A stretch of 64,000 nucleotides of DNA, from contig NZ_JAVDYG010000001.1 of the NCBI RefSeq assembly GCF_031458325.1, forward strand, positions 2,976,001 to 3,040,000. The letters are read 5' to 3'. Both the position numbers and the translations under genes were made by a program. Shown one piece after another: positions 1 through 64,000 of this stretch. The notes below the pieces were generated by a model. That model did no database searches and was not told the DNA's origin. It saw nothing but the letters and a program-made list of their open reading frames with translations. The stretch is from Nocardioides marmoribigeumensis. GTDB lineage: Bacteria > Actinomycetota > Actinomycetes > Propionibacteriales > Nocardioidaceae. The first letter of the stretch is position 1; every line of letters begins with the position of its first letter.

Positions 1-520
1 CGGCGGCCTGCGCACGCTGGTGTACGCCGCCGGCCCGCACGTGCCGATGCGGCACCTCAGCCGGGTCGACCCCGAGGAGCTGGCCGCCCAGCTCGACGGC
101 GACGCGGCTGCGTTCTTCCGGGTCGCGCACGCCGCTCTGCCCGCCCTGCGCGAGACCCGTGGCTCGGTCGTCGCGGTGACCACCGCCGCGGTCGCGCGCC
201 ACCCCGTCCGCGACGGGCTGTCGACGGTGCCCAAGGCCGCGGTCGAGGCGACCGCGCGGGCCCTGGCGGTGGAGGAGGGGCGGTTCGGCGTCCGGGTCAA
301 CTGCGTGGCGCCCGGCATGCTCACCGACGGCATGGCCCAGCGGCTGATGGCCTCGGGCGAGCTGGACGACCACGCGCTCGCGGTGACCCGCGCCAACATC
401 CCGCTGCGCCGCTTCGGCACCGCCGAGGACGTGGCCCAGGCGGTCGTCTTCCTGGCCTCCGACCGGGCCGGGTTCGTGACCGGACAGGTGCTGCGCGTCG
501 ACGGCGGCTACTCCGCGTGA
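1..520 (+). CDS. SDR-family protein lacking the catalytic Tyr (5'-truncated by window edge)
   Basis: The frame is open from base 2 and ends with TGA at 518-520, so only the C-terminal ~170 residues of a short-chain dehydrogenase/reductase of about 250 residues are visible. The Rossmann-fold C-terminal half is clear: a VRVNCVAPGM strand-loop, a helix of the GTAEDVAQAVVFLAS type and the terminal GQVLRVDGGYSA. The active site is unusual. In the usual YxxxK motif the lysine is kept (STVPKAAVEA) but the tyrosine position is serine, and the catalytic serine region reads VVAVTTAAV. I believe this is a feature of a whole subfamily rather than a fresh mutation. The protein may bind NAD(P) or acyl substrates without normal SDR chemistry. 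The next gene is convergent. Substrate unknown. Confidence 0.85.
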   Translation, partial: GGLRTLVYAAGPHVPMRHLSRVDPEELAAQLDGDAAAFFRVAHAALPALRETRGSVVAVTTAAVARHPVRDGLSTVPKAAVEATARALAVEEGRFGVRVNCVAPGMLTDGMAQRLMASGELDDHALAVTRANIPLRRFGTAEDVAQAVVFLASDRAGFVTGQVLRVDGGYSA

Positions 521-557
521 GCGCGCGCCACCCGGCCCGTCGGCGTACGACGGAGGC

Positions 558-2660
558 TCACTCCGGGTCGTAGCAGGCCAGGAGCAGCGCGAGGTCGTCG
601 TCGAGCGCGTGGCCGGCGGCCCGCTGCAGGGCGGTGAGGAGGCCGTCGAGCGCCGTGGGGAAGTCGGCTCGGGCCAGGTCGGAGAGCAGGGGCATCGGGT
701 CGATGAAGTCGCCGGTCGGCGACCGGGCCTCGATCAGCCCGTCGGTGAAGAGCAGCAGCCGGTCGCCGCGTCGCAGGGTCCCGGTCGTGGCGACCGGCTC
801 GCAGCCGAGGCCGAAGGGTGGCGCGGCGTCGAGCACGAGCGGGCAGGGCTCGCCGTCGAAGGGGAGCAGCACCGGTGCGGGGTGGCCGCAGGTCACCACG
901 GTGAAGTGGCCGGCGTGGTCGATGTCGACGATGACTCCGGTGACGAAGTCCTCGGGGTCGGGGAGGTAGGGCTGGATGCGGCGGTCGACCTCGCGGGCCA
1001 CGTGGCACACGTCGCCGGTGTCGGCGGCAGCGGCACGGAACTCGCCGATGACGACCGTGGCCGTGCGGACCGCCGAGAGCCCCTTGCCCCGCACGTCGCC
1101 GACGAGCAGACGCACCGACGTCGTGCCCGGCACGATCTCGTAGAGGTCCCCGCCGACCTGGGCCTCGACCGCCGCGGAGAGGTAGCGCGCGGAGAGCCTG
1201 AGCGGCCCCGTCCGGGGCGGGGGCGGGGCGAGGATGGCGCGCTGCGCGACCTCGGCCACCTGCATCACCCCGGCCAGTCGCTCGGACTGCTGCTCGAAGC
1301 TCGCGGCGGTGTCGAGCGCGACGGCGATGCGGTCGGCCATCTCCTCGAGGAAGGCCAGGTCCTCCTCGCCGTAGCTGCGGCCCGACTCGGCCTGGATCAG
1401 CGTGACCGCTCCGAGTACGCCCTGGCGACCCACCAGCGGGGCGATGATCGCGCTGGTGAAGCCGAGCCGCCGGAGCAGGGCGAGGTGGTCCTCGTCCCGG
1501 GCGGCACGCTCCACCACCTCGGCGGGGATGAAGGGGTAGAGCTCGCTCCGGCCGCTGCGGACGACCTGGGGCGCACCGGTGGGGGCGTCCATGTCGACCG
1601 GGAAGGCACCTCGCATGCCACGGGCCCACTCGGTCGTGGCGGGGTCGCGGTGCTGCACCAGCACGGTCTCGAGCGCGTGGTCCCGCAGGAGCTGGACGGT
1701 CACCCAGTCCGCGAAGCGGGGCACGAGCAGTCGCCCGACCTCGCCCAGGGTGGTCTCGAGGTCGAGGCTGCGCGACAGGGTCATCGACGCCTCGTCGAGC
1801 AGGGCGGTGCGCTGCGTGGCGGCGTCGGCGGCCTGCAGCTCCCCGGCCCGGCGTACGGCGCTGGACAGTGCGCCTGCCAGCGAGTGCAGGAAGCCGTCCT
1901 CGGCCGCGGTGAACAGGTCGGGCGGGAAGGTGAGGGCCAGCAGGCCGTACGTCGTGCCCTCGCGTCGCAGCGGCAGCAGGTGGAGGCTGCGGTCGCTGGG
2001 GTAGTAGCCGGCGAGCACCGGCATGACGGCCTCGATCTCCTTCACCGAGCGGTAGTGCAGGTCGGCCCCCTGGCGGACCGCGACCGCGCCGGGCAGGTCG
2101 CTGTCGACCGGGATCTCCTGGTACTGGTCGGCCCCGTCGCCGGTGCGCCCGTGCCAGGTCACCGACCGCAGCATCCCGTCGCCGTCCAACGACATCACCA
2201 TCGCCGAGCTCGCGCCCAGGACGCCGACGGCGTGGCCGACGAAGCCCTCCGCGACCTCCCTGACCGTGCGGGCGCCCGTGAGCTCGACGGCGAGCGCGTC
2301 GAGCACGCGCTGGGCCAGCTGCGTGGTGTGCTCCAGCCGCCGGCGGCGGCGCGTGGTGAGGTCGGCGGCCACGACGGCGATGAGGCTCAGCAGCACGCAG
2401 CTGAGGAAGCGGATCGTCCAGTCGCCGTGACCCAGGTTGTGGTTCCACACCCCGGACGCGGCGGCGGCGACCACGGCCAGCGCGGCGACGACCGCCGTCC
2501 GGCCCGGGCCGGTGTCGATCGCGACGAGGACCGCGGCCGCGGCGTACACCCCGTTGATCTGGTGGCCGGAGGCCCGGTCGAGCGCCACGAGCACGACCAG
2601 CAGCAGGACGCCGACCGCCCACGCGCGGCGTTCGAGGCTCGCAGAGAACGCGGGGGTCAC
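558..2660 (-). CDS. Membrane-anchored GAF-GAF-SpoIIE (PP2C) phosphatase
   Basis: A 700-residue signalling phosphatase. The first ~110 residues hold about four hydrophobic segments, followed by a basic RRRRR stretch and two GAF-like sensor domains. The C-terminal ~210 residues form a SpoIIE/RsbU-type PP2C domain with VGGDLYE, VGDVRGKG and a final DDDLALLL, supplying the metal-binding aspartates. Such proteins dephosphorylate STAS anti-anti-sigma proteins. I chose GTG at 2660 because GGAGG lies just upstream and the membrane segment follows at once; the open frame extends further to 3077, but that part reads as low-quality sequence antisense to the neighbour. It is transcribed divergently from the HATPase-PAS gene, so the two may form a phosphatase/kinase switch. 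No anti-sigma or STAS partner is adjacent; the nearest STAS genes are in the stressosome operon. Confidence 0.9.
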   Translation of the reverse strand: MTPAFSASLERRAWAVGVLLLVVLVALDRASGHQINGVYAAAAVLVAIDTGPGRTAVVAALAVVAAAASGVWNHNLGHGDWTIRFLSCVLLSLIAVVAADLTTRRRRRLEHTTQLAQRVLDALAVELTGARTVREVAEGFVGHAVGVLGASSAMVMSLDGDGMLRSVTWHGRTGDGADQYQEIPVDSDLPGAVAVRQGADLHYRSVKEIEAVMPVLAGYYPSDRSLHLLPLRREGTTYGLLALTFPPDLFTAAEDGFLHSLAGALSSAVRRAGELQAADAATQRTALLDEASMTLSRSLDLETTLGEVGRLLVPRFADWVTVQLLRDHALETVLVQHRDPATTEWARGMRGAFPVDMDAPTGAPQVVRSGRSELYPFIPAEVVERAARDEDHLALLRRLGFTSAIIAPLVGRQGVLGAVTLIQAESGRSYGEEDLAFLEEMADRIAVALDTAASFEQQSERLAGVMQVAEVAQRAILAPPPPRTGPLRLSARYLSAAVEAQVGGDLYEIVPGTTSVRLLVGDVRGKGLSAVRTATVVIGEFRAAAADTGDVCHVAREVDRRIQPYLPDPEDFVTGVIVDIDHAGHFTVVTCGHPAPVLLPFDGEPCPLVLDAAPPFGLGCEPVATTGTLRRGDRLLLFTDGLIEARSPTGDFIDPMPLLSDLARADFPTALDGLLTALQRAAGHALDDDLALLLACYDPE

Positions 2661-2883
2661 GGCGCCTCCAGTCCACGGGACGGCGAGGGCCGTCGTGCCG
2701 AGGATAGTGGCGCATGGGGGGCGGCCTTCGTGGGAACGGGGAAGTCCTCCGCAGACGGTGGGGGCACCCCACCCGGAAGGGTGGGTGACGAGATTTTCCT
2801 TGTCCCGCAGCCGTTCCGGTGGACGCCGGTCCACCGGCGGCGCGAGGATGAAGGGCTCTGGAGTCGTGGCGAAGGAGGACCTC
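2661..2883. promoter_or_regulatory. Divergent promoter region with GGGTGGG-type inverted element
   Basis: The 223-bp gap between two divergent signalling genes has no ORF that I believe. It contains an imperfect inverted repeat around 2765-2788 (CACCCCACCC, then GGGTGGGTG after a short spacer) next to a short AT-rich patch, GAGATTTTCC, at 2790-2799. A related GGGTGGG arrangement occurs just upstream of the secreted hydrolase start (6010-6045, opposite strand). I infer a shared promoter or operator but cannot assign a sigma factor. Confidence 0.35.
2872..2878 (+). promoter_or_regulatory. Strong ribosome binding site setting the HATPase-PAS start
   Basis: AAGGAGG lies 5 nt before GTG at 2884. 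This near-perfect Shine-Dalgarno sequence argues against the in-frame ATG at 2848, which has none. Confidence 0.75.
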
Positions 2884-4182
2884 GTGCACTCGCCGGCTGC
2901 CGTCCTCCGGCTCGACGTGGATCCGCGCAGCGTGCGGGAGGCCCGGCTCCACCTGCATGCCGTGCTGGAGACGGCGGGTCTCGAGGAGCTGGTCGACGAC
3001 GCCACGCTCGCGGTCTCCGAGGTCGTCACCAACGCGATCGTCCACGCCGGCACGGAGGTGCTGGTCCGGGTCCGCACCGCGGGCCGGGCCGTGCGGGTCG
3101 AGGTGGAGGACCGCGGGCTGCAGGCGCCCTCCCGCCGCTCCTACTCCGACTCCTCCGGCACGGGCCGGGGCCTGGCGATGGTCGAGGACACCGTCCGCTC
3201 GTGGGGGGTCGAGGAGCTCGAGGACGGCAAGGTCGTCTGGTTCGAGGTGGGCGACCCCGAGGGACACGAGACCACCGACGGCACGGCCGTCCACGAGGTC
3301 CCCGACGGCACGAGCGTCCAGTCGACGCGGACCCAGGACGTGGTGCGCGTGCGCCTCCAGCGGGTCCCGCTGCTGATGCACGTCGCCTGGCAGGAGCACG
3401 CCGCCGCCCTCCTGAGGGAGCACCTCCTGCACTCCCTCGGCGACGACGGGGGTGACGTGCTGTCCGAGCACGCGCACGCCAGCGAGGCGATGAGCCTGCT
3501 CTACTCCCAGCTCCCGGTCCCGGTCCTCGGCGCGGCGCCCGAGGAGCTCATGGCCGGTGCGACCGAGCCGTTGGTCACCGCCGAGGACGTCGTGCTCGAG
3601 GTGCCGCTGTCGACCGTCGCGCACTTCGCCACCCTCGACCGTCTGCTGCGACGCAGCCTCGAGGAGGCCCGGGCCGGGCACTTCCTCTGCCCGCCCACCC
3701 AGCCCGAGATCGAGGAGATGCGCCGGTGGCTCTGCTCCGAGGTGGCGCGACAGGCGGCCGGCGACACGACGGAGGTGCCGTGGGTGGCACGCAGCGACGT
3801 CCGGGTCGCGGTGGTCGACCGTGTGGACGGCGCCGTGGTGCACGAGCTCCACGCGGAGGACGGTGAGGCCCTGGTGGCCACCGACGAGAGCAGCGTGGTC
3901 GTCGCGGTCTCCCCGGCCGCCGTGGAGCTGCTCGGCTACGCCTCCGCCGAGGACCTGCTCGGCAGACGCGTCATCGCGATCGTGCCGGAGCGCTTCCGGC
4001 AGGCCCACATCGCCGGGACGACGCTGCACGCCACCAACGGCCGGGACAACCTGCTCGGGGTCCCCGTCCGGGTGCCCATGGTGCGTGCGGACGGGTCGGA
4101 GGTCGACGTGGAGCTGCGGGTCGACCCGGAGGCGCACGACGAGGGCCCGGTGGCCTTCGTCGCACGCTTCCGCGCCGTGTGA
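2884..4182 (+). CDS. HATPase (RsbW/SpoIIAB-like) - PAS domain regulator
   Basis: A 432-residue protein. Residues ~1-125 form an anti-sigma-kinase-type HATPase_c_2 domain with an N-box (SEVVTNAIVHAG, ~residue 42) and a glycine-rich lid (GTGRGLAMV, ~residue 98). A middle region of ~170 residues is helical and charged with no family I recognise. The last ~130 residues form a PAS domain (VVAVSPAAVELLGYASAEDLLGRR, shown in pieces, then a VRADGSEVDVEL strand). Known RsbW-like ATPases bind sigma factors or phosphorylate STAS partners; here the PAS domain would provide ligand or redox sensing. It is divergent from the membrane SpoIIE phosphatase and convergent with the hydrolase gene ending at 4193, only 10 bp away. 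Target unknown. Confidence 0.88.
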   Translation: MHSPAAVLRLDVDPRSVREARLHLHAVLETAGLEELVDDATLAVSEVVTNAIVHAGTEVLVRVRTAGRAVRVEVEDRGLQAPSRRSYSDSSGTGRGLAMVEDTVRSWGVEELEDGKVVWFEVGDPEGHETTDGTAVHEVPDGTSVQSTRTQDVVRVRLQRVPLLMHVAWQEHAAALLREHLLHSLGDDGGDVLSEHAHASEAMSLLYSQLPVPVLGAAPEELMAGATEPLVTAEDVVLEVPLSTVAHFATLDRLLRRSLEEARAGHFLCPPTQPEIEEMRRWLCSEVARQAAGDTTEVPWVARSDVRVAVVDRVDGAVVHELHAEDGEALVATDESSVVVAVSPAAVELLGYASAEDLLGRRVIAIVPERFRQAHIAGTTLHATNGRDNLLGVPVRVPMVRADGSEVDVELRVDPEAHDEGPVAFVARFRAV

Positions 4183-4192
4183 CCGCCCGTCC

Positions 4193-5977
4193 TCACCAGG
4201 TGGCGAGCGCCGCCCGGATGTAGGGCCGCAGGGCCTCCGGGTAGAGCTTGCCCCTGGCGGTGTCGACCGAGGTGCTCTCCGCGGAGGTGTTGATCGTGGT
4301 GCCGTCGACGTACTCACCGAAGACGAAGTACCGCGGTGAGACCACCCCCGAGCGCTTGTAGGGCACACCGGTGAGCGAGACGTTGTCCCGGGAGACCTGG
4401 TAGGGCAGGGAGCTGCCGTACTGGTAGCTGCCGCCCTTGGCGATCCACGTCATCGCGTTGCAGAAGCTCGTGGCCGTCGCGCTCGACCTGCCCAGCGCCG
4501 TCGCCTCGGCGTTGACCACCGGGCAGATCGCGTTCTTGAACCCGGAGAAGTTGGACTGGTTGAGCATCCGGGAGCGGAACTGCGTCTTCCACGTGCTGCT
4601 GCCCGTCACGGTGCCCTTCTGGAAGGCCTCGTAGACCTTGCCGAGGTCGGACAGCGTGGTGCGGTTGTGCGTCGTGTCCGTCGGGCAGCCGATGTTGTGG
4701 TTGATGGCCGTGGACGTCAGCCCCAGCGACGTCCCGTAGCTCAGCACCGAGGCCTTGGTGTACCTCTCCAGGATGGCGCGGGTCATCCGGTTGTCGGAGA
4801 CCTGCATCATCAACGTGTCGGCGTTCTTCAGGTTCGTGGTGGTCGTCGTCGAATAATTGTCAGGACAGATGTTTCCGTCCTTGCTGTCCGACAGGTTCTT
4901 GTAGTGGTAGGTGACCACCGTCGAGTCGGTGGTGTTGCCCAGGGACTCCTCCCGGATCGACTTGGCGTGGTAGAGCACCTTGAGCGCACTCGCGGGTTCG
5001 TACTGCTTGCTCTGCTGGAGCCCGGCGAGGACCGAGCCGCCGACCTGCTTGAGGTAGAAGCCGTAGGCCCCGGAGTCGACCTCGGGGCCGATGAGGTTCC
5101 ACAGCTTCTCGTTGGTGGCGGTGGTGTTCCGCGTCATCACGACCGCGACGCTGCTGCCGTAGCGCGTCACGTCGATGATCCGCTCGCCGAGCTGGTCGGC
5201 CCGGCTGACGGCGGAGCCGAGCGACAGCCCGTAGTACCAGTACCACCGCGGTCCGGTGCTCTTGTACATCACCGCGTTCCAGGTGCCGTCGCTGTTGCGG
5301 CTCAGGTCGACCAGCCGGGCGCTGTTCGTGGACAGCGCGCTGGAGATCGAGGACGTCGTCGTGTGGTGGTACCACCACCAGCCGGTGTTGTCCGTGCCCG
5401 TGTTGCTCACCATGACGGCCGTGAAGTTGCTGGTGCCGGGGTACTGCGTGAGGTGCACCAGGCGCGCGTTCCTGCTCGACAGCTGCGAGGCCAGGCTGCT
5501 CGCGCTGATGTTGTAGAACCACCACCAGGCCTTCTGGTTGGCGCCGCTGTTGGGGACCATGACGACGGCGAAGCGGGTGCCGGCCGAGGTCGGGTAGGCC
5601 TGGGCGGTGATGAGCCGGGCGTTGTTCGACGACAGGGCCGAGCTCACCTGTGCGGCGGTCTGGCCGTAGTACCACCAGTAGCCGCTCGCGTAGGCCCCGG
5701 TGTTCCTGACCATGGTGACGTTGAACGTCGGCGTCGCGGGGTCGACCACCGACAGGTCGGTGATCCGCGCGTTGTTGGACGACAGCAGGCTGCTCACCTG
5801 CGACCCGGTGACCCCGGTGTAGGTCCACCAGCCGGTGCTCGTCGTCAGCTGCCGGTCGTCGGCGCTGCCGACGGCGGCGCTCGCCGGGTCCCTGACCAGG
5901 GCGACCAGGAACAGCTGGACGACCAGGACCAGGACGAGCACGGAGGCTCGGGTTCTCAAGGTGGAGATGCTGGACAT
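4193..5977 (-). CDS. Secreted class-A beta-lactamase-fold serine hydrolase with five N-terminal Trp/Tyr-rich tandem repeats
   Basis: A 594-residue exported protein. ATG at 5977 has AAGGAGGA 5 nt upstream. Residues 1-35 are a Sec signal peptide (ISTLRTR, a VLVLVLVVQLFLVALV core, then an Ala-rich cleavage region). Residues ~45-290 contain five repeats of ~45 residues, each opening with WWTY/YWWYY/WWWFY/WWWYH/YWYY, then a segment like SSLLSSNNARITDL and a strand VTMVRNTG or similar. The C-terminal domain has the beta-lactamase signatures S330-x-x-K333 (SALK), S394-D395-N396 and K514-G-G in place of KTG. The same plan, tandem-repeat propeller plus beta-lactamase fold, is known from fungal polyglycine hydrolases, which are endoproteases. 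A secreted peptidase or esterase is more likely than antibiotic resistance. Codon use is slightly more AT-rich near 4850. Monocistronic. Confidence 0.85.
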   Translation of the reverse strand: MSSISTLRTRASVLVLVLVVQLFLVALVRDPASAAVGSADDRQLTTSTGWWTYTGVTGSQVSSLLSSNNARITDLSVVDPATPTFNVTMVRNTGAYASGYWWYYGQTAAQVSSALSSNNARLITAQAYPTSAGTRFAVVMVPNSGANQKAWWWFYNISASSLASQLSSRNARLVHLTQYPGTSNFTAVMVSNTGTDNTGWWWYHHTTTSSISSALSTNSARLVDLSRNSDGTWNAVMYKSTGPRWYWYYGLSLGSAVSRADQLGERIIDVTRYGSSVAVVMTRNTTATNEKLWNLIGPEVDSGAYGFYLKQVGGSVLAGLQQSKQYEPASALKVLYHAKSIREESLGNTTDSTVVTYHYKNLSDSKDGNICPDNYSTTTTTNLKNADTLMMQVSDNRMTRAILERYTKASVLSYGTSLGLTSTAINHNIGCPTDTTHNRTTLSDLGKVYEAFQKGTVTGSSTWKTQFRSRMLNQSNFSGFKNAICPVVNAEATALGRSSATATSFCNAMTWIAKGGSYQYGSSLPYQVSRDNVSLTGVPYKRSGVVSPRYFVFGEYVDGTTINTSAESTSVDTARGKLYPEALRPYIRAALATW

Positions 5978-6009
5978 GGGACTCCTCCTTCGGGCCCTCC
6001 CTGCCGACC

Positions 6010-6045
6010 GACGGTAGGAACGACCCACCCCGAGGGGTAGGGACG
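6010..6045 (-). promoter_or_regulatory. Putative promoter/operator of the secreted hydrolase
   Basis: On the minus strand an ACCCCTCGGGGTGGGT inverted element is flanked by two copies of a CGTYCCTACC word (CGTCCCTACC and CGTTCCTACC). The second copy contains TACCGT, ~31 nt before the ATG, in -10-like spacing for a short leader. The element resembles the one upstream of the membrane SpoIIE gene. The function is inferred from position and similarity only. Confidence 0.35.
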
Positions 6046-6092
6046 ATGGTCCGGAGGCGACTGACGCGTCCGGGTCTTGTGTGTGTGGGGGG

Positions 6093-7646
6093 TCAGGGGA
6101 GCAGGTCGACCACGAGGAGCGCGATGTCGTCCTCGCCGCCACTCCACGTGCGCAGCAGCTCGTCGGCCAGCTCGTCGGCCGAGGCCCACGAGGCGCTCTC
6201 GACCTGGCGGACCAGGTGGTCGGTGGTGAGCTCGAGCAGGAGGGCGCGCCGCTCGACGAGCCCGTCGGTGTAGAGGACGAGCCGGTCCCCGGGGTCCAGG
6301 TCGATCCGGGTCCGGGGCCGGTCGTGCAGCCCGAGCCCGAGGAGGGGGCCCTCGACCTGCAGGTGGGTGACCTCGCCGCGGCGCGCGCGCAGCGGCGGGA
6401 GGTGTCCGGCCGAGACGACCTCGGCCGACCGGCGGTCCGCGTCGACCACGACGACGCAGGCGGTGGCGGTGAGGTCGGGGCTGGTGCGGGCGAGCAGGGC
6501 GTCGAGCCGCGCGAGCGCCTCGGTGGGCGAATGGCCCTCGTGGGCATAGGCGCGCAGCGAGTAGCGCAGCTCGGCCATCACGACAGCGGCCTCGAGCGAG
6601 TGGCCCTGGACGTCGCCGATGACCAGCCAGCAGCGGCCCTCGACCTCGAAGGCGTCGTAGAAGTCGCCGCCGACCTCCATCCGCTGCTGCGAGGCGCGGT
6701 AGCGCGCCGCCAGGCTCAGCCCGGTGGGCTCGGGCAGGACGCTGGGCAGCAGGCTGCGCTGCAGGGTGACGGCGGTGCGGTGCTCGAACTCCAGCGCGCG
6801 CTGGTTGTCCAGCGCCACGGCCACGGCCTGGGCGAGTCGCTCGAGCAGGAGGACCGAGCGACCCTCGTCGCCGGTCGGCGGGAGCGGCGCCGCGACGACT
6901 CCCTCGACCCGGCCCTCGACCCGGACCGGGCACCCGGTCCAGCGGCCGGCGGCGACCGGCAGGTGCTCGGCCCACCCCGTGCCGGTGGCCAGGGGCGCGG
7001 GGTCCGGCGTCAGGTCGTCCAGCAGCCGGCGCGCGGTCTCCGACGGCACCGTGGCAGCGGCGTTGCCGACGTTGCCGGTGGCCGCGGCCCGCCAGCCCTC
7101 GCCCTGGTCGTCGAGGACGAGCGCCGCCGCGGGGGTGCCGAGCACCTGCGCGGCCGCCCGCGAGGCGCTCTCCACCAGGCGGGGCACGCTCACCGCGACG
7201 TTGAGGCGTACGGCGGCTCGGCTGAGCCGGGCGAGGCGGGTCGCGAGCTGCTCGGCGTCGCGGCGGGCCCCCGAGGAGCGCAGCAGTGCCCGGACCGTGG
7301 ACAGCAGCTCCTCCGGGTCGATCGGGTCGATCAGGTAGGCGTCGGCGCCCTCGTCGAGGGCGGTGACCTTGTCGGAGGTCTCGCGGGCGACCGCCGAGAC
7401 GTGGATGACCGGGGTGGGGGCCAGGCGCTCGTCCGCGCGGATGACCCGGGTGACGTCGAGGCCGCTGCCGTCGGGCAGGTGCACGTCGAGGACCGCCAGG
7501 TCGATCGGCTCGGTGTGCATCAGCTCGGTCGCCTCGGCCGCCGTCCCGCTCTCGACCACCTCGAACCCGCCGCGGCGCAGCCAGCTGGCGAGGACGTACC
7601 GCTTGGCCGGGGTGTCGTCGCAGACCAGGATCAGCGGCGCGCTCAC
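6093..7646 (-). CDS. Response-regulator receiver - GAF-like - SpoIIE phosphatase (stressosome output, RsbU/RsbP analogue)
   Basis: 517 residues, last gene of the stressosome operon. Residues 1-120 form a CheY-like receiver with the acidic pair D10/D11, phospho-acceptor D54 (AVLDVHLPDGSG) and S84, but the conserved lysine is replaced by Asp (YLIDP, D107), so phosphorylation may be weak or decoupled. A degenerate GAF-like region follows (~130-290). From ~residue 315 there is a SpoIIE PP2C domain with VGGDFYDAF, VIGDVQGHS, VLYTDGL and GGEDDIALLVV. The start is GTG, overlapping the upstream kinase stop by 4 bp (GTGA). In Bacillus the stressosome releases RsbT to activate RsbU; this phosphatase is the natural downstream effector here. 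Its STAS substrate and sigma factor are not in the window. Confidence 0.9.
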   Translation of the reverse strand: MSAPLILVCDDTPAKRYVLASWLRRGGFEVVESGTAAEATELMHTEPIDLAVLDVHLPDGSGLDVTRVIRADERLAPTPVIHVSAVARETSDKVTALDEGADAYLIDPIDPEELLSTVRALLRSSGARRDAEQLATRLARLSRAAVRLNVAVSVPRLVESASRAAAQVLGTPAAALVLDDQGEGWRAAATGNVGNAAATVPSETARRLLDDLTPDPAPLATGTGWAEHLPVAAGRWTGCPVRVEGRVEGVVAAPLPPTGDEGRSVLLLERLAQAVAVALDNQRALEFEHRTAVTLQRSLLPSVLPEPTGLSLAARYRASQQRMEVGGDFYDAFEVEGRCWLVIGDVQGHSLEAAVVMAELRYSLRAYAHEGHSPTEALARLDALLARTSPDLTATACVVVVDADRRSAEVVSAGHLPPLRARRGEVTHLQVEGPLLGLGLHDRPRTRIDLDPGDRLVLYTDGLVERRALLLELTTDHLVRQVESASWASADELADELLRTWSGGEDDIALLVVDLLP

Positions 7647-9025
7647 GCGGCACCCCCGGCGGGCAGGCGCAGCGTGAACGAGCTGCCCTCGCCGGGGGCG
7701 CTCTCGACGTCGATGTCACCACCGAGCACCTGGGCGACGCTGCGGGCGAAGGGCAGGCCGAGCCCGGTGCCGCGGGCGGTCGCGTGCAGCGGTGTCCTGA
7801 CCTGGAAGAACTCCTCGAACACCAGGGCCTGCTCCTCCTCGGTCATCCCGATGCCGGTGTCGCGGACCCGGACCTCGACGCCCTCGGCCGCGTCGGCCCC
7901 GTCGGCCCCGTCGACGCCGTCGACCCCGTCGACCCCGTGGACCCCGTCGACCTGGGTGACCTCGAGGGTCACGGTGCCCGCGGTGGTGAACTTGGCGGCG
8001 TTGCTGAGCAGGTTGCGCAGGACGTGCCGCACGAGGTCGGGGTCGGTGCGCAGCACGAGTCCGGGCGGGCCGGGGTCGACCTCCAGCCGCACGCCCTCGC
8101 GCAGCAGGGCCCTCGTCGTGCCCGCGAGCTCGCCGCACAGCGCGGCGAGGTCGACGTCCTGCCAGGCGGGCTCGAGGCGGCCGGACTCCGCCTTGGCGAG
8201 GTCCATCAGCTCGTTGACCAGCGACAGCAGCTCGGTGGCGCTCGCCCGGATGAACGCGACCTGCTCGCCCTGCTCCGGCGACAGGGGTGCCGCACCCGGG
8301 TCGGCGAGCAGCCCGGTGAGGCCGAGGACGGAGTTGACCGGGGTGCGCAGCTCGTGGCTGATGCTGCGCAGGAAGCGGCTCTTGGCCTCGCTGGCCGCGG
8401 TCAGCTGGAGGTTCTTCTCGTCGATCTCGGCGTAGAGCGCGACCACGCCCTGGTTGGTGCGCTCCAGCTCGCCGGACAGCTCGGAGTAGAGCGCCATCAC
8501 GCCCCGGTTGGTCTCCTCGAGCTCGTGGTTGAGCGTCTCGAGGGCGGCGTTCTTCTCGCGCACCGCGTCGAGCAGGGTCAGCAGCTCGGCGTTCTGCTGC
8601 TGCAGCTCGTCGAGCGGGCTGGTGGGGGCGTGGGCGGCGACGATGCGCTGCACCCGGTGGCGCTCCGCGTCGGTGACGGGCCGCACCCCCCGCTGCTCCA
8701 GGCGTACGACGGCCAGGCCGTCGGCGACCTCGTGCGTCACGGTGTCGAGGAGACGGCGGGCCGAGACCATGCTGGGGGAGTCGTCCGGCAGGTGGGACGC
8801 GGTGAGGGTGGCGACGAGGTCGCCGCTGCCCTGGACCTCGAACGACAGCCGTCCGCCGGCCGCGGCCGCCTCCCGCGCGAGCTCGCTGATCGCGGTCGCG
8901 AGCCGGGTGGCGCCGATGCGGTCGAGGCCGACCACCTGGGCCAGCTCGCGGGCCAGCTGCCGTGCCGCGAACACGTCGGCGTCCTCCTCGAGGCGGAGGA
9001 CGGCGACCTGGGGGGCGCTGCTCAC
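7643..9025 (-). CDS. Histidine kinase with N-terminal RsbT-like domain and coiled coil
   Basis: 460 residues from GTG 9025, which overlaps the upstream stop by 4 bp. Residues ~1-125 resemble an RsbT-type HATPase module (RLATAISELAREAAAAGG) with degenerate ATP-lid features. Residues ~138-215 are a coiled coil with a repeated ETNRGVMALYSEL / RTNQGVVALYAEI heptad block. A HisKA box with H224 (RSISHELRTPV) and a HATPase domain (NLLSNAAKF, DTGIGM, GTGLGLPFARS, SSFTLRLP) follow. A low-complexity VDG/ADG insertion occupies residues ~359-382 inside the HATPase domain, encoded by a 9-bp tandem repeat. There is no transmembrane segment, so it is a cytosolic kinase. Its partner is probably the receiver-SpoIIE protein translated immediately after it. 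Confidence 0.9.
   Translation of the reverse strand: MSSAPQVAVLRLEEDADVFAARQLARELAQVVGLDRIGATRLATAISELAREAAAAGGRLSFEVQGSGDLVATLTASHLPDDSPSMVSARRLLDTVTHEVADGLAVVRLEQRGVRPVTDAERHRVQRIVAAHAPTSPLDELQQQNAELLTLLDAVREKNAALETLNHELEETNRGVMALYSELSGELERTNQGVVALYAEIDEKNLQLTAASEAKSRFLRSISHELRTPVNSVLGLTGLLADPGAAPLSPEQGEQVAFIRASATELLSLVNELMDLAKAESGRLEPAWQDVDLAALCGELAGTTRALLREGVRLEVDPGPPGLVLRTDPDLVRHVLRNLLSNAAKFTTAGTVTLEVTQVDGVHGVDGVDGVDGADGADAAEGVEVRVRDTGIGMTEEEQALVFEEFFQVRTPLHATARGTGLGLPFARSVAQVLGGDIDVESAPGEGSSFTLRLPAGGAA
7892..7954. repeat. 9-bp tandem repeat (about seven units, GTCGACCCC-like) inside the kinase gene
   Basis: Seven consecutive 9-bp units of GTCGGCCCC/GTCGACGCC/GTCGACCCC type encode the VDG-VDG-ADG run of the kinase. 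The unit length is a multiple of three, so copy-number change would keep the frame while lengthening or shortening a loop in the ATP-binding domain. Confidence 0.85.
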
Positions 9026-10080
9026 GGCGAGGGGACGCGCCGCGGCACGGGGGCGGGGGAGGGCAGCCGGAGGGTCAGGACGCCCGCGTCGTCGCGACGG
9101 GTGCCGGCGTCGCGGACGAGGGCGGCCGCGCACACGTCCGGGCCGTGCACGTCGACGTCGGGGAGGGCGCTGCCGCTCCACTTGTCGGTGAGCCCGTCGG
9201 AGTGCAGGACCAGGAGCCGTGCGGTGTCGAGGGGATAGGCGTTCTCCCTGACCCGCGGGAGCTTGTGCCCCACGATCCCGGGCTGGGTGGCCAGGGCGCG
9301 GGTGCCGCCCGAGGCGTCGACCAGGCGACCGCTGACGTTGCCGACGGCGGCGTGGGTGACCGTGCCCCGGTCGGGGTCGACCCGGCTCACCGCCACCGCG
9401 GCACCTCGCGTGGCGGCCAGGGCGCGGTGCATGAGCCCGACCAGCTCGACCGGGGACGTGGACGGGCTGGTCCGCAGCACGTGGGCGGCCCGGCCGGAGG
9501 CCTCGGCGGCGAGGGGGCCGTGGCCCAGCCCGTCGGCGACCGCGACCAGCCAGGTGGCGCCCACCTGCCGCCACGCGATGGCGTCGCCGCACTCGATCTC
9601 GCCGCGCAGGGGACGCAGCAGGTGCCCGACCGGTGCCCGCGGTGCCACGGGTGGCGGCCCGACCTCGGCGACGACCACGGCGCCACGTCCGACCTCGGAC
9701 CACAGGTCGAGGTGGTCCGCGAGCCGGCCGACGGCGCCGAGCCCGACGCCGAGGGTGCCCGTGGTGGACACCCCGTCACGGACCAGGCCGGCCAGGTCGC
9801 GCGTGCCGGGACCGGAGTCGATCGCGAGGAGCTGGACGGTCCCCGCCGCCGTGGTCCGCAGGACGAGGTCGCCGCCGCGGCCGTGCTTGACCAGGTTGGT
9901 GGCCAGCTCGCTGGCGATGATCTCGACCTCGCCGAGGACGTCGGCAGGGAAGCCGAGCGTCGAGGCCAGCGAGGCGGCCCGCCGTCGCGCGCCGGGGACG
10001 GCCGCGGCGTCGTCCACCGCGACCCACACGGCAGCTGTCGGCGGGACCTGCGGCTCGCCCGGCAAGCTCAGCGCCGCCAC
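9022..10080 (-). CDS. RsbT-like kinase - RsbX-like PP2C phosphatase fusion
   Basis: 352 residues, GTG start at 10080 lying 13 bp inside the end of rsbT. The N-terminal ~145 residues are a second RsbT-type HATPase (EIIASELATNLVKHG; DSGPG; GTLGVGLGAVGRLAD). The C-terminal ~200 residues are an RsbX-type phosphatase (VAVADGLGHGPLAAEASGRAA; LLVLHSDGLTDKW). In Bacillus RsbX removes phosphates from RsbR/RsbS to reset the stressosome, opposing RsbT. A fusion would place both opposing activities in one chain. Such RsbT-RsbX fusions are known in other actinobacterial and proteobacterial stressosome operons. It ends with a 4-bp overlap with the kinase gene, so translation is probably coupled. Confidence 0.88.
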   Translation of the reverse strand: MAALSLPGEPQVPPTAAVWVAVDDAAAVPGARRRAASLASTLGFPADVLGEVEIIASELATNLVKHGRGGDLVLRTTAAGTVQLLAIDSGPGTRDLAGLVRDGVSTTGTLGVGLGAVGRLADHLDLWSEVGRGAVVVAEVGPPPVAPRAPVGHLLRPLRGEIECGDAIAWRQVGATWLVAVADGLGHGPLAAEASGRAAHVLRTSPSTSPVELVGLMHRALAATRGAAVAVSRVDPDRGTVTHAAVGNVSGRLVDASGGTRALATQPGIVGHKLPRVRENAYPLDTARLLVLHSDGLTDKWSGSALPDVDVHGPDVCAAALVRDAGTRRDDAGVLTLRLPSPAPVPRRVPSP

Positions 10081-10481
10081 TTGAGGATCCGCACGCGGGT
10101 GCCCTCGCCGGGCGCGGAGTCGATGGCGAACTCGTCGACCAGCCGCTTGGTGCCGGACAGACCCAGCCCCATCCCACCGCCCGAGGTCCAGCCGTCGGTC
10201 AGGGCCAGCTCGACGTCGGCGATGCCGGGGCCCTCGTCGCTGAACACCAGCTCCACGCCGGTGCGCCCCATCCGCTCGACGAGGGTGGCGCGCACCTCGC
10301 CGCCGCCGCCGTACACCAGGGTGTTGCGGGCCAGCTCGCTGGTCGCGGTGACCAGCTTGGTCTGGTCGACGATCGAGAGCCGGGCAGTCACGGCCAGGTC
10401 GCGCGCCACCTGCCGCACGCGCACGACGTCGGCGTCGCTGGTGACGGTGAGGGCGGTCTGGTCAGCCGCCGGCGCCGTCAT
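10068..10481 (-). CDS. rsbT: RsbT-type serine/threonine kinase of the stressosome
   Basis: 137 residues, the usual RsbT length. HATPase motifs are complete: N-box SELARNTLVYGGGG, G1 box FSDEGPGIAD and G2 box GGGMGLGLSGTKRLVDEF, ending ...RVRILKWRR. RsbT phosphorylates Ser/Thr residues on the STAS domains of RsbS and RsbR, leaves the complex and activates a downstream phosphatase. The start is ATG at 10481, overlapping the end of rsbS by 20 bp, and the 3' end overlaps the RsbT-RsbX fusion. Order and spacing rsbR-rsbS-rsbT match the classical module. Confidence 0.93.
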   Translation of the reverse strand: MTAPAADQTALTVTSDADVVRVRQVARDLAVTARLSIVDQTKLVTATSELARNTLVYGGGGEVRATLVERMGRTGVELVFSDEGPGIADVELALTDGWTSGGGMGLGLSGTKRLVDEFAIDSAPGEGTRVRILKWRR

Positions 10482-10869
10482 CGCCCTCGACCTCGCGAAG
10501 CAGGAGCGCTGACCCGCTGGTCCGGGACGCCAGCAGCCGCAGGCCGCGGTCGACGTCGAGCGCGGTGAGGACGCCGTCGAGGGTCAGGCCGAGCTCGACC
10601 AGCGTGATCGCCACGGCCGGCTGCATGCCGACGACCACCGTCTCGGCGTCCAGGACCCGCGAGACCGCGGCGGTCGTCGAGATCATCCGGCCCACGAAGC
10701 TGTCCACGATCTCCAGCGCCGAGATGTCGATCAGCACGCCCTTGGCGCCGGTCTCGACGATGCGCTGGCTCAGGTCGTCCTGGAGCTGGACGGCGATGTG
10801 GTCCTGCAGGTCGACCTGGATCGAGACCAGCAGGACGTCGCCGATCCGCAGGATCGGCACGCGCTCCAT
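10462..10869 (-). CDS. rsbS: RsbS stressosome scaffold (single STAS domain)
   Basis: 135 residues, one STAS domain covering nearly the whole protein. It has the family start MERVPILRIGDVLLVSIQVD and the phosphorylation-site loop DISALEIVDSFVGR, where S57 aligns with Ser59 of Bacillus RsbS. RsbS co-assembles with RsbR into the ~1.8-MDa stressosome core and binds RsbT until phosphorylated. Its ATG shares one base with the rsbR stop (TGATG), a standard sign of coupled translation and fixed stoichiometry. Confidence 0.93.
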   Translation of the reverse strand: MERVPILRIGDVLLVSIQVDLQDHIAVQLQDDLSQRIVETGAKGVLIDISALEIVDSFVGRMISTTAAVSRVLDAETVVVGMQPAVAITLVELGLTLDGVLTALDVDRGLRLLASRTSGSALLLREVEGDDGAGG

Positions 10870-11720
10870 CAGGACTCCCCGCGGTAGCCGACGACGTCGA
10901 GGCCGGAGCTGCGCAGCGCCGCGAGCAGCGCGTCGGCCAGGCTGGCCTTGGTCTGGATGTCGCCGAACTCGATGCCGAGGGCGACGACGGTCTGGGCGAT
11001 CTGCGGGCGGATGCCGGAGATGATGCACTCCGCACCGAGCAGGCGCGCGGCCTGCACGGTCTTGAGCAGGTGCTGGGCGACCTGGGTGTCGACGGCCGCG
11101 ACCCCGGTGATGTCGATGATCGCGTGCTCGGAGCCGGTGTCGACCAGCGCCTGGAGCAGAGCCTCCATCACCACCTGGGTGCGCGCGGAGTCGAGCGTGC
11201 CGACCAGCGGCAGCGCGACGATGCCCTTCCACAGCTTGACCACCGGCGTGGAGAGCTCCAGCAGGCTCTCGGCCTGCTCGGAGATCACCGACTCGCGCGT
11301 CGCGGCGTAGGTCTCGAGCATGAAGAGGCCGAGGTCGTCGACGATCCGGGACAGGTCGGCGAAGGCGCGGTAGCCCGCGGCGTCCCCGCCGTCCTCGAGG
11401 ACGTCGAGCACGGCGTCCTTGAGGGCGAAGACGTTGACCGCGGTCTCGGTCGGGGTGAACCCCTGACGGGCCCGCGCGCGGCTGAGGTCGCTCAGCAGGG
11501 ACCTCAGCCCGTCGTACGAGCCGCCGCGCACGTCGGTGCGGGCGCCCTGCGAGGCGCCCTCCAGCAGGGCCGCGTAGATCTCCCCGATGTCGCGCGAGGA
11601 CTCGGCGCTCGTCATCCGCCCGGCCAGGGTGCGCTCGACCGTCCGGGTCCACTGGCCGACCACCGCGTCGCGGTTCGTCCTCAGCAGCTCTGGCCAGCCC
11701 TGGGTGGTGCTGTCGCTCAC
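10869..11720 (-). CDS. rsbR: RsbR stressosome sensor/scaffold protein
   Basis: 283 residues from GTG 11720, preceded by AAGGAG at suitable spacing. Residues ~1-150 are an all-helical N-terminal domain of the RsbRD_N/globin-like kind that forms the sensory turret. The C-terminal ~120 residues are a STAS domain. Both regulatory threonines are present: T212 in DITGVAAVDTQVAQH and T244 in IRPQIAQTVVALG, matching Thr171 and Thr205 of Bacillus RsbR. Only one RsbR paralogue is in the window. The N-terminal domain shows no heme, flavin or PAS motif I can name, so the stimulus is unknown. It is the first gene of the operon. Confidence 0.93.
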   Translation of the reverse strand: MSDSTTQGWPELLRTNRDAVVGQWTRTVERTLAGRMTSAESSRDIGEIYAALLEGASQGARTDVRGGSYDGLRSLLSDLSRARARQGFTPTETAVNVFALKDAVLDVLEDGGDAAGYRAFADLSRIVDDLGLFMLETYAATRESVISEQAESLLELSTPVVKLWKGIVALPLVGTLDSARTQVVMEALLQALVDTGSEHAIIDITGVAAVDTQVAQHLLKTVQAARLLGAECIISGIRPQIAQTVVALGIEFGDIQTKASLADALLAALRSSGLDVVGYRGES

Positions 11721-11858
11721 GCCGGGTTCTCCTTGGGATGTCGAGGTCGGGGGTGCTCGCGATGTTTCCACACGGTCGGGCGCGGGCGCCGCACTACGGG
11801 GCAACCCGGGACGTCGTCTGCCCGAAGGGTGTCGGAGGTCCCGGAAGCGGCGAGTCCC
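11721..11858. promoter_or_regulatory. Upstream region of the stressosome operon
   Basis: This 138-bp gap lies between the operon start and the end of the LLM oxidoreductase remnant, which is also on the minus strand and upstream. It must hold the stressosome promoter unless the operon is read through. A CCCTTCGGG hairpin-like word is visible at about 11821-11829. I could not assign -35/-10 boxes. Confidence 0.3.
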
Positions 11859-12858
11859 TCACCCCTGGGCCAGGACGTCCAGCGGCAGCAGCGGGTCGGC
11901 GGCGTGCGGCACCGAGAGCGTCACCCGGTCGACCAGGTCGCCGAACCGCTCGGTGAGGGCGGTGCGCACGGTCACGGGGTCGCCGCGGACCGCGAAGGTG
12001 TCGAGCACCTCGTCGTCCACCATCGCTGCGAGGTCGTCCCACTGCCCCTGCAACGTCGCGCGGTGCGCCTCCTCGTGCAGCTCACCCCAGCCGTGGTGGT
12101 CGAGCACCGGACGGTACGCCGGCGTGCTGGCGTAGAAGCCCAGCTGCCGCCGCGCGGCCGCGGTCGCCTCGGCGAGCTCCTCCTCGGTCCGCCCCACCGC
12201 GACCACGGCCATGGTGGTGACGGCCAGGTCCCCGGCCCGGTCCGACGACGCCCTGCCCGCTCGGAGCCTCGGCAGGAGCTCGTCCTGCAGGAACGAGCGC
12301 GAGACCAGCGGGTGCCCGATGAAGCCGTCCGCGACCCGGCCGGCCGTCTCGACCATCCGCGGACCGACGCCGGCCAGCCAGACCGGCGGGGCGTCGTACC
12401 CCAGCGGCCCGGGGTCGAACAGCGGCGGCATCAGCGTGTGGGAGTAGAACTCGCCGCGGAAGTCCAGTCGCTCCCCGGTCTGCCAGGCGGTGAAGATCGC
12501 GCGCAGCGCCTCGACGTACTCCGCCATGCGCGCGGCGGGGCGCGACCACGGCATCGAGTAGCGCCGGGTGATGTGCGGCTTGATCTGCGGCCCCAGCCCG
12601 AGGACGAGACGGCCCCCGCTGAGCCGGTGCACGTCGTACGCCGAGTAGGCCGTGGCCATCGGCGTGCGCGCGAAGGCGAGCGCCACCGACGTCCCCAGGC
12701 GCACGCGGCTGGTCGTGGTGGTCGCCAGCGCGAGGGCGACGAACGGGTCGTGGCTGGCCTCGGCCACCCAGACGCCGGCGTCCGGGGACCGCGGCCGCGA
12801 ACGCGGGGAGCTGCTCGGGGGAACCGTGGAACGCGAGGTCGATCGGCAGGCTGGTCAC
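11859..12858 (-). pseudogene. LLM-class (F420-type) oxidoreductase with an apparent frameshift near its N-terminus
   Basis: The main open frame (from 12767) encodes ~302 residues of a luciferase-like TIM barrel: SRVRLGTSVALAFARTPM, a GGRLVLGLGPQIKPHITRRY region, a VWLAGVGPRM strand and a typical C-terminus. It lacks the first beta strand and helix. These are found just upstream in another frame, starting at GTG 12858 with AGGA upstream (TSLPIDLAFHGSPEQLPAFAAAV) and breaking off at a CCCC tract (12784-12787, plus-strand GGGG). Joining AFAAAV to DAGVWVAEASHDPF restores the family pattern. Either an indel inactivated the gene or the assembly has an error in the homopolymer. The internal GTG at 12767 has no ribosome site. 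If functional, it would act on an unknown substrate with reduced F420 or FMN. Confidence 0.7.
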
Positions 12859-12950
12859 CCGCCGATCCTGCCGGGTGGCGATCAGGTTCCGGTCAGGTCT
12901 CGCCGGGCAGACTGGCGGGGTCCTGCCCGTGGTGGTCCGTCGGAGGTGTC

Positions 12951-13859
12951 GTGATCGGTCGTCGTGCCAGGTCCACGCTCGCGGCCCTCCTGGTCGGTCC
13001 GCTCCTCGCCGCATGCTCGGGCGGTGCTCCGGCGACGCCGTCGGTGAGCCCGGGCGCTCACGCGGCCCGGGTGACCAAGCTGCTCGTCGTCGTGGTCGAG
13101 AACCACTCGCTCGACCAGATGCGCCGCGACCTGCCCTACACGTTCGGGCTGGCGAAGAAGTACGGCTACGCGACCGGCTACACCGCCCTCACGCACCCCT
13201 CGGAGCCCAACTACCTCGGCATCGTCGGCGGTGACACGTTCGGCGTCACCGACGACGGGCCGCCGTCCGAGCACGTCGTCCACGGGCGGTCGGTGTTCGG
13301 CCAGGCGCTCGCCTCCGGGCACACGGCTCGGGTCTACGCCGAGGGGATGACGAGCTCGTGCGCGCTGACGGACGGCGGCGACCGCTACGCGGTCAAGCAC
13401 AACCCGTGGGCCTACTTCGTCGACGAGCGCGACGCCTGCTCGGTCGACGACGTCAGCCTCGACCAGCTGTCCCCCGACGTGGAGGCGGGCCACCTGCCCG
13501 ACGCCGGCCTGCTCGTCCCCAACCTCTGCCACGACGCCCACGACGCCGACTGCGACCTCTCCGACGCCGACGCGTGGATGGAGGAGCAGCTCGGCCTGGT
13601 GATGTCCGGCCGCGACTTCGAGTCGGGTCGCCTGGCCGTCGTCGTCACCGCCGACGAGGACGACCACCACCAGGACAACAAGGTCCTCACGGCCGTCTTC
13701 CACCCCGGCCTGGACGGCAAGGTGGTCTCGACCCCGTTGACGCACTACAGCCTCACCCGGCTGTACGACGACGTGCTGGGCGTGCCCCACCTGCGCGGGG
13801 CCGCCGACGCCCCCGACCTGGCCAAGGCGTTCGGGCTCGACGTGGGTCCTGCCGGCTGA
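12951..13859 (+). CDS. Lipoprotein phosphoesterase (acid phosphatase / phospholipase C-like, PF04185 type)
   Basis: 302 residues from GTG 12951, with GGAGG 5 nt upstream. A short N-terminal hydrophobic segment ends in the lipobox LLAAC (Cys ~22), so the protein should be lipid-anchored outside the membrane. The mature part begins with the phosphoesterase signature VVVVENHSLDQM followed by ALTHPSEPNYLGIVGGDTFG and later VVTADEDDHHQDNK, which carry the expected metal/nucleophile residues (Glu-Asn, Thr/Ser, Asp-Glu-Asp-Asp). Related proteins hydrolyse phosphate monoesters or phospholipid head groups. It diverges from the damaged LLM gene and stands alone. Role probably phosphate scavenging, by family only. 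Confidence 0.85.
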   Translation: MIGRRARSTLAALLVGPLLAACSGGAPATPSVSPGAHAARVTKLLVVVVENHSLDQMRRDLPYTFGLAKKYGYATGYTALTHPSEPNYLGIVGGDTFGVTDDGPPSEHVVHGRSVFGQALASGHTARVYAEGMTSSCALTDGGDRYAVKHNPWAYFVDERDACSVDDVSLDQLSPDVEAGHLPDAGLLVPNLCHDAHDADCDLSDADAWMEEQLGLVMSGRDFESGRLAVVVTADEDDHHQDNKVLTAVFHPGLDGKVVSTPLTHYSLTRLYDDVLGVPHLRGAADAPDLAKAFGLDVGPAG

Positions 13860-13898
13860 GGGGCTCCCCCCTGACCTCGCCTCCACGTCTCCACAGGA

Positions 13899-13939
13899 TT
13901 CGAACTGGTGTGTGTATATCAGCAGGGGTGGGGTAGACT
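13899..13939 (+). promoter_or_regulatory. Candidate SOS-box half site and -10 upstream of the DUF222-HNH gene
   Basis: TTCGAAC at 13899-13905 is the left half of the actinobacterial LexA box (TCGAAC-N4-GTTCGA), but the right half is degenerate (GTGTGT). A TAGACT -10-like hexamer follows at 13934-13939 in a locally AT-richer stretch. DUF222/HNH genes of the mycobacterial REP13E12 type are known to carry SOS boxes, which makes the resemblance worth recording, but this copy is incomplete. Confidence 0.3.
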
Positions 13940-14143
13940 GAGGGCAGAGCCCGGAGATCTCGAGCCAGACGCCGCCGTCAGAGCGGACCACCTGCGCCAT
14001 CTCGAGGGGGAGGGGCTCGAGCTGCGAGGGTCCGAATGGTGATCTTGCCCCGGAAGTGATCGGGGTCCCCGGAGTGGCGACCAGCCGATGCGCCTGCCTG
14101 CGTGTCGTGCTTCGTCGTCGATCCGTGAAGAGGAGCCCGCACC

Positions 14144-15571
14144 GTGACCGAGTCGTCGCTGGAGTCGTCGCCGTCTGGTGTGCCGGAGCATCCGGTGCTG
14201 GCCGCACTGGAGGCGATCGAGGGCGCGCTGGGGTCGGTCGTGCAGGTCAACCCCTCGTTCATGCGCACCGAGACCAAGGCGGAGGCCCTGACGCGGCTGG
14301 CTCGGGCCGAGGCCCGGATGGTCGAGCTGCGGATGCGGATCATGGCCGATGCCGACGACGTCGCCGCGGACGCAGCGGCCCGTGACGTCGGCGGCTGGTA
14401 CGCCCACCAGACGCGCACCGACCCCGCGACCGCGAAGGTCGAGGCAGCCCTCGCCGTGGCCCTGGACCGCCGCTGGACCCAGGTCGCCGAGGCGATGCGT
14501 GCCGGGGACCTCTGCCTGGCCCAGGCCCGGGTGATCGCCCGATCGCTGACCGCGCTGGCCCCGTGGGTCGAGGCCGACGTCCTGGCCGAGGCGCAGACCG
14601 CCCTGGTGGAGCTGGCCACCGACCACGGTCCCCGCCAGCTGGCCGCCCTCGGTGCGCGGATTGTGACCGTGGTCGCCCCCGATCTCGCCGATGAGATCGA
14701 GGCCCTGCGCCTGGAGGCAGAGGAGGCCGACGTCGAGGACAAGATCAGGCTCACCGTGCGCCACCACGCCGACGGCACCATCCGCGGCAGCTTCGTCCTG
14801 GACAAGCTCGGCGGCACACGCCTCGCGGTGCTCCTCGACGCCTACACCAACCCCCGCCAGCACCACCACCGCACCGAGACCACCGAGACCACCGACGGCC
14901 CCGGCGGCCCCGGCGGCCCCGACGGCCCCTGCTCGGCAGAGGCCGGCTCGGGACAGACCGACCAGGCTGAGCCGGCCACCTCCCTGAGCGGCCCGCACCC
15001 CGACCCGGTCGAACGACTCCCACGCGGCCGCACGCTGGGCAAGGCCTTCTGTGCGCTGCTGGAGTCCCTCGACCCAGCCGCACTGCCCCGCCACGGAGGC
15101 GACCAGACCCTGCTGCAGATCACCATCGGTCTTGAGGACATCTGCAAGAAGCTCGCCGCCGGCACCATCCTGACCACCGCCGCGATCCCCGGCACCCCCA
15201 GCGCGGAGACCGCGGTCGACCGGATCTCCGCCTCCGAGGTCCGCCGTCTGGCCTGCAACGCCCGCATCCTGCCCGTCGTCCTCGGTGGGAAGTCCGAGAT
15301 CCTCGACCTCGGCCGCGACCGACGGCTGTTCTCCCCCGCCCAGCAACGCGCGATGCTGCTGCGCGACCGCACCTGCCGCGCCGAGGGCTGCACCATCCCC
15401 GGCACCTGGGCAGAAGCCCACCACTGGATCCCCTGGGGCAAGCTCGGCGACAGCGACCTCGACGACGGGGTCCTGCTCTGCTCCCATCACCACCACCGCA
15501 TCCACCAAGAGACCCGATGGAGAGCCGAACGACTCCCCAACGGAGACGTCCGCTTCCACCGCCGACGGTAA
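14144..15571 (+). CDS. DUF222 domain HNH endonuclease (REP13E12-like), copy 1
   Basis: 475 residues, GTG start with a GAAGAGGAG site upstream. Residues ~30-380 form the helical DUF222 domain (ALTRLARAEARMVELRMRIMA, then DLCLAQARVIARSL). A low-complexity Thr/Gly/Pro linker at ~245-265 interrupts it. The C-terminal ~90 residues are an HNH nuclease: LRDRTCRAEGCTIPG with two cysteines, WAEAHHWIPW with the catalytic His, and LLCSHHHHRIHQE. This family is strongly amplified in high-GC actinobacteria and behaves like a dispersed repetitive gene, but its role is not established. A second, diverged copy lies at 35694. The 284-bp upstream region holds no gene. Confidence 0.88.
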   Translation: MTESSLESSPSGVPEHPVLAALEAIEGALGSVVQVNPSFMRTETKAEALTRLARAEARMVELRMRIMADADDVAADAAARDVGGWYAHQTRTDPATAKVEAALAVALDRRWTQVAEAMRAGDLCLAQARVIARSLTALAPWVEADVLAEAQTALVELATDHGPRQLAALGARIVTVVAPDLADEIEALRLEAEEADVEDKIRLTVRHHADGTIRGSFVLDKLGGTRLAVLLDAYTNPRQHHHRTETTETTDGPGGPGGPDGPCSAEAGSGQTDQAEPATSLSGPHPDPVERLPRGRTLGKAFCALLESLDPAALPRHGGDQTLLQITIGLEDICKKLAAGTILTTAAIPGTPSAETAVDRISASEVRRLACNARILPVVLGGKSEILDLGRDRRLFSPAQQRAMLLRDRTCRAEGCTIPGTWAEAHHWIPWGKLGDSDLDDGVLLCSHHHHRIHQETRWRAERLPNGDVRFHRRR

Positions 15572-15606
15572 CCCGTCAGGTCGAGCGTTGGCCCCGTCAG
15601 GTCGAG
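15572..15606 (+). repeat. Two direct copies of CCCGTCAGGTCGAG
   Basis: Identical 14-mers at 15572-15585 and 15593-15606, 21 bp apart start to start, lie directly after the HNH stop codon and before the acetyltransferase promoter. No hairpin is formed. The spacing of two helical turns would suit a dimeric DNA-binding protein, but no regulator is linked. Confidence 0.6.
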
Positions 15607-15634
15607 GGTCGACCTCGCAGGCGTGGCTGGCGAC

Positions 15635-15640
15635 TAGGTT
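15635..15640 (+). promoter_or_regulatory. -10 element TAGGTT for a leaderless acetyltransferase mRNA
   Basis: TAGGTT ends 6 nt before ATG 15647, and no Shine-Dalgarno sequence precedes the ATG. This is the normal layout of leaderless actinobacterial transcripts, with +1 at the A of ATG. Confidence 0.45.
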
Positions 15641-15646
15641 CGCTGC

Positions 15647-16288
15647 ATGAGCCACTTCACCTGGCTTCCGGCCAACCAGGCAGCGACGGAGGACGTCGAG
15701 GCGGTCTTCGCGACCGGGGGAGCGCACAAGTGCCGGTGCCAGGCGCTGAAGGTTCCGGGCTGGATCTGGCGCGACACCACCCAGGAGGAACGGGACGCCG
15801 CCCTGCTGGAGCAGACCGCCTGCGGCACCAGCGGGCCGACGTCGGGCCTGGTCGGCTACGTCGACGGTGAGGCGGCCGGCTGGGTCGCGGTCGAGCCGCG
15901 GGAGAACTACCCCAGGCTGTGGAGCCGGAAGCAGGCGTGGATGCGGACGGACCCCGACCTCGAGCGCGTCTGGTCGGTCGTGTGCTTCGTCGTGCGCCAG
16001 GGCTGGCGCCGGACGGGACTGATGTACGAGCTCGCCGGCGCCACGGTCGAGTACGGCGAGCAGGTCGGCGCCCGCGTCCTGGAGGGCTACCCGATCGAGC
16101 CGCCGCCCGGCGGGAGGGTGATCTGGGACGAGGCCTCGGTCGGGCTGGTGCAGGTGTTCCTCGAGGCCGGCTACGAGGTGGTGGCCTGGCCCACCGTGCG
16201 GAGGAGGGTGGTGCGGCGGCAGCTGGCACCGGTCGCTCTCAGTGGCGAGGGTCGTCGGCGCGGAACCGGGCCCGGAGCCAGCTGTTGA
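15647..16288 (+). CDS. GNAT-family N-acetyltransferase
   Basis: 213 residues. The acetyl-CoA binding core is recognisable: strand VWSVVCFVVRQGWRRTGLMYELAGATVEYGE (in sections around residues 108-140), where the QGWRRTGL loop corresponds to the pyrophosphate-binding Q/RxxGxG/A motif, followed by ARVLEGYPIEP and a final strand with VQVFLEAGYEVV. The N-terminus carries a short cluster of Cys residues (HKCRCQAL) that may bind metal. The substrate cannot be predicted. The 3' end overlaps the convergent small gene by 50 bp. The promoter appears leaderless. Confidence 0.85.
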   Translation: MSHFTWLPANQAATEDVEAVFATGGAHKCRCQALKVPGWIWRDTTQEERDAALLEQTACGTSGPTSGLVGYVDGEAAGWVAVEPRENYPRLWSRKQAWMRTDPDLERVWSVVCFVVRQGWRRTGLMYELAGATVEYGEQVGARVLEGYPIEPPPGGRVIWDEASVGLVQVFLEAGYEVVAWPTVRRRVVRRQLAPVALSGEGRRRGTGPGASC

Positions 16289-16523
16289 TCCCCGGTGCCA
16301 GGCCCTTGGCCTTCGGCAGGTCGGCGACGGGAGCGACGGTGAGGGCGACGCCGTCGGGCAGGGCCCACTTGAGCTCGTGGTAGACCGCCGACAGCGTGTC
16401 GTCGGAGTCCACGAAGGCCAGCCCGCCGGCGGCGACCACGACCTCCCGCCAGGGCCCGGCCAGGTCGGTGGCGGGGTCGAGCTCGTGGAGGTCGGCCGAG
16501 GTCCAGGCGACGTACACCGTCAT
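16239..16523 (-). CDS. Conserved-looking hypothetical protein, 94 residues
   Basis: A compact 94-residue protein (MTVYVAWTSADLHELDP start) with alternating hydrophobic strands and one helix (TLSAVYHELKWAL). It has no signal peptide, membrane segment or motif I can assign. Codon bias (GC-rich third positions) fits a real gene, and the ATG start lies in a gap between two other genes. It overlaps the convergent acetyltransferase by 50 bp. Function unknown. Confidence 0.65.
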   Translation of the reverse strand: MTVYVAWTSADLHELDPATDLAGPWREVVVAAGGLAFVDSDDTLSAVYHELKWALPDGVALTVAPVADLPKAKGLAPGINSWLRARFRADDPRH

Positions 16524-16559
16524 CGCGCCAGTCTGCCCTGCGGAGCGCCGCCGCCCGGG

Positions 16560-17441
16560 TCAGGCCGCCGTGCGGCCGTTCGGCGTACGACGGAGGGGTG
16601 CGAACCGCCACCAGGCGACGGCGGCCAGGACCAGGAGGAGGTTCTGGAACAGGCCGACCTCGCCGGCGAACCAGCCGCTGTGCTCGGTGTCCGTGGTGAG
16701 CGGGCCGACCACGTGGTAGAGCCCGGCGTTGACCATCGCGTGCACCACCAGACCCGGCCAGATGCCCCACCGCAGCTGCATGCTCGCGAGGATCGCGCCC
16801 AGCGCGGCGGTGCCGATCGTGAACGACGTGAGGGCGAACCACAGGGGCGTCCCGGCCGGTGTGCCACCGAGGAACAGCATGAGCGGCCAGTGGAACATCC
16901 CCCAGACCAGGCCGGTGGCGAGCACGACCGTGCGCGGTCCGGCGACCTCCGCGAGGCGGGTGGTCATCAGGCCTCGCCAGCCGAGGTCCTCGCCGAGCGC
17001 GAGGACGACGTACGGCAGGCCGAGGACCGTGCAGCCGAGCACCGCCAGCAGGCCGAGCTCGCCGCCGTCGAAGCCGGCCAGTCCGAAGGTCCACACGAGG
17101 ACGCCTGCCAGGACCGTCGGCAGCAGGCCGACCGCCCACGCGATCGCGAGCGTGCGGGCCGGTGGGCGACGGAAGCCGAGCGGCGCTCGTCGGCCGCGGG
17201 GCGTGGTGGCGCGGGCGACCAGGGCACCGATGGTGGGGAAGAGCGCCTGGCCGTACATCGAGAGCTGGCCCAGGGCGCTGGCGTCCTCGATGTGCCGCAC
17301 GTCCACGCCCTCGGCCAGGCCGGCGGTGGTGCTGAGCGCGAGCAGGGAGAACGTCGTGCCGAGGAAGACCGCCACCTCGCGGGTGGCGTCCGAGCGCGGC
17401 GAGGCCGGCGTCTCGTGGCGGGCGGTGTCGAGCTGGGTCAT
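16560..17441 (-). CDS. CPBP-family intramembrane metalloprotease (Abi/CAAX-like)
   Basis: 293 residues with about seven to eight hydrophobic helices. The CPBP motifs are visible: motif 1 GEDLGWRG (Glu-Asp where most members have Glu-Glu, followed by the conserved Arg), motif 2 WGMFHWPLML with the metal His, and motif 3 LVVHAMVNAG. Members are membrane-embedded glutamyl-type proteases involved in peptide processing, bacteriocin self-immunity or protein scaffolding. ATG at 17441 has AAAGG upstream. It lies 46 bp downstream of the cupin gene on the same strand, so they are probably one transcript facing away from the SARP regulator. Confidence 0.85.
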   Translation of the reverse strand: MTQLDTARHETPASPRSDATREVAVFLGTTFSLLALSTTAGLAEGVDVRHIEDASALGQLSMYGQALFPTIGALVARATTPRGRRAPLGFRRPPARTLAIAWAVGLLPTVLAGVLVWTFGLAGFDGGELGLLAVLGCTVLGLPYVVLALGEDLGWRGLMTTRLAEVAGPRTVVLATGLVWGMFHWPLMLFLGGTPAGTPLWFALTSFTIGTAALGAILASMQLRWGIWPGLVVHAMVNAGLYHVVGPLTTDTEHSGWFAGEVGLFQNLLLVLAAVAWWRFAPLRRTPNGRTAA

Positions 17442-17487
17442 GGTCGTGCCTTTCTTGTCTGTCTGATGAGAAGTGAGGAGCGGTGGG

Positions 17488-17958
17488 TCAGGGGAGGAGG
17501 CCTGGCAGCAGCGCGACGCGGTGCTCCTGGGCCAGGGCGAGCAGCAGGCCCGGGTCCTCGGCGGCGAGACGGTCCTCGTGCAGCAGGAGGTGCTCGGCCC
17601 CGGCGGGGGCGACGAGGACGAGGACGACGGAGTCGGTGAGCGCGCGGTAGCGGTGGCTCGTGCCGGGCGGCACGTGCAGCACCGCCGAGGCGCCGACGAC
17701 CTGCTCGCCGTCGGCACCCGCGACCGCGACCTCGCCCTCGAGCACCACGTAGACGACGTCGTCGTCGGTGTGCCGGCGGGGCGGGACCTCCGCGCCCGCC
17801 GCGAGCTCGCGCACGAGCACGGCGAGACGACCTTGCGTCCGGTCGCCCGAGACCAGCAGTCGGTCGCCCGCGCGGGCCGGCCGAGCCGGATAGGGTGACC
17901 CGGCCATGCGTGGATCGGTGTCCGGGAGCCAGTTGCTCGCTGCTGCCTGCTCGTCCAT
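17488..17958 (-). CDS. Small single-domain cupin protein
   Basis: 156 residues from ATG 17958; an alternative ATG at 17907 would give 139 residues but has no ribosome site. One cupin fold is evident: PPRRHTDDDVVYVVLEGEVAV (motif 1, with His and Glu) and LHVPPGTSHRYRAL (motif 2, with His), matching a metal- or ligand-binding beta barrel. The C-terminal helix is Leu/Glu-rich. Cupins of this size often sense small molecules or isomerise sugars. Here the cupin precedes a CPBP protease and faces the SARP/AAA regulator across a 72-bp gap, suggesting it belongs to that regulon. Substrate unknown. Confidence 0.8.
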   Translation of the reverse strand: MDEQAAASNWLPDTDPRMAGSPYPARPARAGDRLLVSGDRTQGRLAVLVRELAAGAEVPPRRHTDDDVVYVVLEGEVAVAGADGEQVVGASAVLHVPPGTSHRYRALTDSVVLVLVAPAGAEHLLLHEDRLAAEDPGLLLALAQEHRVALLPGLLP

Positions 17959-17980
17959 GGCCCCACCGTCACGCCTCGCG

Positions 17981-18022
17981 CTGGGAGCCCACTGGGACGT
18001 CACTGGGACGGCGACCGGGACG
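17981..18022. promoter_or_regulatory. Four direct repeats (CTGGGA / CCGGGA core) at 11-12 bp intervals: candidate SARP operator
   Basis: CTGGGA starts at 17981, 17992 and 18003 and a CCGGGA variant at 18015, giving spacings of 11, 11 and 12 bp. SARP regulators bind heptameric direct repeats with exactly this one-turn spacing. The repeats lie between the divergent cupin and SARP genes, ending 8 bp before the SARP GTG. They could serve autoregulation or activation of the cupin-CPBP pair. The binding itself is inferred. Confidence 0.5.
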
Positions 18023-18030
18023 GGCCGGTC

Positions 18031-21000
18031 GTGCTGAGCTTCGCGCTGCTCGGACCCCTCGAGGTGCGCCGCGACGGTGTCCCGGTCGACCTCGGGCCCC
18101 GCCGCCACGTCGAGCTGCTCTCCCTGCTGCTGGTGCGGCCGCGCACCGTGGTGCCGGCCGACACGCTGGTCGAGCAGCTGTGGGACGGCCGGCCGCCGGC
18201 GACGGCGGCCAACACGCTGCAGGGGTACGTCGCGGGGCTGCGTCGCGCGCTCGAGCCCGGCCGTGCGGCCAGGCAGCCCGCGCAGGTGCTGGTGACCCAC
18301 CCGCTGGGCTACAGCCTCGCGGTGCCGGACGACGCCGTCGACCTCGCCGACTTCCGCCGCGGCGTCGCGGCCGCCAGGGCCTCGGGCGACCCGGCGGCGG
18401 TGCGCGAGGCCCTCACGTTGTGGCGCGGGCCCGCCCTCGCCGACGTCGCCGACGCCGCCTGGGCCGCACCCGTGCTGCGCGCCCTGGAGGAGGAGCGGCT
18501 CGCCGCGGAGGAGCTGCACGCCGACCTGGCCCTGGCGAGCGCTGAGGACCCCGCCCGCCTCGTGCCGCGGCTGCAGCGCCTCCTCGCCGACCACCCCCTG
18601 CGTGAGCGGACCGCGGCGCTGCTGATGCGTGCGCTCTACCGCAGCGGTCGCCAGGCCGAGGCGCTCGCCGTCGCCCGGGAGACCCGCCGGCACCTGGGGG
18701 AGGAGCTCGGGCTCGACCCCGGCGCCGAGCTGCGCGAGCTCGAGGTCGCGGTCCTGCGGCAGGACGACGCCCTGCTCCGGGCCGCGCCGGCGAGCCCGCT
18801 CGCGACGGCGCCCTCCGGTCCGGCGACGACAGCGACGAGCGACCCCGTGGACGCGGTGCCCGGCCGGACCGGCGAGCTGGCCGCGCTGACGGCCGCCGCC
18901 GAGCGGGCCCTCGGGGGCACGACCTCGGTCGTGCTGGTCACCGGCGAGGCCGGGATCGGCAAGACCCGGCTGGTCGAGGGGCTCCTCGGGACGCTGAGGG
19001 ACGTCCGCGTGCTCACCGGCCGGTGCTCGGACCTGGAGGGGACGCCGGCGTACTGGCCCTGGCGGCAGGTGCTCTCCCGTCTCGGCGGCGCGCCGGGCCC
19101 CGCGGGCACCGGCTCCGCAGAGGTCGGCGAGTCCCGCTTCGAGCAGGCCCTGGCGCTGGCCGACCGCCTGCGTGCCGATGCGGCCCAGCAGCCCGTCGTG
19201 GTCGTGCTGGAAGACCTCCACTGGGCCGACGCGCCGTCGCTGGAGCTGCTCGAGCTCGTGCTGGCCGAGGTGCGCGGCGCCCGGGTGCTGCTCGTGCTCA
19301 CCGCCCGCGGACCCTCCGTCGACGCGCGCCTGACCCGCGTGCTCGGTGCGCTCGGCCGTCACCCGCACGCCACTCGGGTCGACCTCGCGGCCCTGGACGC
19401 GGACGCCATCGCCGCGGCCGTCCGTGAGGTCGCCGGCGCCGCGCCGCCCGCGGAGGCGGTGGAGGAGATCGGGGAGCGCAGCGGCGGCAACCCGTTCCTC
19501 GCCCGCGAGCTGGCCCGGCTGCTCGACGCCGACGGGCGCCTGCGCGCGGGCGTCCCCGTGGCCGTGCGCGACGTGCTCCGGCTGCGCACCTCCGTGCTGC
19601 CCGAGCGGGCGCGGGACCTGCTCGCGGCGGGGGCCGTGCTCGGTCGCGACTTCGCCGAGCGCACCGCCGCGGCCATGGTGGACCTCGGACCGGACGAGAC
19701 GGTCGCCGCGGTCGAGGCGTCCCTCTCGGCGGGGCTGCTGGTCGAGCCGCTGCCGGGTCGTCTGCGGTTCGCCCACGCGCTGACCCACGAGGCCGCCCGC
19801 GCCGACCTGTCCGGCGCACGCGCGGCCTCCCTCCACGGACGCGCTGCCGCCGCGCTGGCCGAGCGCGAGCAGCCGCCGGCCGGGGTCCTCGCCCACCACC
19901 TCCTGCGCGCCCGTGACCCCGCCGGGGTCGACGCTGCCGTGGCCGCCGCCGAGCAGGACCTCGCCGAGCTCGCCCCGCAGCCCGCCCTCGAGCTGCTCGA
20001 CCACGCCGCCCTGGTGGCCTCGGGTGTGACCGTCCCGGCCGAGCTCCTCGACCGGGTGACGCTGCTGCGGGGCATCGCCCTGGCCCGGCTCGGCCGGCTC
20101 GACGAGAGCCGCGAGGTCCTCATCGCGACCGCCGAGGCCGCCGATGCGCGCGGCGACCACGCCCTGCTCGCCCGCGCCGCCCTGGCGATGGCCGCCGACG
20201 GCGAGGTCGCGGGCTACTGGACGATGCTCGCCCCGGTCACCGGTGACCCCGACCGGACGGTCCGCTGGCTCCGACGGACCCTCGATGCCCTTGCCGGCAA
20301 GACGATCGAGGGCGACGCAGCGGCTGACCTCGTGTCGCTGCGGTCGGCGCTCGCCACCCAGCTCGCCGTCACCGGGCGGCCCGACCCCGAGCTCGCGGAG
20401 CGCGCGCTGGGGGACGCCCACGGGCTCGACGCCGACCACCGCACCCGCGCGCTGACGGCCCGGTGGGCCACGCTGTGGACGCCCGCCCACGTGCCCGAGC
20501 GGCTCGCGGTCGCCCGCGAGCTGGTGTCACTGGCCGGCCGCCACGTCCAGAGTCGCCTGGCCGCTCGGCACCTGCTCGGCACGGCGTTGCTCGAGGCCGG
20601 GGACCTCGCCGGGAGCGACGCGGAGGTCGCGGCCCTCGCGGCGGAGGTCGAGCGCCTCCGCGACCCCGACTTCGCGCTGCTCGTGGTGTGGTGGCGCGCG
20701 ATGCGTGCCCTGATGAGCGGCGACCTCGCCGGTGCGGAGGCCACCTCGGCCGAGCTGCAGGCCCGACTCGACGGGGCGCACGGGCAGGCGGCCGCGACCG
20801 CGATGCTCAGCCAGGGCACGGTGTCGGGCATCGTCGCGTGGGAGCGCGGGCTCCTCGGCCACGCTGCCGCGGACCTCGATGCCCAGAGCTACACACACCA
20901 CCCCGGCATGCAGGTCGTGCGGGCGCTCGCCCACGCGCAGGCCGGCGACGCCGCCACGGCCCACCGCATCCTCGACGAGACGCTCGGACCCGACCTGAGC

Positions 21001-21405
21001 CTCATCGGTGACGACCCCATCTCGGTCTCGCCGCTCGTGCTCGCGACCGAGGTCCTCGCGGTGGCGGGGGACCGCGGACAGGCGGGTGCGCTGCTCGCGC
21101 GCCTGTCGTCGTACGCCGGAGCGGTGGTCGTCTTCGCCCCGGGGGCCGTGTGCCTGGGGGCCGGCACGCTCTACACCGGCACCGCGGCCGCGCTGGCAGG
21201 TGACCTCGACCGGGCCCGGACCGACCTCGCGGACGCGGTGGCGCGCAACCGCGCCCTCGGCGCCGTGCCGTTCCTGGTCAGGTCGCTGACCCGGCTGGCG
21301 TGGGTGCTGGAGCGTCAGGGTGACGGGGACTCGGCGGGCCTGCGCGACGAGGCGACCCGGCTCGCGGGGTCGCTCGGGCTCACGGTGGCGCGCTTCCCGG
21401 GCTGA
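18031..21405 (+). CDS. Large SARP/AfsR-like transcriptional regulator (winged helix - BTAD - AAA ATPase - TPR-like)
   Basis: 1,124 residues, GTG start. Residues ~1-95 are an OmpR-type winged helix (FALLGPLEVRRDGVPVDLG; TLVEQLWDGRPPATAANTLQ). Residues ~96-245 are the bacterial transcriptional activation domain (LYRSGRQAEALAVARETRRHLGEELGLDP in part). From ~290 there is an AAA-type ATPase with Walker A GEAGIGKTRL and Walker B VVVVLEDLHWAD. The remaining ~500 residues are helical repeats of TPR kind. AfsR/SARP proteins activate secondary-metabolite or stress operons and use ATP hydrolysis to control activity. No biosynthetic cluster adjoins it; the divergent cupin-CPBP operon is the likeliest local target, and the direct repeats just upstream are candidate binding sites. 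Confidence 0.9.
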   Translation: MLSFALLGPLEVRRDGVPVDLGPRRHVELLSLLLVRPRTVVPADTLVEQLWDGRPPATAANTLQGYVAGLRRALEPGRAARQPAQVLVTHPLGYSLAVPDDAVDLADFRRGVAAARASGDPAAVREALTLWRGPALADVADAAWAAPVLRALEEERLAAEELHADLALASAEDPARLVPRLQRLLADHPLRERTAALLMRALYRSGRQAEALAVARETRRHLGEELGLDPGAELRELEVAVLRQDDALLRAAPASPLATAPSGPATTATSDPVDAVPGRTGELAALTAAAERALGGTTSVVLVTGEAGIGKTRLVEGLLGTLRDVRVLTGRCSDLEGTPAYWPWRQVLSRLGGAPGPAGTGSAEVGESRFEQALALADRLRADAAQQPVVVVLEDLHWADAPSLELLELVLAEVRGARVLLVLTARGPSVDARLTRVLGALGRHPHATRVDLAALDADAIAAAVREVAGAAPPAEAVEEIGERSGGNPFLARELARLLDADGRLRAGVPVAVRDVLRLRTSVLPERARDLLAAGAVLGRDFAERTAAAMVDLGPDETVAAVEASLSAGLLVEPLPGRLRFAHALTHEAARADLSGARAASLHGRAAAALAEREQPPAGVLAHHLLRARDPAGVDAAVAAAEQDLAELAPQPALELLDHAALVASGVTVPAELLDRVTLLRGIALARLGRLDESREVLIATAEAADARGDHALLARAALAMAADGEVAGYWTMLAPVTGDPDRTVRWLRRTLDALAGKTIEGDAAADLVSLRSALATQLAVTGRPDPELAERALGDAHGLDADHRTRALTARWATLWTPAHVPERLAVARELVSLAGRHVQSRLAARHLLGTALLEAGDLAGSDAEVAALAAEVERLRDPDFALLVVWWRAMRALMSGDLAGAEATSAELQARLDGAHGQAAATAMLSQGTVSGIVAWERGLLGHAAADLDAQSYTHHPGMQVVRALAHAQAGDAATAHRILDETLGPDLSLIGDDPISVSPLVLATEVLAVAGDRGQAGALLARLSSYAGAVVVFAPGAVCLGAGTLYTGTAAALAGDLDRARTDLADAVARNRALGAVPFLVRSLTRLAWVLERQGDGDSAGLRDEATRLAGSLGLTVARFPG

Positions 21406-21414
21406 GCGACGCGG

Positions 21415-22593
21415 TCAGCCCGCGGCGTGGGCGAGGCGGCGGTCGACGTACGCCGGGCTGAGGACGTGCTCGAGCGCGAGGAGCCCCGAGCCGACGAGCC
21501 CGGCCATCTCGCCGTGCGTGGACTCGAGGATCGCGAGGTCCTTGGTGGCGAAGGCGGTCGCGTTGGCGTAGAGGGTCTCGCGCAGGCCGGCGGCGAACGT
21601 GTCGTAGGCCGGCGCCATGTCGCCGCCGATCACGACGGCCGTCGGGTTGAGCAGCGTCACCGCGGTGGCGAGGACCTCGCCGACCCGGCGCCCGGCGTCG
21701 CGGACCAGCGTCCGGGCCACGGGGTCGCCCGAGCGGACCAGCGCCACGAGGTCGCGGACGTGGCCCACCGACCGGCCCTGCTCGTTCATCGTCTGCACGA
21801 GCGCCCACCCCGCCGCGACCGTCTCCAGGCAGCCGCGCTCGCCGCACCGGCAGGGGAGGTCGCCGGCTGCTGCGGAGCGGGCGTGCCCGAGCTCCCCGGC
21901 CGCGCCGCGCCCGCCGTGGAGGATGCGGCCGCCGGCGACGACGCCGACGCCGAGGCCGGTCGAGGCCTTCACCGCGATCAGGTCGGTGTGGTGTCGCAGG
22001 TGGCCGTCGCGCTCGGACAGCGCGAGCACGAGGACGTCGTTGTCGAAGACGGCGGGGACTGCGCCCAGCTCGGAGAGGTACGGCGCCAGCGCCACCCCGT
22101 CCCAGCTCGGGAGCAGCGGGGTGGCCGTGCTCGCGCCGCGGTCGCGGTCCACGATGCCCGGCATGCTGCAGCCGGTGCCGCGCAGGTCCTCGGGGGAGCG
22201 GCCGACCGAGGCGAGCACGGCCCGCAGCCGGTCGACGACGAGCGCCATCACCCGGTCGGGGCCGACCGTGACGTCGAGCGGCTCCTCGACGTGGCCGAGC
22301 AGCGTGCCGCCGAGGTCGCAGACGCCGACCTGCACCCGCGACCGGCCGAGCGCGACCGTGCCGACGACCCCTGCCGAGGTGTCGAGGGCCAGCTGCACGG
22401 GCGGCCGCCCGCCGGTCGAGGGGCCGAGCTCGCCCTCGAGCACCAGCCCGAGGTCACGGAGCGCGGCGACCCGCGCGTTGACCGCCGTGCGCGACAGGCC
22501 GGTGAGGCGGGTGACCTCGGCGCGCGTGGTCGCCTCGCCGGCACGGATGAGGGCGAGGACGGCTCCGGCGGAGGTCCCGGGGGCATCGGGCAT
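21415..22593 (-). CDS. ROK-family transcriptional repressor (NagC/XylR-like)
   Basis: 392 residues, ATG at 22593. Residues ~1-65 are a winged helix (TRAEVTRLTGLSRTAVNARVAALRDLG). The rest is a ROK sugar-kinase-like fold with the FDNDVLVLALSE strand, a VKASTGLGVGVVAGG phosphate loop, GAAGELGHARS and the ROK zinc motif CRCGERGCLE. ROK repressors respond to a sugar or sugar phosphate. It diverges from zwf-edd-eda across 132 bp containing a palindrome, so it probably controls the Entner-Doudoroff operon and itself. The effector could be glucose, gluconate or a 6-phosphate; the sequence does not say which. Confidence 0.88.
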   Translation of the reverse strand: MPDAPGTSAGAVLALIRAGEATTRAEVTRLTGLSRTAVNARVAALRDLGLVLEGELGPSTGGRPPVQLALDTSAGVVGTVALGRSRVQVGVCDLGGTLLGHVEEPLDVTVGPDRVMALVVDRLRAVLASVGRSPEDLRGTGCSMPGIVDRDRGASTATPLLPSWDGVALAPYLSELGAVPAVFDNDVLVLALSERDGHLRHHTDLIAVKASTGLGVGVVAGGRILHGGRGAAGELGHARSAAAGDLPCRCGERGCLETVAAGWALVQTMNEQGRSVGHVRDLVALVRSGDPVARTLVRDAGRRVGEVLATAVTLLNPTAVVIGGDMAPAYDTFAAGLRETLYANATAFATKDLAILESTHGEMAGLVGSGLLALEHVLSPAYVDRRLAHAAG

Positions 22594-22616
22594 GGAGACA
22601 TCCAACCAGGGGTGGC

Positions 22617-22640
22617 GTGCGAACCTCGGAGGCTTCGCAC
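22617..22640. promoter_or_regulatory. Inverted repeat GTGCGAA-N10-TTCGCAC, probable ROK operator
   Basis: Perfect 7-bp arms (22617-22623 and 22634-22640) around a 10-bp spacer lie 24 bp upstream of the repressor start and upstream of the zwf promoter, in a 132-bp divergent gap. An A8 run follows at 22641-22648, striking in this genome, and may ease melting or bending. Assignment to the ROK protein is by position. Confidence 0.5.
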
Positions 22641-22658
22641 AAAAAAAAGCAGAAGGGG

Positions 22659-22688
22659 TTACAGAATCGGTCAGAAGTCGTCTAGCGT
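22659..22688 (+). promoter_or_regulatory. Putative zwf-edd-eda promoter (TTACAG-18-TAGCGT)
   Basis: TTACAG (22659-22664) and TAGCGT (22683-22688) are separated by 18 bp, and the stretch is unusually AT-rich for the window. Transcription would start near 22695, leaving a ~30-nt leader with GGGAG just before the zwf GTG. Confidence 0.5.
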
Positions 22689-22725
22689 GGGTGGCTCCAC
22701 CTCCGTCACCCCTTCGGGAGACTCC

Positions 22726-24216
22726 GTGCAGGACCCGACCACCCCGATCTCTGCCCCGCCCCGCCCCTGCGACTTCGTCGTCATCGGTGGCACCGGCGAC
22801 CTGGCGGTGCGCAAGCTGCTCCCCGCCCTCCTCCACTGCGACGACGACGACCGGCTCAGCCCCGACTCGCGCGTGGTCGGCCTCTCCCTCGCCGGCCTCG
22901 ACACCGCGGCCTACCGCGCCAAGGTGCGCGGCGAGCTCGCCGACGTCGACGTCCCCGACTCGACCCTCGACCGCTTCCTCGAGCGCGTCTCCTACGCCTC
23001 CCTCGACTTCCAGGACCCCGCCGGCTGGGAGGTCGTCCGCCCGATGCTGGGCGGCGACGACGGCGACGACTCACGAGTGCGCGTGTTCTACCTGGCCATC
23101 GCCCCCGCGCTCTTCGGCCCGGTCTGCCGACGCCTGCGCGAGGCCGGCCTGGTCACCGCCGACAGCCGCGTGGTGCTCGAGAAGCCGATCGGCTCCGACC
23201 TCGCCTCGAGCCAGGACATCAACGACGCCGTCGGCGAGGTCTTCGACGAGCAGCAGATCTTCCGCATCGACCACTACCTCGGCAAGGAGAGCGTGCAGAA
23301 CCTCCTCGTGACGAGGTTCGGCAACACCTTCCTCGAGCCGCTGTGGAACTCCACCTGGATCGACCACGTGCAGATCACCGTCGCCGAGACCCTCGGGGTC
23401 GGTGCGCGGGCGGGCTACTACGACTCCGCGGGCGCGCTGCGCGACATGGTGCAGAACCACCTGCTCCAGCTGCTCTGCCTGGTCGCGATGGAGCCCCCGA
23501 CGTACGTCGACCGCGAGACCGTCCGCGACGAGAAGCTCAAGGTCCTGCAGGCCCTCCGCCCGCTCGACGAGGGGGACCTCGGCGGCAGCGTCGTGATCGG
23601 TCAGTACGCCGCCGGCCTGGTCGACGGCCAGGCCGTGCCGTCCTACCTCACCGAGGTCGACGACCCCTCCTCGCGCACCGAGACCTTCGTCGCGATGAAG
23701 GCCCACGTCGACAACTGGCGCTGGGCCGGCGTGCCGTTCTACCTCCGCACCGGCAAGCGGATGGACCGCGGCTGCTCGGAGATCGTGATCACCTTCAAGC
23801 CCGTGCCGCACCGGATGTTCCCCGGCAACGGCGACCCGGAACCCAACCGCCTGGTCATCCAGCTCCAGCCCGAGGAGGGCATGAAGCTGCACATCACGAC
23901 CAAGGAGCCCGGCCCCGGCGGCATGCGCCTGCGTCGTGCGTCGCTCGACCTCTCCTACGCCGAGTCGTACGGCGGCCGCCTCCCGCTGGCCTATGAGCGC
24001 CTGCTCACCGACGTCGTCCGGGGGAGCACGACGCTCTTCATGCGCCGCGACGAGGTCGAGGCCGCGTGGACGTGGCTCGAGCCGCTGCTCACGGCGTGGC
24101 AGTCCCCGGGCCGCACGCGCCCCAAGTCCTACCCCGCCGGCACCCCCGGCCCCATCGCCGCGACCACGCTCATCGAGCGGGACGGCCGCGCCTGGCACGA
24201 GAGCGCCACCTCATGA
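22726..24216 (+). CDS. zwf: Glucose-6-phosphate 1-dehydrogenase
   Basis: 496 residues, the family length. It oxidises glucose-6-phosphate to 6-phosphogluconolactone with NAD(P)+ in the cytosol. The dinucleotide motif [14 protein letters not shown] opens the protein (~residues 17-30), and the active-site sequence [10 protein letters not shown] is at ~180-189, with the catalytic His in the DHYLGKE block and FYLRTGKRM further on. GTG at 22726 is preceded by GGGAG. The stop overlaps the edd start (ATGA), so it is the first gene of a three-gene Entner-Doudoroff operon. No phosphogluconolactonase is encoded nearby, so lactone opening is spontaneous or the enzyme lies elsewhere. Divergent from the ROK repressor. 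Confidence 0.95.
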
Positions 24217-26027
24217 CCCACCACCTGCACCCCCTCGTCGAGGAGGTCACCCGGCGCGTCGTCGAGCGCTCGGCGCGTGACCGCCTGACCTACCTCGCCC
24301 GGATCCGCGACGCCGCCGACCGCGGCCCCGCGCGCGGCCGGCTCGCCTGCGCCAACCTGGCGCACGGGTTCGCCGCGTCGGAGCCGACCGAGAAGGCCGA
24401 CCTGCGCGGCACCACCAAGCCCAACGTCGCGATCGTGACGTCCTACAACGACATGCTCTCGGCGCACCAGCCGTTCGAGACCTACCCGCGGCAGCTCAAG
24501 CAGGCCGTCCTCCGGGCCGGCGGCATCGCCCAGGTCGCGGGCGGCGTGCCGGCGATGTGCGACGGGATCACCCAGGGCCGCGACGGCATGCAGCTCTCGC
24601 TGTTCAGCCGCGACGTGATCGCGATGTCGACCGCGATCGCGCTGTCGCACGACATGTTCGACGGCGCGCTGATGCTCGGTGTCTGCGACAAGATCGTGCC
24701 CGGCCTGCTGATCGGCGCCCTGTCGTTCGGCCACCTGCCGACGATCCTCGTGCCGGCCGGCCCGATGGCGTCGGGCCTGCCCAACGCCGAGAAGGCGCGG
24801 GTGCGGCAGCTGTTCGCCGAGGGTCGCGCGACCCGCGAGGAGCTGCTCGAGGCCGAGGCCGCCTCCTACCACGGGCGCGGCACGTGCACCTTCTACGGCA
24901 CCGCCAACTCCAACCAGCTGCTCATGGAGGTGATGGGCCTCCACCTGCCCGGGGCGAGCTTCGTGCACCCCGACACCGAGCTGCGCGGCGCCCTGACCGA
25001 CGAGGCGGGTCGTCTCGTGACCCACCTGGCCGCCACGGGCGCCGCGCCCCTCGGTGAGCTGGTCGACGAGCGCACGATCGTCAACGCCTGCGTGGCCCTG
25101 CTCGCCACCGGTGGCTCGACGAACCACACGCTCCACCTGCCCGCGATCGCCCGCGCGGCCGGCATCACGCTGACCTGGCAGGACCTCTCGGACCTCTCCG
25201 CGGTCGTGCCGCTGCTGGCGCGGGTCTACCCCAACGGCAAGGCCGACATCAACCAGTTCCACGCCGCCGGCGGCGTCGGGCTCGTCGTCCGCGAGCTCCT
25301 CGACGCGGGGCTGCTGCACGAGGACGTCCTGACCGTCGCGGGTCCGGGGCTGCGCCGCTACACCGAGGAGCCGCGCCTGCTCGCGGGCGTCGAGGGGATC
25401 GACGGCACGGTGACGTACGTCGACGGGCCGCGCGGGTCGCTCGACCTGTCGGTGGTCCGCCCGGTCGCGGAGCCCTTCGCCCACGACGGCGGCCTGCAGG
25501 TGCTCGAGGGCAACCTCGGCACCGCGGTCGTCAAGACCTCGGCCGTCGCCGACGAGCACCGGGTCGTCACCGCACCGGCGCGCGTCTTCGACGACCAGGC
25601 CGACTTCCTCGCCGCGTTCCAGGCCGGGTCGCTCGACGGTGACCTCGTCGCGGTCCTGCGCTACCAGGGCCCTGCCGCCAACGGCATGCCCGAGCTGCAC
25701 AAGCTGACGCCGGCGCTCGGGGTCCTGATGGACCGCGGCCACCAGGTCGCGCTGGTCACCGACGGCCGCATGTCCGGTGCGTCCGGCAAGGTCCCGGCCG
25801 CGATCCACCTCAGCCCCGAGGCCGCGCTCGGCGGCCCGCTCGCCCGGGTGCGCGACGGCGACCTGGTCACCCTCGACGCGACCAAGGGGTCGCTGCGGGT
25901 GCACGTCGACGACGAGGAGTGGGCGGCGCGACCCTCCGGCGGTCGCGCGCTGAGCGACGCCGAGTGGACGGGCACCGGTCGCGAGCTGTTCCACGGGATG
26001 CGCGCGCTGGCCGGGGGCGTGGCATGA
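24213..26027 (+). CDS. edd: Phosphogluconate dehydratase
   Basis: 604 residues, typical of Edd. It converts 6-phosphogluconate to 2-keto-3-deoxy-6-phosphogluconate, the committed step of the Entner-Doudoroff pathway. The IlvD/Edd family features are clear: [42 protein letters not shown] with an iron-sulfur cysteine, a [16 protein letters not shown] segment with a second Cys, [17 protein letters not shown], and [16 protein letters not shown] near the C-terminus. The ATG overlaps the zwf stop by 4 bp, and the stop overlaps eda the same way, indicating coupled translation. An oxygen-labile [4Fe-4S] cluster is expected from the family. Confidence 0.95.
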
Positions 26028-26647
26028 GCCTCCTCGACCGTGACCCCGTCATCCCCGTCGTCGTGGTCGAGGACGCCGGCGACGCCGTCCCCCTCGCCCA
26101 CGCCCTGCTCGCCGGTGGCGTCACCACCATCGAGGTCACCCTGCGCACCGACGCCGCCCTCGAGGCCGTACGCCGGATCGCGGCCGAGGTGCCCGACATC
26201 TGCCTGGGCGTCGGGACGGTGCTGCGACCCGAGCACGCCAAGGCCGCCGCGGAGGCGGGGGCACAGTTCCTCGTCACCCCCGGCACGACCGCATCGGTCC
26301 TGGGGGCCGTGGCGGAGACCGGCCTGCCGTGCCTGCCCGGCGCGGCGACGGTCAGCGAGGTGATGGCCCTGGTCGAGCAGGGCTTCACCGAGCTCAAGTT
26401 CTTCCCCGCCGAGGCCTCGGGCGGGCCCGCGTTCCTGCACGGCGTGGGTGGCCCGGTCCCGGAGGTGCGCTTCTGTCCCACGGGAGGCATCACCGCGGCC
26501 TCGGCGGGGAAGTACCTCGCGCTGCCCAACGTGGGTTGCGTGGGTGGCACGTGGCTCACGCCCAAGGACGCGGTCGCGGCGGGGGACTGGGCGCGGGTCT
26601 CACGCCTGGCGGCGGCGACCGCGGAGCTGCGTGGAGGGCTGGACTAG
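26024..26647 (+). CDS. eda: KDPG aldolase (2-dehydro-3-deoxy-phosphogluconate aldolase)
   Basis: 207 residues, the normal trimeric KDPG aldolase length. It splits KDPG into pyruvate and glyceraldehyde-3-phosphate. The Schiff-base lysine is K125 in [13 protein letters not shown] and the catalytic glutamate is E37 in TTIEVTLRT; the phosphate-binding CPTGGI loop and the VGGTWL strand are also present. The ATG overlaps edd by 4 bp. Its TAG stop shares bases with the stop of the convergent DUF2200 gene (CTAG at 26644-26647), so the two transcripts collide with no intergenic terminator. Confidence 0.95.
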
Positions 26648-26991
26648 GAGGTGCGCAGCACCTTGTCCATCGGGCGGCCCTTGGCCAGCTCGTCGACGAG
26701 CTTGTCGAGGTAGCGGATCTGCTGCATCAGCGGGTCCTCGACCTCCTCGACCCGGACCCCGCAGACCGACCCGGTGATCTGCGACGCGGCCGGGTTGAGG
26801 TGCGCGTGGCCGAAGAAGTCCTCGAACGTCGTGCCGTCGGCGAGGTGCTCGCCGAGCTGCTGCTCGTCGTACCCGGTCAGCCAGGTGATCACCTCGTCGA
26901 GCTCGGCCTGCGTGCGGCCCTTGCGCTCGACCTTGGAGACGTAGTGCGGGTAGACCGCCGCGACGCTGGTGGTGAAGATCCGGTGCTGCAC
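26644..26991 (-). CDS. DUF2200-family protein
   Basis: 115 residues, the usual DUF2200 length, GTG start. The family text is easily recognised: [34 protein letters not shown], a [14 protein letters not shown] loop and [21 protein letters not shown] at the end. Members are small cytosolic proteins of unknown function, widespread in bacteria. The gene is monocistronic and tail-to-tail with eda, sharing the CTAG stop overlap. Confidence 0.9.
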
Positions 26992-27058
26992 CCTCGCGAG
27001 CCTACGCCGACCGTCCGTCGAGCATTCACCGCGAGTTCGGACACCGCCCGGGGCCCCG

Positions 27059-27388
27059 ATCGGCGTCTCGACCTACTGGATCGACTCGCGCCGCATCCTC
27101 GCCGCGCTGACCCGCGCACACCGTCGGGGCGTGGTCGTGCGGGTCGTGGTCGGTGGGTCTGGTCCGAGGGGCCCGCCCGGACAGCGGGTCCCGGCATCCT
27201 GCACGAGAAGACCTACCGGCTCTCGCGGGTCCGACAACTGGACCGACAGCGGCGCCGGCCACGACCAGGCGGTGCTCGGGGTCCGCGACGACCGGGTCCA
27301 CGCGGACGTCGTGCAGGGGTTCGAGGACCTCGCCGTCCGGCCGGGCGGTGTCCTCGGCGAGGCGTGTCCGGCGGACCTGGACCCGTAG
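27059..27388 (+). pseudogene. Remnant of a phospholipase D-like gene
   Basis: This stretch has no intact gene but shows C-terminal PLD-family fragments in two frames. One frame gives YWIDSRRILAALTRAHRRGVVVRVVV (helix and strand before the active site) and, later, GSDNWTDSGAGHDQAVLGVRD followed by VVQGFEDL. The other frame gives the HKD-like ILHEKTYRLSR between them. Intact relatives read H-x-K...G(S/T)xN(W)TD...D(E/Q) in one frame. Here the HKD Asp is missing, ~7 residues between the blocks are gone, a frameshift separates them and no N-terminal half exists. I infer a decayed gene. It fills most of the 425-bp gap between DUF2200 and the carotenoid operon. Confidence 0.65.
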
Positions 27389-27404
27389 CTCACGCGCGCC
27401 TGCC

Positions 27405-27410
27405 TAGGAT
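27405..27410 (+). promoter_or_regulatory. -10 element TAGGAT of the carotenoid operon
   Basis: TAGGAT ends 6 nt before the GTG at 27417 and there is no Shine-Dalgarno sequence, consistent with a leaderless transcript. No convincing -35 box is visible. Confidence 0.45.
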
Positions 27411-27416
27411 CCAAGC

Positions 27417-27896
27417 GTGCTCAACCAGTTCACCTCGTCGCGGCACGACGTGGCCGAGGTGCGCTCCTCGGTGGACGAGGTCTGGGCGCTCCTGGTGCAG
27501 CCGGCGGTGCTGGTGCGGCACACGCCGTTCCTCCACGCGATCGACGATCTCGGCGACGGTCGGTGGGTCTGGCGGGTCGGCGGCATCCGCTACCCCGGCG
27601 GCGTGTTCACCTCGTCCTTCACCGAGCGGATGACCTTCGACGAGCCGCGCTCGATCACCTTCAGCCACGAGCCGGCCTCCCGCCATGAGCACGCCGGGGC
27701 GGAGGGGCGCTACGACCTCTCGCCGGCCCGCGACGGTGGCGCCGGCGCACGGCTCGAGATCGCGCTGAGCGTGACCGCCCGCCTCCCCGCGCCCCGGGCC
27801 GGCCGGGCCCTGGTCGGCAAGGCGATGGACCTGGTGCTGGCCCAGATGGGCCGGTCCTTCGCCCACGGGCTGCTCGCGGAGCTGGGGGAACGATGA
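27417..27896 (+). CDS. SRPBCC (START/Bet v1-like) lipid-binding protein
   Basis: 159 residues, GTG start, apparently leaderless. The SRPBCC pattern is visible: an N-terminal strand and VRSSVDEVWALLVQPAVLVRHTPFL, central strands RWVWRVGGIRYPGGVFTSSF (residues ~46-65), and a long C-terminal helix GRALVGKAMDLVLAQMGRSFAHGLLAELG. Such folds bind hydrophobic ligands or act as cyclase/aromatase-like helpers. It is the first gene of the carotenoid operon and overlaps crtI by 4 bp, so it may bind a carotenoid or an isoprenoid intermediate, but this is inference from context. Confidence 0.8.
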   Translation: MLNQFTSSRHDVAEVRSSVDEVWALLVQPAVLVRHTPFLHAIDDLGDGRWVWRVGGIRYPGGVFTSSFTERMTFDEPRSITFSHEPASRHEHAGAEGRYDLSPARDGGAGARLEIALSVTARLPAPRAGRALVGKAMDLVLAQMGRSFAHGLLAELGER

Positions 27897-29368
27897 GGGT
27901 GGTCGTGGTCGGGGCCGGCCTGTCCGGTCTCGCGGCCGCCTGCCACCTGCGCGGGGCCGGCCACGACGTGGTGGTGCTCGAGCGCGAGGACCAGGTCGGG
28001 GGGCGTGCGGGCACGTTCACCGAGCAGGGCTTCCGCTTCGACACCGGCCCGGTGGTCATGACGATGCCCGACCTGCTCGCCGAGCCACTGCGGGCCGTGG
28101 GCGCGGACCCGGCGGCCGCCGTACCCCTGCGACGGGTGGACCCGTCCTACCGCGCGCACTACGCCGACGGCACGACCCTCGACGTGCACGCCGAGATGGA
28201 CGCGCTGCGCAAGGAGGTCGAGCGCACGTTCTCCGCGGCCGACGCCCAGGGTCTCGACCGCCTGCTCGCGTGGCTCGAGCGGCTGCACGAGACCGAGTTC
28301 GACGCCTTCCTCGACACCAACTACGACAGCCCGTTCGACCTCGCGCGGTCGCCGCGCCGCGGCCTCGAGCTGCTGCGGCTCGGCGGCTTCCGCAGCCTCG
28401 ACCGCGTGGTCTCCCAGCACCTCTCCGACGAACGGCTGCGGCGCGTCTTCTCCTTCCAGGCGCTGTACGCCGGGGTGTCGCCGCAGCAGGCGCGCGCGGT
28501 CCTCGCGGTGATCAGCTACATGGACGTCGTGCGGGGTGTGTTCTACCCCGAGGGCGGGATGCACGCCGTGCCGCGGGCCCTGGCCGACGCGCTGGTCGCC
28601 GCGGGCGGGACGGTCCGCACCGGCGTGCCGGTCGCCGAGGTGCTGCGCCGCGCCGACGGCTCGGCTGCCGGGGTGCTGCTGGAGTCGGGCGACGTGGAGC
28701 TCGCCGACGCCGTCGTCTGCACCGCCGACCTCCCGGTCGCCTACGACCGGCTGCTGCCCGGGCTGCGGCGCCCGCGGTCGCTGCGGCGCGCGGCGTACTC
28801 CCCGTCGGCGGTGGTCTGGCACGTCGGCGTCCGTGGGGGCGTGGCGCCCGGGACGGCCCACCACAACATCCACTTCGGGCACCAGTGGCCCGAGGCGTTC
28901 GAGGCCCTGGTCGGCCGGGGCGCGCTCATGCCCGACCCGTCGCGCCTGGTGACCGTGCCGTCGGTGAGCGACCCGACGGTGGCGCCCGAGGGCGACAGCG
29001 TGTTCTACGTCCTCGAGCCCGTGCCGCACCTCGGCGGCGACGTGGACTGGGCGACCGAGCGGGAGCCGATGCGCGAGCGCCTGCTGGGCTTCCTCGCCGA
29101 CTCCGACTACCCGACCGACGTCGTCGTCGAGCGGCTCGTGGACCCGGTCGACTGGCGCGACCAGGGGATGGCGCTCGGGACGCCGTTCGCCCTGGCCCAC
29201 ACGTTTCTGCAGTCCGGGCCGTTCCGGCCGCGCAACGTCGACCGGCGGGTCCCGGGGCTGGTGTTCGCCGGCTCGGGCACCACGCCCGGTGTCGGGGTGC
29301 CGATGGTGCTGCTCAGCGGCAAGCACGCCGCGCAGCGGGTCGAGGCCCACCTGCGGGGGCGCGGGTGA
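27893..29368 (+). CDS. crtI: Phytoene desaturase (CrtI type)
   Basis: 491 residues, standard for CrtI. It carries out FAD-dependent desaturation of phytoene to lycopene (or neurosporene) at the membrane. The N-terminal FAD motif is VVVVGAGLSGLAAACHLRGAGHD (residues 3-25, in parts) with VVLEREDQVGGRAGT, and GFRFDTGPVVMTMP follows. The C-terminal carotenoid-desaturase signature is PGLVFAGSGTTPGVGVPMVL followed by SGKHAA. It overlaps both neighbours by 4 bp (ATGA and GTGA). Number of desaturation steps cannot be told; the downstream lycopene cyclase domains suggest four. Confidence 0.95.
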   Translation: MRVVVVGAGLSGLAAACHLRGAGHDVVVLEREDQVGGRAGTFTEQGFRFDTGPVVMTMPDLLAEPLRAVGADPAAAVPLRRVDPSYRAHYADGTTLDVHAEMDALRKEVERTFSAADAQGLDRLLAWLERLHETEFDAFLDTNYDSPFDLARSPRRGLELLRLGGFRSLDRVVSQHLSDERLRRVFSFQALYAGVSPQQARAVLAVISYMDVVRGVFYPEGGMHAVPRALADALVAAGGTVRTGVPVAEVLRRADGSAAGVLLESGDVELADAVVCTADLPVAYDRLLPGLRRPRSLRRAAYSPSAVVWHVGVRGGVAPGTAHHNIHFGHQWPEAFEALVGRGALMPDPSRLVTVPSVSDPTVAPEGDSVFYVLEPVPHLGGDVDWATEREPMRERLLGFLADSDYPTDVVVERLVDPVDWRDQGMALGTPFALAHTFLQSGPFRPRNVDRRVPGLVFAGSGTTPGVGVPMVLLSGKHAAQRVEAHLRGRG

Positions 29369-30903
29369 ACGACCACCTCGCCGCGGGCTACGCCCGCGCC
29401 CGGGCCATCACGCGGGCGCACGGCACGACGTACTACTGGGGCGCCCGGCTCCTGCCGCGCGAGTCGCGCCGCCACGTGCACGCGATCTACGCCCTGGCGC
29501 GGATCGCCGACGACCTCGTCGACTCGTCCTCGCGTGGCGGTCCCGACCGCGCCGCCGCGCTCGACGCCTTCGAGGCCGCCTTCTGGTCGGCGCTGCACAG
29601 CGGGACCTCCCCGGACCCGGTCCTGGCCGCGGCCGTGACGTCGGCACGCGAGCACCGGCTCGAGGAGGAGTGCTTCGCGCGCTTCTTCGGCGCGATGCGC
29701 ACCGACCTCACCCGCACGACGTACGACACGTGGGACGACCTGCTCGGCTACATGGACGGCAGCGCCGCGGTCATCGGCGACCTCATGCTGCCCGTGCTCG
29801 GTGCGCCCGAGACGGCCCGCCCGGCCGCGCGGTCGCTCGGGCTCGCCTTCCAGCTCACCAACTTCCTGCGCGACGTCGGCGAGGACCTCGACCGCGGCCG
29901 CGTCTACGTGCCCCAGGAGGACCTGCGCTTCTTCGGCGCCGACCCGGGCCGTCGCACGGACGACGAGGCGTGGCGCGCGCTCATGCGCTTCGAGGTGGCG
30001 CGCAACCGCCGGCTCTACCGCGAGGCCGACGCCGGCGTCCCCGCGCTCCCGCTGCGGGCGCGGCGCTGCGTGGTCGCCGCGCGACTGCTCTACGCCCGCA
30101 TCCTCGACGAGATCGAGGATGCCGGCCACGACGTGTTCTCCCACCGGGCGCGGGTGCCGACCTCCCGCAAGGCCGCGCTCGCGGCCCGGGTCGCGGTGAG
30201 CGGCAACCCGGCGCGTCTCCTCCCACCAGGCCCGCGCACCGCCGCGGACTGGCCCGACGACGACCGGGTGGTCCTGGTCGACGGGGTGGGCGCCGCGACC
30301 GGCGTGGCCGCCAAGTCCGAGGTCCACCACGACGCGACGCCGCGGCACCTCGGCTTCTCCTGCTACCTCCTCGACGACGACGGCCGTCTCCTGGTCACGG
30401 TGCGCGCGGAGGACAAGACCTCGTTCGGCGGCGTCGCGACCAACACCGCCTGCGGCCACCCGCGGCCCGGGGAGCGCGTCACCGACGCCGCCCGCCGCCG
30501 GCTGTCCCACGAGCTCGGGCTCGAGGTCGACCGCGTGCGGGTCGTGCTGCCCGCCTTCTCCTACGTCGCCCGCACCCCGACGCTGGTGGAGAACGAGGCG
30601 TGCCCGGTGACGGTCGCGCGCGTGTCCTCGGCCCGTCCGACGACCCATCCGACGACCCAGCCCATCCCCGACCCCACCGAGGTCGCCGAGGCGTGGTGGA
30701 CCGACTGGCGCGAGTTCCGCGACGCCGCCCTCGGCCCGGGTGAGATCCGGTCACCCTCGGGCCGCACCTGGCCGTTGTCGCCGTGGAGCGTCGAGCAGGT
30801 CGCGCTGCTCGACAAGCTCGGCCCGGATCCCCTTGCCTGGCAGGCGCCTGAGGGCGAGCTGCTGCCGCCGGCCCTGCGGGTCGACGGGGTCGACGATGCC
30901 TGA
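29365..30903 (+). CDS. crtB-idi: Phytoene synthase - isopentenyl-diphosphate isomerase fusion (CrtB-Idi)
   Basis: 512 residues in one uninterrupted frame. Residues ~1-285 are phytoene synthase: first Asp-rich motif D49-DLVD53 (ARIADDLVDSS), second D170VGED174 in FLRDVGEDLDRGRVYVPQ. Residues ~298-512 are type-1 Idi: H321/H328 (EVHHDATPRHLGFSCYLL), C363 in TNTACGHPRPGE, E409/E411 in LVENEACPV and WWTDWREF. Canonical catalytic Cys and Glu are therefore present. The linker (~285-298) is short and Pro-rich. One chain would thus equilibrate IPP/DMAPP and condense two GGPP to phytoene, the first and late steps of the pathway. GTG 29365 overlaps the crtI stop by 4 bp. No GGPP synthase (crtE) is in the window. 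Confidence 0.92.
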   Translation: MNDHLAAGYARARAITRAHGTTYYWGARLLPRESRRHVHAIYALARIADDLVDSSSRGGPDRAAALDAFEAAFWSALHSGTSPDPVLAAAVTSAREHRLEEECFARFFGAMRTDLTRTTYDTWDDLLGYMDGSAAVIGDLMLPVLGAPETARPAARSLGLAFQLTNFLRDVGEDLDRGRVYVPQEDLRFFGADPGRRTDDEAWRALMRFEVARNRRLYREADAGVPALPLRARRCVVAARLLYARILDEIEDAGHDVFSHRARVPTSRKAALAARVAVSGNPARLLPPGPRTAADWPDDDRVVLVDGVGAATGVAAKSEVHHDATPRHLGFSCYLLDDDGRLLVTVRAEDKTSFGGVATNTACGHPRPGERVTDAARRRLSHELGLEVDRVRVVLPAFSYVARTPTLVENEACPVTVARVSSARPTTHPTTQPIPDPTEVAEAWWTDWREFRDAALGPGEIRSPSGRTWPLSPWSVEQVALLDKLGPDPLAWQAPEGELLPPALRVDGVDDA

Positions 30904-31219
30904 CCACTGGCAGTACGCCGCGCTGCTGGCCGCCTGCCTGCTCGTCACGCTGCCGCTCGAGCTGGTCCTCGGCGCGCGGGTCTGGCGCCGTCCCCGCGCC
31001 GTGGCCGCGGCCCTGCTCCCGGTGGTCGCGGTCTTCGTGGTGTGGGACCTGGTCGGCATCGCGCGCGACCACTGGTCCTACAGCGCGCGGTTCACCACCG
31101 GTCTCGACCTCGGGCCGATGCCGGTGGAGGAGCTGGCGTTCTTCTTCGTCATCCCGGTGTGCGGGCTGCTCACCTACGAGGCCGTCGGCCACGTGCTGGC
31201 CCGGCTGCGGCGGCGCTGA
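30896..31219 (+). CDS. crtYc: Lycopene cyclase domain protein, CrtYc-type subunit
   Basis: 107 residues with three hydrophobic helices, starting at ATG 30896 and overlapping crtB-idi by 8 bp. The lycopene-cyclase domain motif is GPMPVEELAFFFVIPVCGLLTYE (residues ~71-93), with the Pro-x-Glu-Glu core. Actinobacterial CrtYc and CrtYd act together as a heterodimeric integral-membrane cyclase. Its stop shares one base with the crtYd start (TGATG). The heterodimer closes the end groups of lycopene to beta-ionone rings, or of C50 precursors to epsilon/gamma rings; no crtEb elongase is present, which favours C40 beta-carotene. Confidence 0.88.
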   Translation: MPDHWQYAALLAACLLVTLPLELVLGARVWRRPRAVAAALLPVVAVFVVWDLVGIARDHWSYSARFTTGLDLGPMPVEELAFFFVIPVCGLLTYEAVGHVLARLRRR

Positions 31220-31548
31220 TGCCGGAGTACACCGTCCTGGCGGTCCTGTCCGTCGTCGCGACGATCGCGGTCGAGCGCTGGTGGCTGCGCACCGGCCTGC
31301 TCCGCACGGCGCAGTACTGGCTGTCGATGGCGATCGTGGCGTTCTTCATGGTCCTGACCGACGGCTGGCTGACCAAGCTGTCCGCGCCGATCGTGCGCTA
31401 CGACGAGGCCCAGACCCTCGGGGTCCGCGTGCCCTGGGACATCCCGGTGGAGGACTTCCTGTTCGGCTTCAGCATGGTGACGCTGACGATGCTGCTGTGG
31501 GTGCGGCGGACGCGTGCCGACGGGACGACTCAGGGCTCGAACCGGTAG
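31219..31548 (+). CDS. crtYd: Lycopene cyclase domain protein, CrtYd-type subunit
   Basis: 109 residues, three hydrophobic helices, translationally coupled to crtYc. The cyclase motif appears as VPWDIPVEDFLFGFSMVTLTML near residue 80, with the Pro-x-Glu-Asp core, and TDGWLTKLSAPIVRYD precedes it. Partner of CrtYc in a two-subunit membrane lycopene cyclase. Last gene of the carotenoid operon; its 3' end overlaps the convergent kdpE-like gene by 19 bp. Confidence 0.88.
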   Translation: MPEYTVLAVLSVVATIAVERWWLRTGLLRTAQYWLSMAIVAFFMVLTDGWLTKLSAPIVRYDEAQTLGVRVPWDIPVEDFLFGFSMVTLTMLLWVRRTRADGTTQGSNR

Positions 31549-32222
31549 CCCAGCCCCGGCTCGTTGAGCAGGTGGCGCGGGTGCGCCGGGTCCGGCTCGA
31601 GCTTCTTGCGCAGCTGGCCGACGTAGAGCCGCAGGTTGCCCTGCGCGGTCTCGTAGCCCGGCCCCCACACCTCGGCCAGCAGCGTGCGCTGGCTGAGCAG
31701 CTCGCCGGGGTGGCGCACGAGCACCTCGAGCAGGCGCCACTCGGTGGGTGTCAGCCGGACGTCACGGCCCTCGACGCTCACCCTCCGCGAGGCGAGGTCG
31801 ACGGCCGCCCGGCCGACCCGCACCACCGGCTGGTCCTCGGCCGGCCCCGACCGGCGGCCCAGCGCCCGCAGCCGGGCGAGCAGCTCGTCCATCCCGAACG
31901 GCTTGGTGACGTAGTCGTCGGCGCCCGCGTCGAGCGCCTCGACCTTGTCGCCGCTGTCCGAGCGCCCCGACAGCACGAGGATCGGCACCGAGGTCCAGCC
32001 CCGCAGCCGGCGCACCAGCTCGGTGCCGTCGAGGTCGGGCAGGCCGAGGTCGACCACGACGAGGTCGGGCGGCTCGGCGGTCGCCGCCGCGATGGCCGCA
32101 GCGGCGCTGGGAGCCGTGCGGACGTCGTACCTCCTGGCCCGGAGGGTGATCTCCAGCGTGCGCAGCAGCTGGGGCTCGTCGTCGACGACGAGCACGAGCG
32201 GCGCGGCCGGGAGGCCGCTCAC
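31530..32222 (-). CDS. kdpE: KdpE-like response regulator (OmpR family)
   Basis: 230 residues, GTG start overlapping the kinase stop (GTGA). The receiver domain has the acidic pair in LVLVVDDEPQ, the phospho-Asp in LVVVDLGLPDLDG and the Lys in YVTKPFGMDELLARLRA. The C-terminal winged helix reads RLTPTEWRLLEVLVRHPGEL then NLRLYVGQLRKKLEPDP and LLNEPGLGYRFEP, the KdpE style. It would be phosphorylated by the adjacent KdpD-like kinase and bind near potassium-transport genes. No kdpFABC is present; the plausible target is the divergent APC permease, with paired palindromes in the shared promoter region. Confidence 0.9.
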   Translation of the reverse strand: MSGLPAAPLVLVVDDEPQLLRTLEITLRARRYDVRTAPSAAAAIAAATAEPPDLVVVDLGLPDLDGTELVRRLRGWTSVPILVLSGRSDSGDKVEALDAGADDYVTKPFGMDELLARLRALGRRSGPAEDQPVVRVGRAAVDLASRRVSVEGRDVRLTPTEWRLLEVLVRHPGELLSQRTLLAEVWGPGYETAQGNLRLYVGQLRKKLEPDPAHPRHLLNEPGLGYRFEP

Positions 32223-33247
32223 GGCGCGACCTCCAGCCGCACGACCATGGTCAGCCCGCCGCCCGGGGTCGGCATCGGCGCGAGCGTGCCGCCCATCGCC
32301 TCGGTGAGCCCGCGCGCGACGGCGAGACCGAGGCCGAGGCCCTCGGTGGTCGAGGTGTCGCCGTGGCGCTGGAACGGCGCGAACATCGCCTCCCACTGGC
32401 TGGACGGCACCCCCGGGCCGTGGTCGACCACGCACACCTCGACGTGCCCGTCGCGGGGGCGGGCCACGACCGAGGTGGGGCCGTGTCGCACGGCGTTTGA
32501 GAGCAGGTTGGCCAGCACCCGCTGGAGGAGCGCGGCGTCGCCGAGCACGTCGGGCAGGTCCTCGGGCAGGTCGACCCGGACCGGTGCGGGGGTCTCGTCG
32601 AGGGCGCGCACGACGACCTCGTCGACCGCAGTCGCGCGTCGTACGACGGGCAGCGCGTCGAGCTGGAGGCGGCTGAGGTCGAGCAGGTCGGTGACCAGCG
32701 CGGACAGCCGGTCGAGCGAGGCGTCCGCGCTGCCGAGCAGGTCGCGCTGGTCGGCCTCGTCGAGCTCGACGTCGTCGCTGCGCAGTCCGGAGACCGCGGC
32801 CTTGGCGGCGGCGAGCGGGGTCCGCAGGTCGTGGCCGGCAGCGGCCAGCAGGGCGGTGCGCACGTCGGTCGCGGCCTGGAGGGTGGCCGCGCGGATCGTC
32901 GCGCTGCGGCGGCGCTCGACCTCGCCCAGCCCCCAGCTGACCAGGGCGGCCGCCGCGGCGAAGACGACCAGCGAGACGACGTTGTCCGCCGAGGCGACGC
33001 GGAGCGTGTGGAAGGGCGGCGTGAACAGGTAGTTGAGCAGCGCGGTCGCGACCACGCCCGCCACCAGGCCGGGCAGGAGCCCGCCGACGAGCGCCGCGGC
33101 CACGACCGTGAGCAGCAGGAGGAGGGCGTCGCTGACCAGCGACAGCCGGTCGCGCAGCGGGAAGAGCACCGCGGCGACGGCGAGGGGCAGCAGGCACGCG
33201 AGCGCGAGGCCCTGCAGTCGCCTGCCCAGACCCAGCCCCTGGCTCAC
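32219..33247 (-). CDS. Short KdpD-like sensor histidine kinase (DUF4118 transmembrane domain only)
   Basis: 342 residues, GTG 33247 overlapping the upstream stop. Residues ~1-100 are four membrane helices of the KdpD/DUF4118 type (VGGLLPGLVAGVVATALLNYLF then FTPPFHTLRV). A HisKA box follows with His in AAGHDLRTPLAAAKAAVSGL, then a HATPase domain (NLLSNAVRHG, DHGPGVP, GLGLGLAVARGL). The N-terminal KdpD sensor and USP domains of the ~900-residue classical KdpD are absent. Such short forms sense through the membrane domain or a partner, here perhaps the small membrane protein encoded just upstream. Role: K+ or turgor sensing, by family. Confidence 0.88.
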   Translation of the reverse strand: MSQGLGLGRRLQGLALACLLPLAVAAVLFPLRDRLSLVSDALLLLLTVVAAALVGGLLPGLVAGVVATALLNYLFTPPFHTLRVASADNVVSLVVFAAAAALVSWGLGEVERRRSATIRAATLQAATDVRTALLAAAGHDLRTPLAAAKAAVSGLRSDDVELDEADQRDLLGSADASLDRLSALVTDLLDLSRLQLDALPVVRRATAVDEVVVRALDETPAPVRVDLPEDLPDVLGDAALLQRVLANLLSNAVRHGPTSVVARPRDGHVEVCVVDHGPGVPSSQWEAMFAPFQRHGDTSTTEGLGLGLAVARGLTEAMGGTLAPMPTPGGGLTMVVRLEVAP

Positions 33248-33555
33248 CGGTCCGTCCACACGGCCCAGTGTGCCGTGCTGCCCACCGCCACGAGCAGCGC
33301 GAGCCGCGCCAGGTCCGGGGACCGGAAGGTGAGCTGGCCGAGGCGGTTGGTGACGAAGCCGGTGAAGAACGCCCAGGCGACCAGGCCCAGCAGCGCCGCC
33401 CAGCGCACCGGCAGGACGAGGGCGGCGGCCGAGGTCACCAGGCACACGACGACGAGGGTCGGGTGCTCGCCCAGGCGCACGGCGGCGGAGGCGACGAGGA
33501 CGGCGATGATCGCGCACTGCGCGAGGCCGAAGCGGACGGCGGAGATCCCGGTCAC
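33244..33555 (-). CDS. Small membrane protein linked to kdpDE
   Basis: 103 residues from GTG 33555 with three to four hydrophobic helices (FGLAQCAIIAVLVASAAVRL; VVCLVTSAAALVLPV; LVAWAFFTGFVTNRLGQLTF, the last followed by a helix LALLVAVGSTAHWAVW). It overlaps the KdpD-like gene by 4 bp and is first in the operon. I do not recognise a named family. Since the kinase lacks a soluble sensor, this protein could be an accessory sensor subunit, which is speculation from gene order. Confidence 0.75.
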   Translation of the reverse strand: MTGISAVRFGLAQCAIIAVLVASAAVRLGEHPTLVVVCLVTSAAALVLPVRWAALLGLVAWAFFTGFVTNRLGQLTFRSPDLARLALLVAVGSTAHWAVWTDR

Positions 33556-33599
33556 GACACCAGTGAAGCCCGCACCGCGCCGGGTTCTTGTCGTCCTGA

Positions 33600-33633
33600 C
33601 AGGATCCTGACGGGTCGAGGCGTCAGGATCCTG
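33600..33633. promoter_or_regulatory. Two copies of palindrome CAGGATCCTG, candidate KdpE operator
   Basis: CAGGATCCTG occurs at 33600-33609 and 33624-33633, 24 bp apart start to start, between the divergent kdpDE-type operon and the APC permease. Similarity extends outward (GACAGGATCCTGAC and GTCAGGATCCTGTT). Two identical palindromes about two helical turns apart in a 110-130 bp shared promoter suit a dimeric response regulator. Confidence 0.6.
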
Positions 33634-33686
33634 TTAGCAGCCGGGATCCGGCCGCAGACCGGTGGTTGCGTGGGCTCGTGACCCTG

Positions 33687-35609
33687 ATGTCCAGCACCCG
33701 CACCTGGCTGTTCGCCACTCCCGAGGAGGTACGACGGCCGGAGGGGCCCGGCTCCCTCCCCGACGCGGGCGAGGACCGCCACCCGTGGTGGAAGGTGATG
33801 TGCCTGACCGGCGTCGACTACTTCTCGACCCTCGGCTACCAGCCGGGCATCGCGGCCCTGGCCGCCGGGGCGCTCGCCCCCGTCGCGACCCTGGTGCTGG
33901 TCGCGCTGACCCTGCTCGGAGCCCTGCCGGTCTACCGCCGGGTCGCGCAGGAGAGCCCGCACGGGCAGGGCTCGATCGCGATGCTCGAGCGGCTGCTGCC
34001 GTTCTGGCGGGGCAAGCTGTTCGTCCTGTGCCTGCTGGGGTTCGCCGCCACCGACTTCACCATCACGATCACCCTGTCGGCCGCCGACGCCGCCGCCCAC
34101 GTGGTCGAGAACCCCCACGTGCCGGCGTACCTCCACGGCCAGGAGCTCTGGGTGACCCTCGCGCTGGTCACGCTGCTGGGGGCGGTGTTCCTGCGGGGGT
34201 TCGGCGAGGCGATCGGTGTGGCCGTGGCGATGGTGACGGTCTACCTCGCGCTCAACGCGGTCGTCATCGTCGTCGGCCTCGTCCACGTGGCGCAGTCGCC
34301 GTCGGTGATCGGCGACTGGAAGGACGCGATGCTCACCGAGCACGGCGACCCGGTGATGATCCTCGTGGTCGCGCTGCTGGTCTTCCCCAAGCTCGCGCTG
34401 GGCATGTCGGGGTTCGAGACGGGCGTCGCGGTCATGACCCACGTGGAGGGCGACCCGGGCGAGCCGGAGGAGCTGCCGGTCGGGCGGGTCCGCCACACGC
34501 AACGCCTGCTGGCCACCGCCGCGGTGCTGATGAGCGTCTACCTCGTGGCCAGCAGCCTGGTGACGACGTGGCTCATCCCCGCCAGGGAGTTCGAGGACGG
34601 CGGAGCGGCGTCCGGCCGCGCGCTGGCCTACCTCGCCCACGGCTACCTCGGCGACGTCTTCGGGAGCGTCTACGACCTGTCCACGATCGCGATCCTGTGG
34701 TTCGCCGGGGCCTCGGCGATGGCCGGGCTGCTCAACCTGGTGCCGCGCTACCTGCCGCGCTACGGGATGGCGCCGGAGTGGACCTCCGCCGTGCGCCCGC
34801 TGGTGCTGGTGATCACCGCGATCGCGGTCGTCGTGACGTGGGTGTTCGACGCCGACGTCAACGCCCAGGGGGGCGCCTACGCCACGGGGGTGCTGGTGCT
34901 GTTCAGCTCGGCGGGGGTCGCGGTGACGCTGGCCGCGCGGAGGGCCGGGCAGGCCCGGCTGGCCGCGGCCTTCGCGGTGATCACGCTGGTGTTCGTCTAC
35001 ACGACCGTGGCCAACGTCGTCGAGCGTCCCGACGGGGTGAAGATCGCCGGCCTCTTCATCCTGGCGATCGTGACCGTCTCGCTGGTCTCACGCCTGCGGC
35101 GGGCCTTCGAGCTGCGCACCACCAGCGTGGTCCTGGACGCGCGGGCGGAGGTGTTCGTGCGGGACTGCGCGCGGCGCACGATCCGGTTCGTGGCCAACGA
35201 GCCGGACCTGCGCGACCAGGGGGAGTACCGCGCGAAGGCGCACCAGATCATCGAGGACAACGACCTGCCCGCCAACGCCGACGTGATCTTCGTGGCGGTG
35301 ACGGTCACCGACCCCTCGGACTTCGAGTCGGTGGTCGAGGCGCGCGGGCACGTGCTGCACGGGAAGTACCGCGTGATCACGCTCGAGGCGTCCTCGGTGC
35401 CCAACGGCCTGGCGGCGCTCCTGCTGCACGTGCGCGACCTGACCGGCGTGCGACCGCACGTCTACTTCGAGTGGACCGAGGGCAACCCGGTGCCCCAGCT
35501 GCTGCGGTTCCTGATGTTCGGTGCCGGCGAGATCGCGCCCGTGACCCGCGAGGTGCTGCGCCGGGCCGTCCCCGACCCCGCCGACCGGCCGCGCGTCCAC
35601 GTCGGCTGA
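33687..35609 (+). CDS. APC-superfamily permease with cytosolic C-terminal domain, KimA-like (probable K+ transporter)
   Basis: About 640 residues; ATG 33687 chosen, though GTG 33678 or TTG 33666 are possible and no ribosome site is convincing. Twelve or so hydrophobic segments fill residues ~35-480, starting with [20 protein letters not shown], which resembles the first helix of KimA/YdaO potassium importers. A ~150-residue soluble C-terminal domain follows ([21 protein letters not shown]... [18 protein letters not shown], abbreviated). Annotation pipelines call such proteins amino-acid permeases; the divergent KdpE/KdpD genes and paired palindromes favour potassium. KimA is regulated by c-di-AMP elsewhere; no riboswitch is visible here, so control is likely transcriptional. 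Confidence 0.82.
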
Positions 35610-35693
35610 GGCCGACAGGGTCCTGCTCGACGGAGCCAGGAGAGTCCTGGCGGCGGAACCGGAAATGTCGGTGGCCGCTGGTGTGATGGCTTC
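35610..35693. terminator. Possible weak terminator after the permease
   Basis: CCAGGA-GAG-TCCTGG at 35636-35650 can form a short perfect hairpin (6-bp stem, 3-nt loop) without a T run, between the permease stop and the second HNH gene. A GACAGGGTCCTG word at 35612-35623 recalls the palindromes upstream of the permease. Either a weak terminator or a further regulator site. Confidence 0.35.
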
Positions 35694-37133
35694 ATGACCG
35701 CAGCAGCCGCCACCGACCTGGGCCCCGAGTGGGTGCAGGCGTCCCTGGCTGCCGACGAGACCTCTCGTGACGCGCGGTCCACGCTGCGGCGGGGCCTGCT
35801 GGACCGGGTCGCCCAGCGCCGGGCCGACATCCGCGCGGCTGAGGCCGACGAGCTCGTCGCGGTCACCGAGTGGGCCGACCTGCACCGCACCGATGCCGCT
35901 GATCACCTGCTGAGCGTCGCGGCGGGGATGCTCCCGGCTCCGCGACTCGCCGCCTGGGCCACCTGCCCGGTCGACATGTCGGGGGTCCCGGTCGACGAGT
36001 ACGCCCTGGCCGAGCTCGCCACCACCCTCCAGGTCCCCGACACCTGCGCCCGCGAGCTGGTCGAGGACGCCTTGGAGCTGCGCGAGCGCCTCCCCCGGTC
36101 GTGGGCGCGGGTCATCGCTCTCGCGGTCCCGGTGTGGAAGGCCCGCCTCCTGGCCCGCCGCACCCGCACCCTGTCCCCGGAGGCCGCCGAGCACGTCGAC
36201 CGGCACCTGGCCGCCCACCTGCACAAGCTGTCGACCACCCGGATCAAGGCCGCCGTCGACGCCGCGGTCCTGCGCTTCGACCCCGACCGTGCCCAGGCCG
36301 AGGCCGACCAGGCCGGCGAGAGCCGCGGCGTGTGGTTCGAGTTCGAGCCCGGCTCCCTCGAGCAGAGCACCGGCACCGGTGGCACCGCGCGCTTCGGTGG
36401 CGTGGCCGACACCCCCGACGTCCTGGCCTTCAAGGACGCCCTCACCACCAAGGCCGCCGAGCTGGAGGTCCTGGGCGATGAGTCGTCGGAGCAGGTCCGC
36501 ATGGCCAAGGCGGTCGGGATCATCGCCGACCCGCAGTACTCCCTCGACCTCAGCGCCGCCGCCCACGACGCCCTCGAGACGCAGGGCGACGGCGATCGCC
36601 GACCCCCGAAGCGGCGCGGTCCGCTCGGCCTCGAGCGCCCGATCCACATCCACCTCCACACCAGCACCGAGACCGCCCGGGTCCAGACCTCCGGCCTGCC
36701 CTGGGCCGCGTCCCCGGTCTCCACGACCGCGATCGAACGCTGGATCTCCGAGCTCGCCCCCGGGGTGAGGGTCAAGGTCACCCCGGTGGTCAACCTCAAC
36801 GACCACCACGCCGTCGACGAGCACGAGGCCCCCGCCCACATCAAGGACAGGGTCGACCTGCGCGACCACCTCTGCGTCTTCCCCTTCTGCAACCGACGGG
36901 TCCGCGCAGACCGCGACCACATCGACCCCTTTGTGCCCATCGACGACGGCGGACCACCCGGCCAGACCGGCGACCTCACCCTCGCCCGCCTCTGTCGCTA
37001 CCACCATCGCGTGAAGACCCACGGCGGCTGGCGATATCGACGACTCACCCACGATCCCGGCGCCTACCAGTGGGTCTCACCCCTGGGTGACCACTACCTC
37101 GTCGACGGCACCGGCACCACACCCCTCACCTGA
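35694..37133 (+). CDS. DUF222 domain HNH endonuclease (REP13E12-like), copy 2
   Basis: 479 residues. A long helical DUF222 region (residues ~20-290; e.g. ELVAVTEWADLHRT, CARELVEDALELRERLP, TRIKAAVDAAVLRFDPD) precedes an HNH nuclease domain: VDLRDHLCVFPFCNRRVRADRDHIDPF with two cysteines and the catalytic Asp-His, and LARLCRYHHRVKTHGGW. Sequence is clearly diverged from copy 1 at 14144, so it is not a recent local duplication. No ribosome site precedes the ATG. A hairpin follows the stop. Role unknown; the family is dispersed in actinobacteria. Confidence 0.88.
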   Translation: MTAAAATDLGPEWVQASLAADETSRDARSTLRRGLLDRVAQRRADIRAAEADELVAVTEWADLHRTDAADHLLSVAAGMLPAPRLAAWATCPVDMSGVPVDEYALAELATTLQVPDTCARELVEDALELRERLPRSWARVIALAVPVWKARLLARRTRTLSPEAAEHVDRHLAAHLHKLSTTRIKAAVDAAVLRFDPDRAQAEADQAGESRGVWFEFEPGSLEQSTGTGGTARFGGVADTPDVLAFKDALTTKAAELEVLGDESSEQVRMAKAVGIIADPQYSLDLSAAAHDALETQGDGDRRPPKRRGPLGLERPIHIHLHTSTETARVQTSGLPWAASPVSTTAIERWISELAPGVRVKVTPVVNLNDHHAVDEHEAPAHIKDRVDLRDHLCVFPFCNRRVRADRDHIDPFVPIDDGGPPGQTGDLTLARLCRYHHRVKTHGGWRYRRLTHDPGAYQWVSPLGDHYLVDGTGTTPLT

Positions 37134-37143
37134 CCCAGCTGTT

Positions 37144-37168
37144 CGCCCGACCTCGAGTGGATCGGGCG
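37144..37168. terminator. Hairpin after the second HNH gene
   Basis: CGCCCGA (37144-37150) and TCGGGCG (37162-37168) form a 7-bp GC stem with an 11-nt loop, followed by TTCGG. There is no T run, as is common in high-GC actinobacteria. Confidence 0.4.
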
Positions 37169-37280
37169 TTCGGCTGCGCCCTCACGGCCCGCCGCTCGGT
37201 GTGTGCCGGTTGGAAAGGCACTGAGAAGGCGGACTGCTGAGGCGCTGGACGCCCGTCGGGGTCTCGGTGAGGATGACCGG

Positions 37281-38894
37281 ATGCCGCGCCCCCTCAACCT
37301 CGCCGACGTCCTCGAGGCGATCGCCGACGCCGTGCCGGACCGCCCCGCGGTCGTGACGCTCGACCGCACCTGGACCTACCGCGAGGTCGACGAGCGGGCC
37401 ACCCGCCTGGCCGACCACCTGCGGGGCCTCGGCGTGCGGCCGGGCGACCACGTCGCGGTCCACTCGGCCAACCGGATCGAGTGGGTCGAGGCGTTCTACG
37501 GCTGCTTCAAGGCGCGGGCGGTGCCGATCAACGTCAACTACAAGTACCTCCGCGACGAGCTCGCCCACGTCTACGGCGACGCCGGCTGCGTCGCGGCGGT
37601 GGTCGCGCCCGAGCACGCCGAGGACGTCCGCGCGGTCGCACCGCCGGCGCTGCGGCACCTGCTCGTCCTGGGGGAGGAGTACGACGCCGCGCTGGCCGCC
37701 GCGTCCCCCGAGCGGCCGGCGGACCCCGGCCGCAGCGAGGACGACCACTACACGCTCTACACCGGCGGCACGACCGGCAAGCCCAAGGGCGTGGTGTGGC
37801 GCCACGCCGACATCATCCGGGCGGCGCTCAACGCCAGCCGCCTCGGCGCCCCGATCGAGAGCGTGGAGCAGCTGGCCACCGAGGCCGCCGCCAACCAGAG
37901 CCCGATGGTGCTGCTCGCCTGCGGGCCGATGATGCACGGCGGCAGCCAGTGGATCCTCGGCAACGCCCACGTCTCCGGCTCGACGGTCGCGTTCTACGAC
38001 CGCCCGAGCTTCGACCCCGAGACGATCCTCGACCTGGTGCAGCACGCCCGCGTGGTCTCGCTGACCTTCCTCGGCGACGCGATGGGCCGGCCGGTGGCGG
38101 AGGCGATCCTCGCCGAGCCCGACCGCTGGGACCTCTCCTCCCTGGTCGCCGTGTCCAACGGTGCGGCCCCGTTGTCCGACGGTGTGCGGGAGGAGATCCG
38201 CCGGGCGCTGCCGGGTCGCTTCATCCTCGACACCTACGGCTCCTCGGAGTCCGGGGCGACCGCCTCACGCGTCGACGACGGGTCGGAGGGCCCCGTCGGA
38301 GCGCCGCGCTTCAACCCCTCGCCCGACGTCGAGGTCTTCGACCACGAGCTGCGGCCCTGCCCCGTGGGGGTCGACGGGATGCTCGCCCGCAGCGGCCCGA
38401 TGCCCCTGGGCTACCACAACGACCCGGCCAGGACCGCGGCCACGTTCAAGGAGGTCGACGGCCGGCGGTGGTCGATCCCGGGCGACGTCGCCCGCCGCGA
38501 GGAGGACGGCTCGATCACCGTGCTGGGCCGCGGCTCGGTGTGCATCAACACCGGCGGCGAGAAGGTCCACCCCGAGGAGGTCGAGGCCGTCCTGCTGCGG
38601 CACGACGACGTCTTCGACGCGGTGGTCGTCGGCACCCCGCACGAGCGGTGGGGCCAGCAGGTCACCGCCCTCGTGCAGCGCCGCGAGGGCTCCGCCGTGG
38701 ACGATGAGCAGCTCCGGACCCATGTGCGGACGCTGCTCTCGTCGTACAAGGTGCCCAAGGAGGTGCGCTTCGTCGACCAGGTCCCGCGCACCGCGGTGAG
38801 CAAGGTCGACTACGCCGCCAGCCGCGAGCTGGCGCTCGAGCTGCTGGACCGACCGGAGGCCGGGCGCAGCAGCGCCCACCCCGCCACGAGGTAG
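37281..38894 (+). CDS. Acyl-CoA synthetase (ANL superfamily)
   Basis: 537 residues, ATG 37281 with GTGAGGA upstream. The AMP-binding signature is YTLYTGGTTGKPKGVVWRH (residues ~155-173), followed by FILDTYGSSESGA, a WSIPGDVARREEDGSITVLGR block and the catalytic-lysine region SYKVPKEVRFVDQVPRTAVSKVDY with the terminal lysine. It should adenylate a carboxylic acid and form its CoA thioester. Length and the DVLEAIADAVPDRPAVV start resemble fatty-acyl or aromatic-acid ligases of the FadD type. No beta-oxidation genes adjoin it, so the substrate is unknown. The last ~85 bp overlap the convergent membrane-protein gene. Confidence 0.9.
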   Translation: MPRPLNLADVLEAIADAVPDRPAVVTLDRTWTYREVDERATRLADHLRGLGVRPGDHVAVHSANRIEWVEAFYGCFKARAVPINVNYKYLRDELAHVYGDAGCVAAVVAPEHAEDVRAVAPPALRHLLVLGEEYDAALAAASPERPADPGRSEDDHYTLYTGGTTGKPKGVVWRHADIIRAALNASRLGAPIESVEQLATEAAANQSPMVLLACGPMMHGGSQWILGNAHVSGSTVAFYDRPSFDPETILDLVQHARVVSLTFLGDAMGRPVAEAILAEPDRWDLSSLVAVSNGAAPLSDGVREEIRRALPGRFILDTYGSSESGATASRVDDGSEGPVGAPRFNPSPDVEVFDHELRPCPVGVDGMLARSGPMPLGYHNDPARTAATFKEVDGRRWSIPGDVARREEDGSITVLGRGSVCINTGGEKVHPEEVEAVLLRHDDVFDAVVVGTPHERWGQQVTALVQRREGSAVDDEQLRTHVRTLLSSYKVPKEVRFVDQVPRTAVSKVDYAASRELALELLDRPEAGRSSAHPATR

Positions 38895-39703
38895 GCCAGC
38901 ACCACGACCGGCTCGGCGGCGTCGGACGACACCGCGCCCTCGACGCCGGCCGCGACCTGCATCGGCATCGCGACGAGGTAGTCGACCTGGTGGACCAGTC
39001 CGGAGAGGACCGAGACGACCGTCAGCACGCGACCCCAGGCGGCGCCCCGCCACAGCAGGACGCCCGAGGCGAGGTAGAGGGGCACCAGCAGCAGGAGGTC
39101 GAGCGCCATGCCGAGCCGCACGACCGTCACCGTCTCGACGAGCCGGCTCCCGACGGGCACCGTGCCGTCGACCGCCTGCACCACCGCCGCGACGACCCAC
39201 ATGGCACCGAGCCCGACGGCCAGCGCGACCAGGAGGCCGGCCGCGAGACGCGGGTGCCGGGCCTCACCGACCCGCAGCGCGCTCCGGGCCGGGTCGGAGG
39301 GATCGGCGAGAGCGGCGACGTGCAGGCCCAGGGCGACGAGCGCGGTGCCGAGGACCGCGACGTGCAGGAGGAACAGGTCGTTGAAGCCGGTCCCGAAGAC
39401 GTAGAACGCCGAGGTGTAGACGAGGCTCGCGACCACGGCGACCTCGACCAGGCGCGCGCCCGCCGAGCCGCGTGCCGAGCGCCACGCCGCGACCAGGAGG
39501 GCGACCGACAGGGGGACCCCGACGAGGTCCCACGCGCGGAGGGTCTCGGCCGTCGCCGCCGGCCCGGTGTAGACGTCCGGCACGATCAGCCCGAGCAGGG
39601 CGGCGGCTCCGACGAGCACCGCGAGACCACAGGTGACGCGGTCCGCGAGCAGGCTGGTGGTCCTCGACAGGGTCGGGGGCCGGTCGACGGTGGTGGCGGT
39701 CAT
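38810..39703 (-). CDS. Polytopic membrane protein of unknown function
   Basis: 297 residues with about eight hydrophobic helices (e.g. CGLAVLVGAAALLGLIV, VEVAVVASLVYTSAFYVFG, LLVALAVGLGAMWVVAAVV, VVVLAYLVAGWALL). The N-terminus and the Ser-rich C-terminus are soluble. I recognise no domain or catalytic motif. ATG at 39703 has a GGAGG-like site upstream. It overlaps the acyl-CoA synthetase 3' end by 85 bp, in the convergent direction, so one of the two termini may really be shorter. Function not assignable. Confidence 0.8.
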   Translation of the reverse strand: MTATTVDRPPTLSRTTSLLADRVTCGLAVLVGAAALLGLIVPDVYTGPAATAETLRAWDLVGVPLSVALLVAAWRSARGSAGARLVEVAVVASLVYTSAFYVFGTGFNDLFLLHVAVLGTALVALGLHVAALADPSDPARSALRVGEARHPRLAAGLLVALAVGLGAMWVVAAVVQAVDGTVPVGSRLVETVTVVRLGMALDLLLLVPLYLASGVLLWRGAAWGRVLTVVSVLSGLVHQVDYLVAMPMQVAAGVEGAVSSDAAEPVVVLAYLVAGWALLRPASGRSSSSSASSRLAA

Positions 39704-39807
39704 GACGCCCTCCTGCGGGCGGACTGCCGTCGTCCTTCGAGCGGAGCACCGCCCTCACTCCGACCGTACGCCGGAGCGCGCGGCACGGCGCTCGGCGCTG
39801 CGGTCTT

Positions 39808-40437
39808 GTGCGTCACACTGCGGAGGTGGACCTGGTCGACCGGTGGCCGCTGCCCGCGGGGACGGACGAGCGCGACGCCCTGCTCGCGGCGTACGCCGAC
39901 CCGGCGCGCGGCTACCACGACACCCGTCACCTGACCGAGGTGCTCGACCGGCTCGACGAGCTGGCGGACGCGGGGGAGCCCTTCGACCGGCGCACGGTCG
40001 CCCTCGCCGCGTGGTTCCACGACGGGGTGCACGACGGTGCTCCGGACGACGAGGAGCGCTCGGCGGCGTGGGCCGAGGACGCGCTGCGCGGGCTGGTGCC
40101 GGACGACGTCGTGGCCGACGTGGCCCGGCTGGTGCGGATGACCGCCGAGCACCGCCCCGACGACGCCGACGCCGACGGGTGCGCGCTGTCCGACGCCGAC
40201 CTGGCGATCCTGGCGGCTGACGAGGCCCGCTACGCCGACTACGTCGCGACCGTGCGGCAGGAGTACGCCCAGGTGCCCGACGCGGCGTTCCGGTCCGGTC
40301 GCGCGACGGTCCTGCAGGCGCTGGCCGACAAGCCGCACCTGTTCCACACCTCCCACGCGCGGGCGCACTGGGAGCCGGCCGCACGGGCCAACCTGGCGGT
40401 CGAGCTCCGGGCGCTCAGTCCGGGTGGTCCGACATAG
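39808..40437 (+). CDS. HD-domain metal-dependent phosphohydrolase-like protein
   Basis: 209 residues from GTG 39808; GTG 39826 is an alternative and neither has a clear ribosome site. The HD signature appears as YADPARGYHDTRHLTEVLDRLDELA (start of the domain, His-Asp-x-x-His) and VALAAWFHDGVHDG with the paired His-Asp, then MTAEHRPDD with another His. This is the predicted HD-superfamily metal-dependent phosphohydrolase group with an unknown, probably nucleotide, substrate. The 3' end overlaps the convergent DUF4031 gene by 23 bp. Confidence 0.85.
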   Translation: MRHTAEVDLVDRWPLPAGTDERDALLAAYADPARGYHDTRHLTEVLDRLDELADAGEPFDRRTVALAAWFHDGVHDGAPDDEERSAAWAEDALRGLVPDDVVADVARLVRMTAEHRPDDADADGCALSDADLAILAADEARYADYVATVRQEYAQVPDAAFRSGRATVLQALADKPHLFHTSHARAHWEPAARANLAVELRALSPGGPT

Positions 40438-40690
40438 CGCGCTTGTGACGTCGCAGCCCGGCCGCCCGCAGCCGCGAGACCAGCTCGCGCGAGGACACCG
40501 GGTGCGCGCCCGCGGCGACCACCGCGTCGTACCACTCCTGCGGCACGTCGTAGTGGTCGCGGTCGAACCCGCGCTCCGGGATGTCGAGGGCGCGCGCGAA
40601 CGCGTGCAGCTCGTCGTACGACGTGTCGCTGGCCAGGTGCGACCACAGCCGTCCCCGCCACGGCACGCGTGGCGGGTCGATGAGGATCAC
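40415..40690 (-). CDS. DUF4031-family small protein
   Basis: 91 residues, GTG start. The family features are evident: ILIDPPRVPWRGRLWSHLASD at the N-terminus, DELHAFARALDIPERGFDRDHYDVP in the middle and a basic C-terminus (SRLRAAGLRRHKRAM). DUF4031 proteins are small, widespread in actinobacteria and of unknown function. Located 13 bp downstream of a saccharopine-dehydrogenase-like gene on the same strand, so probably the last gene of that transcript. Confidence 0.88.
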   Translation of the reverse strand: MILIDPPRVPWRGRLWSHLASDTSYDELHAFARALDIPERGFDRDHYDVPQEWYDAVVAAGAHPVSSRELVSRLRAAGLRRHKRAMSDHPD

Positions 40691-40703
40691 GCGGCCAGGG
40701 TAT

Positions 40704-41798
40704 TCAGACGCGCCGGAGCCCGGCCTCCGCGCAGCCCTCGGCCAGCGCGTCGAGGCCGAAGGCCTCGACGGGGCCGCGGGCGCCGGTCGCCTTGAGCCCG
40801 CCCTCGGCGGCGGTCGTCGCGCCCCAGGCCAGGATCTCGGCGGTGAAGTCGTAGGGGTCGGTGCCGCGCAGGTGCGACCGGCCGACGACGCGGCCGTCAC
40901 GGCTCGCCTCGCCGACCACCTCGACGCCGGTGCGCGACCGCTGCTCCTCGCTGGGTCCGCCGGTCGAGCCCTTGACCAGCCGGTCGGCCAGCCCGCTCGC
41001 CACCGCGCGCAGGGGGGCGATGCGCCGCACGGGCGTCATCGCCAGCCCGGAGAGGGCGAACGCGCGCGCGGCCCGCGACGGGACGGCGAGGAAGACGCCG
41101 ACGTCGCGCAGCCCGGCGTACGACGCGGGGAGGCCGAGCTGCTCGGTGCCGGAGACCGAGATGCCGCTCACCGCGCGACCGGAGACCTCGAAGCGACGCA
41201 CCTGCGACCCGGGGCGCACGGCGCGCAGCCGGCCGCCGCTGAAGGCGTAGCCGTCCTCGAGCATGACGCCGACGACCGAGGCGCGGGTGCCGCCCGAGGT
41301 GCCGAAGTCGCGGACGAGGTAGCAGACGTCCACCCCGGTCGCGTCCGGTGCGTCCTCGAGGGCCAGCGCGCCGGCGAGGTTGCCGGGCACGAAGTCGTAG
41401 CCGAACCCGGTGAGCAGCGTCGCGCCGTTGCGCTCCGCGACCGGGCCGTGCTGCTCGAAGACCGAGCGGATGAAGGGCCCCTCGCCGGTCGAGTCGAGGT
41501 AGTGCGCGCCCACCTCGGCCGCCGCCGAGACCGCCGCCTGCCCGAGCTTCAGGAACGGGCCGACCGTCGAGACGAGCACGTCGCCGGGCTGCAGGAGCGC
41601 GCGGACGGCCGCCGGGTCGGTGGCGTCGGCGACCGCGGTCTCGGTGTCGCCGAACTGCTTGGCCAGGCGGGCGAGGGCCGCGCCGTTGCGCCCGGCGAGC
41701 ACGGTCGTGGCGCCGCGCCTGGCAAGGGCGCGCGCGGTCAGCTCGCCGGTGTAGCCGGTGGCTCCGAACAGGACGATGCGAGAGGTCACGGAGCTCAT
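40704..41798 (-). CDS. Saccharopine dehydrogenase-like / trans-acting enoyl reductase family oxidoreductase
   Basis: 364 residues. N-terminal Rossmann motif IVLFGATGYTGELTARALARRG (residues 8-29, in parts) with VSTVGPFLKLG and AHYLDSTGE typical of the saccharopine-dehydrogenase-like group that includes mycobacterial trans-acting enoyl reductases. GFGYDFVPGNLAGALALE and a C-terminal DPYDFTAEILAWGA also fit. It should bind NAD(P)H; the substrate is unknown (lipid or saccharopine-type). The ATG overlaps the stop of the upstream gene by 4 bp, so it is co-translated with the catalase-like protein. Confidence 0.87.
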   Translation of the reverse strand: MSSVTSRIVLFGATGYTGELTARALARRGATTVLAGRNGAALARLAKQFGDTETAVADATDPAAVRALLQPGDVLVSTVGPFLKLGQAAVSAAAEVGAHYLDSTGEGPFIRSVFEQHGPVAERNGATLLTGFGYDFVPGNLAGALALEDAPDATGVDVCYLVRDFGTSGGTRASVVGVMLEDGYAFSGGRLRAVRPGSQVRRFEVSGRAVSGISVSGTEQLGLPASYAGLRDVGVFLAVPSRAARAFALSGLAMTPVRRIAPLRAVASGLADRLVKGSTGGPSEEQRSRTGVEVVGEASRDGRVVGRSHLRGTDPYDFTAEILAWGATTAAEGGLKATGARGPVEAFGLDALAEGCAEAGLRRV

Positions 41799-42463
41799 TC
41801 TGGTCGGCCGCTGCTCCGCCGCGCGACGAGGTACGACGGGCGGCGCAGCCGCCGCACCCAGTCGTAGTTGTCGAGCCCGGGCAGCGGGTGCTCGACCGGG
41901 TCGAACGAGACCGGCTCGTCGTCCCCCGGCTCCTCGTCGAGCGTGAGCCGACCGAACACCGTCCAGTCGCCGGTCGGCCGCGCCCAGGCCAGCTCGTAGT
42001 GCTCGTCGCTCGTGCGCCGCGCCCCGAGGACGACCGGTCCCGTGGCGGAGCGGTAGGGCAGCAGCGAGGTGAAGACGCGCTGGTGTCCCTCCCGGTGCCA
42101 GGTGAGCAGGAAGCGGGTGGGCACCGCCTGACCGGTCGTGGCGAGCAGGAGGTCCGAGGGCCGCCCGTCCCGGGCCCCGGGGACCCGCAGGGCCAGCCCG
42201 AAGATGTCGGGCAGCGGGCGCGGCAGCCCGACCGCGCGCGAGAGGCGCACGAGCACCTCGTCCTCGCCGGCCTCGTCGAGCCAGGGCACGCCGCTGGGCT
42301 CGGCACCGCCGTGCCGGGTCAGCAGCCCGCGGAGCACGGTGCCGCGGGGGTGGAACGGCTTGGCGGCGGGACGCACGGCCGCCAGTGCACGGACGACGGT
42401 GGCCAGGGCCGTGCCGCCGGCGTCGGCGGAGGTCTCGGCGAGGGTGTCGGGGTCGGGGCTCAT
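41795..42463 (-). CDS. Catalase-superfamily-like protein (distant)
   Basis: 222 residues from ATG 42463. The core AKPFHPRGTVLRGLLTRHG, then EVLVRLSRAVGLPRPLPDIFGLALRV and SDLLLATTGQAVPTRF resembles the conserved beta-barrel core of catalase-related proteins, where the R-x-S...GLP...D(V/I)xGxAxR pattern lies near the heme. The catalytic His and proximal Tyr cannot be confirmed, and the protein is far shorter than a true catalase (~480 residues), so catalase activity is unlikely. Co-translated with the oxidoreductase downstream (ATGA). Function uncertain. Confidence 0.7.
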   Translation of the reverse strand: MSPDPDTLAETSADAGGTALATVVRALAAVRPAAKPFHPRGTVLRGLLTRHGGAEPSGVPWLDEAGEDEVLVRLSRAVGLPRPLPDIFGLALRVPGARDGRPSDLLLATTGQAVPTRFLLTWHREGHQRVFTSLLPYRSATGPVVLGARRTSDEHYELAWARPTGDWTVFGRLTLDEEPGDDEPVSFDPVEHPLPGLDNYDWVRRLRRPSYLVARRSSGRPE

Positions 42464-42613
42464 GGCCCCGGCGTACCCGCCCGCCCGCGGGAGCATGTGC
42501 CTGGGACCGCTTGCGTGACGTTCGCCCCGTCCGACTCGATACGAGGGCCTCTTGTGGTCACCGGGCGGACCCGCTTCGTTCGTGATGGACGGGAAAGCAA
42601 AGGAGGGGTTGCG

Positions 42614-43573
42614 ATGTCCCACTCACGCATGCTGGTCGCAGGGGCAGCTCTCGTCGTGCTCAGCTCGGCGTGGACCACGCCCGCCCTGGCCAGGACGATC
42701 GTCGGCACCGACGGTGACGACGTGCTCCACGGGAGTGCCGGCAACGACGCCATCCGGGGCCGCGCCGGCGATGACCGGATCCGGTCGGGGGCGGGCCGAG
42801 ACAGGGTCTACGCGGGGCTCGGCGACGACCTGATCTGGACAGGCCGGGGCATCGACCGACCGCGGGGCGGGCCGGGCGACGACGTCATTCGGTCAGGGCC
42901 CGGCACGGACGTCGTCGAGGGCGGTCTGGGCAGCGACCACATCGCGACCGGCGGTGGAGCGGACTACGTCGACGCGGACCCCATCTCCTACGGGCCACCG
43001 TACGAGCGACCTCTGGACGGCGACGACGTGGTCTTCACCGGCGACGGACCCGACACCGTCCGGCTCTTCACGGGGACCAACATGGCCCACCTGGGCGCCG
43101 GGAACGACCGTTTCTCCAACGCGTTCTATCCCTCGGACGACACCGTCTATCTCGGGCCTGGCAACGACACGGCCGAGAGCGAGGGGAACGGCGCCCTCAC
43201 GGTGTTCGGCGGGGCAGGGCGCGACGGGCTGCGCGCCTGCGGTGGCCTGCTCAACGTCGACTTCTTCGGCGGCAGCGGAGCGGACCGGTTCTGGATGGAG
43301 TGCAACCTCGGGAAGGTGCGAGTGGACGGCGGCCCCGGTCCGGACCAGTTGAGCCTGGACGCGGTCTCCGCTGACGACGAGGTCATCGGCGGCGACGGTG
43401 ACGACGTGATCAGGTACTACCAGAACTACGACGACAGGGACCCGAGCGGCGCCCCGCTCGTCGACTGCGGGCCGGGCTCCGACTCGCTCACGATCGTCGA
43501 CCTCGGCACTCCGGCGACGACCCCACGGCTGAGTGGCTGTGAGACCGTCACCGTCACCGGCCCGTCCACCTGA
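42614..43573 (+). CDS. Secreted RTX-type calcium-binding repeat protein
   Basis: 319 residues, ATG 42614 with AAAGGAGGGG 7 nt upstream. A Sec signal peptide (residues ~1-27, VAGAALVVLSSAWTTPALA) is followed by tandem GGxGxDxI-type nonapeptides: GTDGDDVLHG, GSAGNDAIRG, GRAGDDRIRSG, GAGRDRVYAG, GLGDDLIWTG, GPGDDVIRSG, then more degenerate copies to GGDGDDVIRYY. Such repeats fold as a calcium-binding parallel beta roll. There is no catalytic domain and no linked type I secretion system, so export is by Sec. C-terminal Cys pairs (DCGPGSD, SGCETV) may form a disulfide. Possible adhesive or surface role. Confidence 0.85.
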   Translation: MSHSRMLVAGAALVVLSSAWTTPALARTIVGTDGDDVLHGSAGNDAIRGRAGDDRIRSGAGRDRVYAGLGDDLIWTGRGIDRPRGGPGDDVIRSGPGTDVVEGGLGSDHIATGGGADYVDADPISYGPPYERPLDGDDVVFTGDGPDTVRLFTGTNMAHLGAGNDRFSNAFYPSDDTVYLGPGNDTAESEGNGALTVFGGAGRDGLRACGGLLNVDFFGGSGADRFWMECNLGKVRVDGGPGPDQLSLDAVSADDEVIGGDGDDVIRYYQNYDDRDPSGAPLVDCGPGSDSLTIVDLGTPATTPRLSGCETVTVTGPST

Positions 43574-43620
43574 GCAGCATCCGGCAACGGGTCCACCGGG
43601 TCCGGTGGCACGATCGGGGG

Positions 43621-44484
43621 ATGACGTTCACCACCGGCACGTTCACCTCACCGACCGACGGGCTCGCGCTCGCGACGTACACCTGGGCCCCCGGCGACAC
43701 CGTGGGCTCCCCGCGCGCCGTCGTCCAGCTCGCGCACGGGCTCGCGGAGCACGCCGCGCGCTACGACCGCCTCGCGACCGCCCTCAACCAGGCGGGCTTC
43801 GTCGTCCAGGGGATCGACCACCGGGGCCACGGCCGGTCGATCCACGCGGCCCCCGGCGACTTCGGCGAGGCGGGCTTCGACGGCCTGATCGCCGACGTCG
43901 CGGCGTACGGCGCGTCGCTGCGCTCCGAGCTGCCGCTGTTCCTGCTGGGCCACTCCATGGGCTCCTTCGCCGCCCAAGCGGTCGTGATCGACCACTCCGA
44001 CCAGTACGCCGGCCTGGTGCTGTCCGGCTCGACGGCGCTCGACGTGCTCGCCGCGGGGATGGCCGACCAGCCGGACGACGCGCCCGCCGGGCTGGAGGCG
44101 TTCAACGCCGGGTTCGAGCACCGCACCGGCTACGAGTGGCTCTCGCGCGACGAGGCGGAGGTCGACCTCTACGTCGCCGACCCGCTGTGCGGCTTCGACC
44201 TGCCCGAGTCCACGGTGCCCTCGCTGTTCGCCCCCGCGGCCCGGCTCGCCTCGCCCGACGGCGTCCGCCCCGACCTGCCGATCCTCATCGCCTCCGGCAC
44301 CGCCGACCCGCTCGCCGGCGGCGGGCAGCTGGTCGAGCTGCTCGGGCAGCGCTACCGCGACGCCGGGGTCACCGACGTGACCGTGCGGACCTACCCCGAC
44401 GCCCGCCACGAGATCTTCAACGAGACCAACCGCGACGAGGTGACCGCGGACGTGGTGGCGTGGCTGGTCGCGCACGTGCAGTGA
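43621..44484 (+). CDS. Alpha/beta hydrolase, monoacylglycerol lipase-like
   Basis: 287 residues, ATG start. The alpha/beta hydrolase catalytic triad is visible: nucleophile Ser in FLLGHSMGSFAAQ (~residue 115), Asp in LIASGTADPLAGGG (~residue 227) and His in YPDARHEIFNE (~residue 263). The HGLAEHAARYDRLATAL oxyanion-loop region and the IDHRGHGRS block are typical of serine aminopeptidase S33/lysophospholipase-type enzymes. It probably hydrolyses monoglycerides or similar esters in the cytosol. No signal peptide. Ends at a strong hairpin shared with the convergent HAD phosphatase gene. Confidence 0.9.
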   Translation: MTFTTGTFTSPTDGLALATYTWAPGDTVGSPRAVVQLAHGLAEHAARYDRLATALNQAGFVVQGIDHRGHGRSIHAAPGDFGEAGFDGLIADVAAYGASLRSELPLFLLGHSMGSFAAQAVVIDHSDQYAGLVLSGSTALDVLAAGMADQPDDAPAGLEAFNAGFEHRTGYEWLSRDEAEVDLYVADPLCGFDLPESTVPSLFAPAARLASPDGVRPDLPILIASGTADPLAGGGQLVELLGQRYRDAGVTDVTVRTYPDARHEIFNETNRDEVTADVVAWLVAHVQ

Positions 44485-44495
44485 CCCCCCGGCCC

Positions 44496-44522
44496 GTACC
44501 CGCCCCCGCCGGCGGGGGGTAC
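44496..44522. terminator. Strong bidirectional hairpin
   Basis: GTACC-CGCCCCCGCC pairs with GGCGGGG-GGTAC across the whole element with almost no loop, directly between the stops of two convergent genes. No T run. Likely a factor-assisted or intrinsic high-GC terminator. Confidence 0.6.
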
Positions 44523-44551
44523 GGCGGAGCACGCGCGGCGGGGGCGCCCGG

Positions 44552-45388
44552 TCAGGGCAGGTAGTACATCGGGTTGGGCACGCGGAAGGTCCGGTCGGCG
44601 AAGCCGCCGGTGAAGTCGCTGGGCTGGTCGCCGAAGTTCGCGACGACGTCGTAGCCGAGGTCCTTCTCGAGGTGCTCGCGGGTCAGCGCCTTGTACTGCG
44701 CGGAGGAGCACGTCGGGGCGCAGCTGCTCAGCCAGGGCAGGGTCTGGTCCTTGAGGAACAGGTGGTCGGCGGCCGGGCCGGCATAGCCGGCGCCGGTGAG
44801 GTTGGCCTGCGTGCCCGGGCGCTGGTTCTCCGGGCGGCCGGTGAGGAAGAACAGCTCGTAGCCCTGCGCCGCGGCGGCCTGGGTGAGCTGCGGCATCGTC
44901 GGCACGGCGGGGAAGACGCCGGCGTTGACGAACGCGGCGTTCACCGTCGGGTCGTAGGCGAAGTTGCTGTAGACCTCGTAGTTGTAGGTGGTCAGCGTCG
45001 TGTCGTCGATGTCGAGGATGATCGCCGGCCTGCCCTCGAGGTGCTGGGGCTGGGCGACGCGGCGGGCGAGGTACTTCCCGGCCTCGGCGGTGAGGTCGCC
45101 GACCTCCTGGGCGTAGGCGCTGTCGGGGGCGAAGGTGTGCAGCTTCACGTCCTTGCCGTCGCCGGCGTAGGGGTCGACCTGGTCGGTCGGGGTGTCGCCG
45201 TAGTAGCCCTTGATCGCGGTGCGGACCTGGTCGATGTTCTGGATCTGGTCGACGCTGGTCGGGTGCTCCGGCGGGGCGGGGGCCGGCCGGAGCCCGCCGG
45301 GGGCGGCGGAGCTGGTGGCGACCAGGCCGAGGCTGGCGCCGAGGGCGAGGGTGGCGACCGACGTGCTGAGGGTGGTGCGCAGCTTCAC
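44552..45388 (-). CDS. Secreted HAD-superfamily acid phosphatase (class B/subclass IIIB-like)
   Basis: 278 residues, GTG start with GGAAGG upstream. Residues ~1-29 are a Sec signal peptide ending ATSSAA. HAD motif I is ILDIDDTTLTTYN (nucleophile Asp and acid Asp, ~residue 125), motif II FFLTGRPENQRP and motif IV NFGDQPSDF; a Lys between them (LFLKDQT) fits motif III. The family covers secreted phosphatases and lipoprotein e(P4)-like enzymes that release phosphate from nucleotides. An extracytoplasmic phosphate-scavenging role is probable. Monocistronic. Confidence 0.9.
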   Translation of the reverse strand: MKLRTTLSTSVATLALGASLGLVATSSAAPGGLRPAPAPPEHPTSVDQIQNIDQVRTAIKGYYGDTPTDQVDPYAGDGKDVKLHTFAPDSAYAQEVGDLTAEAGKYLARRVAQPQHLEGRPAIILDIDDTTLTTYNYEVYSNFAYDPTVNAAFVNAGVFPAVPTMPQLTQAAAAQGYELFFLTGRPENQRPGTQANLTGAGYAGPAADHLFLKDQTLPWLSSCAPTCSSAQYKALTREHLEKDLGYDVVANFGDQPSDFTGGFADRTFRVPNPMYYLP

Positions 45389-45581
45389 GGGCAGGGACCT
45401 TCCGAGACAGGTGGGGCGGGGGGAGCCGAGCCAACCTCACACACGCCGCTGGACGGGGGCAAGACACGGTTCGGCAACGATCCCGGGCGGCCGACGGGTG
45501 TGACCCACCAGACGTCCTGCGCGCGGCGATTAGGGCCGAAAGACCACTGATCTGCGCCCACCCGAGGAGGAGGCTGAGGGC
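45389..45581. promoter_or_regulatory. Upstream region of the universal stress protein with a DevR/DosR-like box
   Basis: At 45529-45549 the sequence TTAGGGCCGAAAGACCACT resembles the hypoxia-response DevR box (GGGAC-TTWAG-TCCC type): GGGCC and GACC half sites around AAA. DevR boxes precede universal stress protein genes in many actinobacteria. The rest of this 193-bp divergent gap shows the phosphatase leader and nothing else clear. Confidence 0.4.
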
Positions 45582-46430
45582 ATGAGGAGCACATCACGAA
45601 AGATCGTGGTCGGGTACGACGGCTCCGACCTCGCCGACCTCGCCCTGCGCTGGGCGGTGGACACCGCTGCCCTGAGACACGACCCGGTGGAGGTCCTGGT
45701 GGCCGCCGCCCTGCCCTCGACCCTGGCCGCCTGGACCCCGGTCGACAGCTCCTACCTCGACGGCATGCGCCAGGTCCTCGACGCCGCCGAGAAGCGCGTC
45801 AGCGACCTCGGGTACGCCGAGGCCGAGGCCCGGCTCGTCGAGTCCGACGCGGTCACGCTGCTCACCGACGCCACCGCCGACGCGGCGGCCGTGGTGGTCG
45901 GCGCGACCGGGCACGGCCGTCTGGCCGGTGGGCTCATCGGCTCGGTCAGCCGCCACCTCGCGACCTACGCGACCGGGCCGGTCGTCGTCGTACGCCCGCA
46001 GGCCTCGAAGCACGCCACCCGGGTGGTCGTCGGCGTCGACGCCGGACCCTCGAGCGTGGCCGCGCTGCGCTACGCGCTCGAGCGTGCCGACCTGATGGGC
46101 GTCCCGCTGACCGTGGTGAACGCCTTCGACGCCGACCTGCCGCACGGCGGCGAGCTCGCGCTGCCCTCGCGGATGCGCGTGGACAGCGCCGACGCCGACC
46201 GGGCCCTGTCCGAGGCGCTCGCCGGTGTCGAGGAGGACTTCCCCGACGTCGAGGTCACCCGCGAGACGGTCCCGCTGCGCGCCGAGCGCGTCCTGGTCGA
46301 CGCCTCGGAGTCCGCGAGCCTGGTCGTCGTTGGTGCCCGCGGCCGCAACGTCTTCGCCCGGATGCTGCTCGGCTCAGTCAGCCAGCACGTGCTCCAGCAC
46401 GCGCACTGCCCGGTCGCGATCGTCCGGTGA
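45582..46430 (+). CDS. Tandem-domain universal stress protein
   Basis: 282 residues containing two USP domains. Domain 1 starts KIVVGYDGSDLADLALRWA and has the ATP-binding signature VVVGATGHGRLAGGLIGSVS. Domain 2 starts RVVVGVDAGPSSVAALRYAL and ends with VVVGARGRNVFARMLLGSVS then QHVLQHAHCPVAIVR, both with the G-x2-G-x9-G(S) ATP motif. Tandem USPs of this sort bind ATP or cAMP and belong to hypoxia/stationary-phase regulons in mycobacteria. GAGGAGG lies upstream. The preceding DevR-like box suggests low-oxygen induction. No linked DevRS. Confidence 0.92.
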   Translation: MRSTSRKIVVGYDGSDLADLALRWAVDTAALRHDPVEVLVAAALPSTLAAWTPVDSSYLDGMRQVLDAAEKRVSDLGYAEAEARLVESDAVTLLTDATADAAAVVVGATGHGRLAGGLIGSVSRHLATYATGPVVVVRPQASKHATRVVVGVDAGPSSVAALRYALERADLMGVPLTVVNAFDADLPHGGELALPSRMRVDSADADRALSEALAGVEEDFPDVEVTRETVPLRAERVLVDASESASLVVVGARGRNVFARMLLGSVSQHVLQHAHCPVAIVR

Positions 46431-46545
46431 CCGATCTCGACGTTCAGGCCCAGCCGGCCCCCCTCCTGGGGCCGGTCGGCCCTGTCCGGGGGCAGCGCCT
46501 GGTTCGCTACCTTCGTGGCGTCCGATCTCGGGGTTCAGCCCAGCC
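46431..46545 (+). repeat. Near-identical ~25-bp direct repeats after the USP gene
   Basis: CCGATCTCG-ACG-TTCAGG-CCCAGCC (46431-46455) and CCGATCTCG-GGG-TTCAG-CCCAGCC (46522-46545) lie 91 bp apart, start to start. The first begins directly after the USP stop codon. They could be remnants of a duplication or regulator sites for the small ORF downstream. Confidence 0.6.
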
Positions 46546-46558
46546 TTCGGGAGTGCCT

Positions 46559-46771
46559 GTGACCAGACCGATCGACGACGTGCCCACCTCCGCCGGCCGC
46601 TGGCGCTACCGCAGCGCGCTCGACGTGGCCCGGGAGATGGCGGGCGCGGCGGCATTGGCATCGTGTCCGGAGCGGGACTCCCGGGGGCGCTGCCGCGTCG
46701 ACCGCACCCTCTGCCTCCCGCACCGCGGTTGCCGCGCCGGGAGCGAGGGAGTCGAGGACGTGCGCTGCTGA
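46559..46771 (+). CDS. Possible small Cys-rich protein (70 residues)
   Basis: GTG 46559 has GGGAG 6 nt upstream and opens a 70-codon frame: MTRPIDDVPTSAGRWRYRSA, a helical DVAREMAGAAALASC, then a Cys/Arg-rich tail with five cysteines (SCPERD, GRCRVD, TLCLPHRGC, DVRC). The C-terminal spacing of cysteines might bind zinc. No family is recognised, and codon usage is less GC3-biased than in its neighbours, so it may be fortuitous. It sits in a 443-bp gap, with a direct repeat just upstream and a long inverted repeat just after it. Confidence 0.35.
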   Translation: MTRPIDDVPTSAGRWRYRSALDVAREMAGAAALASCPERDSRGRCRVDRTLCLPHRGCRAGSEGVEDVRC

Positions 46772-46780
46772 CCGGACCTG

Positions 46781-46865
46781 CGAGGAGGGGCCACCTCGGC
46801 CCTGGGGTCGTCAACTGCCGGGAGGTCCCGGGGCCGTCACGCACTGGCCCCGAGGCCCCTCCTCG
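46781..46865. terminator. Long inverted repeat near the end of the first MMPL gene
   Basis: CGAGGAGGGGCCACCTCGG (46781-46799) pairs with CCGAGGCCCCTCCTCG (46850-46865), with three unpaired bases and a ~50-nt loop. It lies 9 bp past the minus-strand MMPL stop and after the small plus-strand ORF, so it could terminate both. Confidence 0.45.
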
Positions 46866-46873
46866 CTCGACTC

Positions 46874-49084
46874 TCAGACGGTGACGCGCTCCTGCTCGGG
46901 CGCGTGCGGGGCGTGCCCCTCGCGGAAGCCGTGGCGCTCCCACCAGCGGGCCATCGGTGCCGGCGCCCACCAGTTCCAGCCGCCGAGCAGCTTCATTGTC
47001 GCGGGGACAAGAAGTGCGCGTACGACGGTCGCGTCGATCAGCAGCGCGACCAGCATCCCGATGCCGAGCATCTTGATGAAGACGATGCCGCTGAGCCCGA
47101 AGGCGCCGATCACGACGCCGAGCAGGAGGGCGGCGCTGGTGATGATGCGACCGGTCTTCTGCACCCCGGTCGCGACCGCGAGCTCGTTGCGCTCGCCCGC
47201 GGCCATCGCCGAGCCCTTGGTGGCGTCCCACTGCTCACGCACCCGGGACAGCAGGAAGACCTCGTAGTCCATCGAGAGCCCGAAGAGGATCGCCAGCATC
47301 ACGATCGGGTTCGTCGCGTCCAGGAAGCCCTGCGGGGTGAAGTCGAGCGCGTCGGCGAGGTGGCCGTCGCTGAAGATCCACGTGACGACACCGAAGGACG
47401 CGGTGATCGAGAAGCTGTTCATCACCACGGCCTTGATCGGCAGCACGACGGACCCGAACGCCAGGAACAGCAGGACGAGCATCACCGCCACGACGATCAG
47501 CGCCATCCACGGCAGGTGCGACCGGACCGAGGAGAGCAGGTCCACCGTGTCGGCGGTGAGACCGCCGACCAGCACCTCGCCGTCGGCGGGGCGGACCTGC
47601 CGGAGGTCCTTGACGACCGCCTGCGAGTGCTCGGACTGGCTGTTGCCCTCCCAGGACGCGCGCAGCAGGGTCACCCCGTCGGCACCGCCCTCGCGGGCGA
47701 CCGGGAGGACCTGCATGGTCGGGTCGACCTGCTCCACGGCCCGGGAGTACGACGTCACCGTGGCCTGGTCGGCCCCGCGCAGCACGAGGCTCGCGCCGGA
47801 GCGCTCGGGCCCGAACTCCTCGCTGAGCAGGGCAGCCGCCCGGTGCGCGGGGGCGTCGTCGGGCAGCACGCGGTAGTCGACGCTGCCCCACCGCACCCCG
47901 AGGAACGGCGAGGCGATGGCGAGCAGCGCGATCACGACCGTCGCGGCCACGACCACCGGGCGACGCATCACCCCGCGGGCCAGCGCGTGCCAGCGACCGC
48001 GAGCGTCCTCGACCGCCACCGCGCGACCGCGTCGCCAGGGCAGGCGGCCGGCGTCCACGCGGTGGCCGAGCACCTTGAGCAGCGCGGGGAGGATCGTCAG
48101 CGCGGCGGCCATCGCCACGAGCACCGCGGCCATTCCGCCGAGGCCCATGCTGCGGATGAACGACTGCGGGAAGATCAGCAGGCTCGCCAGCGCGGCCGCG
48201 ACCGTGAGGCCGGAGAACAGCACGGTCCGCCCGGCGGTCGCCAGCGTCCGCTCGATCGCTTCTGCAGCCGCATCGGTGCTCGATCCTGTCGAGACCACCG
48301 CCAGCTCCTCCCGGAACCGGCTGATCACGAAGAGCGCGTAGTCGATCGCCAGGCCGATGCCCAGCAGCGAGATCACGTTGACCGAGAACACCGAGACCTC
48401 GGTGACCTGGGCGATCAGCCGCACGATCGCCAGGGCGCCGACCATCGCGACGGTGCCGACCAGCGCGGGCATCGAGGCCGCGACGAGGCTGCCGAAGATC
48501 AGCAGGGCCAGCAGGATGACCACCGGCATGGAGATCAGCTCCGCGCGCTCGAGGTCCTCCGAGGTCAGCCGGTTCACGTCGTCGTACACCGCGAAGGAGC
48601 CGGTGACGTCGGTGGTCAGGCCGTCCGCCGCCTGCAGGTGGGGCGAGATCCGGTCGTAGTTGGTGAGGTAGTCGTCCTGCGAGTGGCCGGCCAGGGAGAT
48701 CAGCACCTGCGCGTGGTGCCCGTCCTGGCTCACCAGCGAGGGCGCGATCGCGCGCGGGGCGGCGTAGTAGGGCACGACGTGGGCGACCGTGCCGGCCGGG
48801 AGCGCGTCGACCACGTCGGCGACCGCGCGGCGGAAGGCCGGGTCCTGGGCGGTGAGGTCGTCGCTGGAGTAGATCGCGACGACGTCGGCGCTCTGGTTGC
48901 CGAAGGTGTCCTGCTCCAGCCGCAGCGCCCGCGCGGCCTCGGAGTCCGGGTCGTCGAAGCCGCCCTGGGAGAGCGACCCGAACACGCCGGCGCCGTACAC
49001 CGCGGCGAGGACGGTGACGAGCAGGCCGAGCAGGAGGACGGTGCGCGCACGGCGGGCGACGAGGCGGGCCCAGCGATCGATCAT
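46874..49084 (-). CDS. MMPL-family (RND superfamily) membrane transporter, copy 1
   Basis: 736 residues, ATG start. Two six-helix halves are visible with the periplasmic/porter loops between the first and second helices of each (residues ~35-165 and ~385-520). RND-type signatures include GIGLAIDYALFVISRFREEL and GLSMDYEVFLLSRVREQWD, where the D-Y pair sits in the proton-relay helix. Actinobacterial MMPL proteins export lipids, siderophores or drugs. The divergent TetR regulator at 49185 and the 100-bp AT-rich operator region suggest substrate-induced efflux. Ends in a hydrophilic tail with an EQERVTV end. Substrate unknown. Confidence 0.92.
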   Translation of the reverse strand: MIDRWARLVARRARTVLLLGLLVTVLAAVYGAGVFGSLSQGGFDDPDSEAARALRLEQDTFGNQSADVVAIYSSDDLTAQDPAFRRAVADVVDALPAGTVAHVVPYYAAPRAIAPSLVSQDGHHAQVLISLAGHSQDDYLTNYDRISPHLQAADGLTTDVTGSFAVYDDVNRLTSEDLERAELISMPVVILLALLIFGSLVAASMPALVGTVAMVGALAIVRLIAQVTEVSVFSVNVISLLGIGLAIDYALFVISRFREELAVVSTGSSTDAAAEAIERTLATAGRTVLFSGLTVAAALASLLIFPQSFIRSMGLGGMAAVLVAMAAALTILPALLKVLGHRVDAGRLPWRRGRAVAVEDARGRWHALARGVMRRPVVVAATVVIALLAIASPFLGVRWGSVDYRVLPDDAPAHRAAALLSEEFGPERSGASLVLRGADQATVTSYSRAVEQVDPTMQVLPVAREGGADGVTLLRASWEGNSQSEHSQAVVKDLRQVRPADGEVLVGGLTADTVDLLSSVRSHLPWMALIVVAVMLVLLFLAFGSVVLPIKAVVMNSFSITASFGVVTWIFSDGHLADALDFTPQGFLDATNPIVMLAILFGLSMDYEVFLLSRVREQWDATKGSAMAAGERNELAVATGVQKTGRIITSAALLLGVVIGAFGLSGIVFIKMLGIGMLVALLIDATVVRALLVPATMKLLGGWNWWAPAPMARWWERHGFREGHAPHAPEQERVTV

Positions 49085-49111
49085 GGGAGGCTCCAGTGAA
49101 CATGTCCAACT

Positions 49112-49144
49112 TAGTTAACGCCGTAAACCGTAAACGGTGTAAAC
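49112..49144. promoter_or_regulatory. Candidate TetR operator: three GTAAAC words
   Basis: GTAAAC occurs at 49123, 49130 and 49139, in an AT-rich stretch that begins TTAGTTAACG and ends GTGTAAAC, giving a loose inverted symmetry (TTAACGCCGT and AACGGTGTAA). It lies in the 100-bp gap between the divergent MMPL and TetR genes, where an autoregulating TetR protein would bind. Confidence 0.5.
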
Positions 49145-49184
49145 TCGCGCCGTCAACTCCGCTGACCCCCGGAAGGCAACGCCC

Positions 49185-49973
49185 GTGACGCTGGTCGACC
49201 CGACCCCCACCCGCCGCGAACGGCAGCGGGAGGCGACGTACGTCGACATCGTGCGCGTCTCGCGCGAGCTGCTCGCCGAGGGCGCCGAGCTGTCGTTGCG
49301 CGCGGTCGCGGGGCGGATGGGGATGACCGCGCCGGCGCTCTACCGCTACGTCGCCAGCTACCAGGAGCTGGTCGACCTGGTCGCCTTCGAGATCGACAAG
49401 GCCGCGACCGAGCAGTTCGCCGCGGCGGCCGACCGGCTGCCCCAGGACGACCCGGCGGGGCGGCTGGTGGTGGCGGCGACGGAGTTCCGGATGTGGGCGC
49501 TGGCCCACCCGCGCGAGTTCGCGACCGTCTTCGCCAACCCGGTGGCCGACACCTCCTGCGCCCGGCGGGAGCTGCTCACGCTGGCCTCGTCGGGACTGCT
49601 GATGACCGGACTGATCCACCGCATCTTCCACGAGCGCGGCTTCGCGATCCCGTCTCTCGACCAGCTGGCCGAGCCGGTCCGCGAGGCGATGCTCGACCCC
49701 CTCATCCCGGCCCCCCACGAGGACCTCGCCGACGAGGAGCGCGGGCTGCTCTGGGTGGACATGCAGGGCTGGACGGCGCTCTACGGGGTCGTGGTGCTCG
49801 AGGTGATGGGCCACATCGACCCCCGCGTCATCGAGAGCGGCGAGATGTTCCTCGACACCGTGCGGCGCTTCGCGCCCCTGCTCGGCCTCGAGGACGACGT
49901 CGAGCGGCTGCTCGACCTCGCGCGGGCGCGGATCGGTCGTGGCGCGGAGACCGCCGCGGGGTCCACGCCCTAG
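49185..49973 (+). CDS. TetR-family regulator, probably controlling the adjacent MMPL exporter
   Basis: 262 residues, GTG start with GGAAGG upstream. Residues ~12-60 are the TetR helix-turn-helix (VDIVRVSRELLAEGAELSLRAVAGRMGMTAPALYRYV, shown in full family register), with the recognition helix TAPALYRYVASYQEL. The ligand domain (TetR_C, residues ~80-230) is longer than average. The divergent arrangement with MMPL and the GTAAAC repeats between them point to repression of the exporter and of itself. Ligand unknown; lipophilic compounds are typical. Confidence 0.88.
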   Translation: MTLVDPTPTRRERQREATYVDIVRVSRELLAEGAELSLRAVAGRMGMTAPALYRYVASYQELVDLVAFEIDKAATEQFAAAADRLPQDDPAGRLVVAATEFRMWALAHPREFATVFANPVADTSCARRELLTLASSGLLMTGLIHRIFHERGFAIPSLDQLAEPVREAMLDPLIPAPHEDLADEERGLLWVDMQGWTALYGVVVLEVMGHIDPRVIESGEMFLDTVRRFAPLLGLEDDVERLLDLARARIGRGAETAAGSTP

Positions 49974-49976
49974 ATT
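49971..49976 (+). promoter_or_regulatory. -10 element TAGATT for a leaderless glucokinase mRNA
   Basis: TAGATT ends 6 nt before ATG 49983 and overlaps the stop codon (TAG, 49971-49973) of the TetR gene. No Shine-Dalgarno sequence is present. The glucokinase gene can therefore be expressed apart from tetR. Confidence 0.45.
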
Positions 49977-49982
49977 GTCGCC

Positions 49983-51050
49983 ATGTCCGAGACACCGCTC
50001 GTCCGTCCGCGGGGCCTGCGCTGGGAGCCGCTGACGGTCGGCATCGACATCGGCGGCACCAAGGTGCTCGCGGCCGTGGTGGACTCGTTCGGCCACGTGG
50101 TCGAGGTCGACCGGCGCCCGACGCTGGGGCACGACGTGAGGCTGGTCGAGGACACGATCGTCGACCTGGTGACCTCGTTCGCCCAGCGCCACGACGTGGG
50201 GGCCGTCGGCATCGGGGCGGCGGGCTTCGTCGACGCGACCCGCACGACCGTGATGTTCTCCCCGCACCTCGACTGGCGCAACGAGCCCCTGCGTGCCCGC
50301 GTCGCGGAGCGCGTGCGGCTGCCCGTGGTGGTCGACAACGACGCCAACATGATGGGCCTGGCCGAGACCCGCTTCGGGGCCGGCCGGGGTCACCGCTACG
50401 TCCTCTGCGTCACCTTGGGCACCGGCATCGGCGGCGCGCTGGTGATCGACAACAAGGTGTTCCGCGGGGCCAACGGCATGGCCGGCGAGTTCGGCCACAT
50501 GCAGGTCGTGCCCGACGGCCACCGCTGCGAGTGCGGCAACCGCGGGTGCTGGGAGCAGTACGCCTCGGGCAACCGCCTGGTCCGCGAGGCGCGCGAGCTG
50601 ATCGCCGCGGGCTCGCCCATGGCGCGCCACCTGCGCGACCTGGTGGACGGCGACCCCGAGCGCCTCCACGGGCCGCTGATCACCCAGGCCGCACGCGACG
50701 GCGACCCGCTGTCCATCGAGCTGCTCAACGACGTCGGCGACTGGCTCGGCGTCGGCCTCGCCGGGCTCACCGCGGCCTTCGACCCGAGCTGCGTCATCAT
50801 CGGCGGCGGAGTCTCCGACGCCGGCGAGCTCCTGCTCGAGCCCGTGCGTCGCGCCTTCTCACGTGCCCTGACCGGGCGCGGGCACCGCCAGGAGCCGGTC
50901 ATCGTGCGGGCCGAGCTCGGCCCCCAGGCCGGCATGATCGGCGCGGCCGACATGGCCCGCTCCGCTGCCCGTCGGTCCCGCCGGGGCCGCGTGCGCCAGG
51001 CCCGCCGCGACGCCGCCGGCCGGCGCCGGCTCTTCGCCCGCCCCGACTGA
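49983..51050 (+). CDS. glk: ROK-family glucokinase
   Basis: 355 residues, including a basic Arg-rich C-terminal tail (RRSRRGRVRQARRDAAGRRR). The kinase core has the phosphate-1 loop TVGIDIGGTKVLAAVVD, the catalytic Asp in VVVDNDANMMGLAE, GTGIGGALVIDN, the ROK zinc site HRCECGNRGCWEQYASG and the adenosine loop VIIGGGVSDAGELL. No N-terminal DNA-binding domain, so this is an enzyme rather than a repressor. It would phosphorylate glucose (ATP or polyphosphate) to feed the zwf-edd-eda route 27 kb away. The Arg-rich tail is longer than usual and might contact nucleic acid or polyphosphate. Confidence 0.9.
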   Translation: MSETPLVRPRGLRWEPLTVGIDIGGTKVLAAVVDSFGHVVEVDRRPTLGHDVRLVEDTIVDLVTSFAQRHDVGAVGIGAAGFVDATRTTVMFSPHLDWRNEPLRARVAERVRLPVVVDNDANMMGLAETRFGAGRGHRYVLCVTLGTGIGGALVIDNKVFRGANGMAGEFGHMQVVPDGHRCECGNRGCWEQYASGNRLVREARELIAAGSPMARHLRDLVDGDPERLHGPLITQAARDGDPLSIELLNDVGDWLGVGLAGLTAAFDPSCVIIGGGVSDAGELLLEPVRRAFSRALTGRGHRQEPVIVRAELGPQAGMIGAADMARSAARRSRRGRVRQARRDAAGRRRLFARPD

Positions 51051-51064
51051 TCGCCCCGACCGAG

Positions 51065-51091
51065 CGTCCCGGGGACTCACCCCCCGAGACG
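51065..51091. terminator. Hairpin after glucokinase
   Basis: CGTCCCGGGG (51065-51074) pairs with CCCCCGAGACG (51081-51091) with one mismatch and a ~6-nt loop, 14 bp past the stop. The remaining ~150 bp to the next gene hold nothing recognised except a GAGGAGGG ribosome site. Confidence 0.5.
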
Positions 51092-51242
51092 CCCTGTGGC
51101 CTGGACCCGTCCCCGCGCCACCGCGATCTCGGGACCTTTGCTCTTGAGGCACCGCAGCCGTCCGCGCGCACGATGGCCGCATCGGGGCCGGGCCGACCCT
51201 TCCCGTCTCGGCGCTCGGGCTCCGGGACCGAGGAGGGACACC

Positions 51243-51689
51243 ATGAGACTGCTCCGCGCGACGGCCGCCACCGCGGTGGCCGGACTGCTCGTCTGCCTGC
51301 CGGGGGTCGACGCCACTGCTGCCGACGGCCCGTCCACCAGGACGTTGTCCGGTGACTGGGTGGTCGGCACCGAGGAGCCCGCACCCGGCACCTGCGCCGA
51401 CACGACCGACGTCCAGGGCCGGTGGAGCGTGACGCTGAGGAACGACGGGACCGCCAACCTCAGCATCACGGTGCTCTACCACGGCCAGATCCACGCCGCC
51501 TGGGGCGGACGGGCCTACGGTGAGAGGGCCACGTGGACGGCCACCGACACCGGCTACGTGCTCACGCGCCTGGGAGGTGGGTTCGACTGGACCTTCACCG
51601 TCGACGGCGACACCGCCACCTTCGTCGTCCCCGAGGCCTTCCCGGACTGTGACCCGAGCACGGGCACGCTGGTCGGCACGGTGCGGTGA
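51243..51689 (+). CDS. Small secreted protein of unknown function
   Basis: 148 residues, ATG with GAGGAGGG upstream. Residues ~1-27 are a Sec signal peptide (LLRATAATAVAGLLVCLPGV then ATAADG). The mature ~120 residues look all-beta, with alternating polar/apolar strands (RWSVTLRNDGTANLSITVLYHG; FDWTFTVDGDTATFVV) and two cysteines (GTCADTT, DCDPS) that may pair. No family recognised; the fold resembles a lipocalin or Ig-like barrel, weakly. It may share a transcript with the next two genes. Confidence 0.8.
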   Translation: MRLLRATAATAVAGLLVCLPGVDATAADGPSTRTLSGDWVVGTEEPAPGTCADTTDVQGRWSVTLRNDGTANLSITVLYHGQIHAAWGGRAYGERATWTATDTGYVLTRLGGGFDWTFTVDGDTATFVVPEAFPDCDPSTGTLVGTVR

Positions 51690-51699
51690 GGAGATCGCG

Positions 51700-52053
51700 A
51701 TGACCGACGCAGCCACGATCCGCACGGCGACGAGTGTCGCCTCGCTCGCCTTCGGCGCCGTGGGCGCGCTGGCGCCCCGAGCCCTGGCCCACGCCTACGG
51801 CGCCGCCGACCCGACCCCGGAGCACATCTACACGGTGCGGCTCTGGGCCGGCGCGACTGCCGCGATCGGCGCCATCGGGCTCCTGCCGGACGGGATCGAC
51901 GACCGTCGCTTCTTCCAGCTGGGGCTGGCGCTCAACGTCTTCGACACCGTCATCGGCCTCACCTCCCAGGGGACGACGCGGACGCGCGTGCTCACGACCG
52001 CGACGGCAGTGGTGTTCGCCGCGGCCGCGGGCGCCGGGCTCGCCGGCGACTGA
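51700..52053 (+). CDS. Small four-helix membrane protein (DUF4267-like)
   Basis: 117 residues, ATG with GAGGAGA upstream, 10 bp after the previous stop. Four hydrophobic segments (VASLAFGAVGALAPRALAH, RLWAGATAAIGAIGLL, FFQLGLALNVFDTVIGLT, VLTTATAVVFAAAAGAGLAG) in a compact bundle. Similar small proteins are often placed in DUF4267, but the match is by general appearance only. Followed 9 bp later by an NAD(P)-binding protein gene, likely one transcript. Confidence 0.75.
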   Translation: MTDAATIRTATSVASLAFGAVGALAPRALAHAYGAADPTPEHIYTVRLWAGATAAIGAIGLLPDGIDDRRFFQLGLALNVFDTVIGLTSQGTTRTRVLTTATAVVFAAAAGAGLAGD

Positions 52054-52062
52054 GGAGGAGCC

Positions 52063-53037
52063 ATGACGGTCCTGGTCGTCGGGGGCAACGGACAGCTGGG
52101 AGCCGCGTGCTGCCGCGAGCTGCGGTCCCGTGGGGAGGCGGTCCGGGCCACGGTCCGTGACCGCTCGCGCGGGGCCGACCTCGAGGGGGTCGAGCTGGTC
52201 GAGCTCGACCTGGTGCACCACACCCCGGCCGACGCCGCCGCGGCGCTGACGGGCGTCGACGCGGTCGTCCTGAGCGCCAACGCCGTGGCGCCGCGGGCCG
52301 GCGACGACGTGGGCGCCTTCGCCGAGGGCCTCAGCCGCTTCGTGGACGCGGCCGCCTCCCACGGCGTACGACGGGCGGTGCTGCCCTCGGTCCCGATGCC
52401 GCCCGGCCCACCGACGGCAGCGGTCGTCCGGGCCAAGCAGGCGCTCGAGCTGCAGCTCACCAGGTCGCCCCTGCAGGGCCGGCTGCTGCGGCTCCCACCG
52501 TTCATGGAGGCGTGGTTCGCGCTCGTCGGCTCCTCCCTCCCGCTCCGTGGCGAGGCGCACGCGACCATCGACCGCCCCTCGCCGTTCCTGCAGAGGTTCC
52601 GGGCCGCGACCGGGACCCTCGTGGAGGACCGAGGCGTGATGCTGGTGCCGGGCAGCCCTCGTCACCGCCACGCCTTCCTCTCGGTCGCCGACGCGGCACG
52701 AGCGGTGGCCGAGGCAGCCGTGCGCGAGCGTGTGACGGCGGCGCCGATCGAGGTCGCGGGCCCCGAGGTGCTGAGCTGGCAGGACGTGGCCGCCCTGTTC
52801 GCCGACGTCCTCGGCCGGCGCGTCCGGGTGCTGTCCACCCCGGGGTTGGTCTATCGCGGGATGGCCGTCGCGCTCCGGCCGGTCGCGGCGGTGCCGGCGC
52901 TGACGATGGAGCTCAACGCCTACATCGCCGGGGTCGAGTCGCCGTGGACCGACGTGGGTGGTGGCCTGGTCGACCCAGCCACGATGCACACCGCCGAGGC
53001 CTTCTTGCGGGCCAAGGCCGCGCTGCCCGCGGCCTGA
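52063..53037 (+). CDS. NmrA-like / atypical SDR NAD(P)-binding protein
   Basis: 324 residues, ATG start with GAGGAG upstream. Extended/atypical SDR: nucleotide motif VLVVGGNGQLGAACCRELRSRG at the N-terminus, VELVELDLVHH, a VDAVVLSANAVAPR strand, then SHGVRRAVLPSV. The Tyr-x-x-x-Lys pair is not obvious (VRAKQALE gives only a Lys), as in NmrA regulators and NAD(P)H-binding reductase-like proteins. A C-terminal IEVAGPEVLSWQDVAALFADVLG block is typical. It may be a redox sensor or act on an unknown quinone or ketone. Confidence 0.83.
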   Translation: MTVLVVGGNGQLGAACCRELRSRGEAVRATVRDRSRGADLEGVELVELDLVHHTPADAAAALTGVDAVVLSANAVAPRAGDDVGAFAEGLSRFVDAAASHGVRRAVLPSVPMPPGPPTAAVVRAKQALELQLTRSPLQGRLLRLPPFMEAWFALVGSSLPLRGEAHATIDRPSPFLQRFRAATGTLVEDRGVMLVPGSPRHRHAFLSVADAARAVAEAAVRERVTAAPIEVAGPEVLSWQDVAALFADVLGRRVRVLSTPGLVYRGMAVALRPVAAVPALTMELNAYIAGVESPWTDVGGGLVDPATMHTAEAFLRAKAALPAA

Positions 53038-53070
53038 CCGTCGAGGTGACGGCCAGGCCGGGGCAGGGGG

Positions 53071-53324
53071 TCAGCCGCGGCGGGAGCGCCGGCGGCTGAT
53101 GGCGTCGACCGAGGCGGCGATCGAGCAGACCGCTGAGCCGTCCGACGGCGTCGGTCGGACGGGTCGGGACGTCGTCGATCCGCACGACCACCGGCAACAC
53201 CTTGCCGGTGGTCTCGAGCAGCAGCGGCCAGAGCGTCGTGCGACCGAGGCCCAGGTCTCCCATGAGCCGGTGCCACCGCGCCTCGAGCTCGGCCTGGGTG
53301 CGGACGGTGGCCCGCTCGCGTCAT
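53071..53324 (-). pseudogene. Frameshifted remnant of a small conserved hypothetical gene
   Basis: On the minus strand the text RERATVRTQAELEARWHRLMGDLGLGRTTLWPLLLETTGKVLPVVVRIDDVPTRPTDAVGRLSGLL (quoted in pieces: TVRTQAELEARWHRLM; GRTTLWPLLLETTGK; LPVVVRIDDVPTRP) looks like real protein but has no start in frame: a TGA precedes it, overlapping an ATG (53324) two bases out of frame, as if a CG pair were lost from a CGCG tract. Its natural C-terminus (IAASVDAISRRRSRRG) is in another frame. Two frameshifts suggest decay. It fills the gap between two plus-strand genes. Function unknown. Confidence 0.5.
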
Positions 53325-53343
53325 CCACCGGCACACTGGCCGC

Positions 53344-54321
53344 GTGACCCACGACGACTTCGTCATCGCACGCAACGACGAGGAGGGATCGAGCCTTCCC
53401 TACCTGCTGCGGGTGCCGCTGGGTGAGCACGGGATCGTGCTCAAGGCACGCGAGCCGTGGCCGCGGACCGGCAAGGTCTACTGCCACCGCGCCGACGGGT
53501 GGCCCGACGACGCCGAGGTGCTCGAGCGCGTGCCGGTCCGGTCGTGCGTGCGACGCGGCGCAGCGGTCGACCTCGTCCTCGACCGGGGCCGCGAGAACCG
53601 CTCGCAGTTCGTGATGACCACGGTCCGCGGTGGCCGGCAGGTGATCTTCTGGCAGACCGCTCGCACGGCCAAGCAGGCGAGGCCGCGCGTCGCCGTACCG
53701 TCGGCGCGGGCGCAGGGGGTCCGCGACCTCGAGATCGTCGTGGACACGCACGAGCGCTACGCCTACACGTTCAAGGACAGCCAGGTTCGGCTGGTCAAGG
53801 AGGCGCTGCCCGCCGGGGACTACGCCGTACGACGCGAGGGTGGCGTCCTCGCCGCGGTCGAGCGCAAGAGCCTGGCCGACCTGGTCAGCGGGCTGACGAC
53901 AGGGCGGTTGAAGTACCAGCTGACCGAGCTGGCCTCCCTCCCTCGGGCGGCCGTGGTCGTCGAGGACCGCTACTCCCGGATCTTCCAGCACGAGGTGGTG
54001 CGGGGGTCGGTCGCCGCCGATGCGCTCGCCGAGCTGCAGGTGGCGTGGCCCGGCGTCCCGGTGGTGTTCTGCGAGACCCGGGCGCTGGCACAGGACTGGA
54101 CCTACCGCTTCCTCGCGGCGGCGTCCGTGGCCGCCGACCTCGAGTCCGGGGCGGCTGCGGTCGTGGCGGACCTGGTGCCCGGCGCGCCGTTGCCCCGTCG
54201 CGAGCCGACGGCGGCGGAGGTGCGGGCCTGGGCGGCAGGGGCCGGGATCGACTGCCCGGCGAAGGGCCGAGTGCCCAAGGCGGTGCGGGCGGCGTACGAC
54301 GAGGCGCAGCTCCCGGAGTAG
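53344..54321 (+). CDS. ERCC4-type nuclease with C-terminal Lsr2-like DNA-binding tail
   Basis: 325 residues, GTG start. Residues ~1-115 are an uncharacterised beta-rich N-terminal domain. Residues ~128-270 are an XPF/Mus81-like ERCC4 nuclease: D134 (IVVDTHERYAY), D159 (LPAGDYAV) and the E173-R-K-x3-D179 motif (VERKSLADLVSGL). Residues ~289-325 (TAAEVRAWAAGAGIDCPAKG, then RVPKAVRAAYDEA) closely match the C-terminal AT-hook-like domain of the nucleoid protein Lsr2. The combination suggests a structure-specific or damage-processing nuclease tethered to AT-rich or xenogeneic DNA. No partner helicase nearby. Monocistronic. Confidence 0.87.
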   Translation: MTHDDFVIARNDEEGSSLPYLLRVPLGEHGIVLKAREPWPRTGKVYCHRADGWPDDAEVLERVPVRSCVRRGAAVDLVLDRGRENRSQFVMTTVRGGRQVIFWQTARTAKQARPRVAVPSARAQGVRDLEIVVDTHERYAYTFKDSQVRLVKEALPAGDYAVRREGGVLAAVERKSLADLVSGLTTGRLKYQLTELASLPRAAVVVEDRYSRIFQHEVVRGSVAADALAELQVAWPGVPVVFCETRALAQDWTYRFLAAASVAADLESGAAAVVADLVPGAPLPRREPTAAEVRAWAAGAGIDCPAKGRVPKAVRAAYDEAQLPE

Positions 54322-54404
54322 CCGACGGCCCGTCGTCGTGCTCCCTCCCAAAGGGGCGCGACACGGGCCGCGGGACTCGGGGTTCCGAGCCGGGTGAGGC
54401 TGGG

Positions 54405-54482
54405 TCAGACGGGGCGTTGCGCGAGGGCCAGACAGCCCTTGACCACGTCACGGACCAGCAGCGTCATCTCACGGAACAACAC
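54405..54482 (-). CDS. 25-residue peptide ORF with strong ribosome site
   Basis: GTG 54482 is preceded by GGAGGAG (54489-54495) at 6-nt spacing and opens a 25-codon frame: MLFREMTLLVRDV, then VKGCLALAQRPV, ending TGA. The sequence would form an amphipathic helix with one Cys. It lies 165 bp downstream of the ABC permease on the same strand, in a 326-bp gap otherwise empty, with an AT-rich patch (54577-54590) upstream that could be its promoter. It could be a regulatory leader peptide, a membrane-active small protein or a signalling peptide. I do not recognise a family; the main support is the near-ideal ribosome site. Confidence 0.45.
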   Translation of the reverse strand: MLFREMTLLVRDVVKGCLALAQRPV

Positions 54483-54647
54483 GGGAGTCTCCTCCGGGAC
54501 GGGGGTGCGAGGGGCACCTGGCTTCGTGTGCGGTGGTTGTACCCCCCACGGGACAATCTGACACGTCGCCGCACCACGTTTTACTTTGGGGTCCTCTCAG
54601 GAAGGGATCGAGGCCCGCCCCAGGGGTCTGCGAGGCGCGCACCGACC

Positions 54648-55448
54648 TCACTTCACCTCCGCCCGCACGAGCCGCGCGAGGCCCCACGCCAGCGGGAGCG
54701 CGAGCCAGACGATGCTGGTCACGGCGAGCTGCTGCCACTGGTCGGACCCGAGGGCGGCCGGGCCGAACAGCGCGTTCTGCGGGACGGTCGGGTCGACCCA
54801 CGGGTGCAGGTCGTGGAACCACGCCTGGCTGGTCGCCAGGAGCATGAGCAGCGGCGGCGCGACGAACGTGATCACGAAGTACGACGCCAGCGCGGCGGCC
54901 GTGCTGCGGACCAGGAGGCCGAGGGTGAAGCCGACCAGCACTCCGAGCACGTTGCCGAGGGCGAACTGGCCCACGCTGGCCCAGGTCAGGTTCCACACAG
55001 GCTCGGTGCCGCGGATCGCCGTCCCGACGAGGTGACCGAGGGCGCCGACGCCGAACGCCAGCAGCATCGACGGGGCCGCGACGAGGGCCAGCGCGAGAGC
55101 CTTGGCCAGGACGACGCGTCGCCGGTGGGGCACCAGGCTGAAGGTGGTGAGCCCGCTGCGCTGGCTCCACTCGGAGGTCACCGTGAGGGTCGCGATGATC
55201 GGCAGGACGATCGAGAGCGGGCGTCCGATCGCGAGGGTGAAGGTCTGGTAGGTCTGCTCGCCGGCCGAGGACCACGCGATGACGGCGCCGGTGGTGAGCA
55301 GCGACAGCAGCCCGATGCTCGCCAGGAGCCACAGGCCGGCCGTGGTGTCGAAGGACTTGCGCAGCTCCACCTTCACCAGGCGGGCAAGGGGGATCGGGAC
55401 GGCAGCGGCGGTCCGGGTCCGGGTCGGGGTCTGCGTGGTGGTGCTCAT
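54648..55448 (-). CDS. ABC-2 type transporter permease
   Basis: 266 residues with six hydrophobic segments after a Thr/Pro-rich N-terminus (LVKVELRKSFDTTAGLWLLASIGLL, ALALALVAAPSMLLAFGVGALGHLVG, FALGNVLGVLVGFTLGLLV and so on). The ELRKSFDT coupling region is typical of ABC-2 exporters of the bacteriocin-immunity/lantibiotic or drug type. The ATG overlaps the ATPase stop by 4 bp (ATGA), so the two subunits are made together. Substrate unknown; likely export of a peptide or lipophilic drug. Confidence 0.9.
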   Translation of the reverse strand: MSTTTQTPTRTRTAAAVPIPLARLVKVELRKSFDTTAGLWLLASIGLLSLLTTGAVIAWSSAGEQTYQTFTLAIGRPLSIVLPIIATLTVTSEWSQRSGLTTFSLVPHRRRVVLAKALALALVAAPSMLLAFGVGALGHLVGTAIRGTEPVWNLTWASVGQFALGNVLGVLVGFTLGLLVRSTAAALASYFVITFVAPPLLMLLATSQAWFHDLHPWVDPTVPQNALFGPAALGSDQWQQLAVTSIVWLALPLAWGLARLVRAEVK

Positions 55449-56344
55449 GCCACTCGTCCTTCTCGTTGGGTCTCGGCGGTGAGGCGGAGGAACATCTCCT
55501 CCAGGCCCGCGCCCTCGGCGGGGCGGAGCTCGAGGAGCGGGGCTCCGGCGGCGAACGCGATCTCGCCGACGCGGCCGGTCTCGGCGTGGACGACCAGGCT
55601 GTCGTCGTCGTTGGTCGACCAGCGGATGCCGGCGCGGTCGAGCGCGGGCCGCACGGCGTCGACGTACGCCGTCCGGACGAGCGTCCCTGCGGAGCGCAGC
55701 AGGTCGTCCTTGGCGCCCTGGGCGACGATCCGCCCGTTGCCGATGACGACCAGGTCGTCGGCGATGACCTCGATCTCGTGGAGGAGGTGGGAGGACAGCA
55801 GGACGGTGCCGCCGCGGTCGGCGAACCCGCGCAGCAGGCGGCGCATCCAGCGGATGCCGGCCGGGTCGAGCCCGTTGGCCGGCTCGTCGAGGACCAGCAC
55901 GTGCGGGTCGCCCATGAGGGCGGCGGCGATGCCGAGCCGCTGACGCATCCCGAGGCTGTAGTCGCGCACGCGGCGGCGCGACTCGGTGACGGTGAGGCTG
56001 ACCACCTCGAGCATCTCGTCGACGCGGCGGCGGGGGAGCCCCATCACCTCCTGGGCGATGACCAACGTCTCGCGGCCCGTCCGGCCTCCGTGCTGCGCGG
56101 AGGCGTCGAGCAGGACGCCGACCTCGACGCCGGGGTTGACCAGGTCGTGGTAGTCGCGGCCGTCGACGGTGGCGGTGCCGGCGTCGGGCCGGGTGAGGCC
56201 GACGAGGACGCGCATGGTGGTCGACTTGCCGGCGCCGTTGGGGCCGAGGAAGCCGGTGACCCGGCCGGGCCGGGCGGTGAAGGAGACGTCGTCGACGGCG
56301 ACGAAGTCGCCGTAGCGCTTGGTGACCGACTCGAGGGTGATCAT
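55445..56344 (-). CDS. ABC transporter ATP-binding subunit
   Basis: 299 residues, ATG overlapping the small upstream gene by 4 bp. Walker A is GFLGPNGAGKSTTMRVLVG (residues ~32-50), the ABC signature RDYSLGMRQRLGIAAAL, Walker B VLVLDEPANGLDP and the H-loop LLSSHLLHEIE. The ~70-residue C-terminal extension after the nucleotide-binding domain is common in DrrA/BcrA-type exporter ATPases. It forms a half-transporter with the following permease. Upstream coupling to an 85-residue protein and, further up, a MalT-like regulator suggests one signal-responsive export unit. Confidence 0.93.
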   Translation of the reverse strand: MITLESVTKRYGDFVAVDDVSFTARPGRVTGFLGPNGAGKSTTMRVLVGLTRPDAGTATVDGRDYHDLVNPGVEVGVLLDASAQHGGRTGRETLVIAQEVMGLPRRRVDEMLEVVSLTVTESRRRVRDYSLGMRQRLGIAAALMGDPHVLVLDEPANGLDPAGIRWMRRLLRGFADRGGTVLLSSHLLHEIEVIADDLVVIGNGRIVAQGAKDDLLRSAGTLVRTAYVDAVRPALDRAGIRWSTNDDDSLVVHAETGRVGEIAFAAGAPLLELRPAEGAGLEEMFLRLTAETQREGRVA

Positions 56345-56598
56345 GGGGTGGGCTCCTCGGTGCTCTGGGTGGCCTGGGTGGTCTGGGGGTCGTGGGCGTC
56401 CGGGCTCACGGAGAGCAGCGGCAACCCGAGGTCGCGGATGGTCTGCAGCAGGCCGTGCAAGGCCGACTGGTCGGCGACCGGGCCGACCAGGACGGTGGTG
56501 CCGTCCGGCTCGGCGCTGAGGGTCATCTCGCCGAACCACGCGGCCCACCTCTGGTCGAGGTGGCCGCCGATCCGGATCCGGTAGCAGGTGCTGCTCAT
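56341..56598 (-). CDS. Small conserved protein coupled to the ABC transporter
   Basis: 85 residues from ATG 56598, with a strand-rich start (CYRIRIGGHLDQRWAAWFGEM) and middle (DGTTVLVGPVADQSALHGLLQTIRDLGLPLLSV, shown in family blocks), ending in a Thr/Glu-rich tail. I recall similar proteins next to MalT-type regulators in actinobacteria but know no function. Its stop overlaps the ATPase start by 4 bp, implying coupled translation and perhaps binding to the ATPase or regulator. The HLDQRW and GPVADQSALHG blocks look conserved-family-like. Confidence 0.75.
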   Translation of the reverse strand: MSSTCYRIRIGGHLDQRWAAWFGEMTLSAEPDGTTVLVGPVADQSALHGLLQTIRDLGLPLLSVSPDAHDPQTTQATQSTEEPTP

Positions 56599-56668
56599 GT
56601 CCCGGACGCTAGGGAGCGACCGGGTGAGCGGTCCTCACCAGACCTGGTGAACCTGCTGGTGAACCCCG

Positions 56669-59359
56669 TCAGAGCAGGTCGAGCTCGCGCGCCCGGCGTA
56701 CGGCGGCCATGCGGCTGTTGACGCCGAGCTTGAGGTAGACGTTCTTCGTGTGCGTGCGCACGGTGTTGAGCGACACCACGAGGTGGCGGGCCATCTGCGG
56801 TCCGGTCAGCTCGCTGGCGAGCAGCCGGAGGATGTCCAGCTCGCGTGCGCTGAGCGGGTCGACCAGGCGCTGGGCCGGCACGGTGCCGGGCGCGCGCCCG
56901 GGGGCCGCACCGCGCAGCGACCGGGCGTACGTCGTGAACGGCGAGCCGGAGGGCACGGCCTCGAGCAGCCGCGCCATCGCCGGCCCCTCGTCGACGAAGA
57001 CGCGGACGTGGCCCTCCGGCTCGGCGATGCGCAGCGCCATCTCCAGCGCGGACAGCGCCGCCGTCCGGTCGCCGGCCGCGTCGAGCAGCAGCGCCTGCGC
57101 CACGCAGATGTCGAGCAGGGAGCCGGGCCGGTCCGCCGCGGCCTCGCGGAGCCGGGCCAGGAGGGCGAGCGCCTCGTCGAGCCGGGCAGGGTCCGTGGCG
57201 GCGGTCGCCTGGGCGAGCGTGACCAGCTCGTGCTCGCGGAGGTACGACGGCTCGTCGGCGAGCGTGAGGTCCGTGGTCGCCAGCCACGGCTCGACCTCGG
57301 ACAGCCGCTGGTGACGCAGCGCGACGCGAGCCCTCCGGGCGGGCACCGGCCGGGCGTTGGGGGAGAAGTCGCCGTTGTAGAGCGCGATCGCCTCGTCCAG
57401 CTTGGCCAGCGCAGCGTCCACGTCGCCCCCGGCCTCGAGGACGTGCGCCATCGCGACGCGGCAGCGGTAGGGGCTCTGCGGCAGCCCGGCGTGGTCACCG
57501 AGCTCGCGGGCGAGGTTGAGCCCCCGGCGTGCGGTCTCGGGGTCGCCGAGCTCGACCTGCAGCGCCGCGCGGGCGATGTGCATGTCGGCGATGCCCCGGA
57601 CGACGCCGTCCTGCCGGGTCGCGAGCGCGATCGCCGCCTCGACGGTCCGGAGCGCGGAGCGCGGACGTCCCTGCGCGACCTGGATGTCGGCCAGGCCGAG
57701 GGAGCAGCCCATGACGTCGGCGACGTGGCCCGCGGCCTCGAAGTGCGGCAGGCAGGCGGCGTAGCGGTCGTGCGCGACCTCCAGGTCGCCGACCGCCCAC
57801 GCCGCCAGCCCGATGATCGCGGAGGCGCCGCCGCGTGCGATGTGGTCGTCCGCCGGGGCGAGGTCGATCGTCTTGTGGGCAAGGGCGGTCGAGCCCGGGA
57901 GGTCGCCGTGCGCGAGCGCGTGGCCGGATCGGTGCAGCATGATCCAGGCAGGCAGGCGGGGGAGCTCGGACCGGTCGACGACGACCGCGCCCTCCTTCAC
58001 GACCCGGTCGGGCGACGGGTCCAGCCAGGCCTCGGCGGCGTCCAGCCACGCCTCGACCCCGGCCACCGCGCCGGTGATGAGCATCGAGCCACCGAGCCCG
58101 TTGGCCAGGGCGGGTCGGGACCTCACCACGTCCGGGGGCAGCTCCTCGAGCCATTGGCGCAGGGTCCGGTCCTTCCGGTCGCGTCGTAGTGCGGGCATCT
58201 CGAGCTCGATCAGGTCCGCCACCCGCTCGACGTCGCCGGCCAGGCGCGCGTGCCGGATCGCCTGGGCGCGGTCGCGGTTGGCCTCGAACCACGTGCTCGC
58301 ACGCTGGTGCAGCGAGGGCACGACGTCGGGCTCCAGCTCGAGGAGCCGCGCGCGCAGGACGTCGGCGAAGAGGTGGTGGTAGCGGTACCACTGGCGCCGG
58401 TCGTCCAGCGGGACCAGGAACAGGTTGGCCCGGTCCAGGCCCTCGAGGGTCGCGCGGGCTCCGCTCGTGCCGACCACGGCGTCGCACAGCGGTCCGCTGA
58501 GCCGGTCGAGCACCGAGCTGCGGAGCAGGAAGTCGTGGGTGTCGGAGGGCTGGCGCGCCAGCACCTCCTCGACGAGGTAGTCCACGAGGTAGCGGTCGTC
58601 CCCGGCGAAGTCGGCGATGAACGCCCCGGGGTCCTCGCGCCCCGTCATCGACAACGCGGCGAGCTGGAGCGCCGCGATCCAGCCCTCGGTGCGGGCCTCG
58701 AGCGTCGCCACGTCGGCCGGGGAGAGGCTCAGCCCCATCGGGCCGGTGAGGTAGGCCGCGGTCTCGTCCTCGCTGAACCTCAGGTCCGCAGCCCGGATCT
58801 CCACCAGGTCGCCGCTCGCGCGCAGCCGGGCCAGCGGGAGGGGCGGATCGGCCCGCGTGACCAGCACGAGGTGCAGGCGATCGGGAGCGTGGTCGAGCAG
58901 GAACGCCAGCTGGGTGTGGACCTCCAGGGAGCCGACGACGTGGTAGTCGTCGAGCACGAGCACCACGTCGCCCTCGCCGTGCCCGAGCTCGTTGAGCACC
59001 GTGGTCAGGACGACCTCGAGCGGCGGGGGATGCGGGTCGGCGAGCAGGGCGAGGGCGTCCGACCCGAGGTTGGGCACGGCGGTCCGCAGCGCCGAGACGA
59101 CGTAGGTCCAGAAGGTCGCCGGGTCCTCGTCACCCGGGTCGAGCGAGAGCCAGGCGACCGCGGCCGAGCGGGGCGGCTGGGTCGCCGCGCGCAGCCGGTC
59201 GACGACCATGGTGGTCTTGCCGAACCCGGCCGGTGCGGAGACCAGCAGCAGCCGCGCGCCGAGTCCGCGATCGACCTGCTCGGCCAACCGTGCGCGGGGG
59301 ACCAGCTGCGCGCGGGGACGCGGCAGGAAGAGCTTGGTCCCGAGCAGGGGCACGGCCAT
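56669..59359 (-). CDS. MalT/LuxR-type ATP-dependent transcriptional regulator (LAL family)
   Basis: 896 residues, the standard LAL/MalT size. The N-terminal AAA/STAND domain has Walker A SAPAGFGKTTMVVDRL (~residue 40) and Walker B LVLDDYHVVGS (~residue 130), a helical-repeat sensor region fills the middle (~residues 350-820), and the C-terminal LuxR helix-turn-helix reads LSARELDILRLLASELTGPQ then MARHLVVSLNTVRTHTKNVYL. Like MalT it would oligomerise on binding ATP and an inducer and activate nearby operons, here probably the downstream small protein and ABC exporter on the same strand (70-bp gap). Divergent from the thioredoxin-reductase-like gene. Confidence 0.92.
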   Translation of the reverse strand: MAVPLLGTKLFLPRPRAQLVPRARLAEQVDRGLGARLLLVSAPAGFGKTTMVVDRLRAATQPPRSAAVAWLSLDPGDEDPATFWTYVVSALRTAVPNLGSDALALLADPHPPPLEVVLTTVLNELGHGEGDVVLVLDDYHVVGSLEVHTQLAFLLDHAPDRLHLVLVTRADPPLPLARLRASGDLVEIRAADLRFSEDETAAYLTGPMGLSLSPADVATLEARTEGWIAALQLAALSMTGREDPGAFIADFAGDDRYLVDYLVEEVLARQPSDTHDFLLRSSVLDRLSGPLCDAVVGTSGARATLEGLDRANLFLVPLDDRRQWYRYHHLFADVLRARLLELEPDVVPSLHQRASTWFEANRDRAQAIRHARLAGDVERVADLIELEMPALRRDRKDRTLRQWLEELPPDVVRSRPALANGLGGSMLITGAVAGVEAWLDAAEAWLDPSPDRVVKEGAVVVDRSELPRLPAWIMLHRSGHALAHGDLPGSTALAHKTIDLAPADDHIARGGASAIIGLAAWAVGDLEVAHDRYAACLPHFEAAGHVADVMGCSLGLADIQVAQGRPRSALRTVEAAIALATRQDGVVRGIADMHIARAALQVELGDPETARRGLNLARELGDHAGLPQSPYRCRVAMAHVLEAGGDVDAALAKLDEAIALYNGDFSPNARPVPARRARVALRHQRLSEVEPWLATTDLTLADEPSYLREHELVTLAQATAATDPARLDEALALLARLREAAADRPGSLLDICVAQALLLDAAGDRTAALSALEMALRIAEPEGHVRVFVDEGPAMARLLEAVPSGSPFTTYARSLRGAAPGRAPGTVPAQRLVDPLSARELDILRLLASELTGPQMARHLVVSLNTVRTHTKNVYLKLGVNSRMAAVRRARELDLL

Positions 59360-59419
59360 GCGGCCACGCTAGCCCCGCCGGGTCTCAGCCGATCGCCTTC
59401 CCGGTCTCGGCAACAACAG

Positions 59420-59439
59420 TTGAGGGCCTTCGTCCTCAA
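59420..59439. promoter_or_regulatory. Inverted repeat TTGAGG-N8-CCTCAA
   Basis: TTGAGG (59420-59425) and CCTCAA (59434-59439) form a perfect 6-bp inverted repeat in the 95-bp gap between the divergent MalT-type regulator and the FAD-dependent oxidoreductase. Its position 15 bp before the oxidoreductase ATG suits a repressor or autoregulator site. No regulator of a redox kind is adjacent except the LAL protein. Confidence 0.5.
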
Positions 59440-59454
59440 GCGCACAGTCGTGGC

Positions 59455-60384
59455 ATGACCGACAACCAGCCCACGACCGCCAGCGCGTACGACGTCGTCG
59501 TGGTCGGCGGCGGCGCCGCCGGACTCTCCGCGGCCCTCGTCCTCTCCCGTGCGCGGCGCTCGGTCGCGGTCGTCGACGCGGGCCACCCACGCAACGAGCC
59601 GGCCGCCCACATGCAGGGGTTCCTGTCGCGCGACGGGATGCCGCCCGCCGAGCTGCTCGCGGTGGGCCGCGCCGAGATCCAGTCGTACGGCGCCCAGGTC
59701 GTCCCCGGGACCGTCTCGGCGGTGACCGCTCACGACGGTGGCTTCGAGGTCACGCTGAGCGGGGGCGGGTCGTTGCGGGCTCGCCGGCTGCTGGTGGCCA
59801 CGGGCCTGCGCGACGAGCTGCCCGCCGTACCCGGGGTGCGGGAGCGGTTCGGGCGGGACGTCCTGCACTGCCCCTACTGCCACGGCTGGGAGGTCCGCGA
59901 CCAGCGGCTGGCGGTGCTCGGCGGGACTCCGGGGGCGGTGGACCACGCGCTGCTGCTGCGGCAGTGGTCCGCGGACCTCGTCCTCCTCCCGCACGACGAC
60001 GTGGTGGGCGATCTCGACCGCGCCCGGCTCGCCGCCCGCGGTGTCGAGGTCGTGGACGGGCCGGTGGCGCGCGTGGTCGTCGCGGGCGATGCCGTCCGGG
60101 GTCTCGAGCTCGCCGACGGCCGCACGATCGAGCGCGACGCGGTGTTCGTCCGCCCTCGCTTCCACCCGCACGACGGGCTCCTGCGCGACCTCGGCTGCGC
60201 CGTGGACGAGCAGGGCTGGGTCGTCGTCGACGGGACGGGCCGCACGAGCGTGCCCGGCGTCTGGGCGGCCGGCAACGCGGTCGACCCCCGCGCCCAGGTG
60301 GTCACCGCCGCCGGCCAGGGCTCTGCCGCCGCCATCGCCCTCAACGCGGACCTGGTCGCCGACGATGTCGACCGCGCCCTCTGA
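59455..60384 (+). CDS. Thioredoxin-reductase-like FAD/NAD(P)H oxidoreductase
   Basis: 309 residues, ATG start without a clear ribosome site. FAD motif YDVVVVGGGAAGLSAALVLSRARR at the N-terminus, the thioredoxin-reductase-like C-P-Y-C pair in VLHCPYCHGWEV (~residue 140) and a second GTPGAVDHAL nucleotide loop, then GVWAAGNAVDPRAQV. The protein is the size of TrxB, but the CPYC is in the position of TrxR-type redox pairs, so it should reduce a disulfide or flavin substrate. No thioredoxin gene is linked. The following small membrane protein is 32 bp downstream, probably one operon. Confidence 0.88.
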   Translation: MTDNQPTTASAYDVVVVGGGAAGLSAALVLSRARRSVAVVDAGHPRNEPAAHMQGFLSRDGMPPAELLAVGRAEIQSYGAQVVPGTVSAVTAHDGGFEVTLSGGGSLRARRLLVATGLRDELPAVPGVRERFGRDVLHCPYCHGWEVRDQRLAVLGGTPGAVDHALLLRQWSADLVLLPHDDVVGDLDRARLAARGVEVVDGPVARVVVAGDAVRGLELADGRTIERDAVFVRPRFHPHDGLLRDLGCAVDEQGWVVVDGTGRTSVPGVWAAGNAVDPRAQVVTAAGQGSAAAIALNADLVADDVDRAL

Positions 60385-60416
60385 CCTCTCCCTCCCGGCT
60401 CTCGAAAGGAACCGTC

Positions 60417-60656
60417 ATGCCCACACCCCCGCCCCCGCCCACCAAGCACCAGCTCGCCCTGATGATCTGGCTCGCGGTCTTCCCGACCCTCCTCGTGCTC
60501 AACGTGCTGCTCGGCGACGTGCTGCGCGACCTGGGCACGGTGCCGCGCACGTTCGTGCTCGCCACGATCGCGGTGCCGATCGTGATCTACGGCCTGATGC
60601 CGCGCCTGCACCGGGTCCGTGCCCGGCTGCTCACCCGGGCCGGCGCCTCTCGGTGA
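60417..60656 (+). CDS. Small two-helix membrane protein
   Basis: 79 residues, ATG 60417 with GAAAGGA upstream. Two hydrophobic helices (LALMIWLAVFPTLLVLNVLLG and TFVLATIAVPIVIYGLMP) and a basic C-terminus (RLHRVRARLL). The sequence MPTPPPPPTKHQ followed by these helices is a pattern I associate with a conserved actinobacterial membrane protein found beside oxidoreductases. Function unknown; co-transcription with the FAD enzyme suggests an electron-transfer or membrane-anchoring role. Confidence 0.8.
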   Translation: MPTPPPPPTKHQLALMIWLAVFPTLLVLNVLLGDVLRDLGTVPRTFVLATIAVPIVIYGLMPRLHRVRARLLTRAGASR

Positions 60657-60698
60657 TCGAGGCCGCCCACCGGCGATCGAGCTCAGTCGAGATCACCC

Positions 60699-60728
60699 GC
60701 CCGGATCACCACACATGGTGATCCGGGC
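60699..60728. promoter_or_regulatory. Perfect 13-bp inverted repeat with 4-bp spacer, probable operator of the second MMPL gene
   Basis: GCCCGGATCACCA (60699-60711), CACA, TGGTGATCCGGGC (60716-60728). A -10-like TAGCGT lies 15 bp further (60744-60749), so the palindrome covers the -35 zone, as expected of a repressor site. No T run follows, which argues against a terminator of the upstream gene. A local candidate regulator is the XRE-cupin protein at the end of the window. Confidence 0.6.
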
Positions 60729-60808
60729 TCACCACGTCGCTGCCTAGCGTCACGGCCGTTCAGGGGCTCATGCACCGGACCGGGCCCCTCTGACGGAAGG
60801 CAACGACC

Positions 60809-62971
60809 ATGGACAGGTTCACCCGCGGCATCGCCCGCACCAGCGCCCGGCACCCGTGGCGCACGCTCGGCAGCTGGGTCCTCGTGCTCGTCGGGCTCTT
60901 CGCCCTGGCGGGCGCGGCCGGCGGCACGTTCGCCGACGACTTCGCCTCGCCCGGCAGCCAGAGCGCCCGGGCGATGGAGCTGCTCGACCAGCACTTCCCG
61001 GAGGCAGCGAAGGGCTCGGTCCTCGTCGTCCTCCAGTCCGAGGACGGCTCACCGCTGGTCACCAGGCGGACCCAGGTCGAGAGCGTGCGCGAGCGCGTCG
61101 ACGAGCTCCACCACGTCGAGACCGTGTCCGACCCGTTCGCGGCCGGCACGGTCTCGCCCGAGGGGACCATCGCCTACGCGGTGGTGACCCTCGACGTCCC
61201 CGAGCGCGAGATGGGCAAGCCCGCGTTCGCCGTACTCTCCGACGCGGTGTCCGGGATGCACGCCGACGGCGTGCGCGTCGAGCTCGGCGGGGACGAGGTC
61301 TTCCTCAACTCCGGTGGAGGCGACTCCGGCCACGTCGGCATCGGCCTGCTCGTGGCGCTGCTGGTGCTGCTGGTCGTGTTCGGCACGCTGGTGTCCGCGG
61401 TCCTGCCGATCGGCCTCTCGCTCGTCGCGGTGGGCGGTGGCGTCGGTGCGATCTCCCTGCTCGCCTCGGCCATGACGGTCTCGGTGTCCGCGATCTCGGT
61501 CGCGGGGCTGGTGGGCCTGGGCGTCGGGGTCGACTACGCGCTGTTCATCGTGGCCCGCTACCGCGAGCACCGCAGCGCCGGTGAGACCAACGAGCACGCC
61601 CTCGCCGAGGCGATGGGGTCCTCGGGTGCCGCGGTGGTGTTCGCCGGCGGCACCGTCGTGGTGGCCACGGCGGCGCTCGCGATCACGCGCCTCGGTGTGC
61701 TGACCTCCATCGGCATCGCCACCGCACTCATGGTCCTCGCGGCCGTCGCGGCGGCGGTCACCCTGCTGCCCGCGCTGCTGACCCTCCTCGGCGACCGGAT
61801 CGACAAGGGCCGGCTGGGTCTGCGGCACCGCACGGTCAAGGGTGCCCACGAGACCGTGTGGTGGCGGTTCGGCCACCGGGTGTCCGCTCGGCCGTGGCCC
61901 TACCTGCTCGGCGCCGTGACCACGCTGCTCGCCATCGCCGCCCCGGCGCTGTGGATGCAGACCGCGTTCCCCGCCGCGGGCGACGCGCCGGTCGAGACGA
62001 CCCACCGGCAGGCCTACGACCTGCTCACCGAGGGCTTCGGCACCGGCATCAACGCTCCGCTCACCCTGGTCGTCGACCTGTCCGCCTCGGGGGCGTCCCG
62101 GGCCGACCTGACCGACCTCACCCGGACGATCGCCGCGGTCCCGGGCATCGCGTCGGTGCGGCAGACGGTCTTCTCGGCCGATGGTGGGACCGCCGTGGTC
62201 ACGGCCCTGCCGACCTCAGGTCCCGCGGACCTCGACACCTCGGCGACGATCGAGCGGGTGCGTGAGGTGGTCCCGGACAACGTCTACGTCACGGGTGTCA
62301 CCGCGATCACCGACGACCTCAACGCCCAGCTCTCCCGGACCCTGCCGTGGTTCATCGGCGCGGTCGTCGGGGTGTCGTTCCTGCTGCTGATGCTGGTGTT
62401 CCGCTCGATCGCGGTGCCGGCCAAGGCGGCGGTGATGAACGTGCTGTCGATCGGCGGGGCGTACGGCGTCCTCGTCGCGGTCTTCCAGTGGGGCTGGGGC
62501 GCGGAGCTGCTCGGGCTCGACGGTCCGACGCCGATCACGTCCATGATCGTGGTGATCATGTTCCCGATCCTGTTCGGGCTGTCGATGGACTACGAGGTGT
62601 TCCTGCTGTCGAGGATCCGCGAGGAGCACGCGCGGGTCGGCGACAACGCCGAGTCCGTCGCCCGTGGGCTTGCCGGCACGGGCCGCGTGGTCACCTCGGC
62701 CGCGCTGATCATGGTCGCGGTGTTCCTCAGCTTCGTCGCGAGCCCGATCCCGTCGCTGAAGATGCTGGGACTCGGCCTGGCCGTCGCGGTCGCGATCGAC
62801 GCGACGCTGGTCCGGATGCTCCTCGTGCCTGCGACGATGGCCCTGCTGGGCAAGGCGAACTGGTGGCTGCCCTCCTGGCTCGACCGGGTGCTCCCGCGGG
62901 TCCAGGTCGAGGGCTCCAGCCCCTCGGTGCCCGTGGTCCCGGTCGCGGTCCTGGCCACCCAGGAGTCGTGA
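60809..62971 (+). CDS. MMPL-family (RND superfamily) membrane transporter, copy 2
   Basis: 720 residues, ATG with GGAAGG upstream. Same two-half architecture as the first MMPL gene: N-terminal RTSARHPWRTLGSWVLVLVGL helix, large porter loop with the YAVVTLDVPEREMG block, GVGVDYALFIVARYREHR with the conserved Asp-Tyr, and in the second half GLSMDYEVFLLSRIREEHA. The two copies are clearly paralogous but much diverged. Its 3' end shares one base with the next gene (TGATG). Substrate unknown; export of a lipid or drug is the family role. A palindrome precedes the promoter. Confidence 0.92.
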   Translation: MDRFTRGIARTSARHPWRTLGSWVLVLVGLFALAGAAGGTFADDFASPGSQSARAMELLDQHFPEAAKGSVLVVLQSEDGSPLVTRRTQVESVRERVDELHHVETVSDPFAAGTVSPEGTIAYAVVTLDVPEREMGKPAFAVLSDAVSGMHADGVRVELGGDEVFLNSGGGDSGHVGIGLLVALLVLLVVFGTLVSAVLPIGLSLVAVGGGVGAISLLASAMTVSVSAISVAGLVGLGVGVDYALFIVARYREHRSAGETNEHALAEAMGSSGAAVVFAGGTVVVATAALAITRLGVLTSIGIATALMVLAAVAAAVTLLPALLTLLGDRIDKGRLGLRHRTVKGAHETVWWRFGHRVSARPWPYLLGAVTTLLAIAAPALWMQTAFPAAGDAPVETTHRQAYDLLTEGFGTGINAPLTLVVDLSASGASRADLTDLTRTIAAVPGIASVRQTVFSADGGTAVVTALPTSGPADLDTSATIERVREVVPDNVYVTGVTAITDDLNAQLSRTLPWFIGAVVGVSFLLLMLVFRSIAVPAKAAVMNVLSIGGAYGVLVAVFQWGWGAELLGLDGPTPITSMIVVIMFPILFGLSMDYEVFLLSRIREEHARVGDNAESVARGLAGTGRVVTSAALIMVAVFLSFVASPIPSLKMLGLGLAVAVAIDATLVRMLLVPATMALLGKANWWLPSWLDRVLPRVQVEGSSPSVPVVPVAVLATQES

Positions 62972-63402
62972 TGACCACGACGCTCACCACCACCGGGGTG
63001 ACAGGCGAGAGCCTGTCGCGGCGGCGGGTGGCACTGCTCCGCGCGGCGTACGGCTTCGTCGGTGTCGGTCTGGTCGTCGGCCGCTGGCCCCGGCTCCTGG
63101 ACGCCTCGGACCTGCCGCGCTACGAGGGCACGACCCTCGCCCTGCTCGGCGGGATGTCGGTGCTCATGCTGCTGGGGCTGCGCCACCCGACCCGGATGCT
63201 CCCGATGCTGGTCTTCGAGTCGCTGTGGAAGCTGATCTGGCTCGGCCTCGTCGGCCTGCCGCTGCTCCTGTCCGGTGACCTGGACGACGGCACCTCCGAG
63301 ACCCTGGTCAACTGCCTGTTCGTCGTGCCGGTCCTCGTCGCGGTCCCGTGGGGTCACGTCTGGCGGACCTACGTCGTCGCGCGCGGTGAGGCGTGGCGGT
63401 GA
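62971..63402 (+). CDS. Four-helix membrane protein, translationally coupled to MMPL
   Basis: 143 residues with three to four hydrophobic segments (LRAAYGFVGVGLVVGRWPRLL, ALLGGMSVLMLLGL, FESLWKLIWLGLVGLPLLLSG, CLFVVPVLVAVPWGHVW). No family recognised with certainty. Its ATG overlaps the MMPL stop (TGATG), and its 3' end overlaps the XRE-cupin gene by 10 bp, so the three form one operon. An accessory subunit of the transporter is likely. Confidence 0.8.
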   Translation: MTTTLTTTGVTGESLSRRRVALLRAAYGFVGVGLVVGRWPRLLDASDLPRYEGTTLALLGGMSVLMLLGLRHPTRMLPMLVFESLWKLIWLGLVGLPLLLSGDLDDGTSETLVNCLFVVPVLVAVPWGHVWRTYVVARGEAWR

Positions 63403-63971
63403 CGGCCGCGGTCGGTGCCCGCGTGCGGGACCTCCGCACGCGGCGCCGGCTCACCCTGGAGGACGTCTCCGCGCGGACCGGGATCTCCCGCAGCACCCTG
63501 TCCCGCCTCGAGAACGACCAGCGACGCCCGACGCTCGAGCTGCTGCTCGCGCTCGCCGCGGCGTACCGGGTCTCTCTCGACGACCTGGTCGGCGCCCCCG
63601 AGACGGGGGACCGGCGCCTCCGACCTCGGCCTCGGCGGGTGAAGGGCCGCGCGGTCGTGCCGCTGACTGCTGACCCGCACGGGGTGCAGGCGTGGAAGAT
63701 CGTGATCCCCGCTTCCCTCCGCGAGCCCGCACTCCGCGCGCACGAGGGCCGGGAGTGGCTCTACGTCCTCTCCGGACGTCTGCGTCTCGTGCTGGGTGGC
63801 GAGGACCTCGTGCTCGGCCCCGCCGAGGTCGCAGCGTTCGCCACGACGACCCCGCACTGGTTCGGGAGCACGGGTGAGAGCGACGTCGAGGTGCTCAGCC
63901 TCTACGACCGGCACGGCGACCGCGGCCACCTGCGGCCGGTGGTGGAGGTTGGCGGTGGGCGGCGAGGGTAA
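63393..63971 (+). CDS. XRE-family regulator with C-terminal cupin (ligand-sensing) domain
   Basis: 192 residues, GTG start inside the end of the preceding gene. Residues ~7-65 are an XRE helix-turn-helix (VRDLRTRRRLTLEDVSARTGISRSTLSRLENDQRRPTLELL, in parts). Residues ~100-180 are a cupin barrel (LRAHEGREWLYVLSGRLRLVLGGEDLVLGPAEVAAF with the His and Glu, then TPHWFGSTGES). XRE-cupin proteins repress efflux or metabolic operons and release DNA on binding a small ligand in the cupin. As the last gene of the MMPL operon it is the best candidate to bind the 13-bp palindrome at 60699. Confidence 0.9.
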   Translation: MAVTAAVGARVRDLRTRRRLTLEDVSARTGISRSTLSRLENDQRRPTLELLLALAAAYRVSLDDLVGAPETGDRRLRPRPRRVKGRAVVPLTADPHGVQAWKIVIPASLREPALRAHEGREWLYVLSGRLRLVLGGEDLVLGPAEVAAFATTTPHWFGSTGESDVEVLSLYDRHGDRGHLRPVVEVGGGRRG

Positions 63972-64000
63972 GGGGCCTAGTGACCCACGTCACCCACTCT

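Follow-up and report, generated by a model that had tools for sequence, protein, structure and literature searches.

In Vibrio vulnificus, the rsbR-rsbS-rsbT-rsbX core of the VvRsbRSTX-VvD1-D2 locus is followed directly by two-component genes and has no linked sigB, and in species with a globin-type RsbR most downstream proteins lack RsbU_N; the sections of that report drawn on here propose that RsbT may possibly phosphorylate a downstream kinase (Heinz et al. 2022, PMC9237108). In the rsbRSTUVW-sigB-rsbX operon of Bacillus subtilis, orthologues of the same four proteins and their phosphorylation sites are found in a SigB operon. In Bacillus cereus, the histidine kinase RsbK and the REC-PP2C phosphatase RsbY have a sigma factor as output; RsbK is a membrane-bound hybrid kinase, and the cited sections on it do not mention an RsbT-like head (PMC7522486). 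How stressosomes without RsbU pass on their signal is unsettled, and a downstream kinase with an RsbT-derived head of its own would be an alternative and testable answer.

The operon described here lies in a genome consisting of one contig of 4.44 Mb; we use "the window" for the whole 64-kb stretch that was analysed (C1:2976001-3040000). Six genes are on the minus strand at 11720-6093 of the window, with successive overlaps of 1, 20, 13, 4, and 4 bp (Table 1). The operon shares with that of V. vulnificus the R-S-T-X core, the two-component genes right after it, and the absence of a linked sigB, but in this operon a second RsbT domain is joined to RsbX, and the kinase has an RsbT-derived head. 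Compared to the B. subtilis operon, it has neither an RsbU_N-type phosphatase nor an adjacent sigB, and its PP2C phosphatase has a receiver domain, although a SigB-type cassette adjoins the operons of some relatives. The design of a histidine kinase followed by a REC-PP2C phosphatase is shared with RsbK-RsbY: the H, N, D, and G motifs of the kinase core, the DD, D, and S of the receiver, and the SpoIIE domain are all present. None of the titles and abstract openings listed in literature searches described a histidine kinase with a degenerate RsbT head; the reviews by Pane-Farre (2005 and 2017) may already cover the fusion, the kinase head, or the order of the genes.

Table 1. Genes and domains of the operon, in window coordinates
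Feature	Position	Strand	Remarks
rsbR	10869-11720	-	RsbRD_N sensor domain + STAS (Pfam); T212, T244 present
rsbS	10462-10869	-	Single STAS (Pfam); S57 present; overlaps rsbR by 1 bp
rsbT, free switch kinase	10068-10481	-	HATPase_c (Pfam); scored ATP-site residues intact; 20-bp overlap with rsbS
rsbT-rsbX fusion (TX)	9022-10080	-	HATPase_c_2 + SpoIIE (Pfam); 13-bp overlap with rsbT
TX, RsbT-like domain with ATP-site motifs	about 9643-10080	-	
TX, RsbX-type PP2C phosphatase	about 9025-9633	-	
Histidine kinase (HK)	7643-9025	-	RsbT-like head + helical linker + HisKA (H224) + intact HATPase; 4-bp overlap
HK degenerate RsbT-like head, residues 1-112	8690-9025	-	N-box Asn, G1 Asp/Gly, lid segment, G2 glycines gone
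HK head, positions retained: R22, R26, R41, S47, E48, R51, R91, L92	8690-9025	-	
HK signalling helix, two TNxGV repeats (T172, T190), 18 residues apart	8411-8617	-	
REC-GAF-SpoIIE PP2C phosphatase, proposed output enzyme	6093-7646	-	Response_reg + SpoIIE (Pfam); 4-bp overlap with HK
REC of last protein: D10, D11, D54, S84; Lys position = D107	within 6093-7646	-	

Coordinates and Pfam domains agree with the complete R-S-T-X operon of genes overlapping by 1 to 20 bp that the initial annotation described, and S57 of RsbS and T212 and T244 of RsbR are at the positions claimed for them. We take the two threonines to be the counterparts of the B. subtilis phosphorylation sites. By sequence, the core of a stressosome is present: an RsbR with sensor and STAS domains, an RsbS STAS domain with its Ser, and an RsbT with intact N, G1, and G2 boxes. 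RsbS matches the solved RsbS structure 6qcm, presumably that of Listeria, at an E value of 1.2e-32, with the phospho-Ser aligned. The X part of TX matches 3zt9, the Moorella RsbX homologue (MtX), at 4.2e-23 and B. subtilis RsbX (3w40) at 1.1e-8, and its four metal-binding Asp residues are kept in 88/88 TX proteins; judged from these matches, the X half is an RsbX-type PP2C phosphatase, most like RsbX and MtX. The initial annotation had made its fused RsbT module depend on the ATP-binding residues, and N62, D88-G-P-G, and the G2 glycines are all there in the window TX. The GAF domain of the last protein is below the Pfam threshold.

A profile scan of genome contigs with a TX alignment recovered at least 499 relatives, the best 80 of which were analysed; because the bait was the TX fusion protein, the sample is biased toward fused operons. 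Profiles built here placed R, S, T, and TX in that order in 78 of these best 80, which come from several phyla, and the two loci without the full order (L070 and L104) are both near a contig end. The gene set can therefore not be called unusual, as it had been at the outset, and the RsbT-X fusion was dropped as a special feature when at least 499 relatives were found. Directly after TX, a match to the kinase-head profile follows in 77 of the 78 ordered loci, and the one exception (L096) stops just past TX. Among the 77, the match in L044 is limited to the linker part of a gene fused to a PP2C, and no kinase core was seen in L061 and L086, where contigs or loci end shortly after.

The last gene differs between lineages, as divided into Actinobacteria and others by the names in the locus records. 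Within the best 80, HK followed by a terminal receiver-PP2C gene is found in 47 of 48 actinobacterial loci; the PP2C profile matches no last gene of the 32 other loci, most of which have receiver-kinases. Carriers outside the Actinobacteria include Proteobacteria, Acidobacteriota, Gemmatimonadota, a planctomycete, Rokubacteria, and a myxobacterium, and on a Deinococcus plasmid these five genes, R to HK, stand ahead of a receiver-kinase gene. Distribution within the order of the window's genome is patchy: among 245 genomes, a head match at an E value of 1e-25 or better was obtained in 7, this one included, and in one genome of the order (G049, locus L040), R-S-T is accompanied by an unfused X and a PP2C gene, with no such kinase. 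A phylum-wide draw gave a head match at 0.001 in 38 of 296 genomes and below 1e-50 in 3, again with this one included; in both searches, the first 10 to 12 candidates per genome were scored. By tree path, the nearest of 83 loci are those of Nocardioides species. The operon as a whole is of a known kind, and the variant lies in the kinase head.

Domain databases give little hint of the origin of this head. In Pfam, only HisKA and HATPase_c of HK are above the cut-off and the head is not recognised as an ATPase; the 25 NCBIfam matches listed, of 81, all start at residue 86 or later. A PDB sequence search with residues 1-147 matched no GHKL protein, and its best match, titin (E value, 8.4e-5), was judged spurious. 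Homology appears through relatives: the head region of the Deinococcus HK is 43% identical to the window RsbT (E value, 2.8e-21), with the N-box, DQGPG, and GxGxG motifs all intact. Profile comparison (hhalign) of the domain alone aligned decayed heads with intact heads at 1.4e-27, with free RsbT at 4.7e-17, and with the RsbT part of TX at 7.9e-8. An AlphaFold model of residues 1-205 of the window HK (mean pLDDT, 93.8; pTM, 0.70) had as its top 17 Foldseek matches only anti-sigma kinases (UsfX, SpoIIAB, RsbW, and a sigF-anti-sigma complex) at E values of 2.3e-6 to 3.0e-4 and 12 to 18% identity; the intact head of L121 (pLDDT, 86.5) matched SpoIIAB best, at 9.5e-9. The predicted fold of the head is thus that of SpoIIAB, RsbW, and UsfX (PDB 1tid, 6m36, and 8ih8), from which it differs in having no lid segment, N-box Asn, or G1 Asp. 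By alignment through relatives, profile comparison, and predicted fold, the HK head is an RsbT homologue, and the RsbT-like N terminus proposed initially, which an unrelated fold would have contradicted, is borne out by the RsbT-type domain of the model.

Loss of the ATP site was scored in 53 actinobacterial heads (47 from the best-80 set, the window, L033, L034, and L037-L039) and 32 others (30 from the best-80 set, L035, and L036), leaving out L044, L061, and L096, which have no head or a truncated one. Neither the N-box Asn nor the G1 Asp is present in 53/53 actinobacterial heads, and all four scored marks are gone in 49/53, the alignment showing G1 glycines still present in L037 and L058 and G2 glycines in L057 and L098. 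Column by column, Asn and Asp remain in 0/53, the first G1 Gly in 8/53, two lid/G2 glycines in 4/53 and 2/53, and four other glycines in 12 to 27 of 53. The window head has lost N, D, lid, and G2. Among the 32 non-actinobacterial heads, 26 are intact, 2 are partly altered (L116 and L119), and 4, all from Massilia, are decayed; these four have neither N nor D, with the first G1 Gly present in 4/4 and the G1 glycines remaining in two (L092 and L117). In free RsbT, all scored residues are present in 88/88 loci, the window included; in the RsbT part of TX, the Asp and four of five scored glycines are found in 88/88 and the Asn in 86/88, the first G2 position being Thr or Ser in 88/88; and the HKs keep the N, D, and G motifs of their HATPase domain in 84/84 and the HisKA His in 83/84, with one gap.

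On a tree of 83 loci that combined S, T, and TX with the HK core and left the head out (a quick method, unrooted and without bootstrap), the decayed head state requires two changes, which the starred branches force; by this tree, it arose separately in Actinobacteria and in Massilia. The motifs common to RsbT, TX, and the intact heads suggest that decay is the derived state. Judging from its residues, the actinobacterial head is not expected to bind ATP; because the ATP-binding boxes are lost, we do not class it as an RsbT kinase. The count of three RsbT-like modules in the initial annotation therefore stands for descent and fails for activity, as only two of the three are expected to be kinases. 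A tie between head decay and a PP2C last gene was also considered and was weakened by the decayed Massilia loci, whose last genes are receiver-kinases.

Loss of the ATP site did not erase the rest of the domain. Sixteen head columns have the same residue in at least 95% of intact heads and of free RsbT alike, and six of them (R22, T44, S47, E48, R51, and L92) are kept in 50 or more of the 53 decayed heads from Actinobacteria and in 4/4 from Massilia, the window included: R22 and L92 in 53/53, S47 and E48 in 52/53, and R51 in 51/53 of the former, and each of these in 4/4 of the latter. A seventh column, Gln, is kept in 39/53 actinobacterial decayed heads, the window head having Ala there; R41 and R26 are found in 53/53 and 46/53 actinobacterial heads, respectively, and both in 4/4 from Massilia. 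From the RsbT sequence and the same R-x3-R spacing, we take R22 and R26 of the window head to be the probable equivalents of R19 and R23 of RsbT. In B. subtilis, these two arginines sit in a modelled interface with RsbU that mutations support, as given in the part of the study used here (PMC12143880). With the ATP site lost and other conserved positions kept, the head may work as a docking arm. E48 is at a position normally occupied by a catalytic residue, and its conservation is therefore not explained by docking alone.

Selection on the head was estimated for 13 hand-picked, non-independent actinobacterial pairs with some loci in common; dN/dS was 0 in one and 0.27 to 0.66 in twelve, and two decayed Massilia pairs gave 0.32 and 0.53. 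These values indicate that the head is under constraint, though loose. In 8 of the 12 actinobacterial pairs with changes, no other of the seven domains had a higher dN/dS than the head, which was highest or tied for highest, so that a relaxation of constraint has played a part.

The linker has a lineage-specific feature as well. Two TNxGV motifs 18 residues apart are found in 52/53 actinobacterial HKs, and in the exception (L037) the first is worn and the segment still present. By the strict pattern, 27 other HKs have one motif in 23 cases and none in 4, where variants occur; the decayed Massilia HKs have one in 4/4. The actinobacterial linkers thus have an extra 18-residue repeat compared to the other lineages examined. 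As 18 residues make five helical turns, the helical phase should be kept.

We tentatively suggest, as a reading that falls a little short of probable, that this RsbT-derived head, turned at least twice into a pseudokinase with the same positions kept, is a dedicated docking arm that makes HK a client of the stressosome, the change in Actinobacteria coinciding with the 18-residue helix repeat and with a receiver-PP2C rather than a receiver-kinase as the last gene. The relaxed dN/dS and the free variation of the nucleotide-site residues would also suit a relic that merely holds the HK dimer folded, in a kinase that responds to some other input and whose place in the operon is historical. Against such a relic, the same positions were kept through two independent losses, dN/dS is below 1 in 13/13 pairs, and the gene order is conserved across phyla, so that we consider it quite improbable. 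The degenerate head could instead be a receptor for free RsbT, either by forming a GHKL-GHKL heterodimer or through an interface like that of RsbU, with released RsbT activating HK and no docking to STAS domains. RsbT activates RsbU through the RsbU N-terminal domain and a helical linker, according to the part of the study cited (PMC12143880), and the AlphaFold model places the HK head on a comparably long helix. The head is itself derived from RsbT, however, and its intact versions in other phyla would seem to resemble clients of the scaffold more, which makes an RsbT receptor unlikely. If the head docks as we suggest, it would provide a physical route from the stressosome to two-component signaling, and natural heads with and without an ATP site would make docking and catalysis separable.

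The receiver of the last protein lacks the conserved Lys, as the initial annotation stated (D107). This was dropped as a peculiarity of this protein, being a trait of the family: 52/53 actinobacterial receivers have E, D, or Q there and one has K, and K is found in 0/25 others (those scored among the 32 best-80 loci plus L035 and L036, the rest being missing or weak). The acidic pair is D/E-D in 53/53 actinobacterial receivers and D-D in 24/25 others, with one gap; the phospho-Asp is present in 53/53 and 24/25, respectively, and the Ser in 78/78. Since D107 is ordinary in this receiver family, it offers no argument for control by docking rather than phosphorylation, which had been proposed from it; with the acidic pair, phospho-Asp, and Ser kept in nearly all receivers, phosphorylation is still possible.

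Together, these genes may work as follows. RsbR and RsbS would form the scaffold of a minimal RST-X stressosome, a complex of 1.8 MDa, wired to a two-component PP2C output. Under stress, free RsbT would phosphorylate S57 and T212/T244, and the X half of TX would strip the phosphates from these residues, with the RsbT half as its targeting module. The actinobacterial HK head would be a pseudo-RsbT, with an RsbT-like fold and no ATP binding, that is kept for protein docking and couples the scaffold (or RsbT itself) through the long signalling helix to HisKA. HK would phosphorylate the receiver of the last protein, and the PP2C domain of that protein would dephosphorylate an RsbV-type STAS protein, leading to release of a SigB-type sigma factor. 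Of this scheme, the sequence shows the gene set, homology, loss of the ATP motifs, retained positions, intact catalytic residues of HK and phosphatases, conserved order, and partner-switch linkage in some relatives; the stressosome cycle, what the RsbT half of TX does, docking, the identity of the partner, phosphotransfer, and the sigma output are what we infer. We regard the whole scheme, from RST-X stressosome and docking pseudo-RsbT head on HK to REC-PP2C and SigB-type output, as fairly probable. Competition of several outputs for one scaffold, another early suggestion, is possible.

Consistent with the initial view that no sigma factor is linked to the operon, none of the 33 sigma-70 region 2 matches and none of the 19 SigBFG matches in the genome are within the 64-kb window. 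Neither in nor beside the window operon were rsbV, rsbW, and sigB found, so that it is not a SigB operon of the B. subtilis type; an RsbW-like ATPase domain fused to PAS is encoded outside the operon, at 2845-4179 of the window. One SigB/F/G-type sigma factor is above the curated cut-off (C1:3306796-3307461), adjoining an RsbW-like ATPase, and a second such match, at 3149485, is slightly under it. In relatives, a SigB-type sigma gene was seen near the operon in 5 of 88 loci, with flanks of uneven length. Two Nocardioides loci (L043 and L050) have an RsbW-like ATPase, one or more STAS proteins, and a SigB-type sigma factor divergent from rsbR; in L042, a sigma gene beside the operon is likewise divergent; and two Streptomyces loci (L068 and L074) have a SigB-type gene at most about 4.5 kb upstream. 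A divergent RsbV-like STAS gene is directly upstream in seven Micromonosporaceae loci (L048, L049, L062, L071, L076, L091, and L101, the first two near-identical), and L078 has upstream STAS and RsbW-like matches with a divergent RsbV-like STAS gene. No such sigma, STAS, or RsbW genes were found in the 16 kb of the close relative L156, whose HK and S are 61% and 91% identical to those of the window.

A SigB-type output is our best guess because partner-switch genes are linked in relatives and the REC-PP2C enzyme is like that of RsbK-RsbY; by sequence and analogy, the output of the operon is likely a SigB-type partner switch. The operon might instead act on another STAS/PP2C target, or through the receiver alone, with no sigma factor involved. 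The receiver-kinases that mostly stand in for the PP2C gene outside the Actinobacteria favor that possibility, as do the stressosomes with c-di-GMP, PP2C, or phosphorelay outputs described in the relevant sections of PMC9237108. Conversely, the divergent RsbV/RsbW/SigB-type genes that adjoin the operon in Nocardioides relatives and the SigB/F/G-type sigma genes elsewhere in this genome speak for a sigma factor, and an output of another kind is somewhat unlikely. Weak matches to other sigma types were also seen in the flanks of L046, L117, and L118.

Past the end of the operon, the window encodes a protein with a serine hydrolase domain and a divergent pair formed by a phosphatase and an ATPase-PAS protein (see the table). 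The ATPase of the latter protein is a 36% match to the RsbW-like protein of L043, a related locus in a Nocardioides relative, and the divergent pair is possibly a second partner-switching unit. Sigma-factor genes adjoin the operon itself in L043 and in two further loci of Nocardioides relatives (L042 and L050).

Genes adjoining the operon in the window and in Nocardioides relatives
Feature	Location	Strand	Arrangement
GAF-SpoIIE phosphatase, hydrophobic N-terminal part	window 561-2804	-	divergent from 2845-4179 gene
HATPase_c_2 + PAS protein	window 2845-4179	+	divergent from 561-2804 phosphatase gene
Beta-lactamase2 (serine hydrolase) domain gene	window 4196-5989	-	between operon and divergent 561-2804/2845-4179 pair
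SigB-type sigma factor gene	L042 5274-6461		divergent from rsbR
SigB-type sigma factor, STAS, and RsbW-like genes	L043 3767-6340		divergent from rsbR
SigB-type sigma factor, STAS, and RsbW-like genes	L050 3406-6072		divergent from rsbR

Outside Actinobacteria, the lid segment is shortened or altered in the kinase heads of loci L088, L113, L116, and L119, with those of L116 and L119 scored as partly altered. These lid changes perhaps represent early stages of the ATP-site loss seen in decayed heads.

The usual RsbT-headed kinase is not found at every locus. In Planosporangium (L044 8741-10375), the linker helix downstream of rsbR-rsbS-rsbT-rsbTX (rsbTX being the rsbT-rsbX fusion) is joined to a PP2C phosphatase, with no kinase core detected past these four genes. 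Locus L040 (5685-9395) of genome G049, which belongs to the same order as the window's genome, lacks an RsbT-headed kinase; its rsbR-rsbS-rsbT genes are accompanied by a PP2C gene and by an X phosphatase that is not fused.

The rsbR-rsbS-rsbT-rsbTX genes are also present on a 7.9-kb contig labeled as the archaeon Methanoregula (L096), which may have been misassigned during binning. In the copy of the operon on a Deinococcus radiodurans plasmid (L036 2872-5698 and 6753-8653), rsbR, rsbS, rsbTX, and the last gene are broken across frames; the reading frames of rsbT and the histidine kinase gene are open.
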